Origin: Actinomycetes bacterium
GTDB lineage: Bacteria; Actinomycetota; Acidimicrobiia; Acidimicrobiales; Bog-793
Assembly (NCBI GenBank): GCA_021796535.1
Contig: JAKABW010000010.1
Span: 1-64,000, forward strand
Direction: 5' to 3'
Length of the DNA: 64,000 nt
The notes below the pieces were generated by a model. That model ran no database searches. It saw only the letters and a list, made by a program, of their open reading frames with translations, and had not been told where the DNA came from. The position numbers were made by a program, and so were the translations under genes. Within the stretch, counting starts at the first letter, position 1; each line of letters begins with the position of its first letter. Positions 1-64,000 of this stretch are shown one piece after another.

Positions 1-359
<359 letters not shown>

Positions 360-428
360 AACTTCGCTCTTTGCAGAGACGAAACTTGTTTAGAGAGTGA
401 ATACCTGTAATGCAGATACTCACACCTA

Positions 429-458
429 GCACAAAACAACATTGTCCGTTGTTAGTGC
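429..458 (-). other. Leader hairpin upstream of 16S
   Basis: GCAC and AACAAC (429-440) pair with GTTGTT and GTGC (448-458) around a seven-base loop. It lies about 70 nt upstream of the 16S 5' end, where processing stems are usual. Whether it is a cleavage site is inference. Confidence 0.3.
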
Positions 459-522
459 AATTACTTTTTATTTGTTCGTTACCTTTATAAAAGATAACGC
501 CCGCACTAGCTTTTGGCTATTC

Positions 523-539
523 CTATTCCGTTGTCAAGG
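523..539 (-). promoter_or_regulatory. boxA-like conserved rRNA leader element
   Basis: The minus strand reads CCTTGACAACGGAATAG. It matches 12 of 15 positions of the TTGAGAACTCAATAG element that recurs in actinomycete rRNA leaders. The TTGACA inside could instead be a -35 box, but no good -10 follows at 17 bp. Confidence 0.4.
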
Positions 540-646
540 TACATTGCAGATACATTTGCCTTACGGCCAGAGGTATCGCTTCATACTTTTGCAAGTACTA
601 TAAAAGTTCTTGCGATTTGCTTAGCTCAAATCTTGAGCGGCAAATC

Positions 647-655
647 ATTCTAGCA
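647..655 (-). promoter_or_regulatory. Possible extended -10 promoter of the rRNA operon
   Basis: The minus strand reads TGCTAGAAT, an extended -10 (TGN plus TAGAAT). No clear -35 is seen. It lies about 290 bp upstream of 16S and resembles the TGCTATACT boxes found before hisB and the YbhN-type gene. Confidence 0.35.
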
Positions 656-922
656 TAAACATTTGCTTCGAGATTAGATTTAACTAACTTTTGCAAATTT
701 TTTGCTTCCGTTCGTTTCGTAAAACTTGCGGCTTGGTCAATATAGCGCATAAATTCCCCCAAATAACAAACTTCGCCAAAAAAAGGGGAAATATATTTCT
801 TTTTCTTCTCTTTCCCGCTACCGGTAAACATTTTCATGATTTTCACCAGGCAATTTACCTAACGGCACTGACGACAAATTATCTTCATCAAAATATCAGA
901 TAGCGTGATATTGGCGGTCACT

Positions 923-1579
923 CTACCCGGATTCGGCCGTGATGCCGGAATCAGCCGTCGCATTCCCTCTGAGAGAAACCGGGAATTTTCTCGACAGGGC
1001 CGACGAGTCGGGAACGGCATAGCGCCAATCGTAAAGCGCCGCTTCTCCCGCTCTCTTGCCCAACCCTATTCTTTTCCCCTCAAGACAATTCTCAGGGGGC
1101 AAAACCCCGTCAAAACCTATTTTTACGGGCGAAACACCCAAGAGATTGAGACCGTCGAAATCCTTATCTATACCCAAAGAGGCACACAGATTGGCCGGGC
1201 CCGATGCAATGCTTCCCAAATCGCGTTTGCCGCGCCTTTCTTCGATGGCGGCAACGCCGGACTTTACTTCGGCGGCCCGCAATAAAACGGCCGCCGGTTC
1301 TTCACCGGACCCACAAACTATGTTCATACAATGATGAATACCGTATATTTTATATACATAAAGATACCCTTTGGGTGCAAACATCGTGGCATTAAAACGC
1401 TTTTTGCCAACGTAGGCGTGAGACGCCCTGTCGTTTAGATAACCGTAAGCTTCGGTTTCCACGATCCGCAAAACCACTCCGTCAAAAATAACGAGCTTAT
1501 TCAAAAGCCACCTGGCAACCCGAGTCGCCGGGCGACGAAACTCATCTATATCTTCTTGGGTAAAAATATGCACAGACAT
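923..1579 (-). CDS. 3-methyladenine DNA glycosylase (AAG/MPG family)
   Basis: A monofunctional base-excision glycosylase that flips out and removes alkylated purines. The 218-residue protein matches the AAG/MPG family over its whole length. The segment IVETEAYGYLNDRASHAY (about residues 39-56) carries the family's catalytic Glu, MFAPKGYLYVYKIYGIHHC follows, and SGPANLC lies later. The family is usually about 190-210 residues; the extra 15 or so are a poorly conserved C-terminal tail. It starts 58 bp after argH ends, on the same strand, so it may be the last gene of the arginine operon, although it has no role in that pathway. No strong ribosome binding site is seen before the ATG. Confidence 0.92.
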   Translation of the reverse strand: MSVHIFTQEDIDEFRRPATRVARWLLNKLVIFDGVVLRIVETEAYGYLNDRASHAYVGKKRFNATMFAPKGYLYVYKIYGIHHCMNIVCGSGEEPAAVLLRAAEVKSGVAAIEERRGKRDLGSIASGPANLCASLGIDKDFDGLNLLGVSPVKIGFDGVLPPENCLEGKRIGLGKRAGEAALYDWRYAVPDSSALSRKFPVSLRGNATADSGITAESG

Positions 1580-1637
1580 AAAGCCAATTTAGCGGCTTTT
1601 GCCCAATTGTCGAAATTTGCCTCGGGGGATAGACGCG

Positions 1638-3032
1638 TCAATCATTTATGTCAATTTTTTCCAACAAATTAAAATCGGCGGCCAAGCGTTCCGCAAAGTC
1701 ACCCAATTGCTTCTTGACAGATTTGATTCCGGCTCCGCCGGGCGTAATTCGGCGCTGTATCGAAACTCCCGGCTCCAAAACATGTACTGCCTCCGGACCG
1801 AGGTCGGGATGCGCCGCCACCAGTTCCGCCATATCGACCCCCCTTCCCAAGGATTCTCTGACGATTTCTCCCACAATTTTATGAGCCCGTCTGAAAGGGA
1901 TTTTTTTCTCAACCAACCACTCCGCCAAGTCTATGGCGGCCATCTCCGGGGAGTCGGCGGCGGCGGCCATTCTGTCGAAATCAAAGGTCATGCCGGCAAG
2001 GAGACCGGTCATAGCCGGCAGAGCCGTCTTCAGCTGGTCGACGGTATCGAACAAAGGCTCTTTGTCTTCTTGGAGGTCTCTGTTATACGCAAGGGGAAGT
2101 CCTTTCAGCGTTGCCAAAAAGCCGGTCAGGTTACCTATCAATCTGCCTGTTTTTCCCCTGGCCAATTCTGCTATGTCCGGATTTTTTTTCTGCGGAAGCA
2201 TCGAACTGCCCGTAGAAAAAGCATCATCCAGCTTATAGAACCCAAACTCTCCACTGGAAAAGAGAACGATTTCTTCTCCGAGTCTGGACAGATGCACGGC
2301 CGCCATCGAACAGCAAAAGAGGGTTTCGGCCACAAAGTCTCTGTCGCTGACGGCATCGAGAGAATTGTCGAACATTGCCCTGAAGCCAAGTTCTTTGGCC
2401 GTAAGATCGGGGTTGAGAGGAAGGGATGATCCCGCCAGTGCCCCGGCGCCCAAGGGGGATACATCCATTCTTCTTATGGCATGAAATATTCTGTCCACGT
2501 CACGGGCAAATGCCCAGCCGTGAGCCAGCAACTGATGAGACAAAAGAATCGGCTGAGCTCTTTGCAGATGGGTATAACCGGGCAAATAAGCGGCTCCGGC
2601 CTCTTTTGCCCGTTCGAGCAAACACTCCTGAAGCAAGAGCAGCAGTCTGACAAGCTCTTTGGCCTCGCGCTTGGTATAAAGCCGCAGTGCCGTAGCCACT
2701 TGGTCGTTTCTGCTTCTGCCGGTGTGAAGCTTGGCTCCGACATCGCCCAATATCTCCGTTACGCGTCTTTCAACGGCCGTGTGAATATCCTCGTCTCCCG
2801 GCAAAAAAACAAACGCTAGGTCGTCTATTTCCCTTTCGACTTGTTCCAAAGCCCCCGCCAATGCAGCCGCTTCGCCGTTGTCTAAAATTCCGGCAAACAA
2901 CAAGCCCTGCACGTGTGCTTTGGAACCGCAGATGTCGTCTTTGGCAAGTCGCTTGTCATAGCTGAGACTGACGGAAAAATCCATCATCTCCTTGGCTGGT
3001 TCCACATTGATACGTCCCGACCACAATGTCAT
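1638..3032 (-). CDS. argH: Argininosuccinate lyase
   Basis: Catalyses the last arginine step, splitting argininosuccinate into arginine and fumarate in the cytosol. At 464 residues it is normal for the family. The fumarase/lyase signature GSSMLPQKKNPD lies near residue 280 and carries the flexible catalytic loop. LHTGRSRNDQVAT near residue 105 and YTHLQRAQP near 155 are the other substrate-binding blocks. AGGAAG stands six bases before the ATG. It follows argG by 51 bp and ends the arg block. Function is secure. Confidence 0.98.
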   Translation of the reverse strand: MTLWSGRINVEPAKEMMDFSVSLSYDKRLAKDDICGSKAHVQGLLFAGILDNGEAAALAGALEQVEREIDDLAFVFLPGDEDIHTAVERRVTEILGDVGAKLHTGRSRNDQVATALRLYTKREAKELVRLLLLLQECLLERAKEAGAAYLPGYTHLQRAQPILLSHQLLAHGWAFARDVDRIFHAIRRMDVSPLGAGALAGSSLPLNPDLTAKELGFRAMFDNSLDAVSDRDFVAETLFCCSMAAVHLSRLGEEIVLFSSGEFGFYKLDDAFSTGSSMLPQKKNPDIAELARGKTGRLIGNLTGFLATLKGLPLAYNRDLQEDKEPLFDTVDQLKTALPAMTGLLAGMTFDFDRMAAAADSPEMAAIDLAEWLVEKKIPFRRAHKIVGEIVRESLGRGVDMAELVAAHPDLGPEAVHVLEPGVSIQRRITPGGAGIKSVKKQLGDFAERLAADFNLLEKIDIND

Positions 3033-3083
3033 TATCTACTTCCTAAATCTCCGTTATTTTCAAAAATACTCTGTTTATAAATT

Positions 3084-4289
3084 CTACTTGCCTTTGGCGG
3101 CTGTTTGTCTTTTCGCCCAAGTGGCAATGCCCAAACCGAAGATCCGGACAAAGCCTTTGGCGTCCTCGTGATTGAATGAATCAGCCTCGTCATAAGTGGC
3201 CAGGTTGTAATCATACAATCCCACGTCGCTGCGCCTGCCGATCACTTTGCCGATCGGACCGGGACCAAAACGCATCCTTACTTCCCCCGTCACGTATTTT
3301 TGCGTCGAAGACATAAAAGCACTCAGCGCTTCCCTGAGCGGCGAAAACCACAGCCCGTCATACACCAAATCCGCAAAACGCGGCTCCAACCTCAGTTTTT
3401 CATGCAATACATCTCTCTCCAAGGTCATAGCCTCTAAATCCTGATGAGCCATAGTAAGCGCCAGTGCAGCCGGGCACTCATAGACCTCCCTGCTCTTGAT
3501 GCCCACTCTTCTGCTTTCGACCATGTCGATACGGCCAAAGCCGCAACCGCCGGCAAGAACATTTAATTCGTTGATCAGATCCACCAACGTCATTTCTTTG
3601 CCGTTTATTGATTTTGGCACCCCTTGTTCAAAACCGATCACCACTTCCTTGACGGATTCACTCCCGTCGATCGCGGTATAGGAGAACACTTCGCTCGGCG
3701 GTTCGGCCCAGGGGTCCTCAAGAATGCCGCACTCTATGGCTCTTCCCCAAAGGTTTTCGTCTATCGAATAGATGCGGTCTTTGGTCGCAGTGACGGGCAG
3801 TTCATTCTCTTGGGCATACTTTATCGAATCCTCTCTTGTCATATTCCATTCCCTGACGGGAGCTATGACATCGATATAGGGGTCGAGAGCCAGGGCTCCC
3901 ACTTCAAAGCGGACCTGATCGTTACCCTTGCCGGTGCATCCGTGGGCAACGGCGGAGGCTGAAAACTCTTTGGCGGTCTTTATAAGATGCGCAACGATCA
4001 GCGGTCTCGACAAAGCGGAAACAAGTGGATACTTGCCTTCGTACAATGCGTTGGACATAAGAGAAGGAAGTACGTATTCTCCCGTCATTTCCTCTTTGGC
4101 GTCTTCTATAACCACGTCAACGGCGCCGGCCTGCAACGCTCTTTCTTTGATGGCTTCAAAATCGGTGTCGGCCTGTCCCACATCCAAGGAGAGAGCTATG
4201 ACGTCATAGCCTTTTACTTTCGTCAACCAGTGCACGGCCACCGAAGTATCGAGACCGCCGGAATAAGCCAAAACTACTTTTTGTTTCAC
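3084..4289 (-). CDS. argG: Argininosuccinate synthase
   Basis: Joins citrulline and aspartate with ATP to form argininosuccinate. The 401-residue protein opens with the PP-loop VVLAYSGGLDTSV (residues 5-17), which binds ATP. AHGCTGKGNDQVRFE near 115 binds citrulline and aspartate. The start is GTG, supported by GGAAG five bases upstream. A 91-bp gap separates it from argR upstream, large enough for an internal promoter, but no convincing ARG box is visible there. Confidence 0.98.
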   Translation of the reverse strand: MKQKVVLAYSGGLDTSVAVHWLTKVKGYDVIALSLDVGQADTDFEAIKERALQAGAVDVVIEDAKEEMTGEYVLPSLMSNALYEGKYPLVSALSRPLIVAHLIKTAKEFSASAVAHGCTGKGNDQVRFEVGALALDPYIDVIAPVREWNMTREDSIKYAQENELPVTATKDRIYSIDENLWGRAIECGILEDPWAEPPSEVFSYTAIDGSESVKEVVIGFEQGVPKSINGKEMTLVDLINELNVLAGGCGFGRIDMVESRRVGIKSREVYECPAALALTMAHQDLEAMTLERDVLHEKLRLEPRFADLVYDGLWFSPLREALSAFMSSTQKYVTGEVRMRFGPGPIGKVIGRRSDVGLYDYNLATYDEADSFNHEDAKGFVRIFGLGIATWAKRQTAAKGK

Positions 4290-4380
4290 TTTTGCTTCCT
4301 TTCTTCAGTAAACATAAAACACTCTCGAAAGCACTTATCTGAATTACGGCTTTAGAAAATCTCCATATCAGAACAGCTTT

Positions 4381-4854
4381 TCATTTTTCATACGACAACC
4401 TTCGAAGCTGCTCGGCAACTTCTTCTCCTCCGTCGGGGTTGGCCGTTATCACCAATACGGTATCATCGCCCGCCACGGTTCCGATTGCGTTTGCCAAGTT
4501 GGAACGGTCCAGGGCAGAGGCCACCACATGGGCGGATCCCGGAGGGGTTCGTACGACAACCAGATTGGCGGAAAAGTTGATCTCCACCACCCACTCGCTC
4601 AACACCCTGCGCAGGTGATCGAGCGGAAGAATCCTGTCTTTGGGCAATTCCGGCAGGACGTAAGCCTGTCCTTCCACGTTGGGCAACCTTACTTTGATGA
4701 CACCCAGTTCCTCCAGATCTCTTGAGAGAGTCGGCTGGGTTACCAATATTCCCTTTTCTTTCAACAACTCGGCCAGCTGCGGCTGGCTGGTAACGACGTT
4801 GTTCAATAAAATCTCTGCCATTTCGTATTGCCGTTTCTGCTTTGACACTCTCAC
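4381..4854 (-). CDS. argR: Arginine repressor
   Basis: Arginine-responsive regulator that binds ARG boxes as a hexamer. The N-terminal winged helix covers about residues 8-70 (SQPQLAELLKEKGI, TQPTLSRDLEELGV). The C-terminal hexamerisation and arginine-binding domain has GTVAGDDTVLV near residue 125. The 157-residue length is typical. The GTG at 4854 overlaps the argF stop by four bases (GTGA); a second GTG two codons on has a better-placed AGAGG and may be the true start. It probably controls the whole arg operon through the site upstream of argC. Confidence 0.96.
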   Translation of the reverse strand: MRVSKQKRQYEMAEILLNNVVTSQPQLAELLKEKGILVTQPTLSRDLEELGVIKVRLPNVEGQAYVLPELPKDRILPLDHLRRVLSEWVVEINFSANLVVVRTPPGSAHVVASALDRSNLANAIGTVAGDDTVLVITANPDGGEEVAEQLRRLSYEK

Positions 4855-5867
4855 CTCTGTGACTCTCCGATCTCCGCAACCGGGGCCCCCAGCAAATAGG
4901 CAAAAAGGCCCCTCATCGCGTGCATTCTGTTTTCCGCCTGATCAAACACAACACTCCTGGGTCCTTCCAGGACTTCCGCTTCAATTTCTTCTCCCCTGTG
5001 GGCCGGCAGACAGTGCATCACGAGGGCATGTTCGGCGGCATGAGACAACAGGTTCCGACTTATCCCGTATCCGCTGTAATCACTTTTTTTTTCGGCGGAA
5101 TTTTCTTCCCCCATCGAAACAAAAACGTCCGTGTAGAGCACATCGGCATTTTCTGCAGCCTCCGCCGGATCCGTAAAAAGAGAGACGGTGCCGCCCGCGG
5201 CCGATTCTGCGACATGCTCTTCTGTGCCGAGAGAAGCAGGTACCCTCTCCAAAGTGTCTTCCCGCAGGAACGCGTCCAAAAAATGGGCTTTTTCCAGATA
5301 TTTTTCCGGGGCGGCAACCCTCAGGGAAAAACCCAATTTTTTGGCCATTTGGCAAAGCGAGTGACAGACGTTGTTGGGATCGCCTATATAGGCAACCTCA
5401 ACGGCCGATAGGTCGCCGAAATTTTGTTTTATGGTTATCGCGTCCGCCAAGGCCTGTGTCACGTGATCTTTGTCGGAAAGCAGGTTGACGACAGGAACGT
5501 TGCTTCCGGCGGATGAGAGAGCGTCTGCCATCCTGACCAAAGTATCGTGGCGCGCCACTCTGGCTCCTATCAGGGAGTGATACCGCGCCAGAACTCTGGC
5601 CACGTCTTCGGCGGTCTCGCGTTTGTCTATTCCTATCTCCGCACCCGCAATGGAAACGGGGTGACCGCCGAGTTGGAACACGGCCATTTCTGCGGCGTTT
5701 CTGGTTCTGGCCGAAGGGTGCTCAAAAATAAGAGCGGCACCTTTGCCTGCAAAAACCTGAGACGGTTGTTTGAGCAAAGAAAGATTGAGAATATTTTCTA
5801 TGTCCGTCTTGGTTAAATCCGATACTTCCAAGACGCGCTGCGGTCTGTCCGATACGAAACTGTCCAT
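4851..5867 (-). CDS. argF: Ornithine carbamoyltransferase
   Basis: Converts ornithine and carbamoyl phosphate to citrulline. The 338-residue protein has the carbamoyl-phosphate loop as HPSARTR near residue 53 and the ornithine signature MHCLPAHRG near 290. The loop departs from the usual S-[GT]-R-T-R by having Ala, which I believe also occurs in related actinomycete enzymes. HCLPA separates it from aspartate carbamoyltransferase. It lies between argD (50-bp gap) and argR (4-bp overlap), as in Mycobacterium. Confidence 0.96.
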   Translation of the reverse strand: MDSFVSDRPQRVLEVSDLTKTDIENILNLSLLKQPSQVFAGKGAALIFEHPSARTRNAAEMAVFQLGGHPVSIAGAEIGIDKRETAEDVARVLARYHSLIGARVARHDTLVRMADALSSAGSNVPVVNLLSDKDHVTQALADAITIKQNFGDLSAVEVAYIGDPNNVCHSLCQMAKKLGFSLRVAAPEKYLEKAHFLDAFLREDTLERVPASLGTEEHVAESAAGGTVSLFTDPAEAAENADVLYTDVFVSMGEENSAEKKSDYSGYGISRNLLSHAAEHALVMHCLPAHRGEEIEAEVLEGPRSVVFDQAENRMHAMRGLFAYLLGAPVAEIGESQR

Positions 5868-5917
5868 GCTTTTTATACCTCTTCCTAAGTCCTCTCCGGC
5901 CTGTCAAACTTTTGCCA

Positions 5918-7177
5918 TCAGATACCCAGCACTTTGGCGAACACCGCCGCCGCTTCGACAATATGGGCTTCCGTTATCACATAGGGAGGCGCGAGTCTGA
6001 CGATGCCGGGAACGGGAGAATTGACGACCAGCCCGAAGGACAAAGCTTTGGCCGCGAACTCGGCAGCGTCAATGCCTTCTGGAAGTTCCACCCCCAGAAG
6101 AAGCCCTTTTCCTCTCACGGATTTGACTCCTTTGATTTCCAAAAGAGCTTCTTTCAACTTCTTACCCAGGATCTCCGCCCTTTCGGGGGCGTTTATTTCT
6201 GTCAAGACGTCAAGGGTGGCTTTGGCCGCCGACAGCGCCAGCGGCTGCCCGCCGAAGGTGGTCCCGTGATCACCCGGGGCAAAGCAGTCGGCAACGGCCG
6301 ACTTGGCCCAGCACGCCCCGATCGGCATGCCGTTGCCCAAAGATTTGGCCGTCGTCACGATGTCCGGCATTATTTTGTCGTGCTGAAAGGCAAACCATTT
6401 CCCGGTACGTCCCAATCCGGTCTGTATTTCGTCCGCGATCATCAGCACGTTATACTTATCACATAAAGCTCTGATGTCTCTCAGGGTGTTTTCCGGCGGC
6501 GCCACGATACCGTTTTCCCCCTGTATCGGTTCAATCAAAATAGCCGCCGCCAGGTTATCTCTTCCGTTTAAAGACGGGATTGCATTTTCCTCCAGGCTGC
6601 GTTCCAACAAGGTTATATCCACGTAAGGAAGGTGAATGAAACCGTCCAACATGGGTAAAAAATCCTGTTTCTTTTTTGGCTGTCCGGTCGCCGATAAAGC
6701 GCCGAAGGTTCTGCCGTGGAATGAACCGTCGAAAGAAATAACCTTATAGGCAACGCCCCGTCCCCATTTTCTGGAGAGCTTCAGGGCACACTCCACGGCC
6801 TCAGCTCCGGAGTTGGAAAAAAACACTTTTCCTCCGACCGCGTTTTCGGCGCCATCCCCAGAGTCGGCAATCAAAGAATTCAAAACGGCCGCAACGCCCC
6901 CGGCCAAGTCATTGTAAAAAAGATTGGATACGTGGAGTAAAGTCTGTGCCTGCTCCGCCACGGCTGAAGCTATTTTTTCGTGAGCGTGCCCGAGTGACGT
7001 CACGGCAATGCCGGAAAGAAAATCCAAATATTTTTTCCCGGCCGAGTCAAAGAGATAGGGGCCTTCTCCCCGCACGAACATGACCGGAGCCGGCTTATAG
7101 GTATGCATCAGTCGGGAAGTATCCCCGACAAAACGGTCTTCCGGCAAAACGGTCCGGTCCGGAACGGTCTCTTTCAT
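5918..7177 (-). CDS. argD: Acetylornithine aminotransferase
   Basis: PLP enzyme of aminotransferase class III that makes N-acetylornithine from the semialdehyde and glutamate. The PLP lysine is in TTAKSLGNGMPIG near residue 278. ADEIQTGLGRTG near 245 carries the cofactor-binding Asp, and FSNSGAEAVE lies near 120. Its ATG overlaps the argB stop by four bases with GGGAG ahead, so the pair is probably translationally coupled. In some bacteria this enzyme also serves lysine synthesis; that cannot be judged here. Confidence 0.96.
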   Translation of the reverse strand: MKETVPDRTVLPEDRFVGDTSRLMHTYKPAPVMFVRGEGPYLFDSAGKKYLDFLSGIAVTSLGHAHEKIASAVAEQAQTLLHVSNLFYNDLAGGVAAVLNSLIADSGDGAENAVGGKVFFSNSGAEAVECALKLSRKWGRGVAYKVISFDGSFHGRTFGALSATGQPKKKQDFLPMLDGFIHLPYVDITLLERSLEENAIPSLNGRDNLAAAILIEPIQGENGIVAPPENTLRDIRALCDKYNVLMIADEIQTGLGRTGKWFAFQHDKIMPDIVTTAKSLGNGMPIGACWAKSAVADCFAPGDHGTTFGGQPLALSAAKATLDVLTEINAPERAEILGKKLKEALLEIKGVKSVRGKGLLLGVELPEGIDAAEFAAKALSFGLVVNSPVPGIVRLAPPYVITEAHIVEAAAVFAKVLGI

Positions 7178-8088
7178 ACCGTACTCCCTTCGTTATGGCC
7201 CGCGGCCGTGATCATGGTGCCGACACCCTGTTCGGTAAACAACTCCACAAGCAGAACATGGGGAACCCTTCCGTCAAGGATGTGAGCGGCTTTTACCCCG
7301 TTTTCAAGGGACGATATACAGGCTTTTGTTTTGGGGATCATCCCGCCTTCCACCTTACCTGAAGCCATCAGGACCTTCAATTGCGATATGGTCAGCTTTT
7401 GGATAAGCGAACCGGGATCCTTGGGATCGCTTCTTACCCCCGAAACGTCGGTCAATAAAACAAGTTTCTCGGCGCCCAAGGCACCTGCCAAAGCGCCGGC
7501 CACCGAATCGGCATTGATATTGTACATCTGCCCGCCTTTGTCGCTCGCGATGGTGGCAACGACGGGAACAAGATTCTGGTTCAGCAATTGATGAAGGATC
7601 GAGGTATCAACTTTTTGTACGTCACCCACAAAGCCGAGAGCCGGATCCAGGGCTGCCGCATCGATCAGACCGGCGTCTTCACCGGAAAGCCCCACGGCCA
7701 GAGGGCCGTGCTTGTTGACGGCTCCCACTATGTCCAAATTGACTTTGCCGATCAAAACCATTCTGGCGATATCCAGAGTTTCGGCATCCGTTACACGCAG
7801 GCCGTTCACGAAAACGGACTCCTTGCCGAGCTTCCTCATAAACTCTCCGATTTGGGGTCCTCCCCCGTGCACGACGACCACTTTTATACCCACGGCTGTC
7901 ATAAGAGCTATATCCGAGGCAAAGTCCCGCAGGGCGGAAGTCACATCGGTTTCGACATCCGAGCGGTCCAAAACGTTGCCTCCGTATTTCACCACAATTG
8001 TCTTGTCCCGAAAACGGTTTATATAAGGCAGGGCTTCCGTCAGGACTTTGACGACAAGCTGCGAATCCATTGGTCTTTGATCCGTCAT
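7174..8088 (-). CDS. argB: Acetylglutamate kinase
   Basis: Phosphorylates N-acetylglutamate, the usual feedback-controlled step of cyclic arginine synthesis. The 304-residue amino acid kinase fold protein has KYGGNVLD near residue 29, VVVHGGGPQIG near 72 and NINADSVAGALA near 195. An N-terminal helix of about 20 residues precedes the kinase core, as in arginine-sensitive hexameric forms; sensitivity is inference. It overlaps argJ and argD by four bases each. Confidence 0.97.
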   Translation of the reverse strand: MTDQRPMDSQLVVKVLTEALPYINRFRDKTIVVKYGGNVLDRSDVETDVTSALRDFASDIALMTAVGIKVVVVHGGGPQIGEFMRKLGKESVFVNGLRVTDAETLDIARMVLIGKVNLDIVGAVNKHGPLAVGLSGEDAGLIDAAALDPALGFVGDVQKVDTSILHQLLNQNLVPVVATIASDKGGQMYNINADSVAGALAGALGAEKLVLLTDVSGVRSDPKDPGSLIQKLTISQLKVLMASGKVEGGMIPKTKACISSLENGVKAAHILDGRVPHVLLVELFTEQGVGTMITAAGHNEGSTV

Positions 8089-9263
8089 GACGTCTTCATA
8101 TTCTCGTCTATGTATCCGTGACCCAGGTCGGTGCCGATCAAACAGCCTTCCCCATCCCCCGCGCCCAGTTCACAGGAGATCTCTATTTCTCCTTGTTCCA
8201 TATAAGCCTTCAGTTCCTCCCGTACCCGGGCATCGACAGCGATCGGCGCGCCGTCGGCAAAAACACAATGGCCGCCATAAAAAACCTTTACCGCCGCCGG
8301 ATCAAAGTCCACGAGCGAAGCACCCAATTCCGAAATTATCCTGCCCGGATAAACGTCTTTTCCGTAAACGGAAGTTTTGACCAAAAGACTTTGACCCACG
8401 CATCTCGCCGCGAATTGAGCGGATGCGCCGTCTTTGGCACCCCTTACCCTGAACAAAACGGTCTTGGTGGCCCCTTCGGCATCTTTGGCAATCTGTTTGG
8501 CCAAGTCCATACACACCGTATCCAGGAGCTCTCCCAAGACAACCGAGTCAGCTTTTTCACTTGCCCCCGAAGCCAGCACACATACCGTGTCGTTTGTGGA
8601 AGTACAGCCGTCGATACTCAATGCGTTGAAGGACTTATCAACGGCCGATGTCAACAAATCACGCAGGACATCCGGACTCACGACGGCGTCGGTTGTCACT
8701 ACGGAAAGCATCGTGGCCATGTTGGGATTGATCATCCCGGCTCCTTTTGCCATGCCTCCCACTCTGATTCCCCCGGCTTCCGCCGAGGCTTGCTTAGGCT
8801 TTGTGTCGGTTGTCATAATGGCCCGTGCCGCAAGGAGACCGTGGCTTTCGCTTTCGCCAAGCCCGGATACCAGCTCCCCGATCCCCGCCACAATTTTTTC
8901 GTATTCGAGGCGTTTTCCTATCAAACCGGTGGAACAGAGGAGAAAAGACTCGGGTTTCGCGTTCAGTTCTTTTGACAGCGCCGTTATCGTTGCCAGCGCT
9001 GCCCGGTCACCTTCGATACCTGTCGCGGCGTTGGCGCAACCGCTGTTCAACAGCACTCCCGCCAAAAAACCCTCCGAAGCCGACAGGTTGGCTCGGGAAA
9101 TGCGGACGGGAGCGGCTGCGAATTTGTTTTTAGTGAAAACGGCCGCCGTCGGAATTTTTTGCAATTCGGCCGAGACCACCAAAGCAAGGTCTCTGTTGCC
9201 GTTTTCTTTAAGCCCGACAGAAAGCCCGGAAGCTTTAAACCCCCGCGCAAAAGTTACGCTCAC
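8085..9263 (-). CDS. argJ: Glutamate N-acetyltransferase / ornithine acetyltransferase
   Basis: Moves the acetyl group from N-acetylornithine back to glutamate, so argA and argE are not needed. The protein self-cleaves before a Thr nucleophile, seen here in PNMATML near residue 182. KGAGMI just before it and CTSTNDT near 230 are further family blocks. I place the start at GTG 9263: it overlaps the argC stop as GTGA and has GGAG seven bases upstream. A longer frame begins at 9293 but would run 30 bases into argC. The result is about 392 residues, typical for ArgJ. Confidence 0.96.
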   Translation of the reverse strand: MSVTFARGFKASGLSVGLKENGNRDLALVVSAELQKIPTAAVFTKNKFAAAPVRISRANLSASEGFLAGVLLNSGCANAATGIEGDRAALATITALSKELNAKPESFLLCSTGLIGKRLEYEKIVAGIGELVSGLGESESHGLLAARAIMTTDTKPKQASAEAGGIRVGGMAKGAGMINPNMATMLSVVTTDAVVSPDVLRDLLTSAVDKSFNALSIDGCTSTNDTVCVLASGASEKADSVVLGELLDTVCMDLAKQIAKDAEGATKTVLFRVRGAKDGASAQFAARCVGQSLLVKTSVYGKDVYPGRIISELGASLVDFDPAAVKVFYGGHCVFADGAPIAVDARVREELKAYMEQGEIEISCELGAGDGEGCLIGTDLGHGYIDENMKTS

Positions 9264-10279
9264 GGAATAACTCCAATCTGTGTAAGACCGCACGTTTCTT
9301 CTATGCCAAGGGCAATATTAGCCGACTGGAGAGCCTGACCGGCCCCCCCTTTGCACAAGTTGTCTATTGCCGCCAGCATCACCACATAGCCGGTTCTGTC
9401 GTCATAATAGGCGCTCAGCCGGGCTGTGTTGGATCCGTAGCAATCCCTTGTGGCAGGCGGTTTCTCCGTTACGGCAACGAACGGCTCGTCTTTATAAAAA
9501 GTTCTTTGCATCTCAAAAAGTTCTTTTGAGGTCAGCTTATGTGCGGCTTTGGCATAGCAGGTTACCAAAATCCCCCTTGTCATCGGCAACAAGTGGGGAG
9601 TAAAAAGAACCTGCTTACCTATAACCTGTTCCATTTCCGGAGTGTGTCTGTGGTCAAGAAGACCGTAGGCGACAAAATTTTCGTTTATGTAGCCGTGATG
9701 CGTGGTCTCCGTGAGTTGACGTCCGGCCCCCGAGGTACCGCTTGCCCCGTCCACTATCAGACAGTCGTCTTTTTCCAAAACATTTGCTTCGACAAACGGC
9801 TTTACGGCAAGTGTCGCTGCCGTCACGTAGCAACCGGGAGAAGCGATCAGGGAAGCTTGTGCAATTTCCGAACGATAGAACTCCGGCAAACCGTAGACGG
9901 CTTTTTCGAGCAGATGGGGGGCCGGGTGAGCGAAGCTGTACCACCTGTCATACAAACCGGCGTTTTTCAAGCGAAAGTCGGCACTCAGATCCACGACGAG
10001 CGGGACAGCGGCCATCAAAACTTCCGCTTGTGCGGCCGCCACACCGGAGGGAAGAGCAAGAAATACGAGATCCAGACCGGACAGCGATTTCGGATCAAAG
10101 GTTTCGATCGACATTCCCGAGTACGCCGGTTCGAGGCCGGGATAAAGGTCGGCGACGGCATTGCCGGCGCTACCGTGTCCCTGCAGGGCGCTTACCGTCA
10201 TATCCTGGTGATTACTCAATAATCTGAGCAGTTCGGCGCCCAGATATCCCGATGCTCCCACAACTCCGACTTTTATCAT
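9260..10279 (-). CDS. argC: N-acetyl-gamma-glutamyl-phosphate reductase
   Basis: NADPH-dependent reductase and first gene of the arg operon. The N-terminal Rossmann motif GVVGASGYLGAELLRLL spans residues 5-21. The catalytic Cys is in ASPGCYVTA near residue 151. The 339-residue length is normal. GGAGG stands five bases before the ATG. The region upstream carries an ARG-box-like palindrome. It diverges from the GH3 gene. Confidence 0.97.
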   Translation of the reverse strand: MIKVGVVGASGYLGAELLRLLSNHQDMTVSALQGHGSAGNAVADLYPGLEPAYSGMSIETFDPKSLSGLDLVFLALPSGVAAAQAEVLMAAVPLVVDLSADFRLKNAGLYDRWYSFAHPAPHLLEKAVYGLPEFYRSEIAQASLIASPGCYVTAATLAVKPFVEANVLEKDDCLIVDGASGTSGAGRQLTETTHHGYINENFVAYGLLDHRHTPEMEQVIGKQVLFTPHLLPMTRGILVTCYAKAAHKLTSKELFEMQRTFYKDEPFVAVTEKPPATRDCYGSNTARLSAYYDDRTGYVVMLAAIDNLCKGGAGQALQSANIALGIEETCGLTQIGVIP

Positions 10280-10569
10280 CCGTACCTCCGTAATAACTTT
10301 AGCATATTTTTTGCATATAAAACCATTTTTACGAATAATTATGCAGTTTTATTTTGCAGATCTTCTCCTTTCGGACGCGGAAGAAAATGCCGGTTCCCAA
10401 AAAATGTGCTGCCCGGTTCCGGATATCCGGGTTCCTGACTGTCGGCTCGTTGAAAAAATATTTTGAACCTGAAGACACGAAATTCAATTCCGCTGATATT
10501 GTTACCAAACAAATAAGAAAGTTTTATCAAAATTTTATCGAAAGTATAAGAACAGAAGAACTCAAACCC
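10280..10569. other. Divergent intergenic region argC / GH3 gene
   Basis: This AT-rich region of about 290 bp holds the ARG-box-like site and the argC ribosome binding site. The GH3 reading frame is open back to a TTG at 10354, but residues encoded before 10570 look unlike a secreted protein N-terminus, so I treat them as non-coding with low certainty. Confidence 0.4.
10330..10347 (-). promoter_or_regulatory. ARG-box-like operator upstream of argC
   Basis: The core TGCATAATTATTCG (minus strand, 10332-10345) matches the ArgR palindrome TGAATAATTATTCA at 12 of 14 positions. It lies about 50 bp upstream of the argC start and argR is in the same operon. A second, weaker AT-rich half-palindrome lies at about 10301-10318. 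Binding is inference. Confidence 0.5.
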
Positions 10570-13377
10570 ATGTTGCCCCGCCCATACTCCACCGAAATAA
10601 AACCCGCGGCAAAAGCCGGCAAAATGGCAAAACTCGTCTCAAAAACATTTCTTTTTGCTATTCTGCTGCTCATACTGCCTCCTGGTTCACTTTTGCTTAG
10701 ACAAAACACTTCTTTTCTTTTGGGGGAAGGCGCAAGACCCCTCCGCATCAAAAGCCTCTCTGCTCCGCTTTTTCCGCATCGCGGAAAACTTTTGGCGGCC
10801 ACCCCCGCGCCAAAAAAGCAAAAAGATTTGAAGGCCGGAGGAAAATGCCCGTGGACTTCCCCGTATGAGCTGAGTCACTTCACACCGTCCAGACTGGCCT
10901 CACAGGTTGTCTCTCACATGAATCTTGCCGATATTTTGAATATCATCGGCTTGATACACGTTCGCCGCGGATATGAAAACTCGACCATTGCCGTCCCCCA
11001 ACTCTGCATTCCGGCCTTTACCCTACAAGACGGACCGAACGGCCTCTCCGCCGGAGACGGCGGCGTGACACAATTGCCGGCATCTCTGGCCTTGGGCGCA
11101 ACGTTCAACCCGCAAGACGCTTACAAATACGGCCAAATTGTGGGGGCGGAAGCCAAAAAGCAGCAGATTGATGCCGTTCAGGGTCCGAATCTCAATTTGG
11201 TCAGGCTCCCCGAATGGGGACGGGCATACGAGACCTACGGAGAAGACCCGTACCTTGCGGCGGCCCTCGGCATCGCCGACGTAAAGGGAATCCAGTCCAA
11301 AGGAATCATGGCGGTGGCCAAACACTTTACCGCTTACACAGAAGAAACCGACAGGATAAACCTGAACCAGAAAGTATCCGACAGGGCACTCATCGAGATC
11401 TATATTAAGCCCTTTAAAGCCGTTGTTCAGCAGGCGAATGTGGCCGCCATCATGTGCGCCTACGGCCAAATCAACGGCGTCAACGCCTGCTCGGATGCCT
11501 ATACTTTCCGCCTTTTGCGGCAATTCGGATTTCAAGGAATTATCAGATCCGATCTTGCCGCAGTGAAACAGCCGACACAGGCCTTCAATGCCGGCCTTGA
11601 CCAGTTAAAACCCTTGTTTGCGCCGCAAATAATTATCGGACTGCTGCTGGGACGCCTGCACATCAAAACGTTGGCCAAAGCCGCCAAAACAGTACTGACC
11701 GACATGTTTTCCTACCATTTGATTCCGGGCCCCGATCCGCACAATTTCGGCACGGACACGATAACAGCCCAAGCCACTCACTTCAGCTATCGTCTGGCAG
11801 CAAATTCGGCTGTCCTGCTGAAAAACAGCGGGTCTTTGCTCCCCGTAGACATCAAAAAAATAAAAAGGCTGTCCCCCAAAAAGACCGGGAGAACAAAAGG
11901 CGCGGCGCCCCCGGCGGTGGCCGTCATAGGAGCCGACGCCGCCGGACAGGCCATGACGGCCGGCTACGGGGGGGCCAGGGTAACCTCACCCTTTCTGGTC
12001 ACCCCGCTCCGGGCTTTGGGCTCGTACTACGGAAAATACCGCATGCGTATTGCTTATTCCAGCGGGGGACCGGATTACGCCATGCTGCCCCTGATCAAGT
12101 CCCAATATCTGGGGGGTAAATCCCTGCCGGTAAAGTATTGGCCGAAAAGAGTGGGCAAAAACGAAAGTGTTTTTCCCGACGGTTACCTGCGCTACAGCAA
12201 AGTGCCTCCGGCGGCGTTGACGGCGAATTCTCCTGGCGTGCCGGGACCGCACAACGATTGGAACTTTTGGACGGCCGAACTTAGGCCCCCCAAAACCGGC
12301 CTGTACGATTTTTCCGTGTCCTCCGTCGGTGACGCCTGGATATACATAAACAAAACCAATGTCTTTGCCGCAAAGGGACTGGGGGCTCCCTCCACGAACA
12401 TGTTTTCCTATTACCTGTCCGCCAAAAAAACTTACAGAATTTCCATGCGCTGGTTTGCCACCCGGACACGGCCTGCCCCGAGAATTGGATTCGAGGACGT
12501 AACCCCGGCCATCAGAGCAGCCGCTTCCCTCGCCCGCCATACAAAAGTTGCCGTGGTCTTTGTCAACTGTTATTCCTCGGAAGGCATAGACCGGCCCAAT
12601 CTGAATCTGCCCGGAGCCGACAACCAATTGATATCGGCTGTGGCAAAGGCCAACCCCAAAACCATAGTTGTCCTGAATACCGGGGGAGCCGTTCTGATGC
12701 CGTGGCTGAAGAATGTGAGATCCGTCATAGAAGCCTGGTACCCCGGCGAAGAAGACGGAAACGCCATTCGGGCTGTGCTCAGCGGACAGATCGATCCCTC
12801 CGGTCATCTTCCCGTCACGTTTCCCGCCTCCGTGAAGCAGGTCTTCGGAGGCAACCCGAAAGCCTGGCCCGGCGTCAACGGAAAAACATATTTTTCGCTC
12901 AACAACAACAGCGGACTTGAAATCGGATACCGTTACTACCAGGCACATCGCCTCAAGCCCCTTTTCCCCTTCGGCTACGGACTGTCCTATACAGATTTTT
13001 CCATGTCCGGACTGTCCGTGACACAGGACCCGCCTTTAAGCATCAATACCGGACACATCCCTCTCTCCTACGGCAATAACCCGCCCCTCTATACGGCTGA
13101 CCTGAACATAAAAAACACCGGAAAATTATACGGGTGCACCGTTGCCCAGATCTATTTGGGCTTTCCAAAAAGTGCCCATGAACCCCCCAAGCAGCTTGCG
13201 GGCTTTGACAGAGTTTGCTTGGCAAGCAAACAAATGTCCAAAGTCGCGATATCAGTTCCGCTCTCCAATTTTGAGATATACAAAAGCGGTTACATGTCCG
13301 TGCCAAACGGCAATTTTGTGATTTATGCCGGATTTTCGTCGGCCGCCACAAATCTGGAGGCAAGCGTCAGCCCTTGA
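10570..13377 (+). CDS. Secreted glycoside hydrolase family 3 protein with PA14 insert
   Basis: A beta-glycosidase (glucosidase or xylosidase type), probably exported. From the ATG at 10570 the order is: hydrophobic signal segment (about residues 18-42), GH3 TIM-barrel with the Asp nucleophile in IIRSDLAAV (D328), a PA14 sugar-binding insert (roughly 520-640), the second GH3 domain with the acid/base Glu in SSEGIDRPN (E671), and a fibronectin III-like end. The start is unsure: 10624 gives a cleaner signal peptide, the frame is open to 10354, and no site has a strong ribosome binding sequence. It is a single gene with no transporter or regulator beside it. Substrate cannot be told from sequence. 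Confidence 0.88.
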   Translation: MLPRPYSTEIKPAAKAGKMAKLVSKTFLFAILLLILPPGSLLLRQNTSFLLGEGARPLRIKSLSAPLFPHRGKLLAATPAPKKQKDLKAGGKCPWTSPYELSHFTPSRLASQVVSHMNLADILNIIGLIHVRRGYENSTIAVPQLCIPAFTLQDGPNGLSAGDGGVTQLPASLALGATFNPQDAYKYGQIVGAEAKKQQIDAVQGPNLNLVRLPEWGRAYETYGEDPYLAAALGIADVKGIQSKGIMAVAKHFTAYTEETDRINLNQKVSDRALIEIYIKPFKAVVQQANVAAIMCAYGQINGVNACSDAYTFRLLRQFGFQGIIRSDLAAVKQPTQAFNAGLDQLKPLFAPQIIIGLLLGRLHIKTLAKAAKTVLTDMFSYHLIPGPDPHNFGTDTITAQATHFSYRLAANSAVLLKNSGSLLPVDIKKIKRLSPKKTGRTKGAAPPAVAVIGADAAGQAMTAGYGGARVTSPFLVTPLRALGSYYGKYRMRIAYSSGGPDYAMLPLIKSQYLGGKSLPVKYWPKRVGKNESVFPDGYLRYSKVPPAALTANSPGVPGPHNDWNFWTAELRPPKTGLYDFSVSSVGDAWIYINKTNVFAAKGLGAPSTNMFSYYLSAKKTYRISMRWFATRTRPAPRIGFEDVTPAIRAAASLARHTKVAVVFVNCYSSEGIDRPNLNLPGADNQLISAVAKANPKTIVVLNTGGAVLMPWLKNVRSVIEAWYPGEEDGNAIRAVLSGQIDPSGHLPVTFPASVKQVFGGNPKAWPGVNGKTYFSLNNNSGLEIGYRYYQAHRLKPLFPFGYGLSYTDFSMSGLSVTQDPPLSINTGHIPLSYGNNPPLYTADLNIKNTGKLYGCTVAQIYLGFPKSAHEPPKQLAGFDRVCLASKQMSKVAISVPLSNFEIYKSGYMSVPNGNFVIYAGFSSAATNLEASVSP

Positions 13378-13392
13378 GAAACGCCCGCCGGA

Positions 13393-14190
13393 TCAGTCCA
13401 GGGCCTCTCTTATGCCGCCGACGAATTCGCCGATTTCTTTTCTTGACTTGTTTTCCAGTATCCTTCTGACAAGAGCCGAACCGACAACCACTCCGTCGGC
13501 AACCCTACAAACTTCTTTGGCCTGCTCCGGAGTGGAAATACCCACCCCCACCAAAACCGGGGTATCGGTATGGCGTTTAATGGCTCCCGCCAATACGGAG
13601 GCAGACGAAGAAAGTTCCTCGCGCTCTCCCGTCACACCCAAAAGACCCACCGCATAGACAAAACCTTTGCTTTTGGCGGCTATCTCACTTAAACGCTCTT
13701 CTCTGGTGGTCGGGGCGGCAAGCAAAACCGGGGAGAGATTGTGTTCCTCACCGGTTTTGATCCAACCGGAAGCCTCGTCAAGAGGCAGATCGGGCAGAAT
13801 GGCCCCCGTCACACCGCTTTGCAACAAGCGCTCGGCAAACCTTTCTTCTCCCATCCGGTAAACCAGATTGTAATACGTCATAACGGCCAAGGGTATGCCG
13901 GGATTTTCTTTTTCCAGCTCGGACAAGACAGAAAGCGGAGTGGCCCCGCCGGTCAAAGCCTCCATGGAGGCTTGCTGGATAACGGGACCGTCCATGACCG
14001 GATCCGAAAAAGGTATTCCTATCTCGACAGCATCAGCGCCGGCATCGGCCAAAACGTAGAGCAGTTCCCGCCAATCGGAATGCAGCCCGCCAGTAATATA
14101 GCAAACAAGAAGCTTCCTTCCGGCGTCTTTGCCATCCCGGAGACTCACGGCAAGATCGCGGACCGACGGATTGCTCAAAACTTCAGCCAT
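13393..14190 (-). CDS. trpA: Tryptophan synthase alpha chain
   Basis: Cleaves indole-3-glycerol phosphate to indole, passed to TrpB through a tunnel. The 265-residue TIM barrel has the catalytic Glu and Asp in EIGIPFSDPVMDGP near residue 50 and the phosphate loop VGVGISTPEQA near 222. The ATG at 14190 overlaps the trpB stop (TGATG) with GGAG five bases upstream; a GTG three bases earlier is less well placed. It is the last gene of trpF-trpB-trpA. Confidence 0.97.
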   Translation of the reverse strand: MAEVLSNPSVRDLAVSLRDGKDAGRKLLVCYITGGLHSDWRELLYVLADAGADAVEIGIPFSDPVMDGPVIQQASMEALTGGATPLSVLSELEKENPGIPLAVMTYYNLVYRMGEERFAERLLQSGVTGAILPDLPLDEASGWIKTGEEHNLSPVLLAAPTTREERLSEIAAKSKGFVYAVGLLGVTGEREELSSSASVLAGAIKRHTDTPVLVGVGISTPEQAKEVCRVADGVVVGSALVRRILENKSRKEIGEFVGGIREALD

Positions 14191-15410
14191 CACAACTCCA
14201 ACATTTCCATTATTTGTGCCACATCTTTATCCCCGCGCCCGGACAGCGTCATCAACACCGAGGAAGACCGGGGGATTGTTCCTTCTTTGACAGACCGCAA
14301 TATGTAAGCCAAAGCGTGGGCCGGTTCCAAGGCCGGTATGATACCCTCGGTTTCGGAAAGCACCCGGAAGGCAGCGATAACCTCTTCGTCGCCGACGAAG
14401 GAGTACTGCGCCCGCCCTATTTCTCCCAAATATGCGTGTTCCGGACCGATGCCCGGATAGTCAAGCCCCGCCGAAATGGATTCCGCTTCCAGGATTTGCC
14501 CGGATTCGTCCTGGAGGAACCTGGATCTCATGCCGTGGACCACACCCGGTATGCCGTTATGCATGGCTGCGCCTCCGGCAGCTTCCACACCCACAAGACG
14601 GCTTTTCGTATCCACAAAACCGGCAAAAGTTCCGATGGCATTTGAACCGCCGCCCACACATGCCACCACGAAATCCGGGTCTTCACCAGCCACTTCTCTG
14701 TATTGTTCTCTGGCTTCGTCGCCCAGAATCCTTTGCAATTGTCTGACAATAAGAGGATAAGGATGAGGCCCCATGGCCGACCCTATGCAGTAATGGGTTG
14801 TCTCCACACTGGCGACCCAGTCACGCAGGGCTTCGTTGACCGCGTCTTTCAAGGTGGCCGAACCGGACGTCACCGGAACGACTTTTGCCCCCAGGAGTTT
14901 CATCCTGAAAACATTCAGCGCCTGACGGCTTACGTCGACTGCGCCCATGAACACCACACACTCCAGACCGAAAATTGCAGCCGCCGTGGCTGCCGCAACA
15001 CCGTGCTGGCCGGCTCCGGTTTCGGCTATCATGCGTTTCTTTCCCATCCGTTTGGCCAGCAAAGCCTGACCGAGCACGTTGTTAATTTTATGGGAGCCGG
15101 TATGCGTCAGGTCCTCCCGCTTCAAAAAGAGCTTTATCCCCAGCTTCTCCGACAAATTGCCGCAATAGGTGAGCGGCGTGGGCCGACCGGCGTAAGTCTT
15201 CAGCAAATGGTCCAGGGTATCGGTGAAGGTCTTGTCCGCAAACGCCTCATAAAAAGCTTCTTCCAAATCACGGCAAGCCGGTATCAGAGACTCCGGTATG
15301 AAGCGCCCCCCAAAATCTCCAAACTTTCCGTCTTCCTGATGATCCGCCATCAGATGCGATTCGGTATCCGTATCAATCTTGTCGATAGCCACTGTCGGTA
15401 TGCCTTTCAA
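14190..15410 (-). CDS. trpB: Tryptophan synthase beta chain
   Basis: PLP enzyme that joins indole and serine to give tryptophan. The PLP lysine is in HTGSHKINN near residue 103, followed by [10 protein letters not shown], and the phosphate-binding GGGSNAIG is near 255. The frame opens at a TTG (15410) with no good ribosome binding site. An ATG at 15350 begins a protein at [10 protein letters not shown], close to where TrpB chains normally start (GRFIPESL follows), and could be the real start. Coupled to trpA by overlapping codons. Confidence 0.96.
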
Positions 15411-15531
15411 ACTTATTAAAACTATAACCGTTTTACGGGCTGCGGAGCCCTAAACCGGCGGAATACTTGGACAGGAAAACGGCCGCTTCCCCGATTTTCC
15501 CGACAAAACCGGGAATGCAAAATGTCCCGAT

Positions 15532-16149
15532 CTACGGCCGACTTCCGTTCGGAGCATCCTTGGCATTTTTGATAAAAAGGCGCAACTTGCGCGGGTCTTT
15601 TATTCCGGGACTCTCTTCCACCCCGGTCGCGACGTCAACCCCCCAAGGGTGCACTTTGGAAATGGCGTCCGTCACATTGTCATGGTTTAAGCCGCCGGCC
15701 AGTATCAGCCTGGAGGTGAGGGGAAGAGATCCGACCTCTTCGTAATCATAAACCTCCCCGGAACCGGGCAAGACACCGTCAACCATGATTGCATGAACCG
15801 GATAATTGCCGGCTTCGGCCAACTGCGGCATCCCCAGTGAAAAAACTTTTACGACAAAGGAAAAGGCGGCGGATACTTCTTTGCAAGTTTGTTTTGTCTC
15901 GGCGCCGTGCAGCTGAACGCCTTTCAGGCCGGCAGCATAGGCCGTTTCTATAACCTGTTCCCCCGGGACATTGCGGAAAACCCCCACGGTGAGAGTATCT
16001 TCTGGCAATCTTTTGACAATATCGGCCACGGCTTTGGCGCTCATCTGACGCGGCGAAGGAGAAAACACAAATCCGATGGCATCCGCACCGAGGGCCACGG
16101 CCAAGAGGGCGTCTGTTTCATTTGTGATACCGCAGATCTTGACGAACAC
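15532..16149 (-). CDS. trpF: Phosphoribosylanthranilate isomerase
   Basis: Isomerises phosphoribosylanthranilate in tryptophan synthesis. The 205-residue barrel has the catalytic Cys in VKICGITN (residues 3-10) and the catalytic Asp in IMVDGVLPGSG near 125. LAGGLNHDN near 164 binds phosphate. The start is GTG. A dedicated TrpF matters because many actinomycetes lack it and use the dual enzyme PriA. It lies 121 bp upstream of trpB on the same strand and diverges from trpC. Confidence 0.96.
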   Translation of the reverse strand: MFVKICGITNETDALLAVALGADAIGFVFSPSPRQMSAKAVADIVKRLPEDTLTVGVFRNVPGEQVIETAYAAGLKGVQLHGAETKQTCKEVSAAFSFVVKVFSLGMPQLAEAGNYPVHAIMVDGVLPGSGEVYDYEEVGSLPLTSRLILAGGLNHDNVTDAISKVHPWGVDVATGVEESPGIKDPRKLRLFIKNAKDAPNGSRP

Positions 16150-16175
16150 TTTCCGGAAACCCCTTCAAAACAGAA

Positions 16176-16204
16176 TTGACTTGCTAAGGACTTTAGAGTA
16201 TCTT
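16176..16204 (+). promoter_or_regulatory. Promoter of trpC
   Basis: TTGACT, 17 bases, TATCTT on the plus strand: 5/6 and 4/6 matches to the sigma-70 consensus. Predicted transcription begins near 16211, giving a leader of about 130 nt. A perfect TTGACA at 16238 is a second candidate but its -10 is poor. No Trp-rich leader peptide is seen. Confidence 0.5.
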
Positions 16205-16341
16205 ACACCACAAAATTGCTCTTCCTCTTACTATATCTTGACATGCATGAGAGGCGCCGGATAGCGCTTTTTAAATCAAAGTATTTACACACATCCCCAA
16301 AAGAAGTGTTTTTTTGCAAACCCTAAGGTATTCTGGTAATC

Positions 16342-17157
16342 GTGGCGACATATCTTGACAACATTTTGGCATTCCACCGCAAACGGGCCGCAGACGAGAA
16401 AAGCCTGTTACCCTTGACCGAACTGGAGAAAAAAGCAGAGACGTACAGCCAAGCCAACGGAGAACCGCGTTCTCTTGCGGCATACCTTGCAAAGAACAAA
16501 AGCACACCCCTCCCTTCTCTGATAGCCGAAATTAAGAAACACTCACCTTCCAAGGGAGATATCCGCACTGATATAGACATAGTCCAAACGGCCCGGGATT
16601 ACGAAGCGGGAGGGGCTTCGGCGATTTCCGTTCTCACGGACGAACCTCATTTTAAAGGGCACCTGTCTTACCTGGAAATTGTCAGGCAGGCGATTTCGTT
16701 GCCCGTCCTGAGAAAAGACTTTTTGGTTTGTCCGGAAGACGTACTCATCAGCAGAATCCGCGGAGCCGACGCGGTGCTCCTGATAGCCGCCGCCCTGAGC
16801 GACAGCGAGCTGCGGGAAATGTACGCGCTTGCCGGTTCCCTCGGCATGGACTCGCTCATCGAAATACACGACGAAAAAGAGCTGGAAAGACTGCGCCGGC
16901 TGGAACCGTCAATTATCGGCATCAATCAAAGAGACCTGCATACTTTCCGGGTCGATACCACCAGAGCCGTAACCCTCCGGAACAAAATAGAGGACGAAAA
17001 AATTATAACGGTGGCGGAGTCCGGCATAACGTCCTTTGAAGATCTTTTGTTTCTCGGCAAAAGCGGCTTTGACGCCGTTCTCGTGGGAGAAAGTTTGATT
17101 AGGCATCCGGATCATCTCTCTGCAGTCAGAACGCTCCTCGGAAAAGATCCGCTGTAA
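16342..17157 (+). CDS. trpC: Indole-3-glycerol-phosphate synthase
   Basis: Closes the indole ring in tryptophan synthesis. The 271-residue barrel has IAEIKKHSPSKGDI near residue 60 with the catalytic Lys and phosphate-binding Ser, VLRKDFLV near 118, GINQRDLHTF near 193 and VAESGI near 226. It starts with GTG after a 130-nt leader. It is transcribed away from trpF-trpB-trpA, so the trp genes here form at least two units (trpE lies separately at 20681). Confidence 0.96.
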   Translation: MATYLDNILAFHRKRAADEKSLLPLTELEKKAETYSQANGEPRSLAAYLAKNKSTPLPSLIAEIKKHSPSKGDIRTDIDIVQTARDYEAGGASAISVLTDEPHFKGHLSYLEIVRQAISLPVLRKDFLVCPEDVLISRIRGADAVLLIAAALSDSELREMYALAGSLGMDSLIEIHDEKELERLRRLEPSIIGINQRDLHTFRVDTTRAVTLRNKIEDEKIITVAESGITSFEDLLFLGKSGFDAVLVGESLIRHPDHLSAVRTLLGKDPL

Positions 17158-17161
17158 GACA

Positions 17162-18622
17162 TCAGCCCGCTTTGACGAATTGTCGGTAAAGCTTCAAGAT
17201 AACGATAAAAGCCGTACCGGTACCGTTTTTGATCGGAGAAACCGCACTCACTTCGCCGCCCATCGCTTCCGTCAGCTCTTTGACTATCGCCAGGCCCAAA
17301 CCGGTCCCCCTGGAAGAACGCATTATGCCCCTGTCGGAAGTATAAAGCCTCTCAAATACGTGCGGCAAATCTTCCTCCGATATCCCCGAACCGTCGTCAA
17401 CCACGGAAATATAGGCAAATTTTTCGGCAGGATGGGAATGGCTCTGCCTGGGTCTGCTTTTTTCTCCCGTCAAAAACCCGCAACTGTCGCTCAGGCTTAT
17501 CCGGATGCCCGATTTGGCGAATTTCAGTGAATTTTGCACCAGATTCCCTATCACCTGCGACAGTCTGTCTTTGTCCGCCATCGCGATCAGGCCGTCTTTT
17601 TCGACGCCGCAGGATATTTCGATGTTACACTGCTGGGCTTCCATATCAAAGGAGTCGGCGACGTTACGTATGCATTCTTCGAGTCTGACCGGTTCCAGTC
17701 GCAGAGAAAACCTTTTCGCATCGAGATAAGCCAGATCCAAAAGATCTCTTATCAGGCGTTCCAGCCGGGAGGCTTCTGTCAACAGAACTTGGGCCGCTCT
17801 TGAGGGATCGGGTACCATATTCTCGGCTATGGCCTCGGCAAAGCCCTTGATTGAAGTCAGCGGTGTCCTCAAGTCATGGGAAATGGAAAGCAGAAATTGG
17901 CGTTCAAGCTGTCTTGCCTGCGAAACCTTTTCGGCCATCGTATTGATGGCCGCCTCCAGGGAAACCAGCTCCGGATAATCTCCTTTGGAGGTCTCCACTC
18001 TGGCATTCAGGTCGCCGGCGGCAATGTCCTGGGCGGCCTTTGCCGCTTTGACGACGTGATTGGAGATCCTCTTGGTGGTGTACAGGGTGCCAAAAACCGC
18101 CACTATCAGAGCTATTACGGCAGCCAAGGCAAAATATCTGACGCTGTCGGAAGAAAAGGTTATCTGCGAGACCAAGACTATCGCTATCGTCACCCCGCCC
18201 AGCGTCTCGGGAAGGGAAATAAGAGGGGCGGCGGCAAAAGACAGATTCCCCACGGAACCGTCCACCGGAGTGCCCTTGGTCAGTGCGGCCAAATTTAAAT
18301 CGGATGCACTGATGCCGGAGGGGGGAGCTCCCTCCAGGTGTCCCTTGGTTATGACCAAGGTGCCGGCGCTTTGCAGACCGGCTACCTGTCCCACCAGGTC
18401 GATGACCTCCCTCAGGTCGGGAAGATCTTTGGGGTTTGACTCCAGGGATTTCAAAAACGGAGAGGCTTTCGAAGCGCTCACGAGAGCCTCTGCCTGCGCA
18501 AGGGTTGTCTGCACGGCATTTTGTTTGTCGGCGTTTCTTACCAGAGTAAAACTTATTGTGCCGGCCAAGAGCAGAGCCACAACCAAAATAAGCACCATGG
18601 CCACGGTGATTCTGGTACGCAT
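17162..18622 (-). CDS. Two-component sensor histidine kinase
   Basis: Membrane sensor paired with the response regulator just upstream. Two transmembrane helices (about residues 5-27 and 160-182) enclose an extracellular domain of about 130 residues. HAMP follows (about 185-237), then HisKA with the phospho-His in SISHDLRTPLTS (about 252), and the ATPase with N box IGNLVQNSLKF, G1 DDGSGI and G2 GTGLGLAIV. A Ser/His/Arg-rich stretch of about 20 residues sits between the N box and G1. It begins 25 bp after the regulator. The signal is unknown; the sensory domain resembles nothing I recognise. Confidence 0.93.
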   Translation of the reverse strand: MRTRITVAMVLILVVALLLAGTISFTLVRNADKQNAVQTTLAQAEALVSASKASPFLKSLESNPKDLPDLREVIDLVGQVAGLQSAGTLVITKGHLEGAPPSGISASDLNLAALTKGTPVDGSVGNLSFAAAPLISLPETLGGVTIAIVLVSQITFSSDSVRYFALAAVIALIVAVFGTLYTTKRISNHVVKAAKAAQDIAAGDLNARVETSKGDYPELVSLEAAINTMAEKVSQARQLERQFLLSISHDLRTPLTSIKGFAEAIAENMVPDPSRAAQVLLTEASRLERLIRDLLDLAYLDAKRFSLRLEPVRLEECIRNVADSFDMEAQQCNIEISCGVEKDGLIAMADKDRLSQVIGNLVQNSLKFAKSGIRISLSDSCGFLTGEKSRPRQSHSHPAEKFAYISVVDDGSGISEEDLPHVFERLYTSDRGIMRSSRGTGLGLAIVKELTEAMGGEVSAVSPIKNGTGTAFIVILKLYRQFVKAG

Positions 18623-18647
18623 ACAAACAGCTTACATGCTATCGGCA

Positions 18648-19355
18648 TTAGCCGCAGCGATAACCGACACCCCATACGGTAGCCAGGGGCAGACCGTCTC
18701 CCAGCTTGCGCCGCAACTGTCTGACGTGCACGTCAACGGTCCGTTCGTCTCCGTACCAACCGCTCCCCCAAACGGCATCCAGAAGTTGCTGCCGGGTATA
18801 GGCAATACCGACGTGTTCCACAAAATGAGCCAGCAGATCAAATTCTCTGGCCGTCATCTGAACGATTTCCCCCCCTTGGGTCACCTCGCGCCTCACCACG
18901 TCCACGACGATATCGCCGACACGAAAAGGACCTTCGCCTACGCGCTCTTTTTTCTCAGAACGCCGCAAAATCGCCTTTACCCGCGCCGCGAGTTCGCGTG
19001 GCGCAAAAGGTTTGGTTACATAATCGTCGGCACCGAGTTCCAGTCCGATGATTCTGTCTATCTCATCGTCTCTGGCTGTCAGGATGACGATGGGGATTTC
19101 ACTCGATTTTCTCAGTTCCTTGCATACTTCCAAGCCGTCAAGTTCTCCGGGTAAGCCGATATCCAAAATAACCAGATCGGGCTGATTTAAACGTATGAGC
19201 TCCAGGCCCCGTTCGCCGTCCGTTGCCTGTAAAACCCGAAATCCGGCATCCCGCAAATAAATGTCCACAAGTTCGGCTATATGAATATCGTCTTCAACAA
19301 GAACTATCGTCCCGTGCTCGTAACGTACGTTGGGCTTATCCATGGCATTAGTCAT
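18648..19355 (-). CDS. OmpR/PhoB-family response regulator
   Basis: DNA-binding partner of the kinase downstream. The receiver has the acidic pair ED at 21-22, phospho-acceptor Asp65 in VILDIGLP, and Lys115 in TKPF. The C-terminal winged helix (about 140-235) has the usual TAREFDLLAHF and RTVDVHVRQLRRKLG. The 235-residue length is normal, with about 15 extra residues at the N-terminus. No targets can be inferred; a role in the neighbouring trp/his genes is not implied. Confidence 0.95.
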   Translation of the reverse strand: MTNAMDKPNVRYEHGTIVLVEDDIHIAELVDIYLRDAGFRVLQATDGERGLELIRLNQPDLVILDIGLPGELDGLEVCKELRKSSEIPIVILTARDDEIDRIIGLELGADDYVTKPFAPRELAARVKAILRRSEKKERVGEGPFRVGDIVVDVVRREVTQGGEIVQMTAREFDLLAHFVEHVGIAYTRQQLLDAVWGSGWYGDERTVDVHVRQLRRKLGDGLPLATVWGVGYRCG

Positions 19356-19465
19356 CTTAACAGTCTGTCAGTAAATTCCTTTGTTGAAGCACAACACGCA
19401 AACAAACCTATTACATTTTGTTTACGGCAATAATCTTATGACATCCGACTGCCCGCTGTAAAGTG

Positions 19466-20575
19466 TTAACTCCCAAAAATACCTTCCGGAAACGGCGAGA
19501 CCGGAGCGTCGTATATGCCGGCCTTTAAATTGCCGGTACCGAGCAAATCTCCGGCGGCGGGAGCGAGTAAAACCGAGGACTCATTAAGAAATTCCCGCTT
19601 TATAAAACCCAGTCCCACCTCAGAGTTTTCAAAATGAGCCACGCTGCTCAGAGTACCCGCCGGTTTATCCCCGACAAAGACAGGAGCTCCCGTATGAAAC
19701 TTTGGACCGGAGACGGAGCCGCCGGGCATCCCCGTTTTATCCAAAACCAGCACTTTTAAAGAAACCGGGATGTTGTTGCCTCTCGCGTCAAGTCGGGCTA
19801 CCAGCTCTTGGCCGGTATAGCAACCTTTGTCATAGTCGATCACCGCGTCGGTGATGCCGAGAGCCGGAGGCAAAACCTTGTCTTTGATTTCGAATCCCAT
19901 TTTCGGGATGCCGTGGCATATTCTCAAAAAGTTGTATTCGTTCTCTCCGATAAAGCGGTGCTTTGTCGCAAAGTCACCAACGGCCTTCAGGGATTTTTCC
20001 CCCGCAAACCCGGGAAATGCATCGCCGCCAAAGCCCGGCACTAAAATCTCGCGGACCGACAAATCCCGCCAAAGACTGCTCTTGCCGACGTAATCTTTTA
20101 CATCCGACAAGCCGGGGAAACTTCCGTATTTGGTGCTCTCTGCCAGAACCGCCAAACGGTTGTTCATATAGACGGCATGGGCGTCACAAAGGAGAGGGAG
20201 ATCTCTGTCGGAATCGGCATAAAACACCAAAAGCGACAGGGCTCTTTCCCGAACCAAATCCGCTTTTATTCTGATTTTAAACTTTTCAAGTCTTTGCAGA
20301 AGAACGGAACCGAAGCCTTTCTCGGTCGTCAAAAGAAAACGGTTTTCATCGGCTTTTTTTACCGACACAAAGCAGCTGATCTCCCCCTTTGGTTCCAGTA
20401 AAAAGGCTTCGGCAGTTTGTCCCGGTGCAATTTTTGTTACATCTTTTGTCAGTTGTCCCTGCAGGTAAGGCGTCGCGTCTTTACCGACTACAAAAACGGC
20501 GTCCTTTTCTTCCGCATAAAGAAAGGGGTGCAAAAACGTTTCGGCGGATTTTGCGTAAAAATATTTTTCTTCCAT
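19466..20575 (-). CDS. ygfZ: YgfZ/GcvT-like folate-binding protein
   Basis: Tetrahydrofolate-dependent protein that helps maintain certain Fe-S enzymes such as MiaB-type proteins. The defining motif KGCYTGQELVAR, with the conserved Cys, lies near residue 262. The 369 residues follow the GcvT fold, but the glycine-cleavage residues are not expected in this family. It lies 105 bp downstream of trpE on the same strand. Nothing suggests a link to tryptophan. Confidence 0.92.
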   Translation of the reverse strand: MEEKYFYAKSAETFLHPFLYAEEKDAVFVVGKDATPYLQGQLTKDVTKIAPGQTAEAFLLEPKGEISCFVSVKKADENRFLLTTEKGFGSVLLQRLEKFKIRIKADLVRERALSLLVFYADSDRDLPLLCDAHAVYMNNRLAVLAESTKYGSFPGLSDVKDYVGKSSLWRDLSVREILVPGFGGDAFPGFAGEKSLKAVGDFATKHRFIGENEYNFLRICHGIPKMGFEIKDKVLPPALGITDAVIDYDKGCYTGQELVARLDARGNNIPVSLKVLVLDKTGMPGGSVSGPKFHTGAPVFVGDKPAGTLSSVAHFENSEVGLGFIKREFLNESSVLLAPAAGDLLGTGNLKAGIYDAPVSPFPEGIFGS

Positions 20576-20680
20576 ATTTAAATTCCTTTTGCGCAGGCAC
20601 TTTCACAGCGCAAAGCAGAGAGTTTTACAAAATTGCCGGGCGGCACGACTTTTCACAAAGCTCATAAATCCCAAAAATAC

Positions 20681-22315
20681 TCAGTCGTCCAAGGGTGCGG
20701 AATTCGCGGGTGTCTTTTTCTTCTGTCTGTCGTCGGCTATGGCTTTGGCCCCGGCAACGGCAGAAAACACAGCCTGTGCCTTGGCAAGACATTCCCGGTC
20801 TTCGTTTTCCGGTATACTGTCCGCCACTATACCGGCTCCGGCCTGCAAAGACGCGCTGCCGTCTGGGGCTATCACCAAAGTCCTTATGGCAATGGCCGTA
20901 TCCAAATTCCCCGAAAAATCTATATATCCGATTACTCCCGCATAAGGGCCGCGTTTTGAATATTCTAACTCGTCGATGATTTCCATGGCCCGGACTTTGG
21001 GAGCTCCGGAAACCGTACCGGCCGGCATCGTTGCCCTGAGAACGTCGATCGGCGAAAGTCCTTCGCGCAAAGTGCCGGAGACCTGAGAGGTCATATGCAA
21101 AACATGACTGTAATACTCTATCGTCATTTGCTCTTCCACCCGTTCACTGCCGAACTCGACGATTCTCCCCAGGTCGTTGCGGGCCAGGTCAAGCAGCATA
21201 ACGTGCTCGGCAACTTCTTTTTTGTCGCTTGTCATGTCCGCAATCAACTGCTTGTCCTCTTCCGCATTGGCACCCCTTCTCCGGGTTCCCGCTATGGGAC
21301 GCGAAGTCACCCTGCCGGCATTCAATTGCACCAAGGCTTCCGGAGATGCCCCCACTATTGTCACTCCGCCCTGACGTAAAAAATACATGTAGGGACTGGG
21401 GTTGATCTGACGCAGTACGCGATAGACGTCAAAGGGATCGGCATCCAGATCAATGTCAAAACGCTGGGAAAGAACTATTTGAAAGGCATCCCCGGCTCTT
21501 ATGTATTCCTTTGCCTTGGATACGGCCGAGCGGTAATCCTCCGACGACATGACTCTGTGAATGTGTCCCTCATCCAAAACGGCGTCTTTGTCGGGAGGCA
21601 GGGAAAGCGGATACGGTACTGACTTTTCCAGATCCGCCTGCAGGCCGTCCAAATGGTCTTCCGCCGTATTGTAGGCGGCGCGCAGCCAATTCTCGTTCAA
21701 AGAAAAGGTGTTTACCTGTCCCAAATACCCGGATTCGCCCGGAAAGTCGGCTTCGGTAACGGGCGCTACCTGTGCCGGCAACAAAACGTTGTCGATTAAA
21801 ATCACCCTCGAACGGTGATGGTCAAAAGCCACCAATTCTCCTATTATCGACAATACGGCATTGGGCAGGTTCCGGGTATCTGCTTGTTCCGGCGGCAATT
21901 TTTCGACTTCTCTGATAACGTCGTAACCCAGATATCCGACTATGCCACCCTGCAGAGGAGTGAGTTCTTCCATCAACGGCGATTTAAATTTTGCCAACAG
22001 CTCTTCAAGACAATTTAAAATTCCGCCGGCAAGCCCCGTCTGATGAGAAATGGTGCCCGATACGACTTTTACGCCGTCACCGTCCGCAACGACAGTGGCC
22101 GCCGGCGACCTCCCGACAAAAGAGTAGCGCCCGAGCTTACCGCTGTGATCGGCGGATTCCAGCAAAAAACCTTCACCGTCTCCGACCAGCAGTCTGAACG
22201 CGTCGACGGGAGTCAGGGCATCGGCCAGCAATTCCCTCCAGACGGGCAACACCGTAAACTCTTTTGCCAGCTCTTTGAAACGCTCAAAACCCGGACTGCT
22301 TGCCTGCTTAGTCAT
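20681..22315 (-). CDS. trpE: Anthranilate synthase component I
   Basis: Makes anthranilate from chorismate with ammonia from a separate TrpG, not present in this window. The 544-residue protein has the feedback site LLES...GRYSFVG near residues 52-68, and the catalytic blocks PIAGTRRRG near 336, LARNDLGRI near 380 and PAGTVSGAPKVRAM near 430. It lacks a fused glutaminase. It follows hisI after 164 bp, an arrangement also seen in Mycobacterium. GGGGTAGGAT precedes the ATG. Confidence 0.96.
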   Translation of the reverse strand: MTKQASSPGFERFKELAKEFTVLPVWRELLADALTPVDAFRLLVGDGEGFLLESADHSGKLGRYSFVGRSPAATVVADGDGVKVVSGTISHQTGLAGGILNCLEELLAKFKSPLMEELTPLQGGIVGYLGYDVIREVEKLPPEQADTRNLPNAVLSIIGELVAFDHHRSRVILIDNVLLPAQVAPVTEADFPGESGYLGQVNTFSLNENWLRAAYNTAEDHLDGLQADLEKSVPYPLSLPPDKDAVLDEGHIHRVMSSEDYRSAVSKAKEYIRAGDAFQIVLSQRFDIDLDADPFDVYRVLRQINPSPYMYFLRQGGVTIVGASPEALVQLNAGRVTSRPIAGTRRRGANAEEDKQLIADMTSDKKEVAEHVMLLDLARNDLGRIVEFGSERVEEQMTIEYYSHVLHMTSQVSGTLREGLSPIDVLRATMPAGTVSGAPKVRAMEIIDELEYSKRGPYAGVIGYIDFSGNLDTAIAIRTLVIAPDGSASLQAGAGIVADSIPENEDRECLAKAQAVFSAVAGAKAIADDRQKKKTPANSAPLDD

Positions 22316-22479
22316 ATCCTACCCCAAAGTTGCTGTTTCAATTCAATTCAATATATAGGTGCAATAAAACCGAAGGACTGCCCCTGTCGCAAAACATTTA
22401 ACAAAAACTCTTCTGTCCGCGATAATTGCTTTATGCCCTTCCATCCATTTTATGCATTTAATTTTTAGAGATCTTGCGT

Positions 22480-22821
22480 TTAGTCGGTATAAAAAGACCT
22501 GAAAAAGCAAGTTCTTTCTCCGGTGTGACATGCCGGCCCTTCCTGATTCACCAAAAGCAAAACGGCATCAGAGTCGCAATCGTAATAAACCTGGCGGACC
22601 CACTGTCTGTTTCCGCTGGTCTCCCCTTTGCACCACAATTCCTCGCGGGATCTGCTGTAAAACCAACTTCTCCCTGTCGTAAGGGTTTTTTCCAAAGCTT
22701 CCCGGTTCATATAGGCGACCATCAATACCTCTTTCGTGGTCTCCTCCTGAACTATGGCCGCCACAAGACCTTTGTCGTCATATTTGACGCCTGCCGCAGC
22801 ATCCGAATCTATTTTCTGCAT
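22480..22821 (-). CDS. hisI: Phosphoribosyl-AMP cyclohydrolase
   Basis: Zinc enzyme that opens the purine ring of PR-AMP in histidine synthesis. The 113-residue protein has VAAIVQEETT, the motif TGRSWFYSRSREELWCKGETSG and the metal-binding DCDSDAVLLLV and ACHTGERTCF. It is not fused to HisE, which must lie elsewhere. Start: GTG and ATG are adjacent; the ATG (22821) is better spaced from GGGAG. It is the last his gene of the run and follows the GroES-like gene by 88 bp. Confidence 0.95.
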   Translation of the reverse strand: MQKIDSDAAAGVKYDDKGLVAAIVQEETTKEVLMVAYMNREALEKTLTTGRSWFYSRSREELWCKGETSGNRQWVRQVYYDCDSDAVLLLVNQEGPACHTGERTCFFRSFYTD

Positions 22822-22909
22822 CACTTTCTCCCGGTTTCAAGCATTTCCACCGACCATCAAAAGACAGAAATGTACTTTTGGTAAGTATAATCCACGTCCG
22901 CTGAGACCG

Positions 22910-23284
22910 TCACAGGTAAAGACCCGTGCCGGAATCGTTCCTTTCCGCTGCCAGAGCATGGATATCGCGCTCTCTCAGCAGCAGATAGGTCTCCCCTTTT
23001 ACTTCCACCTCGGCGCATTCGTCGGCATTGAACAATACCGTGTCGCCCGGCTTCACGCTTCTGGCGTTCGGGCCAACGGCCACCACATCAGACCAGCTCA
23101 GTCTTTTGGCAATCTGCGCCGTGGCCGGTATTATCATCCCCGCACGCGAACGTCTTTCCCCCTGGGAGGGGGGAACCTTTACCAGCACGCGGTCGTTCAG
23201 CATCGTGACCGGCTGTTTGCCCTCTTTCCCCAGAGCCGTTCTGTCGTCCGGGATGCTGTTTTCGTTTAATTTATTTGCCGTCAT
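22910..23284 (-). CDS. Divergent GroES-like co-chaperonin family protein
   Basis: A GroES/Cpn10-fold protein of about 124 residues. The core runs from MLNDRVLVKV to LLLRERDIHAL, with the mobile-loop equivalent RSRAGMIIPAT and VVAVGPNARSVKPGDTVLFN. About 25 polar residues precede the core, and the protein ends in GTGLYL, a tail I associate with an actinomycete paralogue group. ATG 23284 is chosen because GGTGGA lies nine bases upstream; the frame is open to 23377 but that would overlap hisF. It lies between hisF and hisI, with no groEL nearby. Whether it works with a GroEL ring is unknown. Confidence 0.85.
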   Translation of the reverse strand: MTANKLNENSIPDDRTALGKEGKQPVTMLNDRVLVKVPPSQGERRSRAGMIIPATAQIAKRLSWSDVVAVGPNARSVKPGDTVLFNADECAEVEVKGETYLLLRERDIHALAAERNDSGTGLYL

Positions 23285-23334
23285 TTTAAAATGTCCACCC
23301 GAGTCATGTTTCGATACAATCTTATATAAATATC

Positions 23335-24135
23335 TTATCCGCGTACCCTGTCGATATAAGCCGGCGGTCTTACGCACAGACCGTTGGAAGCCAGATAGTC
23401 TTTGACTTCTTCAATGGCGATTTGGCCGAAGTGAAACACCGAGGCGGCAAGCAAAGCGTCGGCCCGGGCGGCCAAGGCCCCTTCCAAAAAATGCTCCAAG
23501 GTTCCGACTCCCCCCGAGGCTATCACCGGAACGGATGTCACATCATGAATCCTGGACAAGAGTTCGACGTCGTAGCCGTCCTTGGTCCCGTCGCGGTCCA
23601 TTGAAGTAATCAACAGCTCGCCGGCGCCGAGAGATTCGGCCCTTTTTACCCACTCCAAAGCATCGATGCCGGCGGGACGCCTTCCGCCGTGGGTATATAT
23701 TTCAAAACCGGAAGAACCGCTTTGCCCCGTGGCTCCTCTTTTTACATCCGCCGCCACGACAACGCATTGATTACCGAATCTCTTGGCTATTTGCGCAATG
23801 AGACGGGGGTCGGCTATGGCGGCGGAATTGACGGCAACTTTATCCGCTCCGGAACGCAACATCACTTCGGCGTCCGCCACAGACCTGATGCCGCCTCCCA
23901 CGGTCAGGGGAATAAAAACTTCGTCCGCCGTTGCTTTCACCACGTCGACCAAAGTCTCCCGACCGTCGCTGGAAGCCGTGATATCCAAAAAGACCAATTC
24001 GTCGGCACCGTGGAGCTCATAAAACTTGGAAAGCCGCACAGGATCCCCGGCGTCCTGCAAGTCGACAAATTGCGTTCCTTTCACTACCCGACCCATATCC
24101 ACATCCAGGCAGGGTATTATCCTTATGCTTCGCAA
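23335..24135 (-). CDS. hisF: Imidazole glycerol phosphate synthase, cyclase subunit
   Basis: Works with HisH to make imidazole glycerol phosphate and AICAR. The 266-residue barrel has the two catalytic Asp residues in PCLDVDMGRVVKG (D11) and SMDRDGTKDGYD (near 133), and the phosphate loops GGIRS and ASGGVGT. The start is TTG, 13 bases inside the end of hisA, with GAGG upstream. Confidence 0.97.
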   Translation of the reverse strand: MRSIRIIPCLDVDMGRVVKGTQFVDLQDAGDPVRLSKFYELHGADELVFLDITASSDGRETLVDVVKATADEVFIPLTVGGGIRSVADAEVMLRSGADKVAVNSAAIADPRLIAQIAKRFGNQCVVVAADVKRGATGQSGSSGFEIYTHGGRRPAGIDALEWVKRAESLGAGELLITSMDRDGTKDGYDVELLSRIHDVTSVPVIASGGVGTLEHFLEGALAARADALLAASVFHFGQIAIEEVKDYLASNGLCVRPPAYIDRVRG

Positions 24136-24914
24136 ACCGACACCGCCTCTCCCAAATCTATGCTTCCGCTCAGCAAAGCTTTCCCCACCACGACTCCGTA
24201 AAGAGATTTTCCGTCAACACTCAGTCCTGCCAAATCTCTCAGATCTCCGAGAGAAGAAACCCCGCCGGACGCGACGACTTTCTGATCGGTTGCGGCAAGT
24301 ATTTTTTGATATCCCAAAAGATCCGGCCCCGTCATGGTGCCGTCTCTCGAAACATCCGTCAACAAAACCGCCTCTATGGGCAAGTCTCTCAAGTCTTTCA
24401 GCATCTCCTCCACGCCGAGTGCGCTTCCGTCAAGCCAGCCTTTGATCATTACCTCCATGATCAAATTCTGCGTTTCAAAGCCAGCCGTCTCTCCGGAGCC
24501 GTTCGGCAAACGTCTCTTATAATCAAGTCCTATTATCACGCCTTTGGGGTAAGCCTCCGCTAGAGCCAGAACTTGCTCTCTGTCGGTGACTGCCATGGTT
24601 CCCAGAATAAGATAGTCGACACCAGCCTCATACAACATCTTTGCCCGCTCGCTGCTCCGGATTCCGCCGCCGAACTCAACAGCGATGTCGAATTTATGAA
24701 AATAACGGCAAATTTTTATCACAAGCTCATAATTGTCTGTGCCGTCTCCCTTGGCCGCATCCAGATCAACCACGTGCACCCGACTCACGCCGGCAGCGGC
24801 TAAAGTTTCGGCAACCACGGCGGGGTCACCGTAATCGGTTATTTTGTCAAAATCACCCTGGTAAAGGCGGACTGCTCTGTTGTTCGAAATATCCATGGCC
24901 GGTATGCAAAGCAC
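24123..24914 (-). CDS. hisA: ProFAR isomerase
   Basis: Isomerises ProFAR to PRFAR. The 263-residue barrel has the N-terminal Asp in IPAMDI, AVRLYQGDF, VEFGGGIRS near 82 and TDVSRDGTMTGPD near 170 with the second catalytic Asp. In many actinomycetes the equivalent gene (priA) also replaces trpF. Here a separate trpF exists, so this is probably a plain HisA; sequence alone cannot exclude dual activity. GTG start with GGAT eight bases upstream. A 150-bp gap separates it from hisH. Confidence 0.95.
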   Translation of the reverse strand: MLCIPAMDISNNRAVRLYQGDFDKITDYGDPAVVAETLAAAGVSRVHVVDLDAAKGDGTDNYELVIKICRYFHKFDIAVEFGGGIRSSERAKMLYEAGVDYLILGTMAVTDREQVLALAEAYPKGVIIGLDYKRRLPNGSGETAGFETQNLIMEVMIKGWLDGSALGVEEMLKDLRDLPIEAVLLTDVSRDGTMTGPDLLGYQKILAATDQKVVASGGVSSLGDLRDLAGLSVDGKSLYGVVVGKALLSGSIDLGEAVSVCEA

Positions 24915-25067
24915 TTTATAAAATCCTTATCTTGGATGCTGGATCCATTTAACAATACAGTTTTGCGGGTCGATAATTGGGAACAACCGACACGAATCAC
25001 ATCGACGGGAGTCACTTCCATAAAAGTCGGAAAGCGAACGTCCGCGGCCACTTTTTGACCCGGAGAT

Positions 25068-25703
25068 TTATTTAGCACCGACTCCGGCAAAACGCACGAA
25101 TTGCGACAGGAGAGCCAGGCCCAAAGCTCCGGACTTTTCGGGATGGAATTGGGTGGCCCAGAGAGAGCCCTTTTCCACGGCCGCCGTCACATTCCCTCCG
25201 TAATCGCATACGGCCGCCACGGCGGGGTTCTCCACACCTCCGATCGGATATGCGGCATAGGAGTGAACAAAGTAAAACCATGGCTCCGCACCGGAAAACC
25301 CCCCAAACATCAAAGAGGTATCCGGATGCAAAATAGTCAGTTTGTTCCATTGCATCTGCGGCAATTTCTCTTTTGTCGGAATCTGCAACACGGCTCCGTC
25401 CAGGATGCCGAGACCGGGTATGCCGGGGCTTTCCTCAGATTCGGAAAAAAGCATCTGAAATCCTATGCAGATGCCCAAAAGAGGTTTGGAGCGTTCCGCC
25501 GCATCGTATACCGCATGGTGCAATCCCGAATTTCTGAGAGCGGTTACGCAGGCCCCAAAAGAACCCACGCCCGGCAAGACGAGCGCATCGGCAGAGGCTG
25601 CTTCATCCGGATCGGTAACCAGCCTGGCATCCGCCCCCGCCTGTAAAAGGGCTTTTTCAGCTGACCGGAGGTTGCCTATGCCGTAATCAAGAACGGCTAT
25701 CAA
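25068..25703 (-). CDS. hisH: Imidazole glycerol phosphate synthase, glutaminase subunit
   Basis: Class I glutamine amidotransferase that feeds ammonia to HisF. The nucleophile Cys is in LGICIGFQMLF near residue 81, and His/Glu of the triad in TQFHPEKSG near 188. PGVGSFGA near 50 forms the oxyanion region. The start is TTG, overlapping the hisB stop by four bases (TTGA), which suggests coupling. Confidence 0.96.
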   Translation of the reverse strand: MIAVLDYGIGNLRSAEKALLQAGADARLVTDPDEAASADALVLPGVGSFGACVTALRNSGLHHAVYDAAERSKPLLGICIGFQMLFSESEESPGIPGLGILDGAVLQIPTKEKLPQMQWNKLTILHPDTSLMFGGFSGAEPWFYFVHSYAAYPIGGVENPAVAAVCDYGGNVTAAVEKGSLWATQFHPEKSGALGLALLSQFVRFAGVGAK

Positions 25704-26317
25704 AGCGTTCCTTTTGTCGAAGGTATGTCGTCTCCGACCACTTTTATTGCTTCTTTCAGAGAGCGGCCCAAAGCTTTGAAAATGGCCTCCAGAATGTGAT
25801 GGGTATTTTTCCCGTAACGTAGGTTTACATGAAGTGCCAATTGGGCATTCAATGCGAAAGCCCTGAGGAATTCCTCCGCCAATTGCGGCTCAAAACCGGG
25901 AGTTCCGAGAGGCAATGGAGTCACAAAAGTTACGTTATAAACCAAATAACCCCGACCTGATATATCCAAAACCACTTCCGCAAGCGCCTCATCCAAAGGA
26001 ACGGCGGCAGAAGCAAAGCGGTTGACTCCCGCCTTATTCCCCATGGCTTGCAGAAAAGCCTGTCCCAAAGCAATGCCCACGTCTTCCACGCTGTGGTGCG
26101 CATCCACTTCGATATCGCCGCTTGCCTTAATTACAAGCCCGATCCCGGAGTGCTTTCCGACCTGAGAAAGCATGTGGTCGAAAAACGGAATGCCGGTCTC
26201 GCACACAAGCCCTACGGCCGGATCGTCCAGAGCTATTTCAACCGCTATATCGGACTCTTTTGTTTTACGCTCAATTTTTGCGTAACGATTTTTTCCATTA
26301 TTCACAGCGATACCCAT
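25700..26317 (-). CDS. hisB: Imidazoleglycerol-phosphate dehydratase
   Basis: Manganese-dependent dehydratase. The 205-residue, monofunctional form (no phosphatase domain) has the metal-binding histidines in FFDHMLSQVGKHSGI near 47, DAHHSVEDVG near 74 and KNTHHILEAIFKALGR near 170. It starts at ATG 26317. A 127-bp gap with an extended -10 separates it from hisC, so hisB-H-A-F may have its own promoter. Confidence 0.96.
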   Translation of the reverse strand: MGIAVNNGKNRYAKIERKTKESDIAVEIALDDPAVGLVCETGIPFFDHMLSQVGKHSGIGLVIKASGDIEVDAHHSVEDVGIALGQAFLQAMGNKAGVNRFASAAVPLDEALAEVVLDISGRGYLVYNVTFVTPLPLGTPGFEPQLAEEFLRAFALNAQLALHVNLRYGKNTHHILEAIFKALGRSLKEAIKVVGDDIPSTKGTL

Positions 26318-26342
26318 TGTTCAATATAATCTTTACCATGTC

Positions 26343-26351
26343 AGTATAGCA
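26343..26351 (-). promoter_or_regulatory. Extended -10 promoter before hisB
   Basis: The minus strand reads TGCTATACT, an extended -10 with TATACT. Predicted start is near 26336, about 20 nt before the hisB ATG. No -35 at the right spacing. Confidence 0.4.
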
Positions 26352-26444
26352 TTTCACAAATAAAACGGCTGAATTATGCAGTCTTGTCAAAAGTGTTTAT
26401 CTGTCGGTTCAAAAAATACGCTATAACCGTTACTTAAAATATAC

Positions 26445-27500
26445 TTACTGTTGTGCAATTATTTCTTTTATTTTTTGTAAGAAAAACGAGTTCTCTTTGT
26501 GATTTCCTACCGTAACGCGCAACCTATTGCCTATTTTTGGAAATGATGTCACGTCTCTTACAAGTACATCTTTTTCCACAAGCGACTTCCAAAGCAGTTT
26601 TGCATCCAGCGCTTCCGAACCGAACAATATAAAATTGGCCTGGGAAGGCACGACGTCAAATCCCATTTCCAAAAGCTCTTTCGCGATGCGCTCTCTTTCC
26701 GCAATCAGATTGCCGATGCGCTCGCTCATTGCTTCGGAGTCGCTCAAAGCAAGCTCTCCCGCCGTCTGCTTAAACGAGTCCAGGTGATAGGGCAGGGCGG
26801 TTTCCCACAGAACTTCAGATATGGCCACGTCACAGAGTGCATACCCCAAACGCAATCCCGCCAGTGCCCAAGTCTTGGAATACGTTCTTATTACCACCAA
26901 GGACTTGTACTCCGGCAAGAGATCGACCGCCGAAAAAGATGAGAATTGCCCGTAAGCCTCGTCCACCACCACCAGGCCTTTAAAACGCCTGAGTATTTCG
27001 ATGAGCAACTTCGGGTCTTCCAGTTTTCCGGTGGGATTATTGGGAGAACAGATAAAAATAATTTCCGGGGAAACCGCAAAAACATCCTCCAGCACGGCTT
27101 CGTCTATGGAGAAGTCGCTTTTTCGCGGAAAAGAAACGACATTGGTGGATGTCAAATTGCAGATGTGGTTGTACAGCAAATAGGTCGGCTCAAAAATGGC
27201 CGCCGTTCTTTTGTGGCCGCCGTAGGCAAGCAGAATTGTTTGCAGCACCTCATTGGATCCGTTTGCCGCAAATACATTATTTCTTTCCACCCCGTGCAAA
27301 CCGGCCAGAGCCTCACAAAGGGCACCGGCTCTGCGGTCCGGATATCGGTTCCAGTGAATCGTTTTGAGTTTTTCAACCAAGGCATCCGAAAAGTTTTCCG
27401 GGGGGCCTTCCGGAGATTCGTTGGTATTCAGCTTCACCTTGACATCCAGTTGAGGCGAGTGATATCCGCTTTGTATTCTTATACCTTCTCGGGGTAACAT
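26445..27500 (-). CDS. hisC: Histidinol-phosphate aminotransferase
   Basis: PLP aminotransferase giving histidinol phosphate. The PLP lysine lies in RTYSKTWALAGLRLGY near residue 215; CSPNNPTG near 150, VDEAYGQF near 180 and the C-terminal NRLRVTVG are family blocks. I place the start at the ATG at 27500 because GGGAG lies five bases before it; the frame is open to a TTG at 27521. That gives 351 residues, normal for HisC. It follows hisD by 55 bp. Confidence 0.95.
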   Translation of the reverse strand: MLPREGIRIQSGYHSPQLDVKVKLNTNESPEGPPENFSDALVEKLKTIHWNRYPDRRAGALCEALAGLHGVERNNVFAANGSNEVLQTILLAYGGHKRTAAIFEPTYLLYNHICNLTSTNVVSFPRKSDFSIDEAVLEDVFAVSPEIIFICSPNNPTGKLEDPKLLIEILRRFKGLVVVDEAYGQFSSFSAVDLLPEYKSLVVIRTYSKTWALAGLRLGYALCDVAISEVLWETALPYHLDSFKQTAGELALSDSEAMSERIGNLIAERERIAKELLEMGFDVVPSQANFILFGSEALDAKLLWKSLVEKDVLVRDVTSFPKIGNRLRVTVGNHKENSFFLQKIKEIIAQQ

Positions 27501-27555
27501 ATTATCTCCCATGGGACACAAATAACATAAACAACCTCAGCGGCACCGTTCATCT

Positions 27556-28866
27556 TCAATCAAGAACGGTTTTTGACCAAGTGGGTTTGCCGATTCTCAT
27601 CATGACGGATTCCCGGTGGGCTTCGAGACCTTCGGCAAGGGCGATTTCGGCCACATGGGGGCCGAATTTATCCAAAGCTGCGTCTGTAAAGGAAATGGCG
27701 TGCATCCGCTTCACAAAATCCTCGACTCCCAAAACGGAGGAGAATTTGGCTGTCCTGAAAGTGGGAAGCACGTGACTCGGGCCTGCCATATAATCTCCGA
27801 CAGTGGCCGGCGCATAATTGCCCACAAAAATGGCTCCGGCATTCTTAATGTCCGGCAGCAAAGAGGCCGGGTCGGCCGTCATCAATTCCAAATGCTCCGG
27901 AGCTATTTCGTTGACGACACGGATACCCTGCGTCAAATCTTTGGCGAGCACGATATATCCGCCTTTTGCCAAAGTGGATTCGATCTGAGATCTCCTGGGG
28001 GATACCGGCAAAAGCCTCTCTATTTCCGAATTTATTTCCGCCGCTTTTTCTTCGCTGTCGGTCACCAGCCACGAAAGTCCGTCGGGACCGTGTTCTGCCT
28101 GTACCAATAAATCCATTGCCGCCCAAGAGGCCGGGGTGCTTTTATCGGCCACCACAACCACTTCGGAGGGCCCGGCAAAGGCCGAGGGGACACCGACCAC
28201 CGATCTCACTTTGCTTTGTGCTATGGAAACCAGTTTGGAACCGGGCCCGCAGATGACATCCACGGCTTTCACGGATTCCGTGCCATAGGCCATGGCCGCT
28301 ATCGCCTGAGCTCCCCCCACGGAGTAGACCTCGTCCACTCCGGCCACCGCACAGGCAGCCAGGATTTCCGGGGCGACTTTTCCTTCCGCATTCGGCGGGG
28401 TACAGCACACGACGCGTTTTACGCCCGCCACTTTGGCCGGTATGGCGGTCATCAGCACGCTGGAAGGATACTTCGCCTTCCCTCCCGGCACGTACACTCC
28501 GGCACTCTCGACCGGAACCTCCATATGTGTGACGCTGATCCCGTCATTTTCGTAAATACCGGGCAAGGGACTCCTGTGTTGATGGAACTTGGTTATCGAA
28601 GCGGCGGCAGATTCCAAGGCACTCAACAAGTCTCCGGAAACGGCTTCTTTGCTCTTTCGTACTTCTTCGGCGCTTATCACAACCGAGGAAAGGCGTACCC
28701 GGTCAAACTTTTCCGTCAGTTCCAAAAGAGCCGCGTCTTTTCGTATTCTGACCTCGTCTATGATGTCTTCCACGATCTTTTGGTCTTCCCGCCCCAAAAG
28801 ATCGGGCCGGGGCAAATCCAAGGATTCGTTTTCTCTTTTTGATCTGATATCTAATATAGGTAGCAC
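27556..28866 (-). CDS. hisD: Histidinol dehydrogenase
   Basis: Zinc and NAD enzyme for the last two oxidations to histidine. The 436-residue protein has CGPGSKLV near 227, FAGPSEVVVVAD near 246, the catalytic Glu-His in IAPEHLEL near 335 and GNYAPATVGDYMAGPSHVLPT near 360. The start is GTG with no ribosome binding site; AT-rich TAGTCT lies six bases before it, so a leaderless transcript is possible. First gene of the his block. Confidence 0.96.
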   Translation of the reverse strand: MLPILDIRSKRENESLDLPRPDLLGREDQKIVEDIIDEVRIRKDAALLELTEKFDRVRLSSVVISAEEVRKSKEAVSGDLLSALESAAASITKFHQHRSPLPGIYENDGISVTHMEVPVESAGVYVPGGKAKYPSSVLMTAIPAKVAGVKRVVCCTPPNAEGKVAPEILAACAVAGVDEVYSVGGAQAIAAMAYGTESVKAVDVICGPGSKLVSIAQSKVRSVVGVPSAFAGPSEVVVVADKSTPASWAAMDLLVQAEHGPDGLSWLVTDSEEKAAEINSEIERLLPVSPRRSQIESTLAKGGYIVLAKDLTQGIRVVNEIAPEHLELMTADPASLLPDIKNAGAIFVGNYAPATVGDYMAGPSHVLPTFRTAKFSSVLGVEDFVKRMHAISFTDAALDKFGPHVAEIALAEGLEAHRESVMMRIGKPTWSKTVLD

Positions 28867-28968
28867 AATATAAGACTAACCATCTCAGAAAATACTTTTG
28901 GTCATTTTGGGCGAGAATGGGAATTTTGTCCTGCCAAACCGCGACCAAAGGATATCTCGGGTCAATCT

Positions 28969-28999
28969 TTGACCGGGTATCGCCGACAAAGGATATTAT
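28969..28999 (+). promoter_or_regulatory. Possible leaderless promoter of the 61-residue protein gene
   Basis: TTGACC, 19 bases, TATTAT, then six bases and the ATG at 29006. Transcription would begin at or beside the ATG. There is no Shine-Dalgarno sequence, which fits. Confidence 0.4.
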
Positions 29000-29005
29000 A
29001 TATCA

Positions 29006-29191
29006 ATGCCCATAGATAAAGCGGAGCTTTCCTCCCTCTCCACGCTGCTGTCACAGGTATCCGACAGACTGACACAAATGGCCGAAAATGCACACGGCGA
29101 CAAAGACGAGGAAAACGCCAACGAGCTCTATGCCGTGGAACGCCACCTGCGCACGGCCGGCCGCAAAATAGAAAGACTTCTTTCCGAATAA
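29006..29191 (+). CDS. Small helical protein, 61 residues, function unknown
   Basis: A short, highly charged, probably all-alpha protein (NELYAVERHLRTAGRKIERL at the C-terminal half). It resembles small conserved proteins of actinomycetes that I remember only as hypothetical. Heptad-like spacing of Leu/Val suggests a helical hairpin. Support for being real: a good -10 exactly six bases upstream and codon use like its neighbours. It diverges from hisD. No function can be given. Confidence 0.6.
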   Translation: MPIDKAELSSLSTLLSQVSDRLTQMAENAHGDKDEENANELYAVERHLRTAGRKIERLLSE

Positions 29192-29404
29192 AGCTTTTCT
29201 GTCATATCGCAAGAACCGTTCTTTGCCGTTGCGGACAGGTCGCGAGCACGACAACATAATTGCCGTATCAAACCAGAGCCGCCTATGACGAATCCGTCTT
29301 TTGTGCCGGAGGACACCGGCTCAAAATCTATGCCGCCTTTGATTCCGGATCCGTCGGGATCAAGCGAAATCGTTGAGGATGATCAAAAACGGCAAAAGTG
29401 CAAT

Positions 29405-30271
29405 TTATTCTTCCGTCGACTTGGGCAATTCTGGCGTATATGTGTAATTTGTTGTAAGCGATTTCTTGGATTCCAGCAAACTCCATGTGGCATACGCAAG
29501 GATTCCGAATCCGAGGGCAAGCAAAAAGGCGGGCAACGCACCCGCTACTTTGAATCCCGTCAACGATGCGGAAGAGGAAAACTCTATGCCTTGGGCTATG
29601 GCTGCCAGAAGTGAGGCTCCCGCCAAAAACCCTATCCCCCTTATGACGTACAGAGTGATGACCGAGGAAAACTTACCGGTTTTATAGGCATTGGCGACGG
29701 CTCCCCCCAGAAGGGCAAAACCGAGAAAAGACAGGACCCCGTCGGCAACAGCGGAGGACGAACCGGAAAACGAGATACCGTATCCGATGGAAAACAGCAA
29801 AATGCCCAAAAATGCCGTCAGCCAAAGCTTGGCATCCTGAGAGGCTTGTCCGCTCTGCTGTGCTTCAATGGATAAATCGGCCGCTTTGTACAAAAGAACC
29901 AGACTCAGCAAGCCGATACCGACAGCTGTCGTCGTAGAATCGCCGGCGATACCGCTCACGTTGAGAGCCGATACCAAAAGCCCTATGGCCATAATAAAAA
30001 AGGCTACCGTCATACCTCCCAGCTCACCGAGGAGTCTCCAATCTTTTTTTACAAGTGCATCAAAGGACAGATTGCCCAAATTGGCCAAGTAACCGATAAC
30101 GGCACAAAGGGTTATCCATACCGATGCCGTCGACAAATCCTGAGCGGCAGTGTAGCTTGTATCGGACACCGTTATATATGCCAAACCGCCCAAGATATAG
30201 GCAAAAGATAAAACCGCAGTGGCAACCGCTATGATCAAAACAGATTGCTTATCCGTAATCAATTTTTTCAT
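29405..30271 (-). CDS. Integral membrane protein of unknown function
   Basis: About 288 residues with roughly seven or eight hydrophobic helices and short loops; the C-terminal tail is polar and ends in ELPKSTEE. I do not recognise the family. ATG 30271 is chosen because GGGAGG lies seven bases upstream; the frame is open to 30325 but those residues are unlike a membrane protein start. Helices are separated by Ser/Thr- and Gly-rich turns and there are no motifs of known transporters. It stands alone between the small gene at 29006 and nth. Confidence 0.75.
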   Translation of the reverse strand: MKKLITDKQSVLIIAVATAVLSFAYILGGLAYITVSDTSYTAAQDLSTASVWITLCAVIGYLANLGNLSFDALVKKDWRLLGELGGMTVAFFIMAIGLLVSALNVSGIAGDSTTTAVGIGLLSLVLLYKAADLSIEAQQSGQASQDAKLWLTAFLGILLFSIGYGISFSGSSSAVADGVLSFLGFALLGGAVANAYKTGKFSSVITLYVIRGIGFLAGASLLAAIAQGIEFSSSASLTGFKVAGALPAFLLALGFGILAYATWSLLESKKSLTTNYTYTPELPKSTEE

Positions 30272-30463
30272 GTATTTCCTCCCAAGGGAATGCCTGCATA
30301 ATGCATTCGATACTGAACGAATCATACTTGATACTCGGTATAAGTTGTAGTATTTGTGAGAAAATTTTTATCGTTCGCCGCATGAAAATATAACCGGGTC
30401 AATCCCTGTATTGCAGCAAATTATTGACTTAGTGGTATTGGTAAGGTAAAATCAAAAAATCAT

Positions 30464-31117
30464 TTATTGCGGCAGCGAGGACGGACAGATATCGGCCAAC
30501 TCGCACGCTTCGCATCTCGGTTTTCTGGCTTGACAAACTTTCCGGCCGTGCAGGATGAGCCGCAGGCTAAAAGATCCTCTCTCGTCCTCGGAAATTAATT
30601 TATTGAGTTCTTGTTCTATCCTGACCGGATCATCCGACGCGCTCAAGCCCAAACGTTTGCTCAGACGCTTCACATGCGTGTCAACCGGCAAACCCGGCAG
30701 CATGAATCCCACGCTCAAAACCACATTGGCCGTCTTTCTCCCCACGCCGGGAAGAGAAACCAGCTCTTCCATTTTGTTTGGCACCGTCCCTTGATAGCGT
30801 TTTGCCACGACAGAAGACATTTTAATAAGATTTTTTGCTTTTTCCCTATAAAATCCGGTCGATCTGATTATTTGCTCCACGTCTTCTATATCGGCGGCGC
30901 CAAGCTCTGCCGGGGTATGGTATTTGGAAAACAAAACTTCCGTTACCGTGTTCACGCGTTCGTCTGTACACTGTGCGGAAAGGATTGTGGCAGCCAAAAG
31001 CTCGAATTCGTTCCCAAAACGCAAAGCGCACAAACTTTTGGCGGTTCCGGGATACAAAAGCGCCAATCTTTTTCCGATTTCTTCAGACCTCACTTGAAGC
31101 GGCAATTGATTTTCCAC
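30464..31117 (-). CDS. nth: Endonuclease III
   Basis: Bifunctional DNA glycosylase/AP lyase for oxidised pyrimidines. The 217-residue protein has the helix-hairpin-helix LPGVGRKTANVV near 118 with the catalytic Lys, the catalytic Asp in LPVDTHVKRLSKRLG near 140, and the 4Fe-4S cluster Cys-X6-Cys-X2-Cys-X5-Cys at the end (CQARKPRCEACELADIC). GTG start with AAGGA eight bases upstream. No partner genes beside it. Confidence 0.96.
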   Translation of the reverse strand: MENQLPLQVRSEEIGKRLALLYPGTAKSLCALRFGNEFELLAATILSAQCTDERVNTVTEVLFSKYHTPAELGAADIEDVEQIIRSTGFYREKAKNLIKMSSVVAKRYQGTVPNKMEELVSLPGVGRKTANVVLSVGFMLPGLPVDTHVKRLSKRLGLSASDDPVRIEQELNKLISEDERGSFSLRLILHGRKVCQARKPRCEACELADICPSSLPQ

Positions 31118-31402
31118 TGAAATTTTTCCTTATCCGATACAACTGTAGCCTTTCTAAGCAATTTATACTCCGTCCGGACAACGGTTTGAAAAGCCGGTAA
31201 AATATCTGCAATACGAAGAAAAAATTTTCTGCTGTCTTATGTTTGTAAGGAATATTTTTATGAATGATGAGACACCGAGATTTTCGTCGGACTCCGGCAA
31301 AAAAGTCGATCATTAAAGTGCACTGACAAAATGATAGTTTTCTCACAATATGTGCGGGTCATCGTTGTAATCAGGCAAAAGGAATGGAGCATGAATCAGT
31401 AA

Positions 31403-32305
31403 ATGGCTAAAAAAATTGCGTTGTTATTTGTGGCTATCTCCTTATTGGGCATTCTCCTTGTCACTTTCCTGCCACATTCGACTTCGGCCGCCACCAGGCA
31501 ACACGTCTTATACCAAGGCATAAAAAAGCGCAGACACGAGAAACACAAAAGGGTTCTCCACAAAAAAAAGTCTCCGTCTACAACGTTGATCCCCCAGCCC
31601 TCTGCCAAACACATTTTGACTGTGTTGTCCGTCGGTGATTCCCTGGGGGAGGATTTGGGGTACGGTCTGCAAGACATCGTTGGTTCTGACCCCTACATAC
31701 ACCTGGTCCTGGACGCCGTCGGCTCTACCGGACTTGCCAACGTTGCCTATTACAACTGGCCGGCCGTCTTGGAAAGCGAATTACAGAGATACCGCCCTCA
31801 GATCATGGTGATAATTGTTGGCGGCAACGACGCCGTCGGTTTTTATCAAAATGGCTCACCTGTCGAATTCGGCACTCCGCTTTGGCGTCGGGATTACGCC
31901 TTGCGGGTGTCCGATATGATAAGCGAGGCCGAAAAAATAAAATGCAAAGTGTTTTGGGTCGGACTGCCGATCATGTCGGATAGCTCCGTCCTGCCAAATA
32001 GTTCCATTCAGCTTCTGAACAGCGTATATGCCGCAGAAGCAAAACTGCACCCCGGTGTCGTTTATGTGCCGTCTTGGAATCTTTTCAAAGGCCCGGGGGG
32101 GAATTTCACACAATACTTAAAAAATCCCTCCGGCGAGCTTTTGAGCGTCCGCGACAGCGACGGGGTACACATAGCACCCCCGGCGGGACAGGAGTTAATT
32201 GCCTCTTATGTTTTGGAGAGGATCAACGAAGTGGAACACTTACACATCTGTCCGGCTGCCGGGAACTACTGGCCGCAATTCAACGTGACGGGGTGTCCAA
32301 AATAA
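31403..32305 (+). CDS. Exported SGNH/GDSL-type hydrolase (DUF459-like)
   Basis: A 300-residue protein with an N-terminal signal sequence (hydrophobic residues about 5-28, ending SAA). A basic, Lys/His/Arg-rich linker (about 40-58) follows, then an SGNH fold: GDS-type Ser in SVGDSLGED near 77, GGND near 139, and the Asp-His pair in DGVHIAPPAG near 253. That set suggests an esterase or acyl-ester hydrolase outside the membrane, possibly acting on cell-envelope polymers; the substrate is unknown. GGAG lies about 14 bases before the ATG. Confidence 0.8.
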   Translation: MAKKIALLFVAISLLGILLVTFLPHSTSAATRQHVLYQGIKKRRHEKHKRVLHKKKSPSTTLIPQPSAKHILTVLSVGDSLGEDLGYGLQDIVGSDPYIHLVLDAVGSTGLANVAYYNWPAVLESELQRYRPQIMVIIVGGNDAVGFYQNGSPVEFGTPLWRRDYALRVSDMISEAEKIKCKVFWVGLPIMSDSSVLPNSSIQLLNSVYAAEAKLHPGVVYVPSWNLFKGPGGNFTQYLKNPSGELLSVRDSDGVHIAPPAGQELIASYVLERINEVEHLHICPAAGNYWPQFNVTGCPK

Positions 32306-32463
32306 AAACACTTGGAATCTCCGGGAATGGCGTAAACGACGGATACCAATGTCGAAAAGTCAAAAGTATTTTCCTTAGGACAATCTTTCCAATTTGCAAA
32401 CAGCAAAAGCGTTTGCCATAATGAACGCCGCCGACGCGAAAAAATTTCTTATTTTTATAAAGC

Positions 32464-32469
32464 TATACT
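32464..32469 (+). promoter_or_regulatory. -10 box before mshD
   Basis: TATACT preceded by AAGC, 39 bases before the mshD ATG. No clear -35. It shares the TATACT hexamer with the boxes before hisB and the YbhN-type gene. Confidence 0.3.
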
Positions 32470-32507
32470 GAGCACGTACCGACTTTTTACCAAAGAAAAA
32501 AATTACT

Positions 32508-33620
32508 ATGCAAATTGCCGTCATAAGCGTACATTCCCCACAGCCATCCCATTTCGACCTGATCAAAAGCCTCTGCAAAGAATCTTTCGTGATAACGAAA
32601 CATGAGCCCCTCAACGAACAAATGCTTCTTTCTCTGGAACAAAAAGTTTATGGCATACCGAAACATATGCTGCAACCCGGCGAAATCTTCCGTCGGGACA
32701 AAGATCTGAATTTGGGAATCGCCTTTTCCTGTGCCTATTTTGGTATCATCGGACAAGAATACTCTGACACAAATCCGCCGGCTGACTTGTCCGGCCTGCT
32801 ATCCGCTTTGGGACACCGGGGGGAGAACGGCTTTTTGAAGCCCGACAAAGGAGTTTTGTCCTATCTGCAACTTTCCTACGGCTACGGGCAGTGGTATATG
32901 GCCGTGATCCTCCCCGAACCTTCGCCAAAAGTACGGCAATTGGCCAAGCGATTGGTTGAAGAAGGCATCGGACACATCAAAAGCCGCGGCGGAGGTCAGG
33001 TCCAGCTATTTTCTCCCATGTCATCCGAGCTGATAGGAGAAGTCGCCGAAGAAGCCGGATTTGAGGAATCTTTTACCCTGTTGTCAGTCAAGAAAGAACT
33101 GTCCGCCTATTTTCCGCAGGAACCTCCTCCGTCACAAGAAAGTACGAAAAAGGACGCGGAGGCGGTATCCGTAAGGGGCTTTAGGGTAGGCCAAGACGAA
33201 CAAACCTGGCTGGAGCTCAACCGGCGCGCATTCGCCGTACACAAAGAACAGGGAAAATGGAGCCTCGGAGATTTTTTATACCGTGAAAATCTGCCTTGGT
33301 TTGACCCCGACGGGCTATTAATTTTAGAAATTGCAAACAAACCGGCCGGATTCTGTTGGACAAAAATTGTCCAAGACCGGCCCCTGGGACCGGGCAACAC
33401 CGGCGAAATCTACATACTGGGCTTGGATTCGCAATACCGCGGCAGAGGACTCGGCAAAGCACTGCTTATAGCCGGCATCCGGCATCTTCGGGATGCCAAA
33501 ACAACGGTTTGTTCGCTTTATACCGATTCTGCCAACGTGACGGCAATACGGCTTTACGACAGTCTGGGTTTCGTCTTGGACCACAGCGACAAAATCTATA
33601 AATCGGACATACGAAACTGA
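32508..33620 (+). CDS. mshD: Mycothiol synthase
   Basis: Acetyltransferase for the last step of mycothiol, the main thiol of actinomycetes. The 370 residues form two GNAT domains: a degenerate N-terminal one (to about 195) and an active C-terminal one (about 220-370). The C-terminal domain shows family blocks RAFAVHKEQGKW, WFDPDGLLIL, GFCWTKI, GEIYILGLD and the acetyl-CoA loop QYRGRGLGKALL near 305. The linker between domains is longer than I expect. No ribosome binding site is obvious. Confidence 0.88.
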   Translation: MQIAVISVHSPQPSHFDLIKSLCKESFVITKHEPLNEQMLLSLEQKVYGIPKHMLQPGEIFRRDKDLNLGIAFSCAYFGIIGQEYSDTNPPADLSGLLSALGHRGENGFLKPDKGVLSYLQLSYGYGQWYMAVILPEPSPKVRQLAKRLVEEGIGHIKSRGGGQVQLFSPMSSELIGEVAEEAGFEESFTLLSVKKELSAYFPQEPPPSQESTKKDAEAVSVRGFRVGQDEQTWLELNRRAFAVHKEQGKWSLGDFLYRENLPWFDPDGLLILEIANKPAGFCWTKIVQDRPLGPGNTGEIYILGLDSQYRGRGLGKALLIAGIRHLRDAKTTVCSLYTDSANVTAIRLYDSLGFVLDHSDKIYKSDIRN

Positions 33621-33768
33621 AAACCCGATCCGAGATCTTTTCCGGCATCCGCCGGCACGGTTTCAAAGATTGCCGACGGAAAAACCTTGGCGTCGCACAA
33701 TACTCCGGCGCCGCTCCGTAATTGCGGCAACCAAATGCCGATTTCTATGTATTATGAATTGAGCGGCC

Positions 33769-34821
33769 ATGGGACTATACGATTTAGATAAAGAGCAGTT
33801 TTCTGACATCCTGAAAAACTATCCAAAATTTCGGGTAAGTCAAATGATGCATGGGGTCTATTCCAATTTCTTGTTCCCTCAAGATATTTTAGAACTGCCG
33901 GGAAGTCTGCGGCAAGAACTTTCCGCGCATGAGAGCCTGTTGCCATCCCTACGGGAGACGACGAGGTCCGTATCCGACAAAGGCCTTACCGTAAAATATC
34001 TTTTTTCCCTGAACGACGGCCGCCAAATCGAATCGGTTCTGATGTACGGACCAAAATCTGTCACTGTTTGTATATCCTCCCAGGCTGGATGTGCCATGTC
34101 TTGCCAATTCTGTGCCACCGGTGACGCCGGATTTGACCGCCATCTGACAATCGGCGAAATAGTCGAACAGGTTGTCACGGCTGCCCGGGAAACCAAACAA
34201 AACGGCCGCCGCCTGGATCACGTCGTTTACATGGGGATGGGCGAACCGCTTGCCAATTACGAACCGGTCTTGGGAAGTTTGCGCAGGATAATCGGAACAA
34301 TGGGTCTGTCCGCACGAAAGATAACTTTGTCGACCGTGGGCATTGTACCGGGAATCAACCGTCTGGCCGAAGAAAAACTGGCGATCAATCTCGCCGTATC
34401 CCTGCATGCGGCCAACGACGAACTGCGATCGACTCTTGTCCCCATCAACAAGAAGTACCCCATAGAGATGCTCATGAAAGCCTGCAAAAATTACTTGAAA
34501 AATACAAACAGAAGAATTTCTTTTGAATGGGCTCTCATGGCCGGCGTCAACGATTCCGGAAGCGATGCCAAAGAACTGGCGCAACTTGCCAAAGAGCTTT
34601 ACCCGGCCGCACACGTGAATTTGATACCTCTCAACCCGACGGCCGGCGCGGCGGTAAAAGGTTTATCGGCGCCTTCCGGCGACAATGTCAACAGATTTTC
34701 TTCAATACTCTCCGCTCTTGGGGTAAATGTTACGATCAGGCGCACCAGAGGGCGCGACATCGATGCCGCCTGCGGACAATTGGCCGGCACACACGGAAAG
34801 AAAAAAATCTCCTTACGCTAA
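33769..34821 (+). CDS. rlmN: 23S rRNA / tRNA adenine-C2 methyltransferase
   Basis: Radical SAM enzyme that methylates A2503 of 23S rRNA and A37 of some tRNAs. The 350-residue protein has the CX3CX2C cluster motif at C108, C112 and C115 (AGCAMSCQFCATG), the block VYMGMGEPLANY near 152, and the second catalytic Cys near C335 in RDIDAACGQL. PKFRVSQMMHGVY near the start matches the family. Convergent with the TetR gene, 7 bp apart. Confidence 0.97.
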   Translation: MGLYDLDKEQFSDILKNYPKFRVSQMMHGVYSNFLFPQDILELPGSLRQELSAHESLLPSLRETTRSVSDKGLTVKYLFSLNDGRQIESVLMYGPKSVTVCISSQAGCAMSCQFCATGDAGFDRHLTIGEIVEQVVTAARETKQNGRRLDHVVYMGMGEPLANYEPVLGSLRRIIGTMGLSARKITLSTVGIVPGINRLAEEKLAINLAVSLHAANDELRSTLVPINKKYPIEMLMKACKNYLKNTNRRISFEWALMAGVNDSGSDAKELAQLAKELYPAAHVNLIPLNPTAGAAVKGLSAPSGDNVNRFSSILSALGVNVTIRRTRGRDIDAACGQLAGTHGKKKISLR

Positions 34822-34828
34822 AAACCGG

Positions 34829-35563
34829 CTACAGCCTGCAGCCCCGTTCAAAAAAACTGAAGGCAGTCGTAATGATCTGTTCCGTCAGGAAAGCGTCTTT
34901 GAGCTCTTCGCCGCTCAGGTCGGTCAAAATGTTTTTCATAATGCTTGACCCGATGGCCGCCAACAAATGTGCGATCGTTGACTTCAAAAGAGCCGTCCTG
35001 TCATTGTCCGACTCGCACTGGGTCGGATTCTCGACTCCCGACAGCCTGTAGATGACACCGGTTTGCAGGCGCCCATAAAAAATGGCAGCCGTTTGCTTTT
35101 CCCAGTGGTACATGTTTGTCATCAATCTCGATGCCACGCGCTCGGTGCCTATCTCTTTGATCGCGTTGGAAATGACGTTAGTCAACATTTTGTTTTTACC
35201 GGAAACAGCCAAAAGCGTGGCAATCTTTAAAGCCGTAAGGCAGTCTTCTTCCTTGGGCCTTTCCGACAGATACTCCGTTATGCTTCCCAATAAATCACCT
35301 ACATGAGACAGCAACAGGTCCTCTTTGGAATCAAAATAACGAAATATGGTTCGCGGTGATATCTCAACGCTTGCCGCTATCATTTCCATTGTCGTGGCCT
35401 GGAAACCATACTTGCCAAACAGCTCACTTGCCGCCTCTTGGATTTTATGTTTGGTGTCCAGTTTGTGCTTTTCCCTGAGCCCGATTAACGAATATGCACT
35501 ATCGGCATTTAGGCTATCCGGCATCTTCATTACATCCTGCATACTAAAACCCACTTTATCCAA
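34829..35563 (-). CDS. TetR-family transcriptional regulator
   Basis: A 244-residue repressor-type protein. The helix-turn-helix covers about residues 38-85 (IQEAASELFGKYGF, TMEMIAASVEISPRTIFRYF). The C-terminal ligand domain is unlike any I can name. About 30 residues precede the DNA-binding domain; the frame begins at TTG 35563, with ATGs at 35542 and 35530 as alternatives. Large inverted repeats lie 125-160 bp upstream, between it and the divergent membrane protein gene, which may be its target. Confidence 0.88.
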   Translation of the reverse strand: MDKVGFSMQDVMKMPDSLNADSAYSLIGLREKHKLDTKHKIQEAASELFGKYGFQATTMEMIAASVEISPRTIFRYFDSKEDLLLSHVGDLLGSITEYLSERPKEEDCLTALKIATLLAVSGKNKMLTNVISNAIKEIGTERVASRLMTNMYHWEKQTAAIFYGRLQTGVIYRLSGVENPTQCESDNDRTALLKSTIAHLLAAIGSSIMKNILTDLSGEELKDAFLTEQIITTAFSFFERGCRL

Positions 35564-35686
35564 TTTAAGTTTAGTGACGGTTTTTTCCCAATTCTATGGA
35601 CAAAAGGCCCAAAATAAACACCCGTTGTCAATAAGACATGCTCCCCGTTTTTGAATCATTTTGCCCAATCACCGGACGCCAAAGCA

Positions 35687-35724
35687 TTTACTCGGTGGGG
35701 CGGAATAAAAGTGTACCGAGTAAA
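35687..35724. repeat. Ten-base inverted repeat between TetR and membrane protein genes
   Basis: TTTACTCGGT (35687-35696) is repeated exactly inverted as ACCGAGTAAA (35715-35724) with an 18-base spacer. The divergent position next to a TetR gene fits an operator, although TetR sites are usually shorter spaced. A hairpin is the alternative. Confidence 0.45.
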
Positions 35725-35765
35725 ACAAAATGTTTCCCAGTGTAAATTTTTTTTGTTTTTTTGAT

Positions 35766-35791
35766 AAAAAGTAGGCATTTGACTACTTTTT
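35766..35791. repeat. Nine-base inverted repeat just upstream of the 122-residue protein gene
   Basis: AAAAAGTAG and CTACTTTTT enclose eight bases. It ends 27 bases before the ATG at 35819. It could be an operator or a weak AT-rich terminator reading either way. Confidence 0.35.
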
Positions 35792-35818
35792 TACTTTCAG
35801 TGGTGGCACAATTGGGAC

Positions 35819-36187
35819 ATGGCATATCCTCGGTTATCAGAGCGCAAATATTTACCCACCAACCAACCCCAAACCTTACAGGCATCCGTCTGGATGTTAT
35901 ACCTGACTGGCTTTTTGGGACTCATCGGCGGTCTCGTATACGGAGGCTACGGACTCATCTCGATACTTTTCTTGGCGGGAGATTTTGCCGGCGGATACGG
36001 GATCTCTAATGAGAAAAAATGGGGCTACATCACCGGCATAGCAGTCACGGCTCTTTCCTTGGTTCTCGACGCCTCATACGGTCTTGCCTCGGTTGGTATC
36101 TTGAACATTATCTTTACAGTGGCTCTTTTGGCTTTGCTCCTTCACCCCATGAGCAGACAATACTACAAGACATGGTTTAAGAACTAA
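35819..36187 (+). CDS. Small membrane protein, unknown function
   Basis: A 122-residue protein with three or four hydrophobic helices (starting near residues 24, 45, 68 and 95), an N-terminal polar segment and a basic C-terminus (YYKTWFKN). I do not recognise a named family. The helices are Gly-rich. It diverges from the TetR gene with two inverted repeats between them, so it may be regulated by it. No strong ribosome binding site. Confidence 0.65.
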   Translation: MAYPRLSERKYLPTNQPQTLQASVWMLYLTGFLGLIGGLVYGGYGLISILFLAGDFAGGYGISNEKKWGYITGIAVTALSLVLDASYGLASVGILNIIFTVALLALLLHPMSRQYYKTWFKN

Positions 36188-36309
36188 AGCACCCTTTATA
36201 GTCAAAAGCACAGCTTATATCTTTTATAAAGTCTTTTTTCCTTTCAATTGCTTTATGATGAAGGGGAGGACAAAAGACACTGTTTTAGGAAAAGATAAGG
36301 ATCCGGTTT

Positions 36310-37044
36310 GTGAATTACATTTCTTCGTTGCCGCAAGGCAACGATAAAACCTTTTTTGTGCAGCAGATGTTTAACGAAGTAGCCGAAAAATATGACCTGT
36401 TGAATTCCGTCATCTCCTTGGGTCTCGATACGTATTGGCGTAAGCGCACTTTGGAAATGCTGATGATCCCCTCCAATTACAAAAAACCTGTTTTGGATCT
36501 GGCCTGCGGCACCGGTGATTTTATGGAAGCCCTTATAAAAATTAACGCAACCGCCGTCGGCATAGATTTATCCATGGGAATGTTGCGGAACGGCAAGAAA
36601 CGCCAAAATGATCTTATTCAGGGGAAAGGCGAAATGTTACCCCTAAAAGATAACAGTGTGGGTGCCGTTGTCAGCGGTTTTGCCGTCAGGAATTTCACCG
36701 ATCTCAAAGCTGTCCTAGAGGAAGCATTTAGGGTTTTGATGCCGGGCGGGCGTATGGCTCTCCTTGACGTGGCGCAGCCAAATTCAAAACTTTTGAAACT
36801 CGCCAACGGCATCTGGTTCAATCACGCCGTGCCTTTTATCGGAGGTCTTTTATCCAACAAAAATGCATATGCATATCTGCCAAAATCGGTGGGATATTTG
36901 CCCGGCGAAAGCGAATTCAAGGAATTGGCCAAAGCCATAGGCTTTCACCACGCTCTCCGCAGGGAAATCTCCGGAGGATTGGTACAGGTATTTCTTGCCA
37001 GTAAACACAGCGAGGACGACACGCAGAAAAGCAGCCATGACTGA
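36310..37044 (+). CDS. menG: Demethylmenaquinone methyltransferase
   Basis: SAM-dependent C-methylation giving menaquinone (UbiE/MenG family). The 244-residue protein has FNEVAEKYDLLN near residue 19, the SAM loop LDLACGTGDF near 60, GFAVRNF near 122 and GGRMALLDVAQP near 145. GTG start with AAGGAT upstream. It overlaps menF by eight bases, so the two are an operon for menaquinone. Membrane association during catalysis is usual. Confidence 0.93.
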   Translation: MNYISSLPQGNDKTFFVQQMFNEVAEKYDLLNSVISLGLDTYWRKRTLEMLMIPSNYKKPVLDLACGTGDFMEALIKINATAVGIDLSMGMLRNGKKRQNDLIQGKGEMLPLKDNSVGAVVSGFAVRNFTDLKAVLEEAFRVLMPGGRMALLDVAQPNSKLLKLANGIWFNHAVPFIGGLLSNKNAYAYLPKSVGYLPGESEFKELAKAIGFHHALRREISGGLVQVFLASKHSEDDTQKSSHD

Positions 37045-38368
37045 CAAAAACCAATTATATTATTTTGTTCGCATTGTGACCGAAGAGGCATTTTCTGCCG
37101 CCAAGTTCCGGGCTTACAGACAGGGAACCGTCCTTGAATGTAACGAATTTTCCCTGTTTGCCTTTGATACGGCTTACCGGTTTACGCTTCCTGACGGCCT
37201 GCAAGATGGGACCGCTCTTTGTGAAGTACAGGAAAAGTTGGACAATACTATCAGGATAAGTATCTCAGATCTGGAAAAAAACGTTTCTATGGGTACATCC
37301 CCCGCTCCGACTAACGACGGGGTTGGCTTTGCCGAAGAAACCCTTCCCGGACCCATGGCAATAGGCGCATTTGACTTTCTTCCGGATTCCGAAACAAAAT
37401 TGTTTATTCCCAAAATAACCCTTATCCGCCGTGGCGACGAAAATCCCTCTGTGGTTGTCGTGGCGCGTATTGACGAATTGCTGGATATCCACAGAACGTT
37501 GCCTGATTACTTTTCCGACGCAGCCTTTGCCGACGAAGACTTATGCCCGGATGAATTCATCCTGCGCTCAGTCAACAGTCACGATCACTTCTTAAACTCG
37601 GTCAGATCTGCCGTCGAATTAATTAACTCATCCGAATTGGAAAAAGTTGTTCTGGCACGCAAAATCACCGTAAAAGCCAACAGAAAATTCAACAGAACCG
37701 TTTTGCTGGAACGACTGCGAACCCTTCACCCGTCGTGTCTTACCTTTGCCGTGGGCGACTTTATCGGGGCCAGCCCCGAACTTTTGATCAAAAAGACGGG
37801 AGGACAAATCCTCTCCTCTCCTCTGGCGGGCACCATCGCCAGATCCGGTGTCGCCGACGAAGACAAGGAGTTGGCCGACCATTTGGTGACATCGGAAAAA
37901 AACCTTCTTGAACACAACTACGTTGTCGGTTACATCATAGATAAATTATCCGAATTCTGCAGCAAACCGATTGAAAGACCATACCCGGAACTTCTCTTTC
38001 TCAGAAACGTCACACACATCCAAAGCAATATTTCAGCCGAACTGGAGCACCCAAACTCAGACCTCCTCAAGCTGGTATCCGTTCTGCATCCCACGCCGGC
38101 GGTGGCGGGCATACCGCTGGAAGCATCCTTGCAGGCCCTGTCCCGTCTTGAAGAGATGCCCCGGCATCAGTATGGCGCCCCCATAGGCTTTGTCGAAAAA
38201 GGGGGAAACGGAGTATTCTATCTGGGAATCAGATCGGCATGGATCAGGGGCAATACCGCAGAACTTATGGCGGGTGTGGGTATCGTCAAAGACTCCGACC
38301 CCGCCGAAGAGCTTACGGAAACTCAGTTAAAACTGCAGGCTCTGCTGGCTGCCATCGTAAGACCGTGA
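37037..38368 (+). CDS. menF: Isochorismate synthase
   Basis: First committed menaquinone step, chorismate to isochorismate. The C-terminal chorismate-binding domain (about 180-440) has LEKVVLARKI, the blocks SPLAGTIARSG near 275 and LHPTPAVAGIP near 355, and GVGIVKDSDPAEE at the end. A Lys in VVLARK fits isochorismate synthase. The ATG at 37037 overlaps the menG stop; the frame is open to 36995 but that would run deeper into menG. Salicylate or siderophore synthesis is an alternative use; pairing with menG favours menaquinone. Confidence 0.9.
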   Translation: MTDKNQLYYFVRIVTEEAFSAAKFRAYRQGTVLECNEFSLFAFDTAYRFTLPDGLQDGTALCEVQEKLDNTIRISISDLEKNVSMGTSPAPTNDGVGFAEETLPGPMAIGAFDFLPDSETKLFIPKITLIRRGDENPSVVVVARIDELLDIHRTLPDYFSDAAFADEDLCPDEFILRSVNSHDHFLNSVRSAVELINSSELEKVVLARKITVKANRKFNRTVLLERLRTLHPSCLTFAVGDFIGASPELLIKKTGGQILSSPLAGTIARSGVADEDKELADHLVTSEKNLLEHNYVVGYIIDKLSEFCSKPIERPYPELLFLRNVTHIQSNISAELEHPNSDLLKLVSVLHPTPAVAGIPLEASLQALSRLEEMPRHQYGAPIGFVEKGGNGVFYLGIRSAWIRGNTAELMAGVGIVKDSDPAEELTETQLKLQALLAAIVRP

Positions 38369-38472
38369 CGAATGGCCCAAATAGCACCGATTTGACTCTT
38401 TCAAACAGGGCGCCGTACTGCGGCAAAAAATTGTCGAGTCAGCTCTCAATAAAAATTAAAATTGGCAGCCTT

Positions 38473-38481
38473 TGCTATACT
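38473..38481 (+). promoter_or_regulatory. Extended -10 promoter before the YbhN-type gene
   Basis: TGCTATACT on the plus strand, identical to the box before hisB. Leader of about 120 nt to the ATG at 38609. No -35. Confidence 0.35.
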
Positions 38482-38608
38482 GATACTGAAAATGAGAATG
38501 CCTTCTGTCGACAAGCCGTTTCGTATAAAAGATTCCCTGCCAAATAACGGGTCGAGTGCCAAATACCCATACAGGAATACATCCCAAGGGCGATAAAGGG
38601 ATATCCGG

Positions 38609-39733
38609 ATGAAGAGCACAGAGTCGGGAAACAAAGAAACGGCAACAGACAAAAAAAAAGAATTATTGAAGCACATACCGGCCCCACTCAGACACGGTGC
38701 CACCCTGTTTATACTGGTTATATTTATCGAATACTTTGTCATTCCGGCATTGACCAATGCCGGAAAGCATTTAAATATCCTGGATAAAATCAATCCTTTC
38801 TGGATCATAGCCGGCGTCGTGCTGGAAGCGGCTTCGCTTTGGGCATACGCCATATTGAGCAGATCTTTGCTTCCCAATAATCCCCCATCCCTGTTTACCA
38901 TTTTCAGGATCGACTTGGCCGGCAATGCCTTGGCACACGTCGTCCCCGGCGGCACTGCAGGTAGCGCCAGCCTGGGATTCAGGCTTTTGACAGTACGGGG
39001 CGTGGAAAAGCAAGATGCCGGATTTGCCATAGCCACCCAGGGCATCGGATCGGCGGTGGTGTTGAACGTTTTGCTCTGGGTATCAATCTTTATTTCAATC
39101 CCCATCGCCGGACTGCATTCCGCCTATGAATCCATAGCCCTGCTTATAGGTTTGTTGGCACTGCTCTTGATCGGTATTTTAGTATTTGCCCTTACCAAAG
39201 GGGAGCTTACCGCCAGCAGGGTGCTGCGGACAATTACAAAACCGATTCCCAGAATAACCGAAGACAAGGTCAACAGGTTTGTGTTGAGAATCGGCAACTC
39301 CCTCAGAGATTTGGGCCGGGACAGAACAAGACTGAAGACGGCCATTATTTGGGCAGCGCTCAACTGGCTGCTCGACGCAGCCTCCCTTTGGGCTTTCACG
39401 GCCTCCATAGGTCACTACGTTCTGCCTTTTGAGCTCTTTGTCGCCTATGGAGTGGCCAATGTTCTGGCGGTTTTGCCGATAACGCCGGGGGGACTGGGAG
39501 TCGTGGAATTCGTTGCGGCAGGTCTGCTGGCAAGCTTCGGCATGCCTTACAGCTCCGCGTTTTTGGCCGTTATCGGATGGCGCCTTGTCAATTACTGGCT
39601 TCCCATCCCGCTGGGAACACTGGCGTACATATCTCTGCGTTTTGAAAAGGGAACCAGAATCCGGAAAAGCAGAAAAGCCATTCACGAGATGGCGGAAGAA
39701 GCCCACAAAAATAAGGATCTGACCGACAACTAA
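38609..39733 (+). CDS. YbhN/UPF0104-type integral membrane protein
   Basis: A 374-residue protein with about eight transmembrane helices, related to the membrane part of lysylphosphatidylglycerol synthase (flippase-like). Family blocks are VVPGGTAGSASLGFRLL near 110, a central DAASLWAFTA and the C-terminal ITPGGLGVVEFVAAGLL near 295. There is no aminoacyl-transferase domain. The C-terminal tail is charged. Substrate unknown; lipid-linked sugars or lipids are likely. AAGGG lies nine bases before the ATG. Confidence 0.82.
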   Translation: MKSTESGNKETATDKKKELLKHIPAPLRHGATLFILVIFIEYFVIPALTNAGKHLNILDKINPFWIIAGVVLEAASLWAYAILSRSLLPNNPPSLFTIFRIDLAGNALAHVVPGGTAGSASLGFRLLTVRGVEKQDAGFAIATQGIGSAVVLNVLLWVSIFISIPIAGLHSAYESIALLIGLLALLLIGILVFALTKGELTASRVLRTITKPIPRITEDKVNRFVLRIGNSLRDLGRDRTRLKTAIIWAALNWLLDAASLWAFTASIGHYVLPFELFVAYGVANVLAVLPITPGGLGVVEFVAAGLLASFGMPYSSAFLAVIGWRLVNYWLPIPLGTLAYISLRFEKGTRIRKSRKAIHEMAEEAHKNKDLTDN

Positions 39734-39761
39734 AACTTACCTCGGAAAAAAACCGGCCCAC

Positions 39762-42323
39762 TCAGGCACTGTGGCGTAAAGTAAACTTGTCTCTTCTGCT
39801 GTGCCGCTTTTTCATGCCGCCGTCGGGATCCGTACCGTCCGGATCGTCCTCCGGCAAGAAATCCGCTTCTTCCTTGGATTCTCCTGCTCCTTTTTGATCA
39901 AAATCCGCCATCAGCTTTTGCTGAATATTCTCCGCTGTTTTCTGATGCGACTCCCCGTCGTCCTGAGATACGACCTGCCGTTTTACGGACGACACACTTT
40001 CCGGCCTTGCCGGTCTGACTTGCTTTGCCGCCGGAACTTTGATGGAAGCATGCCCCTCGTGTACGTCGGACAGGAATTTATTCATATCAAAGCCGTCCAA
40101 CAAAGGCACGATGTCTTTGGCCGGATGGGGTCTGGAAAATAAGTAGCCCTGTACGTATTTGCAGCCCATCTCCGTGAGGAGAGAAAGCTGTTCCACTGTT
40201 TCGGCACCTTCGGCGATCAGCCTCAAGCCAAGCGCCGCCGCCATATCCACGATGGCCCGCACGAGAGCTTCTGCTCTGGCATCCATCCCCAGTTCGGCCA
40301 CAAAACTTTGGTCCACTTTGACGACGTCCACGGGATACTGTGAAAGGTAACTGAGTGACGAATATCCGGTACCAAAGTCATCCAAAACCACATCCGCCCC
40401 CGCTTTTCGCAACAAAGACAGAGTTTCCGGGACCATCGGGTCGTTCATCAACATGGATTCGGTAAGTTCCAATTCCAGTTCTCCCCTGCCAATTCCCGCC
40501 TCGGTCATTAAGTCAGTCACGTCATCCACCAACTCCCGACCAAGACTCAACTGGTAAGCGGACATGTTGACGCACATTCTCAGCTTGGCTGCTTTCGGAG
40601 TAGTCCTGCGGAACCTTATCAAATCGGCAACGGCTCTTCCCAGAACGAATTTGCCTATTTCGTCTATGAGAACGGTAAGTCCGAGCTCTTCGGCAAGCGG
40701 AATAAAGTCCCCGGGCATTACTATTCCCCTGGTGGGATGCTGCCAGCGGACAAGAGCCTCCAAAGCGTTGACTTCTCCGGTAATTACATCGACTATTGGC
40801 TGATAGTAGACCACGAACTCTTGTCGTCCCACTGCCGCCCTGAGTTCACTCTCCCTGACCACCCTCAACTCAACCGACTTACGCATCGTTGATTCGAAGA
40901 CAGCTACGCCCCCGCGACGACGCTCTTTGGCCTTCTTTAAAGCAATTTCGGCGTCACGCAACAAACTGGTGGGGCTGATGCCCGGAGAAGAAAGGGCGAT
41001 ACCAGCCGTCGCGCCGAGAGCCAGTCCGGAGGCAACGGAATGGAAGGGTTCGACAAATAAATTCATAAATTTATTTGCTTTCGTCACAGCTTCCGCATCA
41101 TTTTTACAGGCCGGGAAAAGCACCACAAACCTGTCGGCGGCAAGCCTGCCCAAAATTTCCGGAGGCTCTATCTTTGTCACAAGACGTTCCGCCACGGCTA
41201 CCAACGCCAGATCGCCTTTTTCGTGGCCCAGAGATTCGTTTATTTCACTGAACCTGTCGAGATCTATGATCAATACCGCCGTAAAGAGGGGGGACGTCGA
41301 GGAGCGGACTAAAAACGACGTTATTTGTCTGATTACTTCCGACCTGGAAGCCACCTGCGTCAGGTCATCCAATTCGGATGCGGCGCGCACCGCACGTCTG
41401 GACGACGTAATGCCGACACCCTGCAATTCGTGTAGCTCCAAAAATATGGTGCCATCTGGCATCAGGGAAGTTCTTATCCTGGCCCAAAACACCTCTCCGT
41501 CAGACCTGACAAATCTTTGATCGGTGGCAATCTCCGGAATTCTGCCCTGTTTCAACCAGCCGAGGCGACGCGACCAGCTCGGATCGTCTTCTTGGTAGAT
41601 GATATCGCCTACGTCTTTTCCTATCGTCTCGGTCATAGTAAAACCGAGCAATTGGCAAAATATATCGTTTGCCCTCGTCAATCTGTTGTCTTGGGCAATC
41701 AGAGCCAAACCGCCGGAAGACGAAGAAAAGACCTTTTCCAACTCCCTCTGCGAGGAAATCAACCGAGACTCTACCATTCTCAAAATACCGCTTACCAAAA
41801 TCAGAGTGGTAAACAAAAGAACGACTTGCGTAAATACGTCAGACGAAGAAAGGCTGTCTCCCATGTTGGCTTGCAAGACGATGGTTGCAAATATGGAAAT
41901 CATGGTCAGAATCGCCGTAGAAAACAGATAACGCCTGGTAAGAAATGCTGAGCCTGCTAAAAACGGCCACAGCAATACGATATGATAAGCCCCGTAGTAC
42001 TGATAAGAAAAGACTTCGGCAAAAGCTATCAGAATCGTTCCTATACTCACCAACGACGACAGATCATCGAGTTGCTTATATCTGTTGGGAATAATGCGTA
42101 TTGTCAGACCGAGCACAAAGCATGCCGCCGCCGCCGCAAAAAGACCGGCAAGATTGGCTTTGGAATTGTGAAATACGGAAGTGACAAAAAAAATCACTCC
42201 GGCCAAGAGAAGAGAGGCCGATACGGAATGAAAGGCAAAAACAGACCTGCCGTTACCGGCGCCGATGGGCTGATCCGCGACAGTCGGACCGTCTAGATAC
42301 TCCTCGGTGTTGCCACTGTGCAT
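39762..42323 (-). CDS. Membrane PAS-GGDEF-EAL protein, probable c-di-GMP phosphodiesterase
   Basis: About 853 residues. Order: six predicted membrane helices (about 30-180), PAS (about 190-300), GGDEF-like domain (about 330-475), EAL (about 500-745) and a charged tail of about 105 residues. The diguanylate cyclase motif is degenerate (GGDEF replaced by AADRF) and the catalytic site should be dead. The EAL domain keeps EALVRW, NMSAY, ELTES, LDDFGTGYSS, KVDQSF and AEGAE, so hydrolysis of c-di-GMP is expected. ATG 42323 is chosen over 42338 because GGGGGG lies four bases before it. Confidence 0.9.
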   Translation of the reverse strand: MHSGNTEEYLDGPTVADQPIGAGNGRSVFAFHSVSASLLLAGVIFFVTSVFHNSKANLAGLFAAAAACFVLGLTIRIIPNRYKQLDDLSSLVSIGTILIAFAEVFSYQYYGAYHIVLLWPFLAGSAFLTRRYLFSTAILTMISIFATIVLQANMGDSLSSSDVFTQVVLLFTTLILVSGILRMVESRLISSQRELEKVFSSSSGGLALIAQDNRLTRANDIFCQLLGFTMTETIGKDVGDIIYQEDDPSWSRRLGWLKQGRIPEIATDQRFVRSDGEVFWARIRTSLMPDGTIFLELHELQGVGITSSRRAVRAASELDDLTQVASRSEVIRQITSFLVRSSTSPLFTAVLIIDLDRFSEINESLGHEKGDLALVAVAERLVTKIEPPEILGRLAADRFVVLFPACKNDAEAVTKANKFMNLFVEPFHSVASGLALGATAGIALSSPGISPTSLLRDAEIALKKAKERRRGGVAVFESTMRKSVELRVVRESELRAAVGRQEFVVYYQPIVDVITGEVNALEALVRWQHPTRGIVMPGDFIPLAEELGLTVLIDEIGKFVLGRAVADLIRFRRTTPKAAKLRMCVNMSAYQLSLGRELVDDVTDLMTEAGIGRGELELELTESMLMNDPMVPETLSLLRKAGADVVLDDFGTGYSSLSYLSQYPVDVVKVDQSFVAELGMDARAEALVRAIVDMAAALGLRLIAEGAETVEQLSLLTEMGCKYVQGYLFSRPHPAKDIVPLLDGFDMNKFLSDVHEGHASIKVPAAKQVRPARPESVSSVKRQVVSQDDGESHQKTAENIQQKLMADFDQKGAGESKEEADFLPEDDPDGTDPDGGMKKRHSRRDKFTLRHSA

Positions 42324-42410
42324 GTCACCCCCCCGCATTGCCCAAAAGACATTACCGTTCCTAAGCGTTTTACCAATATGTCAGTTACATTAAACGACCT
42401 TAAATAAATC

Positions 42411-42439
42411 CTTATAGTGTGTTGAATCAAGGAATTCAA
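42411..42439 (-). promoter_or_regulatory. Promoter of the EAL-domain gene
   Basis: On the minus strand TTGAAT, 17 bases, TATAAG. The -35 and spacer are overlapped by an inverted repeat (TTGAAT/ATTCAA) that could be an operator. Start point near 42404, about 80 nt before the ATG. Confidence 0.45.
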
Positions 42440-42530
42440 GACAACCCTATTCCTATTTTCCACTGCCTTATTTGATAAGTCAAGCGTTTTTTTATCAAGC
42501 ATACAAATCATTTACAACCTAAAGCGTTTT

Positions 42531-42546
42531 GCCTCCCCGGGGAGGC
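42531..42546. repeat. Perfect 16-bp palindrome
   Basis: GCCTCCCCGGGGAGGC is its own reverse complement. It lies in the long leader of the EAL gene. No T-run follows on either strand, so it is not a standard terminator. Confidence 0.5.
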
Positions 42547-42817
42547 CGACCTACGGCACTTCAAAGAAGAACACTCTTACTAACGGATCGAATTGTAATT
42601 TATTTTCGCAGCACTTATTGAGAGTTTGCCAAATACCACTTTACACGCACGGTGGCTGAAGTTTTGACCTCATCGCGTCGGAGAGGTTTCCGACCCATAT
42701 GACCCTGAGGCAGCGATGAATGATACCTCGGATCCCGGTCTCAAAATATTCATTTCTGACGACCCAAAACGTCCGACTCGTTATCCAAAATATGGGCCGT
42801 CTCAAAAAAATAAAACA

Positions 42818-45223
42818 TCAGTTACGGTGCATTTCGTCCAAGTAACGTTTTCTGGCCATGTTATAAGTGCTTATCTGCATAAATATATTTTGTGAAGATA
42901 TTTTATTCACGGATTTTCTTCTCTTCCAAGAAGAATCACTTTGGAGCTCCCATGAAAATAAGTCGTCCAAAAGGCATATTTGCAAAATGCCTTCCAATCT
43001 GGAACACAAAGAGGCGTTTTCGATCGGAACGATTGCTTCTATTCTGCGGTCAAAATTTCTTTCCATGAGATCGGCGGAACCTATAAAATACTGCGCTCCG
43101 AAATCCGACGATCGACAATCGACATCCTCCTCATTCTGTAAATACAACGGTTTCAGTCCTTCTCCGCGGATGCTCTGCTCCAATAAATCCAGAGCATTCT
43201 TTTGACCTTTTTTCAATTGATCGGCCAGGAAAAGCTCCGGCGTACTCACTTCACGAAAATTGGGCTTGCCGAACCTGTATATTCTGGAGTGCTCCAAGAA
43301 TCTTCCCACGATGGAACGCACGGCGATATTGTCGGACAGACCGACCACCCGCGGTCGCAGGGCACATATACCACGGATAATAAGAGTAATTTTGGTTCCC
43401 TGCCGGCTGGCATGATAAAGGCTGTCGATCAGCTGGGGGTCCGTCAACCCGTTTGCTTTCAGCATAATTTCACCGTCTTTACCCAGCAAAGCCTGTTCTT
43501 CAATTTTTGCCAGCAGGCAATTCCTCAGGTTATCCGGAGCCAGAACAATAGATCTGGTTTTGGAAGGACGCGAGAAACCGGTCAGATAATTAAAAAGATC
43601 GGTCAGATCCGCTCCGGTCTCCTCGGAAGAAGACAAAAGCCCCAAGTCTTCGTATGTTCTGGCCGTTTTGGAGTTGTAATTGCCGGTTCCGATATGGACA
43701 TAGCGCTTTATGCCGTCAGATTCTTTGCGCACCACCAGCACGGTCTTGGAGTGAGTTTTCAACCCGACAAGACCGTAGACAACATGCACGCCGGCGTGCT
43801 CCAACTGCTTGGCCCAAGTTATATTTTTATCTTCGTCAAAACGGGCTTTTAGCTCAACCAGGGCCGCAACCTGCTTGCCGGATTCCACGGCTCTGCTGAG
43901 CGAAGATACGAAAGGGGCATCGCCAGAAGTACGGTAAAGCGTTTGCTTTATGGCCAAAACATTTTCATCAACCGAAGCTTGAGCAATAAAGGTCTCCACC
44001 GATGCCGCAAAAGACTCATAGGGGTGATGCAACAAAATATCTTTGTCCCGTAAGACATCAAATATACTCAGCTGTTCTTGATCTCCAAACATCAGATCGG
44101 CAACCTGGGCCGGCGCCCAGTCCTCGTATTTTAACTCAGGGCGGTCCAGATCATAGAGCATCCACAGCGAAGAAAAGTCGAGTTGCCCGTCGTATTCGTA
44201 ACAATCTCCTTCCTCGAGTTCCAACTCGCCGAGAAGAACTTCCCGCATCTCCTGCGGCATGTCGGATTGCACCTCTATGCACACCGCTCTGCCGAAACGT
44301 CGCCTCTTTCTGAGTTCCAACTCGATCGCTTCCAGCAGATCGTCGGCTTCGTCTTCGTCGAAGTCCAAGTCGGCATTTCGCACCACTCTGAAAGCATAAG
44401 AGCCCTCCACGTCCATTTGCGGAAACAGATCGCCGAGATGAGAAGAGATAATCTGTTCCAAAGGCACGAGTATATTTTCGCTTGCCCCGCCCGCCGATAC
44501 GTAACGGGGAAGCAACGGCGTGGGAACTTTGACTCTCGCGAACCGTCTGTCTCCCGTAAATTTGTCCACCACAAAAACGGCTATGTTCAAAGAAAGATTT
44601 GATATATAGGGAAAAGGATGGCCGGGATCCACCGCCAGCGGCGTCAAGACCGGGAATATTTCTCTGGTGAATACCGCTTTCAAACGGCTTTTTCCCTCTT
44701 CCGACAATTCTGCGTAATTGGTGATCTTGATGCCTTCTTTTTCCAAAGCCGGCTGGAGCTGTCCCGTAAATATTCTGTTGGCCCGCTTTATGCATATCTT
44801 AATCATCCGCCTGATCATGTCAAGCTGTTCTTCCGGGTGCATGCCGTCGGGAGAGGTCGACTTTAGCCCAACGGCAATTTGCTCTTTGATGCCCGCCACT
44901 CTGACTTGAAGAAATTCATCCAATCCGGATGAAAAAATGGCTAAAAATTTTGCTTTTTCCAAGAGGGGCAGGGTTACATCGCCGCCCAAATCCAAAAGCC
45001 TCATGGCAAAAGCCAGCCAAGAGGCCTCTCTGTTTAAAAATCTCCTGGGAGAAGCGAAATTGATCGTCTCACGCGACAGGAAAGAGTCGGGAGAGCCAAG
45101 TTTATCCGGCCACTCAGGATTACCGAAGACGGCACTGCTTTCGTCAACGGCGCTTTCTTCCCGTGCCCCTTCGACAAAAACGATTTCGGCAGATGATTCC
45201 GCAATCGGATATGATGCATCCAT
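42818..45223 (-). CDS. ppk: Polyphosphate kinase 1
   Basis: Makes inorganic polyphosphate from ATP, reversibly. The 801-residue protein has the four PPK1 domains; the phosphorylated His is in RYVHIGTGNYNSK near residue 510, and the second essential His in LKTHSKTVLV about 24 residues before. FNYLTGFSRP and ALRPRVVGLSDNI follow. It is longer than the usual 690-730 because of about 55 extra N-terminal residues before the FLNREASWL block. No exopolyphosphatase gene lies beside it. A -10 box ends eight bases before the ATG. Confidence 0.96.
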   Translation of the reverse strand: MDASYPIAESSAEIVFVEGAREESAVDESSAVFGNPEWPDKLGSPDSFLSRETINFASPRRFLNREASWLAFAMRLLDLGGDVTLPLLEKAKFLAIFSSGLDEFLQVRVAGIKEQIAVGLKSTSPDGMHPEEQLDMIRRMIKICIKRANRIFTGQLQPALEKEGIKITNYAELSEEGKSRLKAVFTREIFPVLTPLAVDPGHPFPYISNLSLNIAVFVVDKFTGDRRFARVKVPTPLLPRYVSAGGASENILVPLEQIISSHLGDLFPQMDVEGSYAFRVVRNADLDFDEDEADDLLEAIELELRKRRRFGRAVCIEVQSDMPQEMREVLLGELELEEGDCYEYDGQLDFSSLWMLYDLDRPELKYEDWAPAQVADLMFGDQEQLSIFDVLRDKDILLHHPYESFAASVETFIAQASVDENVLAIKQTLYRTSGDAPFVSSLSRAVESGKQVAALVELKARFDEDKNITWAKQLEHAGVHVVYGLVGLKTHSKTVLVVRKESDGIKRYVHIGTGNYNSKTARTYEDLGLLSSSEETGADLTDLFNYLTGFSRPSKTRSIVLAPDNLRNCLLAKIEEQALLGKDGEIMLKANGLTDPQLIDSLYHASRQGTKITLIIRGICALRPRVVGLSDNIAVRSIVGRFLEHSRIYRFGKPNFREVSTPELFLADQLKKGQKNALDLLEQSIRGEGLKPLYLQNEEDVDCRSSDFGAQYFIGSADLMERNFDRRIEAIVPIENASLCSRLEGILQICLLDDLFSWELQSDSSWKRRKSVNKISSQNIFMQISTYNMARKRYLDEMHRN

Positions 45224-46178
45224 ATATGTCTATAATATACAAGTATCCATTACATGTGATCAGGTAATCTTAAAATCAGGAATTCACAGTAGTCAATACG
45301 GACAGATCACGGCGGCAGCCGACTCTATTGCGTAACAATTTCACAACCAGTGATTTTATGAAAATGCTTACCTGCCAAAGACAAGAGTACGTCGTTCTCA
45401 CAGACTTTGAAACCCTTACGGCCCGTAATGTATCGGATACCTCAAAGTCTCTGTCGCCGCGCCCGCCGCAAGGACCGAAAATATGTTTCCCGGTATTTTT
45501 CAATAAGTTACCGATGTCGGATACAAAAAGTAAAGCGATCCGGAACTGTGCGGCGTGTTTCATTTGCCATCGCACGCTTAAATATGCTCAATATTGTCTG
45601 TATATTAAAATGTTATTTTTATACATAAAATTACCGCGGTAAAAGCGAATAAAATCCGAAAAACGCCGGTCAAAATTGATTAAATCTTTTACTTATCGCT
45701 CAGTACATCGGGAGTAGCGGCACAAAAAGTCCCGTCATCCACAATCCGGCAATCGGACAGGGACAAGCACATCTGTGGAAATACCCGTTGTGAGTGACGA
45801 AGCGGGACAGTAAGACCGCAAGGATTTCTTTGCGGTATACAAGAAATAAATTTGAAAGCAAAAGACCGTCAACGAGCCAAAACAATTCGGCTGCTTTTAT
45901 GCGATGAGTCGCCGAATAAGAAAAATTGGGTCATATGCAAAATGATTTGCAGGTCTCCGGACATCTTTACCCATTACTCCACAGCGCCGCTTGGGGAGGG
46001 CAGGTTCACGCGTTCTGATCCTGGTCTCCCCGGATACATTTTTTACCGCCGTTCCCCCTGATGACTTACCGCCGGAATCTTGAACACGGCGTGCTCACGC
46101 AGAATTGACAGGCCTTTCGGGAAGAGATTCTTTACCTAAAACGCATACGGATACGCAAAACTTTGTTAATCTGGCAGA
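45224..46178. other. Long region with no credible gene
   Basis: These 955 bases between divergent ppk and the SEDS gene hold only ORFs under 105 codons with no ribosome binding sites, unusual composition and no recognisable motif. There is a small hairpin ACCGCAA/TTGCGGT near 45816-45837. No tRNA, riboswitch or insertion-sequence end was recognised. It could be a decayed gene or encode an RNA. Confidence 0.45.
45232..45237 (-). promoter_or_regulatory. -10 box of ppk, possible leaderless transcript
   Basis: TATTAT on the minus strand ends eight bases before the ppk ATG (45223). There is no Shine-Dalgarno sequence in between, so transcription may begin almost at the start codon. The -35 is poor. 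Confidence 0.35.
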
Positions 46179-47597
46179 ATGGCAATGGCGACCGGCGATA
46201 CCCTCTCAAAGCAATCGGGCATTGCCATCAGACGTTCCAGAATATGGCGCAACGAAACCCAGCGTGTGGCGAGGTTTTTAAAAGTCAAACCAAGGCGCCG
46301 CAGCGAACTGGGGTTGATGGTGATAGGAATTACGGTATTCCTGTCCGCCATGACGCTTGCCAACCTGGCCGAAACAAATCAGCTGCCCGCACATATTTAT
46401 ATTCCCGTGGCTTTTGTGATAGCAGCTTGCGTTGTGATTCAGATTCTCAACAGATATCTTGTCCCTTTCGCCGATCCCGTTATCATGCCCATCACATTGT
46501 TGCTAAACGGCATAGGGTGGATAATGATTAAACGCCTTGAGCCCCCTGCGGCGACGAGTCAGTTACTTTGGACAGCCGTCGGGATAGGCGTTTACGCCCT
46601 CACCTTAACTTTCATCAGAAGGTCGAGAGACCTTGACCGCTATCGGTATTTGATCGGATTTTTTGCTTTCTTCCTCTTGCTTACCCCCCTTATACCGCAT
46701 TTTGGCTACAGCGTGGGCGGAGCTCGGCTTTGGGTCAAACTCGGATCTACCCTGGAATTCCAACCCGTAGAAATAGCCAAAATTCTGCTGGTAGTTTTTT
46801 TCGCTTCATTCTTTGCAGAAAAAAAGGAGTTGTTTGCCATACCCACCAAGCGTGTGGGAAATATCTTATTGCCTGACTTTAGAGTCTTGGGTCCGGTCGC
46901 ATTGGCCGCGGCGGCGGCCTTACTGATCATTTTGGCAGAAAAAGATGTGGGCTTTTCGCTCATCATCTTTTTGGTATTCCTGGCGCTGCTCTGGGCTGCT
47001 TCCGGCAGATGGGGCTATGTGATCATAGGTCTTGCTCTTTTCGGGCTGGCTACTTTTTTTGCGGCACACATGCTCGGACAGATCGGGGGGCGTTTCGCCG
47101 TTTGGACAGATCCGTGGAAATATTACAATACGCCGGGCTATTACGCCGGATACCAACCCGTACAGGGTGAACTTGCCTTTGGACGGGGGGGCATGTTCGG
47201 ATCGGGTTTGGGCCTCGGACTTGTTCATTACATCCCCAATCAGGGAACCACACCCCTGCCGGTGGCAACAAGCGACTTCATATTTGCCGTTTTCGGAGAA
47301 GAACTCGGTCTTGTGGGCACAACTGCACTTATGACCGGTTATGTGCTTATCATAGGAACCGGGCTCAGAGCCGCGATCAGAGCCAAGAACGACTTTACCA
47401 AGCTGCTCAGCATCGGACTGGTTTTAACGTTCGGTTTTCAGACATTTTTTATTATGGCCGGCGTCACCAGACTGTTGCCGTTGACCGGTGTAACTTTACC
47501 TCTGGTTTCCTACGGCGGATCTTCCCTGGTTGCCAATTACGCGCTCATCGCTTTACTGATGCGCATTTCCGACGAAACCAATAGAGTCATACCATAA
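46179..47597 (+). CDS. SEDS-family peptidoglycan glycosyltransferase (actinomycete RodA/FtsW type)
   Basis: A 472-residue multi-helix membrane protein of the SEDS family, which polymerises lipid II with a class B penicillin-binding protein. The N-terminus is a basic cytoplasmic segment of about 40 residues. The conserved Asp of the fourth extracellular loop is present as D311 in VWTDPW. Other blocks are GYSVGGARLW near 175, RGGMFGSGLG near 340, ATSDFIFAVFGEELG near 365 and VSYGGSS near 445. It most resembles the RodA-type protein of the mycobacterial pknA/pbpA locus, but no such genes are beside it. Confidence 0.88.
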   Translation: MAMATGDTLSKQSGIAIRRSRIWRNETQRVARFLKVKPRRRSELGLMVIGITVFLSAMTLANLAETNQLPAHIYIPVAFVIAACVVIQILNRYLVPFADPVIMPITLLLNGIGWIMIKRLEPPAATSQLLWTAVGIGVYALTLTFIRRSRDLDRYRYLIGFFAFFLLLTPLIPHFGYSVGGARLWVKLGSTLEFQPVEIAKILLVVFFASFFAEKKELFAIPTKRVGNILLPDFRVLGPVALAAAAALLIILAEKDVGFSLIIFLVFLALLWAASGRWGYVIIGLALFGLATFFAAHMLGQIGGRFAVWTDPWKYYNTPGYYAGYQPVQGELAFGRGGMFGSGLGLGLVHYIPNQGTTPLPVATSDFIFAVFGEELGLVGTTALMTGYVLIIGTGLRAAIRAKNDFTKLLSIGLVLTFGFQTFFIMAGVTRLLPLTGVTLPLVSYGGSSLVANYALIALLMRISDETNRVIP

Positions 47598-47686
47598 AAC
47601 CTTTACTATCAGCACTCCTCATGAATTAATTATACTTGAAAATATTGAATAAATGCAGTGCTACTTTTCTTTGCATATCTGAAAAT

Positions 47687-47714
47687 TTGACACATAAAAA
47701 CGACAAAATAGAGA
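47687..47714 (+). promoter_or_regulatory. Possible guaA promoter
   Basis: TTGACA (47687), 16 bases, TAGAGA (47709). A second -10-like TAGACT lies six bases before the GTG start, so the exact start point is unclear. Confidence 0.35.
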
Positions 47715-47726
47715 TAGACTGAACTG

Positions 47727-49292
47727 GTGGAAATCAATCACGATACTGTAGTAGTTGTCAATTTTGGCGCTCAATACGCCCAGCTCATCGCCAGAAGAAT
47801 TCGCGAAGCCCGCGTCTTTTCTGTCATAGTGCCGTACTTTGCCACGGCGGAAGAAATCCTGAGCCATAATCCGTCGGCTCTCATACTTTCCGGAGGACCG
47901 GCAAGTGTTTTTGAAAAGAATGCCCCCCAACTGAATCCGGATATTCTGAAACTCGGAATACCTGTTTTTGGCATATGCTACGGCTTCCAAGCCATAGCCC
48001 AAAGCGTGGGTGGCTCTGTCAAACAAAACGAAATGGCAGAATACGGACGTACGGCCGTTGCCATCACCGATACCGCCGATCCGCTGTTTTCCGACCAACC
48101 CGGACACCAGGAGGTGTGGATGTCGCACAGGGATGCCGTCGCCTCGCTTCCCGCTCCTTTTCTTCCTTCCGCCAAAAGTCCCGCTGCCGCCATAGCGGCT
48201 TTTTACAACGAATCCGACCGCATTTACGGCGTCCAGTGGCATCCCGAGGTTGTCCACACCCCCTACGGACAGCAGACTTTAAAAACATTCCTCTACGACA
48301 TAGCGGGGTGTGCCCCGACATGGATGCCCGACGAAATAATCGATATTCAGGTAGAGCGGATTCGCAATACGGTAAAAGACAGGCACGTTTTGTGCGCACT
48401 GTCCGGAGGAGTCGATTCTTCCGTGGCAGCGGCCTTGGTTCACAGAGCCATAGGCGATCAGCTCACCTGTGTTTTCGTCGACAACGGTCTGCTGCGCAAA
48501 GGGGAACGGAGCCAAGTTGTCTCAGACTTTGCCGCAACGAACAACATCAGGCTGCACGTGGAAGACGCCGAAGCGGAATTTTTGGGTGATCTGGCCGGCG
48601 TGACGGAGCCGGAAACAAAAAGAAAAATTATAGGAAACGCATTCATCAGGGCTTTTGAAAGGGCCAGCAGGAAAGTCGCGGCTGAACAAGGTCTCTCCGG
48701 ATTTGAATACCTGGTGCAGGGAACCCTTTATCCGGATGTGGTCGAGTCGGGCAACGCGGCCGGCACCTCCGTCATCAAAAGCCACCATAACGTGGGCGGT
48801 CTTCCGGACGACATGGAATTCGAACTGATAGAACCCCTCAGGGATCTTTTCAAAGACGAGGTGAGAGAAGTCGGGGCGGCTCTCGGTCTGGACAAAAAAA
48901 TTGTTTGGCGTCACCCCTTTCCCGGTCCGGGCCTTGCCGTCAGGATCATCGGGGAAGTAACAAAAGAACGCTTGGAAATCCTGGCAGAAACCGATAAAAT
49001 CGTCACCGAAGAGTTGGAAAAAGCCGGAGCGGCGGCCTCTCTTTGGCAATGCCCCGTGATACTGCTGGCGGATGTGCGCTCCGTCGGGGTTCAGGGGGAT
49101 GCCAGAACATACGGCATGCCGGCAGTCATAAGACCCGTGATAAGCCAAGACGCGATGACCGCCGACTGGGCCCGTCTGGACTATGACTTGCTGGCAAAAA
49201 TATCTTCGAGAATCACCAACGAAGTGGAGCACATCACAAGGGTTGCTCTTGATATCACCAGCAAACCTCCGGCTTCCATAGAATGGGAATAA
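47727..49292 (+). CDS. guaA: GMP synthase (glutamine-hydrolysing)
   Basis: Converts XMP to GMP. N-terminal class I amidotransferase with Cys in GICYGFQA near 82 and His/Glu in [10 protein letters not shown] near 173. The ATP-pyrophosphatase P-loop is [13 protein letters not shown] near 230, and the C-terminal dimer domain ends in KPPASIEWE. The 521-residue length is normal. GTG start. It is the last core gene before the accessory helicase insert. Confidence 0.97.
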
Positions 49293-49385
49293 AATCATGA
49301 GTGCCGGAAAACTGAATGGCCTTCTAATGGCATTTCTTTTGAATTGTCTTTATTTTAGTTAAACTTATTTAGGGAGGTGGCTCAA

Positions 49386-52300
49386 TTGGCCAACTTAAAT
49401 GAAAAAATCGAGCATTGGAAAAACAAATTGCTTGATTTGGGAAAACGGAATAGCCTGTTAAACTATAAGTATACCCGCCGTTCCAATCTTCGCATTGAAA
49501 TGCCGAAGATTTTTGATTTATGGAACAGCTTTGTTATACAAGAAGAACCGCTGATTTTTCCCATACCAGCGGAGCCCATGTCTCCCGAAGAAGAGGATTC
49601 GAACGAAACAAATCTTGAAACGGACGGCATCATCACGAATCAATCCCCCCAAGAGCGGCAAAAGACCTTGAATAATATTCGCTCTAAAGCGAAAACAGCT
49701 CTGGAAGAACAGGGAATTAACGTACTCTATCTTTCATTCGGGTTTGTAGGTTGGACCGAAAGTGAAAATTCCTCAGAGGTTTTTACCGCCCCTTTAATCC
49801 TTGTGCCGGTTGCCCTGAAATTGGAATCGATGACTTCTCCATTTGTTCTCACTCTACGTGAAGATGAAATCGTTGCGAATCCGACACTAAAACACAAGCT
49901 TGAGAATGATTTCGGCATTGAATTACCTGAATTTGATTCTGATTCTGAAGATTCATTAAACGACTACTTCTCTAAGGTTAATGGAATTATTGCAAAAAAT
50001 CATTGGAAAATTGTCCCCGAAGTGGGACTGGGTTTGTTGTCTTTCCTGAGAATCAATATGTATCGGGATTTGGAGCAACACAAAGAAGCAATTCTACAAA
50101 GTCCCGTCGTTCGCGCTTTATGTGGTGATACCACCGCACTTCAATACGATCTTTCGGAAATTAAAGATGCAGATCATGACACTATTGAAGCCTCTGATCC
50201 TGTTTTTCAGGTTGTGGATGCAGATTCGAGTCAGAAGGATGCTATTCTCTGCGCCCGGAAAGGCATTAGCTTTGTTCTGCAAGGCCCTCCCGGCACGGGC
50301 AAGAGCCAAACCATCACTAACATTATCGCCGAATGTCTTGCCGACGGGAAGAAGGTTTTATTTGTTTCCGAAAAGATGGCCGCTTTGGATGTCGTCCATA
50401 CACGGCTTAGCAAGGCCGACCTTGCCGATTTTTGTCTAAATTTGCATAGCCACAAGGCAAATAAAAAAGACATTCTGGCTCAATTGGAAAATGTACTGCA
50501 TCTAGCCGATGACAAAGCGAGCTTAAGCAATCATGCCAGTCGGAATCTTTCGTCTTTAACGGAACATCGAAAAAAACTAAATGACTACGCCAAAAGCATA
50601 CACACGACTATTCAGCCACTGAATAAAACAATTTATCAAGTCAATGGAGAGCTTGCCCTCCTGAAAGACTACGAGGAAATCGCATTTTCAATTAATAATG
50701 TCGAAAGTATTTCACAGCATGATTTTGAACTGATGATTAACAAGCTCAACGGCTTTGTCAATACCATCAAAGAGATGAAGACCGGTTACAATGCGAACCC
50801 TTGGAGAGGAACCAAGATTCAAACCTTGACCCATGAGCTGCGGGGTACTCTTGAACCCTATTTAGAAAACTTGTGTCTAAAAATTGAGAAGACCAAGAAT
50901 CTCGCAGATAAAATAGTCGATGATTTTGGTTTTGACTTTGATACCTCTTTCAGCGGCCTCCGCTGTACTGCAGAATTCTTGGCATACGCGGCTCGTTCTC
51001 CAGAAATTCCAGAAAGTTGGATTACGGAAGGAAATCTTGACTCGCTTTTTCATGAGGTCGAGAACTGCATTAAACTGAAAACAAGTTATGACAAACTTAA
51101 ACAGCAGATTCAGACACTGAGAGAGAAAATCGCTGAACTCAGCAAAGAGTCCGTATTTACTTCAACCGAAACTTTTGCCGATGTTACGGAAATCCGGCAA
51201 TATATAAATTCCCTGGATCAACTAATAATAGATACGCCTTGTTATTCAGACTGGGCGCGTATCGAAAATCAAGAAGATATTACGGATTATAAAGATAAAA
51301 TTACTGATTATCAGAATTCGCTCACTGCAATTTTGGACAAGTATGAAAAAGATATACTCAGCATCGACTATAACGAAATATTGCAGCGGTTTAGGGTAAG
51401 TTGTTCATCTGTATTTAAGATTTTCAATCGCCAGTATAAAAAAGACAGACAGCTAATGAAATGCCTGTACAAAGAAGTCTCCGGGACGATAGGCAACGAC
51501 GTCATTATGCAGACCTTGGGACGGTTGCGACATATCGAGGAATTAAAAAAAGAGATTGACCAATGCCCATTATTGAATCGATTCCCAACCTCATACGACG
51601 GGAAAAGAACAGACTTTGATGCCATACAAAAAGCTATGTCTTCATATGTACACATTATGGAATGCATGCAGCTACTTAAACAACTGGAAAAACTTGTAGA
51701 AAACGACAGCTCGAAGGAAAATATATTCCTTAATCGTTATGGGTTCCGATATAAAGGAATGTCCACGGATTGGCTTGCCATTCGCAATGCACTCGCATGG
51801 TGGAAGGAATTCCGGGGGAAAGCAGACACTTTTTCATGTGGTCAACAATTTTTGACTAATGTCTGCTCCGATTCCGAAACTATCCGCAAATGCGATGAAT
51901 ACAAAAAAGAAATATTTGATTGTTTGAAAGAGACAGAGGAAGAATTCCGGTCATACACCGAAATGTTTGAGACCAAAGAGGAACTTCGGGATTTAAAAAT
52001 GTCTGCGCTGTATGACCGGGTAAATGCTTGTGCAGATCTCACCTTACTGGAAAGTTGGATTGACTTCGGTAACGATAGAAAGGAGTGCTGCGAACATGGC
52101 CTTAGTGACTATATAGCCAGGATTGAAGAACAGCAAATCTCGGCGGAGAAAATCATTCCTGTCTTCAAAAGCCAATTCTATCGTCTGTGGCTTGATAAAA
52201 TCTTGCCCAGCTATCCCGCCGTGTCAAACTTTAGGAGTCGAACGCAGGAGCAGATGCTCAGCGAATTTGCCGAACTGGATAAATTGCAGTTTAAAATAGC

Positions 52301-53873
52301 GACGGCACATATTCGATCCAAGCTGATTAACGATCTTCCCTCTATGAACGATTTAACCACAGGCACAGACGAAATCGGCATCTTAAAGCGCGAGCTGAGC
52401 AAGAAACGCCGTATAATGCCGCTACGCAAACTATTCAAGGCTATTCCAAACCTGATTCTCACATTAAAGCCTTGTTTGATGATGTCGCCTCTTTCTGTCA
52501 GCTTATTTCTTGAATCAGACAGCTTCAAATTCGATACTGTAATTTTCGATGAGGCTTCACAGGTCTGTACCGAAAACGCAGTTGGCGCAATATCTCGGGG
52601 AAAACAAGTCATTATCGCTGGTGATAGCAAGCAACTTCCCCCCACAAATTTCTTTTCTGCAACCAATTCTAACGCCGATTTCGATAGAGACGACGATGAA
52701 GACGAGTCTGACGACACTGACGACTTTGAATCAATTCTGGATGAGGCGACATTGCTTCCGGAACAGACGCTTTTATGGCACTACCGCAGTCGACATGAGC
52801 ATTTAATTGCCTATTCCAATGCTAAAATATACAAGAATAAACTGATCACATTCCCGTCCAACACCTATGAAAAAGACGATAGCGGCGTAGAGTACATATA
52901 TGTTCGAGAGGGATCTTACAACCGCGGCGGCAGAGATGGAAACATTAAAGAAGCCGAAAAAGTCGCGGAAATGGTGTTCGAACATTTCCAGAAATTCCCG
53001 GGCAGGTCTCTTGGCGTAATTGCTTTTGGCGAAGTACAGCAGCAGGCTATCGAAACGGCAATTAACCAGAAACGCAGAAAGAACCAAATTTTCGAAGAAT
53101 TCTTTAATGAAGATCGCTCTGATCCGTTTTTTATCAAGAATCTTGAAAACGTGCAAGGTGACGAACGTGACACGATCATTTTTAGCATCGGCTATGCCAA
53201 AGATGCCAATGGAAAAATGTACATGAACTTTGGCCCACTCAACAAATCAGGCGGTGAGAGGCGACTGAACGTGGCGATTACACGCGCAAAATATAATGTT
53301 AAACTCGTCGGCTCCATCAGACCTACAGATATTGAAACGGAGCGAATTAGCAGCGAGGGTCCAAAGCTACTCAGAGGATACATTGATTTTGCGATTAATG
53401 GACCTTCCGTATTGGAAAATGAAATTAACGACAGCAACATAGTTCATCATGATTCTTCCTTTGAGGAAGCGGTTTATAATTTTCTCGATCGGAGAGGCTA
53501 CAAGCTTAGTACCCAAGTTGGCTGTTCCGGCTATCGCATTGATATGGCAGTCAAGCACCCCACACTGAGCGGGAGATATGTCTTGGGAATCGAGTGTGAC
53601 GGTGCAACCTACCATAGTGCGAGAACCGCACGAGAAAGAGACCGACTGCGTCAAGATGTCCTTGAGAACATGGGGTGGACGATTTATCGCATCTGGTCAA
53701 CGGATTGGAACAAAGACCAACGTACCGTAGGCAAACGCTTGATTAAAGAAGTTGACAGAGCCATATCAGAGTATGTCGAAGATATTCCGACACAATCAAA
53801 ACCGGCAGACAATGCAGGACCGACAACTTTTCCATCCGTCGAGAAAAAAGCAACTACCGGTCCCCAAATTTAA
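49386..53873 (+). CDS. DUF4011-like / superfamily 1 helicase / Vsr-like nuclease protein, probable antiphage defence
   Basis: One gene of about 1,495 residues. Order: DUF4011-like N-terminus (KIEHWKNKLLDLGKRNSLLN), Walker A GPPGTGKSQT near 302, a coiled-coil-rich middle of about 700 residues, Walker B IFDEASQV near 1052, helicase motif GDSKQLPPTNFF near 1082, ERRLNVAITRAK near 1298, and a PD-(D/E)XK/Vsr-type nuclease near 1360-1450 (FEEAVYNFL, YRIDMAV, GIECDGATYHSA). Large helicases of this architecture are known as single-gene antiphage systems (I believe named hhe; not verified). The TTG start is set by AGGGAGG five bases upstream. Codon use is clearly more AT-rich than its neighbours. A DUF3320-like tail lies out of frame downstream. 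Confidence 0.85.
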   Translation: MANLNEKIEHWKNKLLDLGKRNSLLNYKYTRRSNLRIEMPKIFDLWNSFVIQEEPLIFPIPAEPMSPEEEDSNETNLETDGIITNQSPQERQKTLNNIRSKAKTALEEQGINVLYLSFGFVGWTESENSSEVFTAPLILVPVALKLESMTSPFVLTLREDEIVANPTLKHKLENDFGIELPEFDSDSEDSLNDYFSKVNGIIAKNHWKIVPEVGLGLLSFLRINMYRDLEQHKEAILQSPVVRALCGDTTALQYDLSEIKDADHDTIEASDPVFQVVDADSSQKDAILCARKGISFVLQGPPGTGKSQTITNIIAECLADGKKVLFVSEKMAALDVVHTRLSKADLADFCLNLHSHKANKKDILAQLENVLHLADDKASLSNHASRNLSSLTEHRKKLNDYAKSIHTTIQPLNKTIYQVNGELALLKDYEEIAFSINNVESISQHDFELMINKLNGFVNTIKEMKTGYNANPWRGTKIQTLTHELRGTLEPYLENLCLKIEKTKNLADKIVDDFGFDFDTSFSGLRCTAEFLAYAARSPEIPESWITEGNLDSLFHEVENCIKLKTSYDKLKQQIQTLREKIAELSKESVFTSTETFADVTEIRQYINSLDQLIIDTPCYSDWARIENQEDITDYKDKITDYQNSLTAILDKYEKDILSIDYNEILQRFRVSCSSVFKIFNRQYKKDRQLMKCLYKEVSGTIGNDVIMQTLGRLRHIEELKKEIDQCPLLNRFPTSYDGKRTDFDAIQKAMSSYVHIMECMQLLKQLEKLVENDSSKENIFLNRYGFRYKGMSTDWLAIRNALAWWKEFRGKADTFSCGQQFLTNVCSDSETIRKCDEYKKEIFDCLKETEEEFRSYTEMFETKEELRDLKMSALYDRVNACADLTLLESWIDFGNDRKECCEHGLSDYIARIEEQQISAEKIIPVFKSQFYRLWLDKILPSYPAVSNFRSRTQEQMLSEFAELDKLQFKIATAHIRSKLINDLPSMNDLTTGTDEIGILKRELSKKRRIMPLRKLFKAIPNLILTLKPCLMMSPLSVSLFLESDSFKFDTVIFDEASQVCTENAVGAISRGKQVIIAGDSKQLPPTNFFSATNSNADFDRDDDEDESDDTDDFESILDEATLLPEQTLLWHYRSRHEHLIAYSNAKIYKNKLITFPSNTYEKDDSGVEYIYVREGSYNRGGRDGNIKEAEKVAEMVFEHFQKFPGRSLGVIAFGEVQQQAIETAINQKRRKNQIFEEFFNEDRSDPFFIKNLENVQGDERDTIIFSIGYAKDANGKMYMNFGPLNKSGGERRLNVAITRAKYNVKLVGSIRPTDIETERISSEGPKLLRGYIDFAINGPSVLENEINDSNIVHHDSSFEEAVYNFLDRRGYKLSTQVGCSGYRIDMAVKHPTLSGRYVLGIECDGATYHSARTARERDRLRQDVLENMGWTIYRIWSTDWNKDQRTVGKRLIKEVDRAISEYVEDIPTQSKPADNAGPTTFPSVEKKATTGPQI

Positions 53874-53914
53874 AACCCTTATGGGTTTATCACATCAAAA
53901 GTCACAGACTTTGA

Positions 53915-54393
53915 AAGCGCCCGCCCGATAAGGATAACCTTGTATGGATAGCAGACCGCATTGAACTTTTGCTCAAAAAACGAATATCCCATACATTATG
54001 TCTTGGTGTGCAAGAAACTTGCGGACCCGCTCGAGAGAAAAAGGCGACTTCGGTTGTCCGCCATGAAGTAGGCCTTGTTCTGGAGAGGTTGAAGACCAGA
54101 GTTCTTCGCAAAGGAGATTTCTTGTATCCTGTGGGATATGCAGATGTTCCAACACGAATATTAAATGGTCGCTCAATTACGCAAGTCAGCATTGATGAGC
54201 TGACTTCTGCCATGTCTACTATTGCAAAAAAATGTATTGGGATGACACGCGAAGCCCTCATTAGCGAGACGGTTCGCGCTTATGGCTTTGCCGTTCCGAA
54301 AGCAGTATCGGTGATGCGCTGAATCAGACATATGAGCGGTTGCTTACCGATAACAAGATCCGTGAGGTAGACGGAAAAGTACTGCTCAACTAG
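53915..54393 (+). pseudogene. Frameshifted DUF3320-like module, remnant of the helicase gene's C-terminus
   Basis: An open stretch in a different frame from the helicase gene encodes WIADRIELLL, then VVRHEVGLVLERL, KGDFLYPVGYADVPTR, VSIDELTSAMSTI and MTREALISETVRAYGFA. This matches the pattern of DUF3320, the usual last domain of DUF4011 helicases. The frame then breaks at about 54290-54292; adding one base continues it as RSESSIGDALNQTYERLL and IREVDGKVLLN, ending at TAG 54393. There is no ribosome binding site. I infer that it was once joined to the gene upstream; a separate dead gene is possible. Confidence 0.65.
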
Positions 54394-54412
54394 GAGCGAT
54401 AAGTACCTGCTA

Positions 54413-54449
54413 TTTTACTTATATGACACTTGGCTCGTGTCAAAGTAAA
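54413..54449. repeat. Long inverted repeat behind the pseudogene
   Basis: TTTACTT (54414-54420) and GACAC (54425-54429) pair with GTGTC (54437-54441) and AAGTAAA (54443-54449). No T-run follows, so it is an imperfect hairpin rather than a clear terminator. Confidence 0.4.
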
Positions 54450-54453
54450 TCAA

Positions 54454-54625
54454 AACAATGAGCAACGCTATAAAGAATTAAGCAAACCTTGCCGCTGCGA
54501 ACTATAAGTCGTGCTCCCAATTGGATATTCCAGAGCAAGAAAGCATTATACGTCACACAGAATGGGGTGAAAAAACTTTGTGGGAGACACCGGCTACTAA
54601 ACTAGATGGTTTACTAGCCGAATAG
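54454..54625 (+). pseudogene. Possible gene fragment of unknown origin
   Basis: From 54482 to the stop at 54623 there are 47 codons without a stop, reading ANLAAANYKSCSQLDIPEQE and then HTEWGEKTLWETPATKLDGL. The preceding bases in another frame read NNEQRYKELSK and would join it by a one-base shift. The composition is protein-like but I recognise no family. It has no start codon or ribosome binding site. Treat as a likely remnant within the accessory insert. Confidence 0.3.
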
Positions 54626-54792
54626 TCATAACGAGCGGGAGTAGGTAAAGTGAGTATGCCGGGGGAAAAGCAACTTTGTCAATCCGAAACACAACCCGCA
54701 ACCCACAACCGCAATATTTAGCTTAGTATGTATGAGGAGAATAACGAGGCTCCCGCGCGTTGTAAAAAATCAAAAGGTAAATTTATTTTAAA

Positions 54793-55998
54793 GTGACCAC
54801 GCAATTCTTTGATACGACAAGCTCATTGAGCTCTAAATATACGGCCGTCAAAAAAACTTTTATTTGGTCTTGGCTAAAAAAAGTAGACATTTTAATGCTC
54901 CTCGCCGTCTTTATGCTCTCTGTTATCGGGTTGATCATCGTTTACTCGGCGACAAAAAACTACTATCCTTTGGAACCCACGTATTTTCTCAAAAGACAGA
55001 TCCTGTATGTCATTATAGGAATCATCGTTATGGCCATAACTTCTTCAGTCGATTACAGACGCTTGGAATACCTTGCTTACCCCATATACGGACTGGGAAT
55101 ATTGATGCTTTTGGCGGTATTCGCCGTTCATTCACAAATTTCTACGGCTTACAGCGGTCCGTCGGCAAGCGCCCAACGCTGGATCCCCCTTGGCCCCATC
55201 CAACTGCAACCTTCCGAAATAAGCGTCATAGGGGTAATTTGTGCCATAGCGTGGTATGTGGAATCGCGAACTGACGGGCTGAAACTGAAATCGGTTGCGG
55301 TTATACTCTTATTGGCCGCAATACCCATGGTCTTGATCGTCAAACAACCGGACCTCGGAACTGCGGTGGTCTTGGGTGTGGTGTTGAGCGCTTTGCTCGT
55401 CACAGCCGGCACACGGCTCAGAATTCTCTTTATCCTGGCCGCAGTCGTGGGACTGGTAGCGTTTTTGGCCATACACGACCATTTGATAAACTCCTATCAG
55501 CTGCAGCGGCTGACAAGCTTTTTCAACCCCGGCAATGCTTCTTCGGCTTCAAAATACCAGCTGATGCAAACGGAAAATGCCATAGGGGTGGGGGGTGTCA
55601 GAGGCAGCGGTCTTTTCAAAGGATCCCTTGTCAATCTGAACTATATACCTGAATTGTACGCAGACACCATTTTTGCCGCCATCGGAGAACAACTCGGCTT
55701 TATAGGTTCAATATTCGTCGTGGCAATGTATGCATTGCTTGCCTCACGCATTGTTCATGCAGCCAGAGTGTCCAAGGACATGATGGGTAAACTGCTTTGC
55801 GTGGGAGTACTTGCTTTTATAGTATTCTCGGCTTTTCAAAACATCGGTATGGATATAGGCCTGATGCCGATAACCGGTATCCCTCTGCCGTTTATTTCAT
55901 ACGGAGGATCGGCCATCATCGCTTTCTTCGCCGCCATCGGCTTGGTGATCAACGTGGAATACCGCAATACCTCCGTAAAAACAGGCAGGTATATTTGA
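54793..55998 (+). CDS. rodA: RodA-like SEDS protein lacking the conserved catalytic Asp
   Basis: A 401-residue membrane protein with about ten helices, closest to RodA, which polymerises glycan strands during elongation. Family blocks: IVYSATKNYYPLEP near 55, RWIPLGPIQLQPSE near 134, KQPDLGTAVVLG near 190, GVGGVRGSGLFKG near 270 and FISYGGSA near 370. The loop that normally reads NP-x-x-Asp-P reads NPGNASSASKYQ at the same length, so the catalytic Asp position is Ala249. It may be inactive, or use another residue. GTG start with weak ribosome binding. It is the first gene right of the accessory insert. Confidence 0.88.
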   Translation: MTTQFFDTTSSLSSKYTAVKKTFIWSWLKKVDILMLLAVFMLSVIGLIIVYSATKNYYPLEPTYFLKRQILYVIIGIIVMAITSSVDYRRLEYLAYPIYGLGILMLLAVFAVHSQISTAYSGPSASAQRWIPLGPIQLQPSEISVIGVICAIAWYVESRTDGLKLKSVAVILLLAAIPMVLIVKQPDLGTAVVLGVVLSALLVTAGTRLRILFILAAVVGLVAFLAIHDHLINSYQLQRLTSFFNPGNASSASKYQLMQTENAIGVGGVRGSGLFKGSLVNLNYIPELYADTIFAAIGEQLGFIGSIFVVAMYALLASRIVHAARVSKDMMGKLLCVGVLAFIVFSAFQNIGMDIGLMPITGIPLPFISYGGSAIIAFFAAIGLVINVEYRNTSVKTGRYI

Positions 55999-56109
55999 TA
56001 TTGTTCTGCCTGTCAGACCAGGCCAAATTAGGACGGCTTGGTGCAGAAAAAATTATTATTCCAATAAAAGAATTGCAGACACATGGATAAACCGTCTTCC
56101 GAGGAAAAG

Positions 56110-56583
56110 ATGCAAGATGTCAAAGGTGAAACAAAAATACTTGCCGCCGATCAAAAAAGTTATATACCTATCCCCAAAGTTGCCGTACAAATGCGGGTTG
56201 CCAACGTCAACGTTGCCTTGCCGGACAGCCATCCCAAAATCACCCTGGAAGAAATCCTCCCTCCGCACAGACGCTTGATCATAAAGACCGGGGCCATGGA
56301 GGGAATCTCCGTATCATATGCACAGAATAAAATTCGCCACAAGAGGCCCCTCACCCATACGCTCATACTCGACATATTGGCAAATTTTTCCCTGTGTGTC
56401 GACCAAATTATGATTACAAAAGTCATAGGAGAAGTATTTCTTACCGAGTTGGTTATTTCCGGACCGAAAGGACAAAAACGCATCGATGCAAGACCTTCCG
56501 ATGCGCTTGCCATTGCCCTTTATCACACACCGGAAGTTCCGATTATGGTAAGCGAGGAAGTGTTGGCGGCACTCGGCTACTAG
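56110..56583 (+). CDS. Bifunctional nuclease family protein (DUF151)
   Basis: About 157 residues. The DUF151 core spans about 25-150: LPPHRRLIIKTGAMEGIS, RPLTHTLILDIL and the signature RIDARPSDALAIAL, then VPIMVSEEVL. Members act on DNA or RNA in some organisms; the role here is unknown. ATG 56110 is chosen because GAGG lies five bases before it; the frame is also open from ATG 56083. It follows rodA by about 110 bases and converges with aroE. Confidence 0.88.
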   Translation: MQDVKGETKILAADQKSYIPIPKVAVQMRVANVNVALPDSHPKITLEEILPPHRRLIIKTGAMEGISVSYAQNKIRHKRPLTHTLILDILANFSLCVDQIMITKVIGEVFLTELVISGPKGQKRIDARPSDALAIALYHTPEVPIMVSEEVLAALGY

Positions 56584-56589
56584 CCCCGG

Positions 56590-57423
56590 CTATTCCTTGA
56601 TGCTCGCAAGAACAGCTTCCCACATAACCTGGAGGGGCGGTTCAAAACCTGTCCAGATATAAAACTGAATGGCAGCCTGATGGATCAGCATCCCCAATCC
56701 GTTTCTTACCTTGGCGCCGCAACCCCGGGCCACCTTCATGATCGGTGTTTCCAAAGGGGCATAAATCATATCCACTACCCAATGTCTGTCCAAAAAAATA
56801 TTTTTCAATACATTCAATTCGCTCGACTCCAGATCAGCGTCGCCTCCCATTCCGATGGGTGTGGCGTTGATGAACAGATCCGCGTCCCGGTGCGCATCTA
56901 TTTGATTGAACAGACCATATCCGACGGGACCTTCGGCCAATTCCAAAATTCCTTCGGCCGCATCCTGCCTTCTGCCCAGTACCACCACTTCCGCCGCTCC
57001 GGCATTTGTCAAAGCGAGAAGAGCCGCTTTGGCCGCTCCGCCGTTACCCAGTATCACTATTTTTTTGCCTACCGGGATAAATCCCCAATCCAAAATGTCA
57101 TCCAACAGGCCCTGTCCGTCCGTACTCTCGGCGATGATCTCACCGTTTGAAAAAACTATCGTATTGGCCGACATCAGACGTTTGGCAGTATCGCTTTTTT
57201 TGTCCGCCAACAAATATACGGAGTGCTTATGGGGCATCGTAACAGACAAACCCCTGAAAGATAACGCCACGGCGCCTTTGAGTGCCGCCTCCACGTTCCC
57301 TTTTTCAACGCGATAGGCGCAGTAGTGCCAATCCAGACCGAGAGCCTCGTATGCCGCATTGTGGATTGCCGGCGACAGCGAATGAGAGACCGGGTCGCCT
57401 ATGATTCCCGCTGTTTCAGTCAT
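56590..57423 (-). CDS. aroE: Shikimate dehydrogenase
   Basis: NADPH-dependent reduction of dehydroshikimate in the chorismate pathway, which also feeds trpE and menF here. The N-terminal substrate domain has IGDPVSHSLSPAIHNAAY near 7-24, the catalytic Lys in TMPHKHSVY near 63 and the Asp in STDGQGLLDD near 100. The Rossmann loop is GNGGAAKAALLAL near 125. ATG 57423 has GGAGAGG just upstream and gives 277 residues; the frame is open to 57438. It follows ruvX in the same direction. Confidence 0.96.
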   Translation of the reverse strand: MTETAGIIGDPVSHSLSPAIHNAAYEALGLDWHYCAYRVEKGNVEAALKGAVALSFRGLSVTMPHKHSVYLLADKKSDTAKRLMSANTIVFSNGEIIAESTDGQGLLDDILDWGFIPVGKKIVILGNGGAAKAALLALTNAGAAEVVVLGRRQDAAEGILELAEGPVGYGLFNQIDAHRDADLFINATPIGMGGDADLESSELNVLKNIFLDRHWVVDMIYAPLETPIMKVARGCGAKVRNGLGMLIHQAAIQFYIWTGFEPPLQVMWEAVLASIKE

Positions 57424-57480
57424 TTTAAACCTCTCCATAAAAAGATGCTTTCACATAATCTTCCGGCAAAATAGTTTCCT

Positions 57481-58068
57481 CTACCTCAACGAGTCCAAAT
57501 AAGATTGCAATATAAGAGCGGCGGCTTTGTCGTCAACTCTCGTCTTTTCATATTTGGTTCGCTTTCTTTTGCCCCCGCCGGAAATGCTAGCCTTTCCTGC
57601 GGCGCCCCGCCTTTCTCCGGGAGTATTTTTACCGGATAACATACCGGTAGCATCAGGCAGCTGGCTGTTATTTGCCGGTGATTTCCCGGCACTTACGCTG
57701 CCTTTCTGGGTAGTAAAACCGGACATTCTGCGGGCACCTTTCAAGAGAGAAAGTGCTTCTTTACTGGAATTTCTTTCGTCCCATAACTTCCATCCGACAC
57801 CAAAAAAAACCAGCAATTTTTGAGCTTCATCTGCTATGTGCTCCGCCGCCTGGTTCTTTTGACCGTCCAGAGAGATCGGAAGTCCGACTATGATACAGTC
57901 TATCTCCAGACCTTCCAGCACTTCATGTATCGCCAGATAAGTTGCCTCATGGCTTGTTTGACGTTCTACAATTGCCCACGGCATCGCCAAAAGTCCGTTC
58001 GAATCGGCAACAGCCACGCCTATTCTTTTTTCACCCAGATCCAGTGCAACAAGCCGTTTATGGGGCAC
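57481..58068 (-). CDS. ruvX: Putative pre-16S rRNA nuclease / Holliday junction resolvase (YqgF) with an insert
   Basis: RNase H-fold protein for 16S 5'-end maturation and possibly recombination. The core matches: ALDLGEKRIGVAVAD at the start, IIVGLPISLDGQ near 60, WDERNSSKEA near 95 and DDKAAALILQSYLD at the end. Between the last two lies a low-complexity Gly/Ser/Lys-rich stretch of about 45 residues that the usual 135-150 residue family lacks, giving 195. The insert is where the family has a short loop. It lies between alaS and aroE; mltG, normally also there in actinomycetes, is absent. GTG start. Confidence 0.9.
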   Translation of the reverse strand: MPHKRLVALDLGEKRIGVAVADSNGLLAMPWAIVERQTSHEATYLAIHEVLEGLEIDCIIVGLPISLDGQKNQAAEHIADEAQKLLVFFGVGWKLWDERNSSKEALSLLKGARRMSGFTTQKGSVSAGKSPANNSQLPDATGMLSGKNTPGERRGAAGKASISGGGKRKRTKYEKTRVDDKAAALILQSYLDSLR

Positions 58069-58139
58069 TTCACAACTTTAGCACTTCGCCATGCTTTGTT
58101 CAGCTTGAAATACAGCCGGACAAAAAGGCAGCGTAAACG

Positions 58140-60737
58140 CTAATCCTTTTCCGCTGCCGAAATAAAGGACCGTGCGTAAGAACGCAGGGCATCCATTGCC
58201 TCGGCAATGTTTTCGGTATTTTTCCCGCCTGCCACGGCAAGGGCCGGGGAACCCCCTCCTCCCCCTCCGAGGAGAGCGGAGACGGCATTTATGGCATCTT
58301 TGGCGTTATACCCTTTCCCCGTGTTTACCGCAGCGGCAAGCGATACCTTGCCGTCGGTTTGCGCACTCACTATGGCAACAAAATCAATTTTGTTGCCCCC
58401 CGAAAGTTTGGAGACCATAGCACGGAGTTCATCCGCCTGGTAATTGTCAGCCCTAACCACCAAAATACCGTTTTCTGCCAAAAGTTCCAGCCTTTTGATT
58501 TCCTCGGCTGTCTTGAGTTCTTTGAGCCTGGTTGCTTCCTGACGGGCTTTTGCTTCCGCGTTTTCCAGCTTTTCCAGAGCCGGCAGCAATTGGTCTTTTG
58601 AGGTATGCAATTTTTTTGCCGCCTCTTGCAAAACAAAGTCGGTGTTGCGCATCTCGGCCAAAGTGTTCATCCCGGTTGTCGCTTCTATTCTTCTCGTATT
58701 GGCACCGATGGATGCCTCTGAAACTATATAGAACATGCCGATAGTTCCGAGGGAAGAGACGTGAGTCCCGCCACAAAGTTCCGTGGAGAAATCTCCGGCG
58801 CGCACAACCCTCACCCGGTCCCCGTATTTTTCCCCGAAAAACGCCATGGCTCCCGCTTCTTCAGCTTCACGTTTGGTGGTCTCGTAAATTTCCACGGATG
58901 CGTTCAACAGAATATGTTCGTTTACCAAATTTTCTATCTGAATTTTTTCTTCCTCGGTGAGCGCGGCAAAATGACTGAAATCAAATCTCAGACGGTCCGG
59001 AGCCACCAACGAACCCTGCTGCTTTACGTGGGGACCAAGCACCTGACGCAACGCCGCGTGCAGCAAATGGGTTGCCGTGTGGTTTTTTCTGGTGGCTGCA
59101 CGCAACTTTTCGTCTGCTTCCAAATCTACCTCGGTACCCGGTTCAAAAGGATTTCCCTTAAAAACACCGCGGTGCAAGACGACGGAAAAATGACCCGACT
59201 GCGTGTCTTTTACCTCAAAAACAGTTCCGGCGGCGGCAATTCTCCCTTTGTCTCCGACTTGTCCTCCGCCTTCCGGATAAAAACAGGTTGAAGTAAGGAT
59301 AACGTCGTATTCGTTCTCCTTGTCGGCGGGCAATACTTCCAGCACTCTTGCTTTTGCCTGCGTGGAGCCGTGCCAGAGCGGGACAGTCGGACCGTGGTCT
59401 TTGCTGATTTTTTCCAGCAGTTCATAGTGGTCGGTATCGTTTGAGGCAAGCTGCTTTCTGTTGGCTCTGGCCCTATCCCGCTGTGCCTCCATCAAATGGC
59501 TGAATGCATCCAGATCGACTTCCTTTTGTTTTTCGTGAGCCATTTCCACCGTCAGTTCGATAGGGAAGCCATAGGTGTCATGCAATTTAAATGCAACTTC
59601 ACCCGATAAAATATCCAAATCCTCTTTCAGAGCCTGTTGCAGTAACGTCTCCCCGGATTTAAGCGTTCGCCGGAAAGTCTCCTCTTCTTGGGTCAATATT
59701 TTGATAATGAGATCTCTGTCTTCACAAAGTTTTGGATAACTGTCCTTCATCAGATCGGCCACGAAAGATCCGAGTTTTGGAGTCATGAGTCCGTCATAGC
59801 CGAGATAGCTGGCCCGCAGTGCGGCACGGCGTATAATCCTTCTCAGGACATAACCTCTCCCCTCGTTGGAGGGGAACACCCCGTCGGAAATTAAAAACGC
59901 CATGGCGCGCGCATGGTCTGCCAGTATGCGCAGAGCAATAACCGAATCTTTTGCATCGGGATCGGAAACTTTGGTCAATTCCGCGGCATGATCGATGATC
60001 GGCTTCAACAGGCAGGTGTCAAAAACAGAGTCGACTCCCTCCAAAAGAGCCACTATTCTTTCCAGGCCGGCTCCCGTGTCTATACTCGGTTTCGGAAGAG
60101 GTATCAGCTGCCCGTCGGCAAGTCTTTCGTATTGCATAAAAACCAGATTCCATATTTCCACGAACCTGTCTTCGCCGCCGTATTTGGGACCGCCCGGCTG
60201 TCCAAAACGCTCTCCTTTGTCAAAATAGATCTCGGAACAGGGCCCGCAAGGACCTGTGTTGCCCATCTTCCAAAAGTTGTCTTCCCCCATAATCTGGATT
60301 CTCTCATCGGGAACTCGGGCCACCGTCTTCCAAATGTTGGCCGAGTCGGCATCCGACTCATGCACGGTCACCCACAGCTTTTCCGGATCCAGACCCAAAA
60401 TTTCAGTCACAAACTCCCAGGCGTATGAGATGGCTTCTTCTTTGAAATAGTCCCCAAAGCTGAAATTCCCCAACATCTCAAAAAAAGTGTTATGCCTGGC
60501 CGTGGTACCCACAAGTTCGATATCAAGCATCCTGAAACAACGCTGTATGCTTGTGGCACGCGAAAAAGGAGCCTTTTTCTCCCCGGTAAAATAAGGCTTA
60601 AAAGGCACCATTCCCGCTATGGTAAACAGCAACCCTTCTTCCGGCGGCACCAAAGGCCAAGGCTCTACCGGTTCATGGGCATTGTCTGAAAAGTACTTGA
60701 TAAAAGAAGTCCTTAACTTAGTGGCGTTCCAGCTCAA
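58140..60737 (-). CDS. alaS: Alanyl-tRNA synthetase
   Basis: Charges tRNA-Ala. The 865-residue class II enzyme has the N-terminal catalytic core (RCFRMLDIELVG near 64, GNTGPCGPCSEI near 152, RRIIRRAALRASYLG near 300), the editing domain with zinc-type ligands HTATHLLHAAL near 562 and CGGTHVSSLG near 660, and the C-terminal DHHA1 domain with a Gly-rich loop GGGGGGSPALA near 835. TTG start with GGAAGG eight bases upstream. It begins the alaS-ruvX-aroE run. Confidence 0.98.
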   Translation of the reverse strand: MSWNATKLRTSFIKYFSDNAHEPVEPWPLVPPEEGLLFTIAGMVPFKPYFTGEKKAPFSRATSIQRCFRMLDIELVGTTARHNTFFEMLGNFSFGDYFKEEAISYAWEFVTEILGLDPEKLWVTVHESDADSANIWKTVARVPDERIQIMGEDNFWKMGNTGPCGPCSEIYFDKGERFGQPGGPKYGGEDRFVEIWNLVFMQYERLADGQLIPLPKPSIDTGAGLERIVALLEGVDSVFDTCLLKPIIDHAAELTKVSDPDAKDSVIALRILADHARAMAFLISDGVFPSNEGRGYVLRRIIRRAALRASYLGYDGLMTPKLGSFVADLMKDSYPKLCEDRDLIIKILTQEEETFRRTLKSGETLLQQALKEDLDILSGEVAFKLHDTYGFPIELTVEMAHEKQKEVDLDAFSHLMEAQRDRARANRKQLASNDTDHYELLEKISKDHGPTVPLWHGSTQAKARVLEVLPADKENEYDVILTSTCFYPEGGGQVGDKGRIAAAGTVFEVKDTQSGHFSVVLHRGVFKGNPFEPGTEVDLEADEKLRAATRKNHTATHLLHAALRQVLGPHVKQQGSLVAPDRLRFDFSHFAALTEEEKIQIENLVNEHILLNASVEIYETTKREAEEAGAMAFFGEKYGDRVRVVRAGDFSTELCGGTHVSSLGTIGMFYIVSEASIGANTRRIEATTGMNTLAEMRNTDFVLQEAAKKLHTSKDQLLPALEKLENAEAKARQEATRLKELKTAEEIKRLELLAENGILVVRADNYQADELRAMVSKLSGGNKIDFVAIVSAQTDGKVSLAAAVNTGKGYNAKDAINAVSALLGGGGGGSPALAVAGGKNTENIAEAMDALRSYARSFISAAEKD

Positions 60738-61052
60738 CTTGATTCCTTCCTTGTGATCTGTAAAATAATGACTTTGGAGACATGCCTTACTTTGCGGATA
60801 CTTGTTTAAACTCTAACAAGTTTTTACGCCGGGTATCAAAAAAATGCCCCTTGGCTGTGGCTTTGCGAACTCAAAACAAGGTTCGGTTCCGGATAAGCTC
60901 ACTCACGAAAGGGTCTCCGGTATACCCGCCGGAAAGCTTGCCTCACGGCAATTTACAGACACGATATCCCGCGAAAAGATTACGGGTTTTTGAAAGCTTT
61001 GCTTTGTGCCGGACCTCAACTCCTCAAGAAAACCGAAACAAAATCCGACATT
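60738..61052. other. Intergenic region upstream of alaS
   Basis: These 315 bases have no credible gene. A hairpin ACTTGTT/AACAAGT with T-run on the plus strand lies at about 60809-60835. No T-box sequence (GGGTGGNACCGCG) was seen on the minus strand. Confidence 0.45.
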
Positions 61053-61958
61053 TCAGAGCTCTCGCGACATGGCCCTTCTCGCCCCCAAAAACAACGCCGC
61101 AATCAGCCAGAGTACGATGACAATGGCCGCCTGCCATCCCGTCTCGATTCTGTTTAATGTCGCCCCGGGCTGAAGAGCCGCCGGCGTCATTTGGCGCAGC
61201 GTCACTCCCACAAAGGCTTGGCGCCAGCCGGGGTAAGAAGAAAAGGCGGACAACAGAGAGGTAATGACCAACTCCCCCAGCAACGTCACGCCTATCGCAA
61301 TCGAGCGGGAACCGAACAGGTTGGCCAACCCGAAAGCCAGGATCGTCCAGACAAAGACCTCAAGCAGGATCCATAAGTCGGCCCGCAGGATGTCGGGAAA
61401 GGACAATTCTCCGCCCCCGCCGAGAAAGTTATGGCCCCGCAGAAAGTACGAGGCGACACCCAAAATAACGAGGGTGGGTAAAATTATTTGCATCACGACA
61501 AGTATGACCGCTCCGAGATCCGCAAAGAAAAAAGACATCCTGGAGCGCCCGGTCGCCACCAGATTCCGAAGCACGCCGGTGCCCAGAGTTCCCACGGCAC
61601 CCGCCGTTGCCAGCAACACTCCGGCCACGGAGGCAAAAAATCCCAGGGCACTCGACAATCCGCCGAATTTATTCATGGTTCCCAAGGGACCGAATCTGTG
61701 CGGATCGGAAATATGCAGTATTTCCAAAACCATCGAAACCAGAAAAACAATGCCGAATGTCAGCACCCAAGCGGTAACGTACACCCCTCTTCTGTGGCGC
61801 AGAACATAGACGGACGAAGCAAAAACTGATCTCTTGGCGGCGTTGCGATTCAACGTTGCACCGCTTGCCGGCATATCGGCTTGTTCCCCGGTGCCGGAGT
61901 TTTCCGATAACCTCGCTGTTTCCATCAAGGTATAAATAGGTTTTTTCGAATCTGCCAT
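61053..61958 (-). CDS. ABC-2-type transporter permease
   Basis: Membrane partner of the ATPase encoded just upstream (75-bp gap). The 301-residue protein has an N-terminal polar segment of about 45 residues followed by about six hydrophobic helices (starting near residues 60, 100, 145, 190, 220 and 275). This is the layout of ABC-2 permeases that export drugs, peptides or lipids. No motif identifies the substrate. The N-terminal segment is longer than usual, so the true start may be later. Confidence 0.8.
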   Translation of the reverse strand: MADSKKPIYTLMETARLSENSGTGEQADMPASGATLNRNAAKRSVFASSVYVLRHRRGVYVTAWVLTFGIVFLVSMVLEILHISDPHRFGPLGTMNKFGGLSSALGFFASVAGVLLATAGAVGTLGTGVLRNLVATGRSRMSFFFADLGAVILVVMQIILPTLVILGVASYFLRGHNFLGGGGELSFPDILRADLWILLEVFVWTILAFGLANLFGSRSIAIGVTLLGELVITSLLSAFSSYPGWRQAFVGVTLRQMTPAALQPGATLNRIETGWQAAIVIVLWLIAALFLGARRAMSREL

Positions 61959-62032
61959 CTCATGTCCGCCTTTAATGTTTGATCTTTTTCACAGGAAAAC
62001 GGCCCGTGTGATTTTCCCAGTTTGCGAATGGT

Positions 62033-62986
62033 TCAGACATTGCCAAAACTCTGCTCGCCCAATTTTTTGGTGAGCTCCAAGAACCTTTTTTCCAGGCTCT
62101 GGTTGGAACATGCAATACCGTAAACGGTGATTTGGTTTTCGACCAGCAGCCTGTTTGTTTCACCGGCTTGTTGTTTGGCATCGGTTTCCGCCGAAACGCC
62201 GTAAGCAATACCCGAGTCGGAAATACGACAATTGAAGATCCGTCTGTCCCCGGTCACCAGTAAAGCGGCGACGGCCGGATCGCTGCATTCGATTACTATA
62301 TCCGTATCGCCGCCGGCAATAATGTCAGAAAGCTCACCCTGTATGACTACTTTCCCGCCATCCAGTATCGCCACATGCTGGCATGTCTTTTGCACCTCGT
62401 CCAACAGATGGGACGAAAGCAACACACTGCGCCCTTCCTCCACCAAACGCTGGATCAGATCCCGCAAGGCGTTCATCCCGGCCGGATCAAGTCCGTTCAT
62501 GGGCTCGTCCAACAAAAGGAGTTTCGGATCGGCAATCAGACATGCGGCTATTCCGAGTCGCTGTCGCATTCCCATGGAGTAGGTTCCCACTTTGACTTTT
62601 GCGTAATGAGTCAACTCCACTTTGTCCAAGGATTCAAAAATTCTTTTGTAAGCGTCTCCCCCGCGTGCCGCGGCCAGAATTTCAAGATTGGCAAGAGCTG
62701 TGAGATTTTTGAGAAACCTGGGTTCTTCGATAATGGCACCCACTTGGTTTAGTGCCGCCCTGCGGTCATCAAAAGCGTCAAAACCGCCTATTTTAACAGT
62801 TCCCTTATTCTTAGGTGTCAAACCCAAAATAACCCTCATCAGAGTTGTTTTCCCTGCTCCGTTCGGCCCCAAATACCCGAAAGAACAAGCTTCGGGAACT
62901 TCCAGATCCACGTCGTTGATCACGACACGATCCGCAAAGGACTTTACGAGCCCGTTTATCTTTAGAATTGCGCCGGATTCTTGCAA
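62033..62986 (-). CDS. ABC transporter ATP-binding protein
   Basis: The 317-residue ATPase has Walker A GPNGAGKTTLM near 40, the signature SMGMRQRLGIA near 140, Walker B LLLLDEPMNGLDP near 160 and the switch His in LLSSHLLDEV near 195. The C-terminal 90 residues are a family-type extension. It resembles DrrA/CcmA-like exporters. TTG start, weakly supported. It forms an export pair with the permease downstream. Confidence 0.93.
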   Translation of the reverse strand: MQESGAILKINGLVKSFADRVVINDVDLEVPEACSFGYLGPNGAGKTTLMRVILGLTPKNKGTVKIGGFDAFDDRRAALNQVGAIIEEPRFLKNLTALANLEILAAARGGDAYKRIFESLDKVELTHYAKVKVGTYSMGMRQRLGIAACLIADPKLLLLDEPMNGLDPAGMNALRDLIQRLVEEGRSVLLSSHLLDEVQKTCQHVAILDGGKVVIQGELSDIIAGGDTDIVIECSDPAVAALLVTGDRRIFNCRISDSGIAYGVSAETDAKQQAGETNRLLVENQITVYGIACSNQSLEKRFLELTKKLGEQSFGNV

Positions 62987-63041
62987 ATCATCACCCGTCC
63001 AATAACTCTTTAAATCATTTTCACCCGCATACTAACACACA

Positions 63042-63080
63042 AGCCAGTTTGTTGTCGCGACATCAAACTGGCTTTTTCTT
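63042..63080 (+). terminator. Strong hairpin with T-run, plus strand, in a near-perfect 32-bp palindrome
   Basis: AGCCAGTTTG (63042-63051) pairs with CAAACTGGCT (63064-63073) around TGTCGCGACA, itself a palindrome. Only one T:T position breaks the symmetry. TTTTTCTTTT follows on the plus strand. Both neighbouring genes are on the minus strand, where no T-run follows, so its purpose is unclear. Confidence 0.6.
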
Positions 63081-63097
63081 TTGTAAAAGTTGCCGCA

Positions 63098-63808
63098 TCA
63101 AACAGCACACAGCAACTCCAGAAATATTTTTTCTATTTTTAATTTATTTTTTGCCGTAAGAGGTGTTTTTTCTCTTCCGCCACTGTTCCTGTCCGGATCT
63201 TTATTGCTTTCACATATCAAGATATTTTTATCCATTGCTCCGCAATCAATATTTAATTTCTTTTTACCAAATAAGTCCCATAAATACTCCTGTGACGCAT
63301 CCAAGGGCAGCATGGTGTAAAACCAAGTACCGTCTTTGTTGCGCCTCTGCGAAATGCCGACGGCTTTTCCGTCGTCTGCCACCACCTCGCCGGGTCCAAG
63401 GCCGGCAAAACAAATCAGCCGCGAGTCTTCCCCGATAAGCCTTCCCGTATAAACACAGCTCTCGACCGCCAACAAATTCAGTGTTTTTGCATAAAGTTTT
63501 CCTACCCAAACAGGCGATTTCAAAATATCGCTTTCATACAAAGGATCGTCGCAGGGTATAAAAATGTCTATCCACACTTGTGCGAGCGGAGATACCGCAA
63601 CGGCTCCCCCGCCGCTTCTGCGCTTTACGATGCGAAAGCGCTCACCGGAAAAGTCGGCAGAAAGTACTTCTGTACTCTGCGAACTCCCCAAAACAAGAGC
63701 GGAATCAAGCGGATTGCAAACAAAAACGGTTCTCTTTGGCATCGGAGCAACCCTTGCCGCCAAGACTTCGGCATAATCTGATTCATAAATCAGTCTAAAA
63801 TTTGTCAT
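63098..63808 (-). CDS. Lipoate-protein ligase A / octanoyltransferase-like protein
   Basis: A biotin/lipoate ligase-fold protein of about 236 residues. Family marks: CNPLDSALVLGSSQSTEVL near 30, RRSGGGAVAVSP near 60, GKLYAKTLNLLA near 100 and GISQRRNKDGTWFY near 150 (a Lys needed for acyl transfer is in DGKAVG). The frame is open to 63877, but the previous gene ends at 63825, so I choose ATG 63808. It could be a lipoate ligase, octanoyltransferase or an unassigned member of the fold. Confidence 0.8.
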   Translation of the reverse strand: MTNFRLIYESDYAEVLAARVAPMPKRTVFVCNPLDSALVLGSSQSTEVLSADFSGERFRIVKRRSGGGAVAVSPLAQVWIDIFIPCDDPLYESDILKSPVWVGKLYAKTLNLLAVESCVYTGRLIGEDSRLICFAGLGPGEVVADDGKAVGISQRRNKDGTWFYTMLPLDASQEYLWDLFGKKKLNIDCGAMDKNILICESNKDPDRNSGGREKTPLTAKNKLKIEKIFLELLCAV

Positions 63809-63824
63809 CGGAAGCGGGATATAC

Positions 63825-64000
63825 TCAAGAACAGTTTTCAATAAGAAGAGGCGATTCCCACTCTTCTCCCTGGACATACGGTTTCCACTCCGGCCTGATA
63901 TCGCCCCGTGCGATAAACATATGCAATGACGGTTGGGGCTCCCTTGGCAATTTATACAATTTAAATCCTGTTTCGGAAATCAGGCTGCTTCCTTTTACCG
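63825..64000 (-). CDS. 3' end of a gene running off the right edge, unknown function
   Basis: An open frame of 58 codons enters from the right edge and ends at TGA 63827-63825. It reads GSSLISETGFKLYKLPREPQ, then HMFIARGDIRPEWKPYVQGE and ends LLIENCS. I recognise no family. It stops 17 bases before the chosen start of the lipoate-ligase-like gene, in the same direction, so the two are probably cotranscribed. Confidence 0.6.
   Translation of the reverse strand, partial: VKGSSLISETGFKLYKLPREPQPSLHMFIARGDIRPEWKPYVQGEEWESPLLIENCS

Follow-up and report, generated by a model that had tools for sequence, protein, structure and literature searches.

What kind of protein does a very large gene encode when it stands alone between two housekeeping genes, and how did it come to be there? 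The gene lies in the window analyzed here, a 64,000-nucleotide stretch of an Acidimicrobiales genome (contig JAKABW010000010.1). An earlier note made from the sequence had proposed a horizontally acquired single-gene helicase-nuclease, probably an antiphage locus, with a possibly new mode of target recognition. We found that the kind is already known, as the catalogued candidate family PDC-S37 with its relatives Hhe and ProA, and that the main new point is a recently broken C-terminal tail. The gene is not novel in kind because PDC-S37 is its best model and its architecture was published in 2013.

The open frame covers positions 49377-53873 (Table 1). The TTG codon at 49386 is the likeliest start because AGGGAGG lies 8 nt before it, and the longer GTG start at 49377 is disfavoured because it overlaps this ribosome-binding site. 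Predicted promoters and terminators at the locus showed no excess over shuffled sequence. The DUF4011 N-terminus, SF1 helicase motifs and Vsr-type nuclease named in the earlier note were borne out by intact motifs and by Pfam matches to DUF4011 (8.9e-40), AAA_11 (1.8e-22), AAA_12 (8.5e-16) and MTES_1575 (7.1e-38), all well over the Pfam cut-offs, together with DUF559 (8.8e-05). Aligned among 73 family members, the window copy keeps Walker A, DEASQ, GDxxQLPP, HYRS, QGDER and LNVAITRA as well as the nuclease residues D1386, E1403, D1405 and H1410, so the catalytic motifs of both predicted enzymes appear intact. These positions are mostly invariant or nearly so across the alignment, H1410 being present in 62 of the 73. 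The gene is single-copy in its own genome.

Table 1. Features of the locus, in window coordinates.
Feature	Position	Strand	Remarks
guaA, left flank	47727..49292	+	
Approximate insert extent	49293..54694	.	judged against the empty junction in congener G001
Shine-Dalgarno-like AGGGAGG	49371..49377	+	8 nt upstream of TTG; read from the sequence
Helicase-nuclease ORF	49386..53873	+	1495 aa; TTG start; stop codon 53871-53873
DUF4011 domain	49425..49901	+	Pfam 8.9e-40; sole DUF4011 in the genome
Helicase RecA-like part 1	50211..50516	+	Walker A GPPGTGKS, aa 300-307 (50283-50306)
All-helical arm, aa 378-985	50517..52340	+	inserted between helicase motifs Ia and II
Helicase motifs II-VI	52413..53345	+	DEASQ 1055-1059, GDxxQLPP, LNVAITRA
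MTES_1575 (Vsr/PD-(D/E)XK-type) nuclease domain	53460..53750	+	D1386, E1403, D1405, H1410 present
Decayed C-terminal DUF3320/winged-helix region	53874..54393	+	nonsense codon 53871-53873, then about four frame changes
rodA/ftsW-family gene, right flank	54793..55998	+	

The AlphaFold2 model of residues 275-1465 had a mean pLDDT of 87. Structure comparison matched the helicase core to UPF1, IGHMBP2, Sen1, SETX and Dna2 (4b3g_B, Z 24.3, 375 aligned residues, r.m.s.d. 3.4). As modelled, a helical arm of about 600 residues divides the motor, an SF1 helicase of the Upf1/IGHMBP2 kind. The core fold resembles that of the Upf1, IGHMBP2, Sen1 and Dna2 helicases, but the kinship is at the motor level only, since the window protein adds the arm of about 600 residues, DUF4011 and a C-terminal nuclease.

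With DUF4011, motifs I-VI and an MTES_1575 REase domain with its catalytic residues, the gene belongs to the DUF4011-SF1 helicase-Vsr superfamily. Its best PADLOC model is the single-gene defence candidate PDC-S37 (PADLOC-DB PDLC05009; 1377 bits, E 0), which has the same domain order; the assignment is by best score over the DUF4011-helicase-nuclease part (next Hhe, 660) and not by PADLOC's own score and coverage thresholds. The best stretch ends at profile position 1355, so the last ~195 positions are absent, whereas the copy of the congener G001 reaches 1544 of 1550; positions of about 1355-1550 are no known requirement for membership. Hhe (NCBIfam NF042953) has DUF4011, the SF1 helicase and the Vsr-type nuclease in common with the window gene, which nevertheless misses its cut-off (930.6 bits against 2000), being about 300 aa shorter than the model and broken in the tail. 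The anti-phage protein ProA (NCBIfam NF058533) aligns at profile positions 355-1721 with residues 6-1477, again below the cut-off (1265.5 bits against 1500), and about 354 N-terminal and 180 C-terminal profile positions have no counterpart. Among giant proteins of the HEPN-transglutaminase-SF1 helicase-Vsr REase-2 wHTH type, the helicase-Vsr-wHTH arrangement has been on record since 2013 (Anantharaman et al., PMC3710099). As in the window gene, the SF1 helicase is followed there by the MTES_1575 REase, and the wHTH/DUF3320 tail is found in intact relatives; the giant proteins have HEPN and transglutaminase domains in addition, whereas the window gene gave no HEPN match among the Pfam matches listed and its wHTH region is broken. 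In the literature searched, we found no experimental study of any PDC-S37 member and no description of a mechanism for the Hhe/ProA/PDC-S37 group.

The position between guaA and rodA, as originally described, is confirmed. In congener G001 the guaA-rodA gap is 140 bp and the site is empty; the window aligns to this junction only up to ~49290 and from ~54695. In congener G002 the interval is filled by other DNA without the helicase-nuclease gene, and because this insert at the same junction is a different one, the site may take inserts repeatedly. Two genes could be named by eye in the G002 interval (locus L045, 3842-6135), one dihydrofolate-reductase-like and the other TnpB-like and split. Conservation of the helicase-nuclease gene at the site is thereby ruled out, and a strong homologue is present in just 6 of 35 genomes from the host's taxonomic family, the window's own included. 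With the DUF4011 and nuclease matches in place as well, neither outcome that the earlier note had set as a refutation occurred. The gene is also AT-richer than its surroundings: its GC is 0.426 where 34 neighbour genes average 0.520, its GC3 is 0.443 where they average 0.575, and z is about -3.9 for each of GC, GC3 and codon index. Only short, chance-looking repeat pairs were observed at the insert ends, with no convincing integrase, terminal repeats or target-site duplication. Judged from site, composition and a cross-phylum tree, the gene is a horizontally acquired insert, as the earlier note had surmised.

G001 carries its own homologue of 1704 aa on another contig, between transposase-like fragments. 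This copy is 52-53% identical to the window gene, compared with 83% for guaA of the same pair. In a quick tree calculated without a mixture model, the nearest relatives of the window gene come from Bacillota, Thermodesulfobacteriota and Bacteroidota. The closest partner of the G001 copy is a Prevotellaceae sequence, in a set that also includes one Desulfobulbaceae and one Firmicutes sequence; the window copy falls outside this set. A clade uniting the window and G001 copies was rejected (p-AU 0.0008), and vertical inheritance within the genus is rejected by this quick tree and the AU test. Sites, composition, the identity gap, the tree and the AU test together point to separate acquisitions by the two genomes.

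The window locus is outside any defence island. The neighbourhoods of 11 close relatives match PADLOC models including JetA/B/D (Wadjet), AbiD and SoFic (25 of 43 families listed), against one match among 63 genes around the window gene, a descriptive comparison that counts families and not proteins. No recurrent partner gene was found near the window's own clade, and for this reason we regard the gene as a single-gene system, in agreement with the earlier reading. The locus is a clean case of a defence-candidate gene on its own, neither integrase nor partner being recognisable, and the housekeeping junction where it lies carries another insert in a congener. Elsewhere in the family, a multi-gene variant is suggested by eight relatives, mostly proteobacterial, that lie near an SbcD-like phosphoesterase gene, an SbcC/Rad50-like ATPase gene or both, as identified by eye in blast clusters. 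Four relatives from Clostridia have a gene in common downstream, about 410-570 aa long, to which no function is assigned.

Our preferred reading, held with moderate confidence, is that a stand-alone gene of the PDC-S37 branch was acquired horizontally and acts most likely as an anti-phage or anti-plasmid nuclease. Of the antiphage role proposed earlier, the status of defence candidate holds by the PDC-S37 match; the activity itself we infer. The Upf1/IGHMBP2-like motor would load where invading DNA exposes single strands or ends, the arm might check the substrate or hold the enzyme off, and ATP-driven translocation would bring the MTES_1575 domain to the DNA for cleavage. Upf1-like motors can also act on RNA, which counts against a DNA-defence reading.

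The arm (residues 378-985), modelled alone, gave a mean pLDDT of 91 and was nearly all helical. The middle of the protein had been described as mostly coiled-coil and without a match; the absence of a significant PDB match stands (none by Foldseek at E 0.001 or better), and the region is all-helical over about 600 residues in the confident model. The top Foldseek rows were SMC, Rad50 and Wadjet coiled coils with E above 0.004 and TM under 0.2, a chance-level likeness such as long helices can give, and the best VIA Z (8.9) was to designed bundles. The arm shares 33-34% identity with the four closest relatives, compared with 74-80% for the motor and 74-82% for the nuclease, and its length across the family ranges from 394 to 1355 aa (CV 0.27, against 0.01 for the motor). 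It is the fastest-changing and most length-variable part of the protein throughout the family, and for this reason, together with the lack of a significant PDB match, the arm is a plausible sensor of the target. Such divergence would suit a diversifying sensor, and relaxed constraint would give the same pattern. Since the helical middle varies throughout the family, the suggestion that target recognition may be new here was overstated; as regards target recognition, the locus shows nothing of its own.

Most full-length relatives continue for roughly 120-260 aa beyond the nuclease domain, and DUF3320, a region described as winged-helix (PMC3710099), matched 25 of 27 of the relatives' C-terminal regions. 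In the window gene the 4.5-kb core is intact while this tail is broken. The ORF coordinates of the earlier note hold, but the insert extends further than the ORF and the decayed C-terminal domain had been missed. Using relatives' tails as tblastn queries, we located remnant pieces at approximately 53874-53927, 53933-53974, 53982-54023, 54038-54292 and 54292-54390, read separately with no base restored; the reading frame changes about four times between successive pieces. Of 41 residues shared without exception by four relatives, the remnant retains 32, a level of conservation like that between intact relatives. Because these residues are still conserved, we take the breakage to be recent and reject a loss long ago. 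Programmed frameshifting into the tail is unlikely, since the frame is closed by a stop before the tail begins and then changes about four times.

The breakage could inactivate the protein, and the gene might be one that served in defence until the recent loss of its DUF3320 region and has been inactive since, its core being still undamaged. The nonsense codon and about four frame changes within 520 bp, the near-constant presence of DUF3320 in relatives and the freshness of the remnant are all in keeping with such a dying gene. However, all lesions fall within the last 523 bp of about 5008 bp and none in the preceding 4485 bp (P about 1e-5 under random scatter), a clustering that would fit a truncated protein still under selection, although one complex mutation or a local assembly fault could also produce it. 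In addition, the core motifs are all intact, and four relatives also end soon after the nuclease. We therefore consider a dying gene possible but unlikely, and the stand-alone nuclease of the preferred reading may work in its truncated form. A bolder version, which we hold to be improbable, takes the 1495-aa protein for a minimal enzyme that is still active: selection would have shed the winged-helix tail and freed the helicase-nuclease from a regulatory or targeting element, leaving the fast-evolving arm alone to choose the target. Given the tail loss and the contrast between motor and arm, tests of target sensing in the Hhe/ProA/PDC-S37 group would best be aimed at the arm.

Abortive infection, with a phage-activated nuclease attacking host DNA or RNA, would find a parallel in the related giant proteins that additionally carry a HEPN RNase (PMC3710099). 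No HEPN domain was found in the window protein among the 25 of 29 Pfam matches listed, and we judge this mode of action improbable. Helicases of the Upf1 and Dna2 kind work in repair or RNA surveillance. A chromosomal factor for such nucleic-acid maintenance, to which the motor's closeness to Upf1, IGHMBP2, Sen1 and Dna2 and a core DUF4011 gene bordering a Pseudomonas aeruginosa defence hotspot (PMC10250203) might point, is very unlikely given the patchy presence, cross-phylum tree and plasmid carriage of the family and the absence of the gene from the guaA-rodA site in the congeners.

Homologues were found on 328 plasmids, annotated Hhe among them, and a single-protein search of IMG/VR contigs returned no relative of the window protein. 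An unannotated phage record from human faeces (MT836269.1, 6048-10175) encodes a 34% identical homologue. Gene decay may not be confined to the window copy, since in Cohnella faecalis and Mesobacillus boroniphilus the homologue is spread across several reading frames. Going by record titles, some near relatives seem to come from gut hosts, including termite gut.
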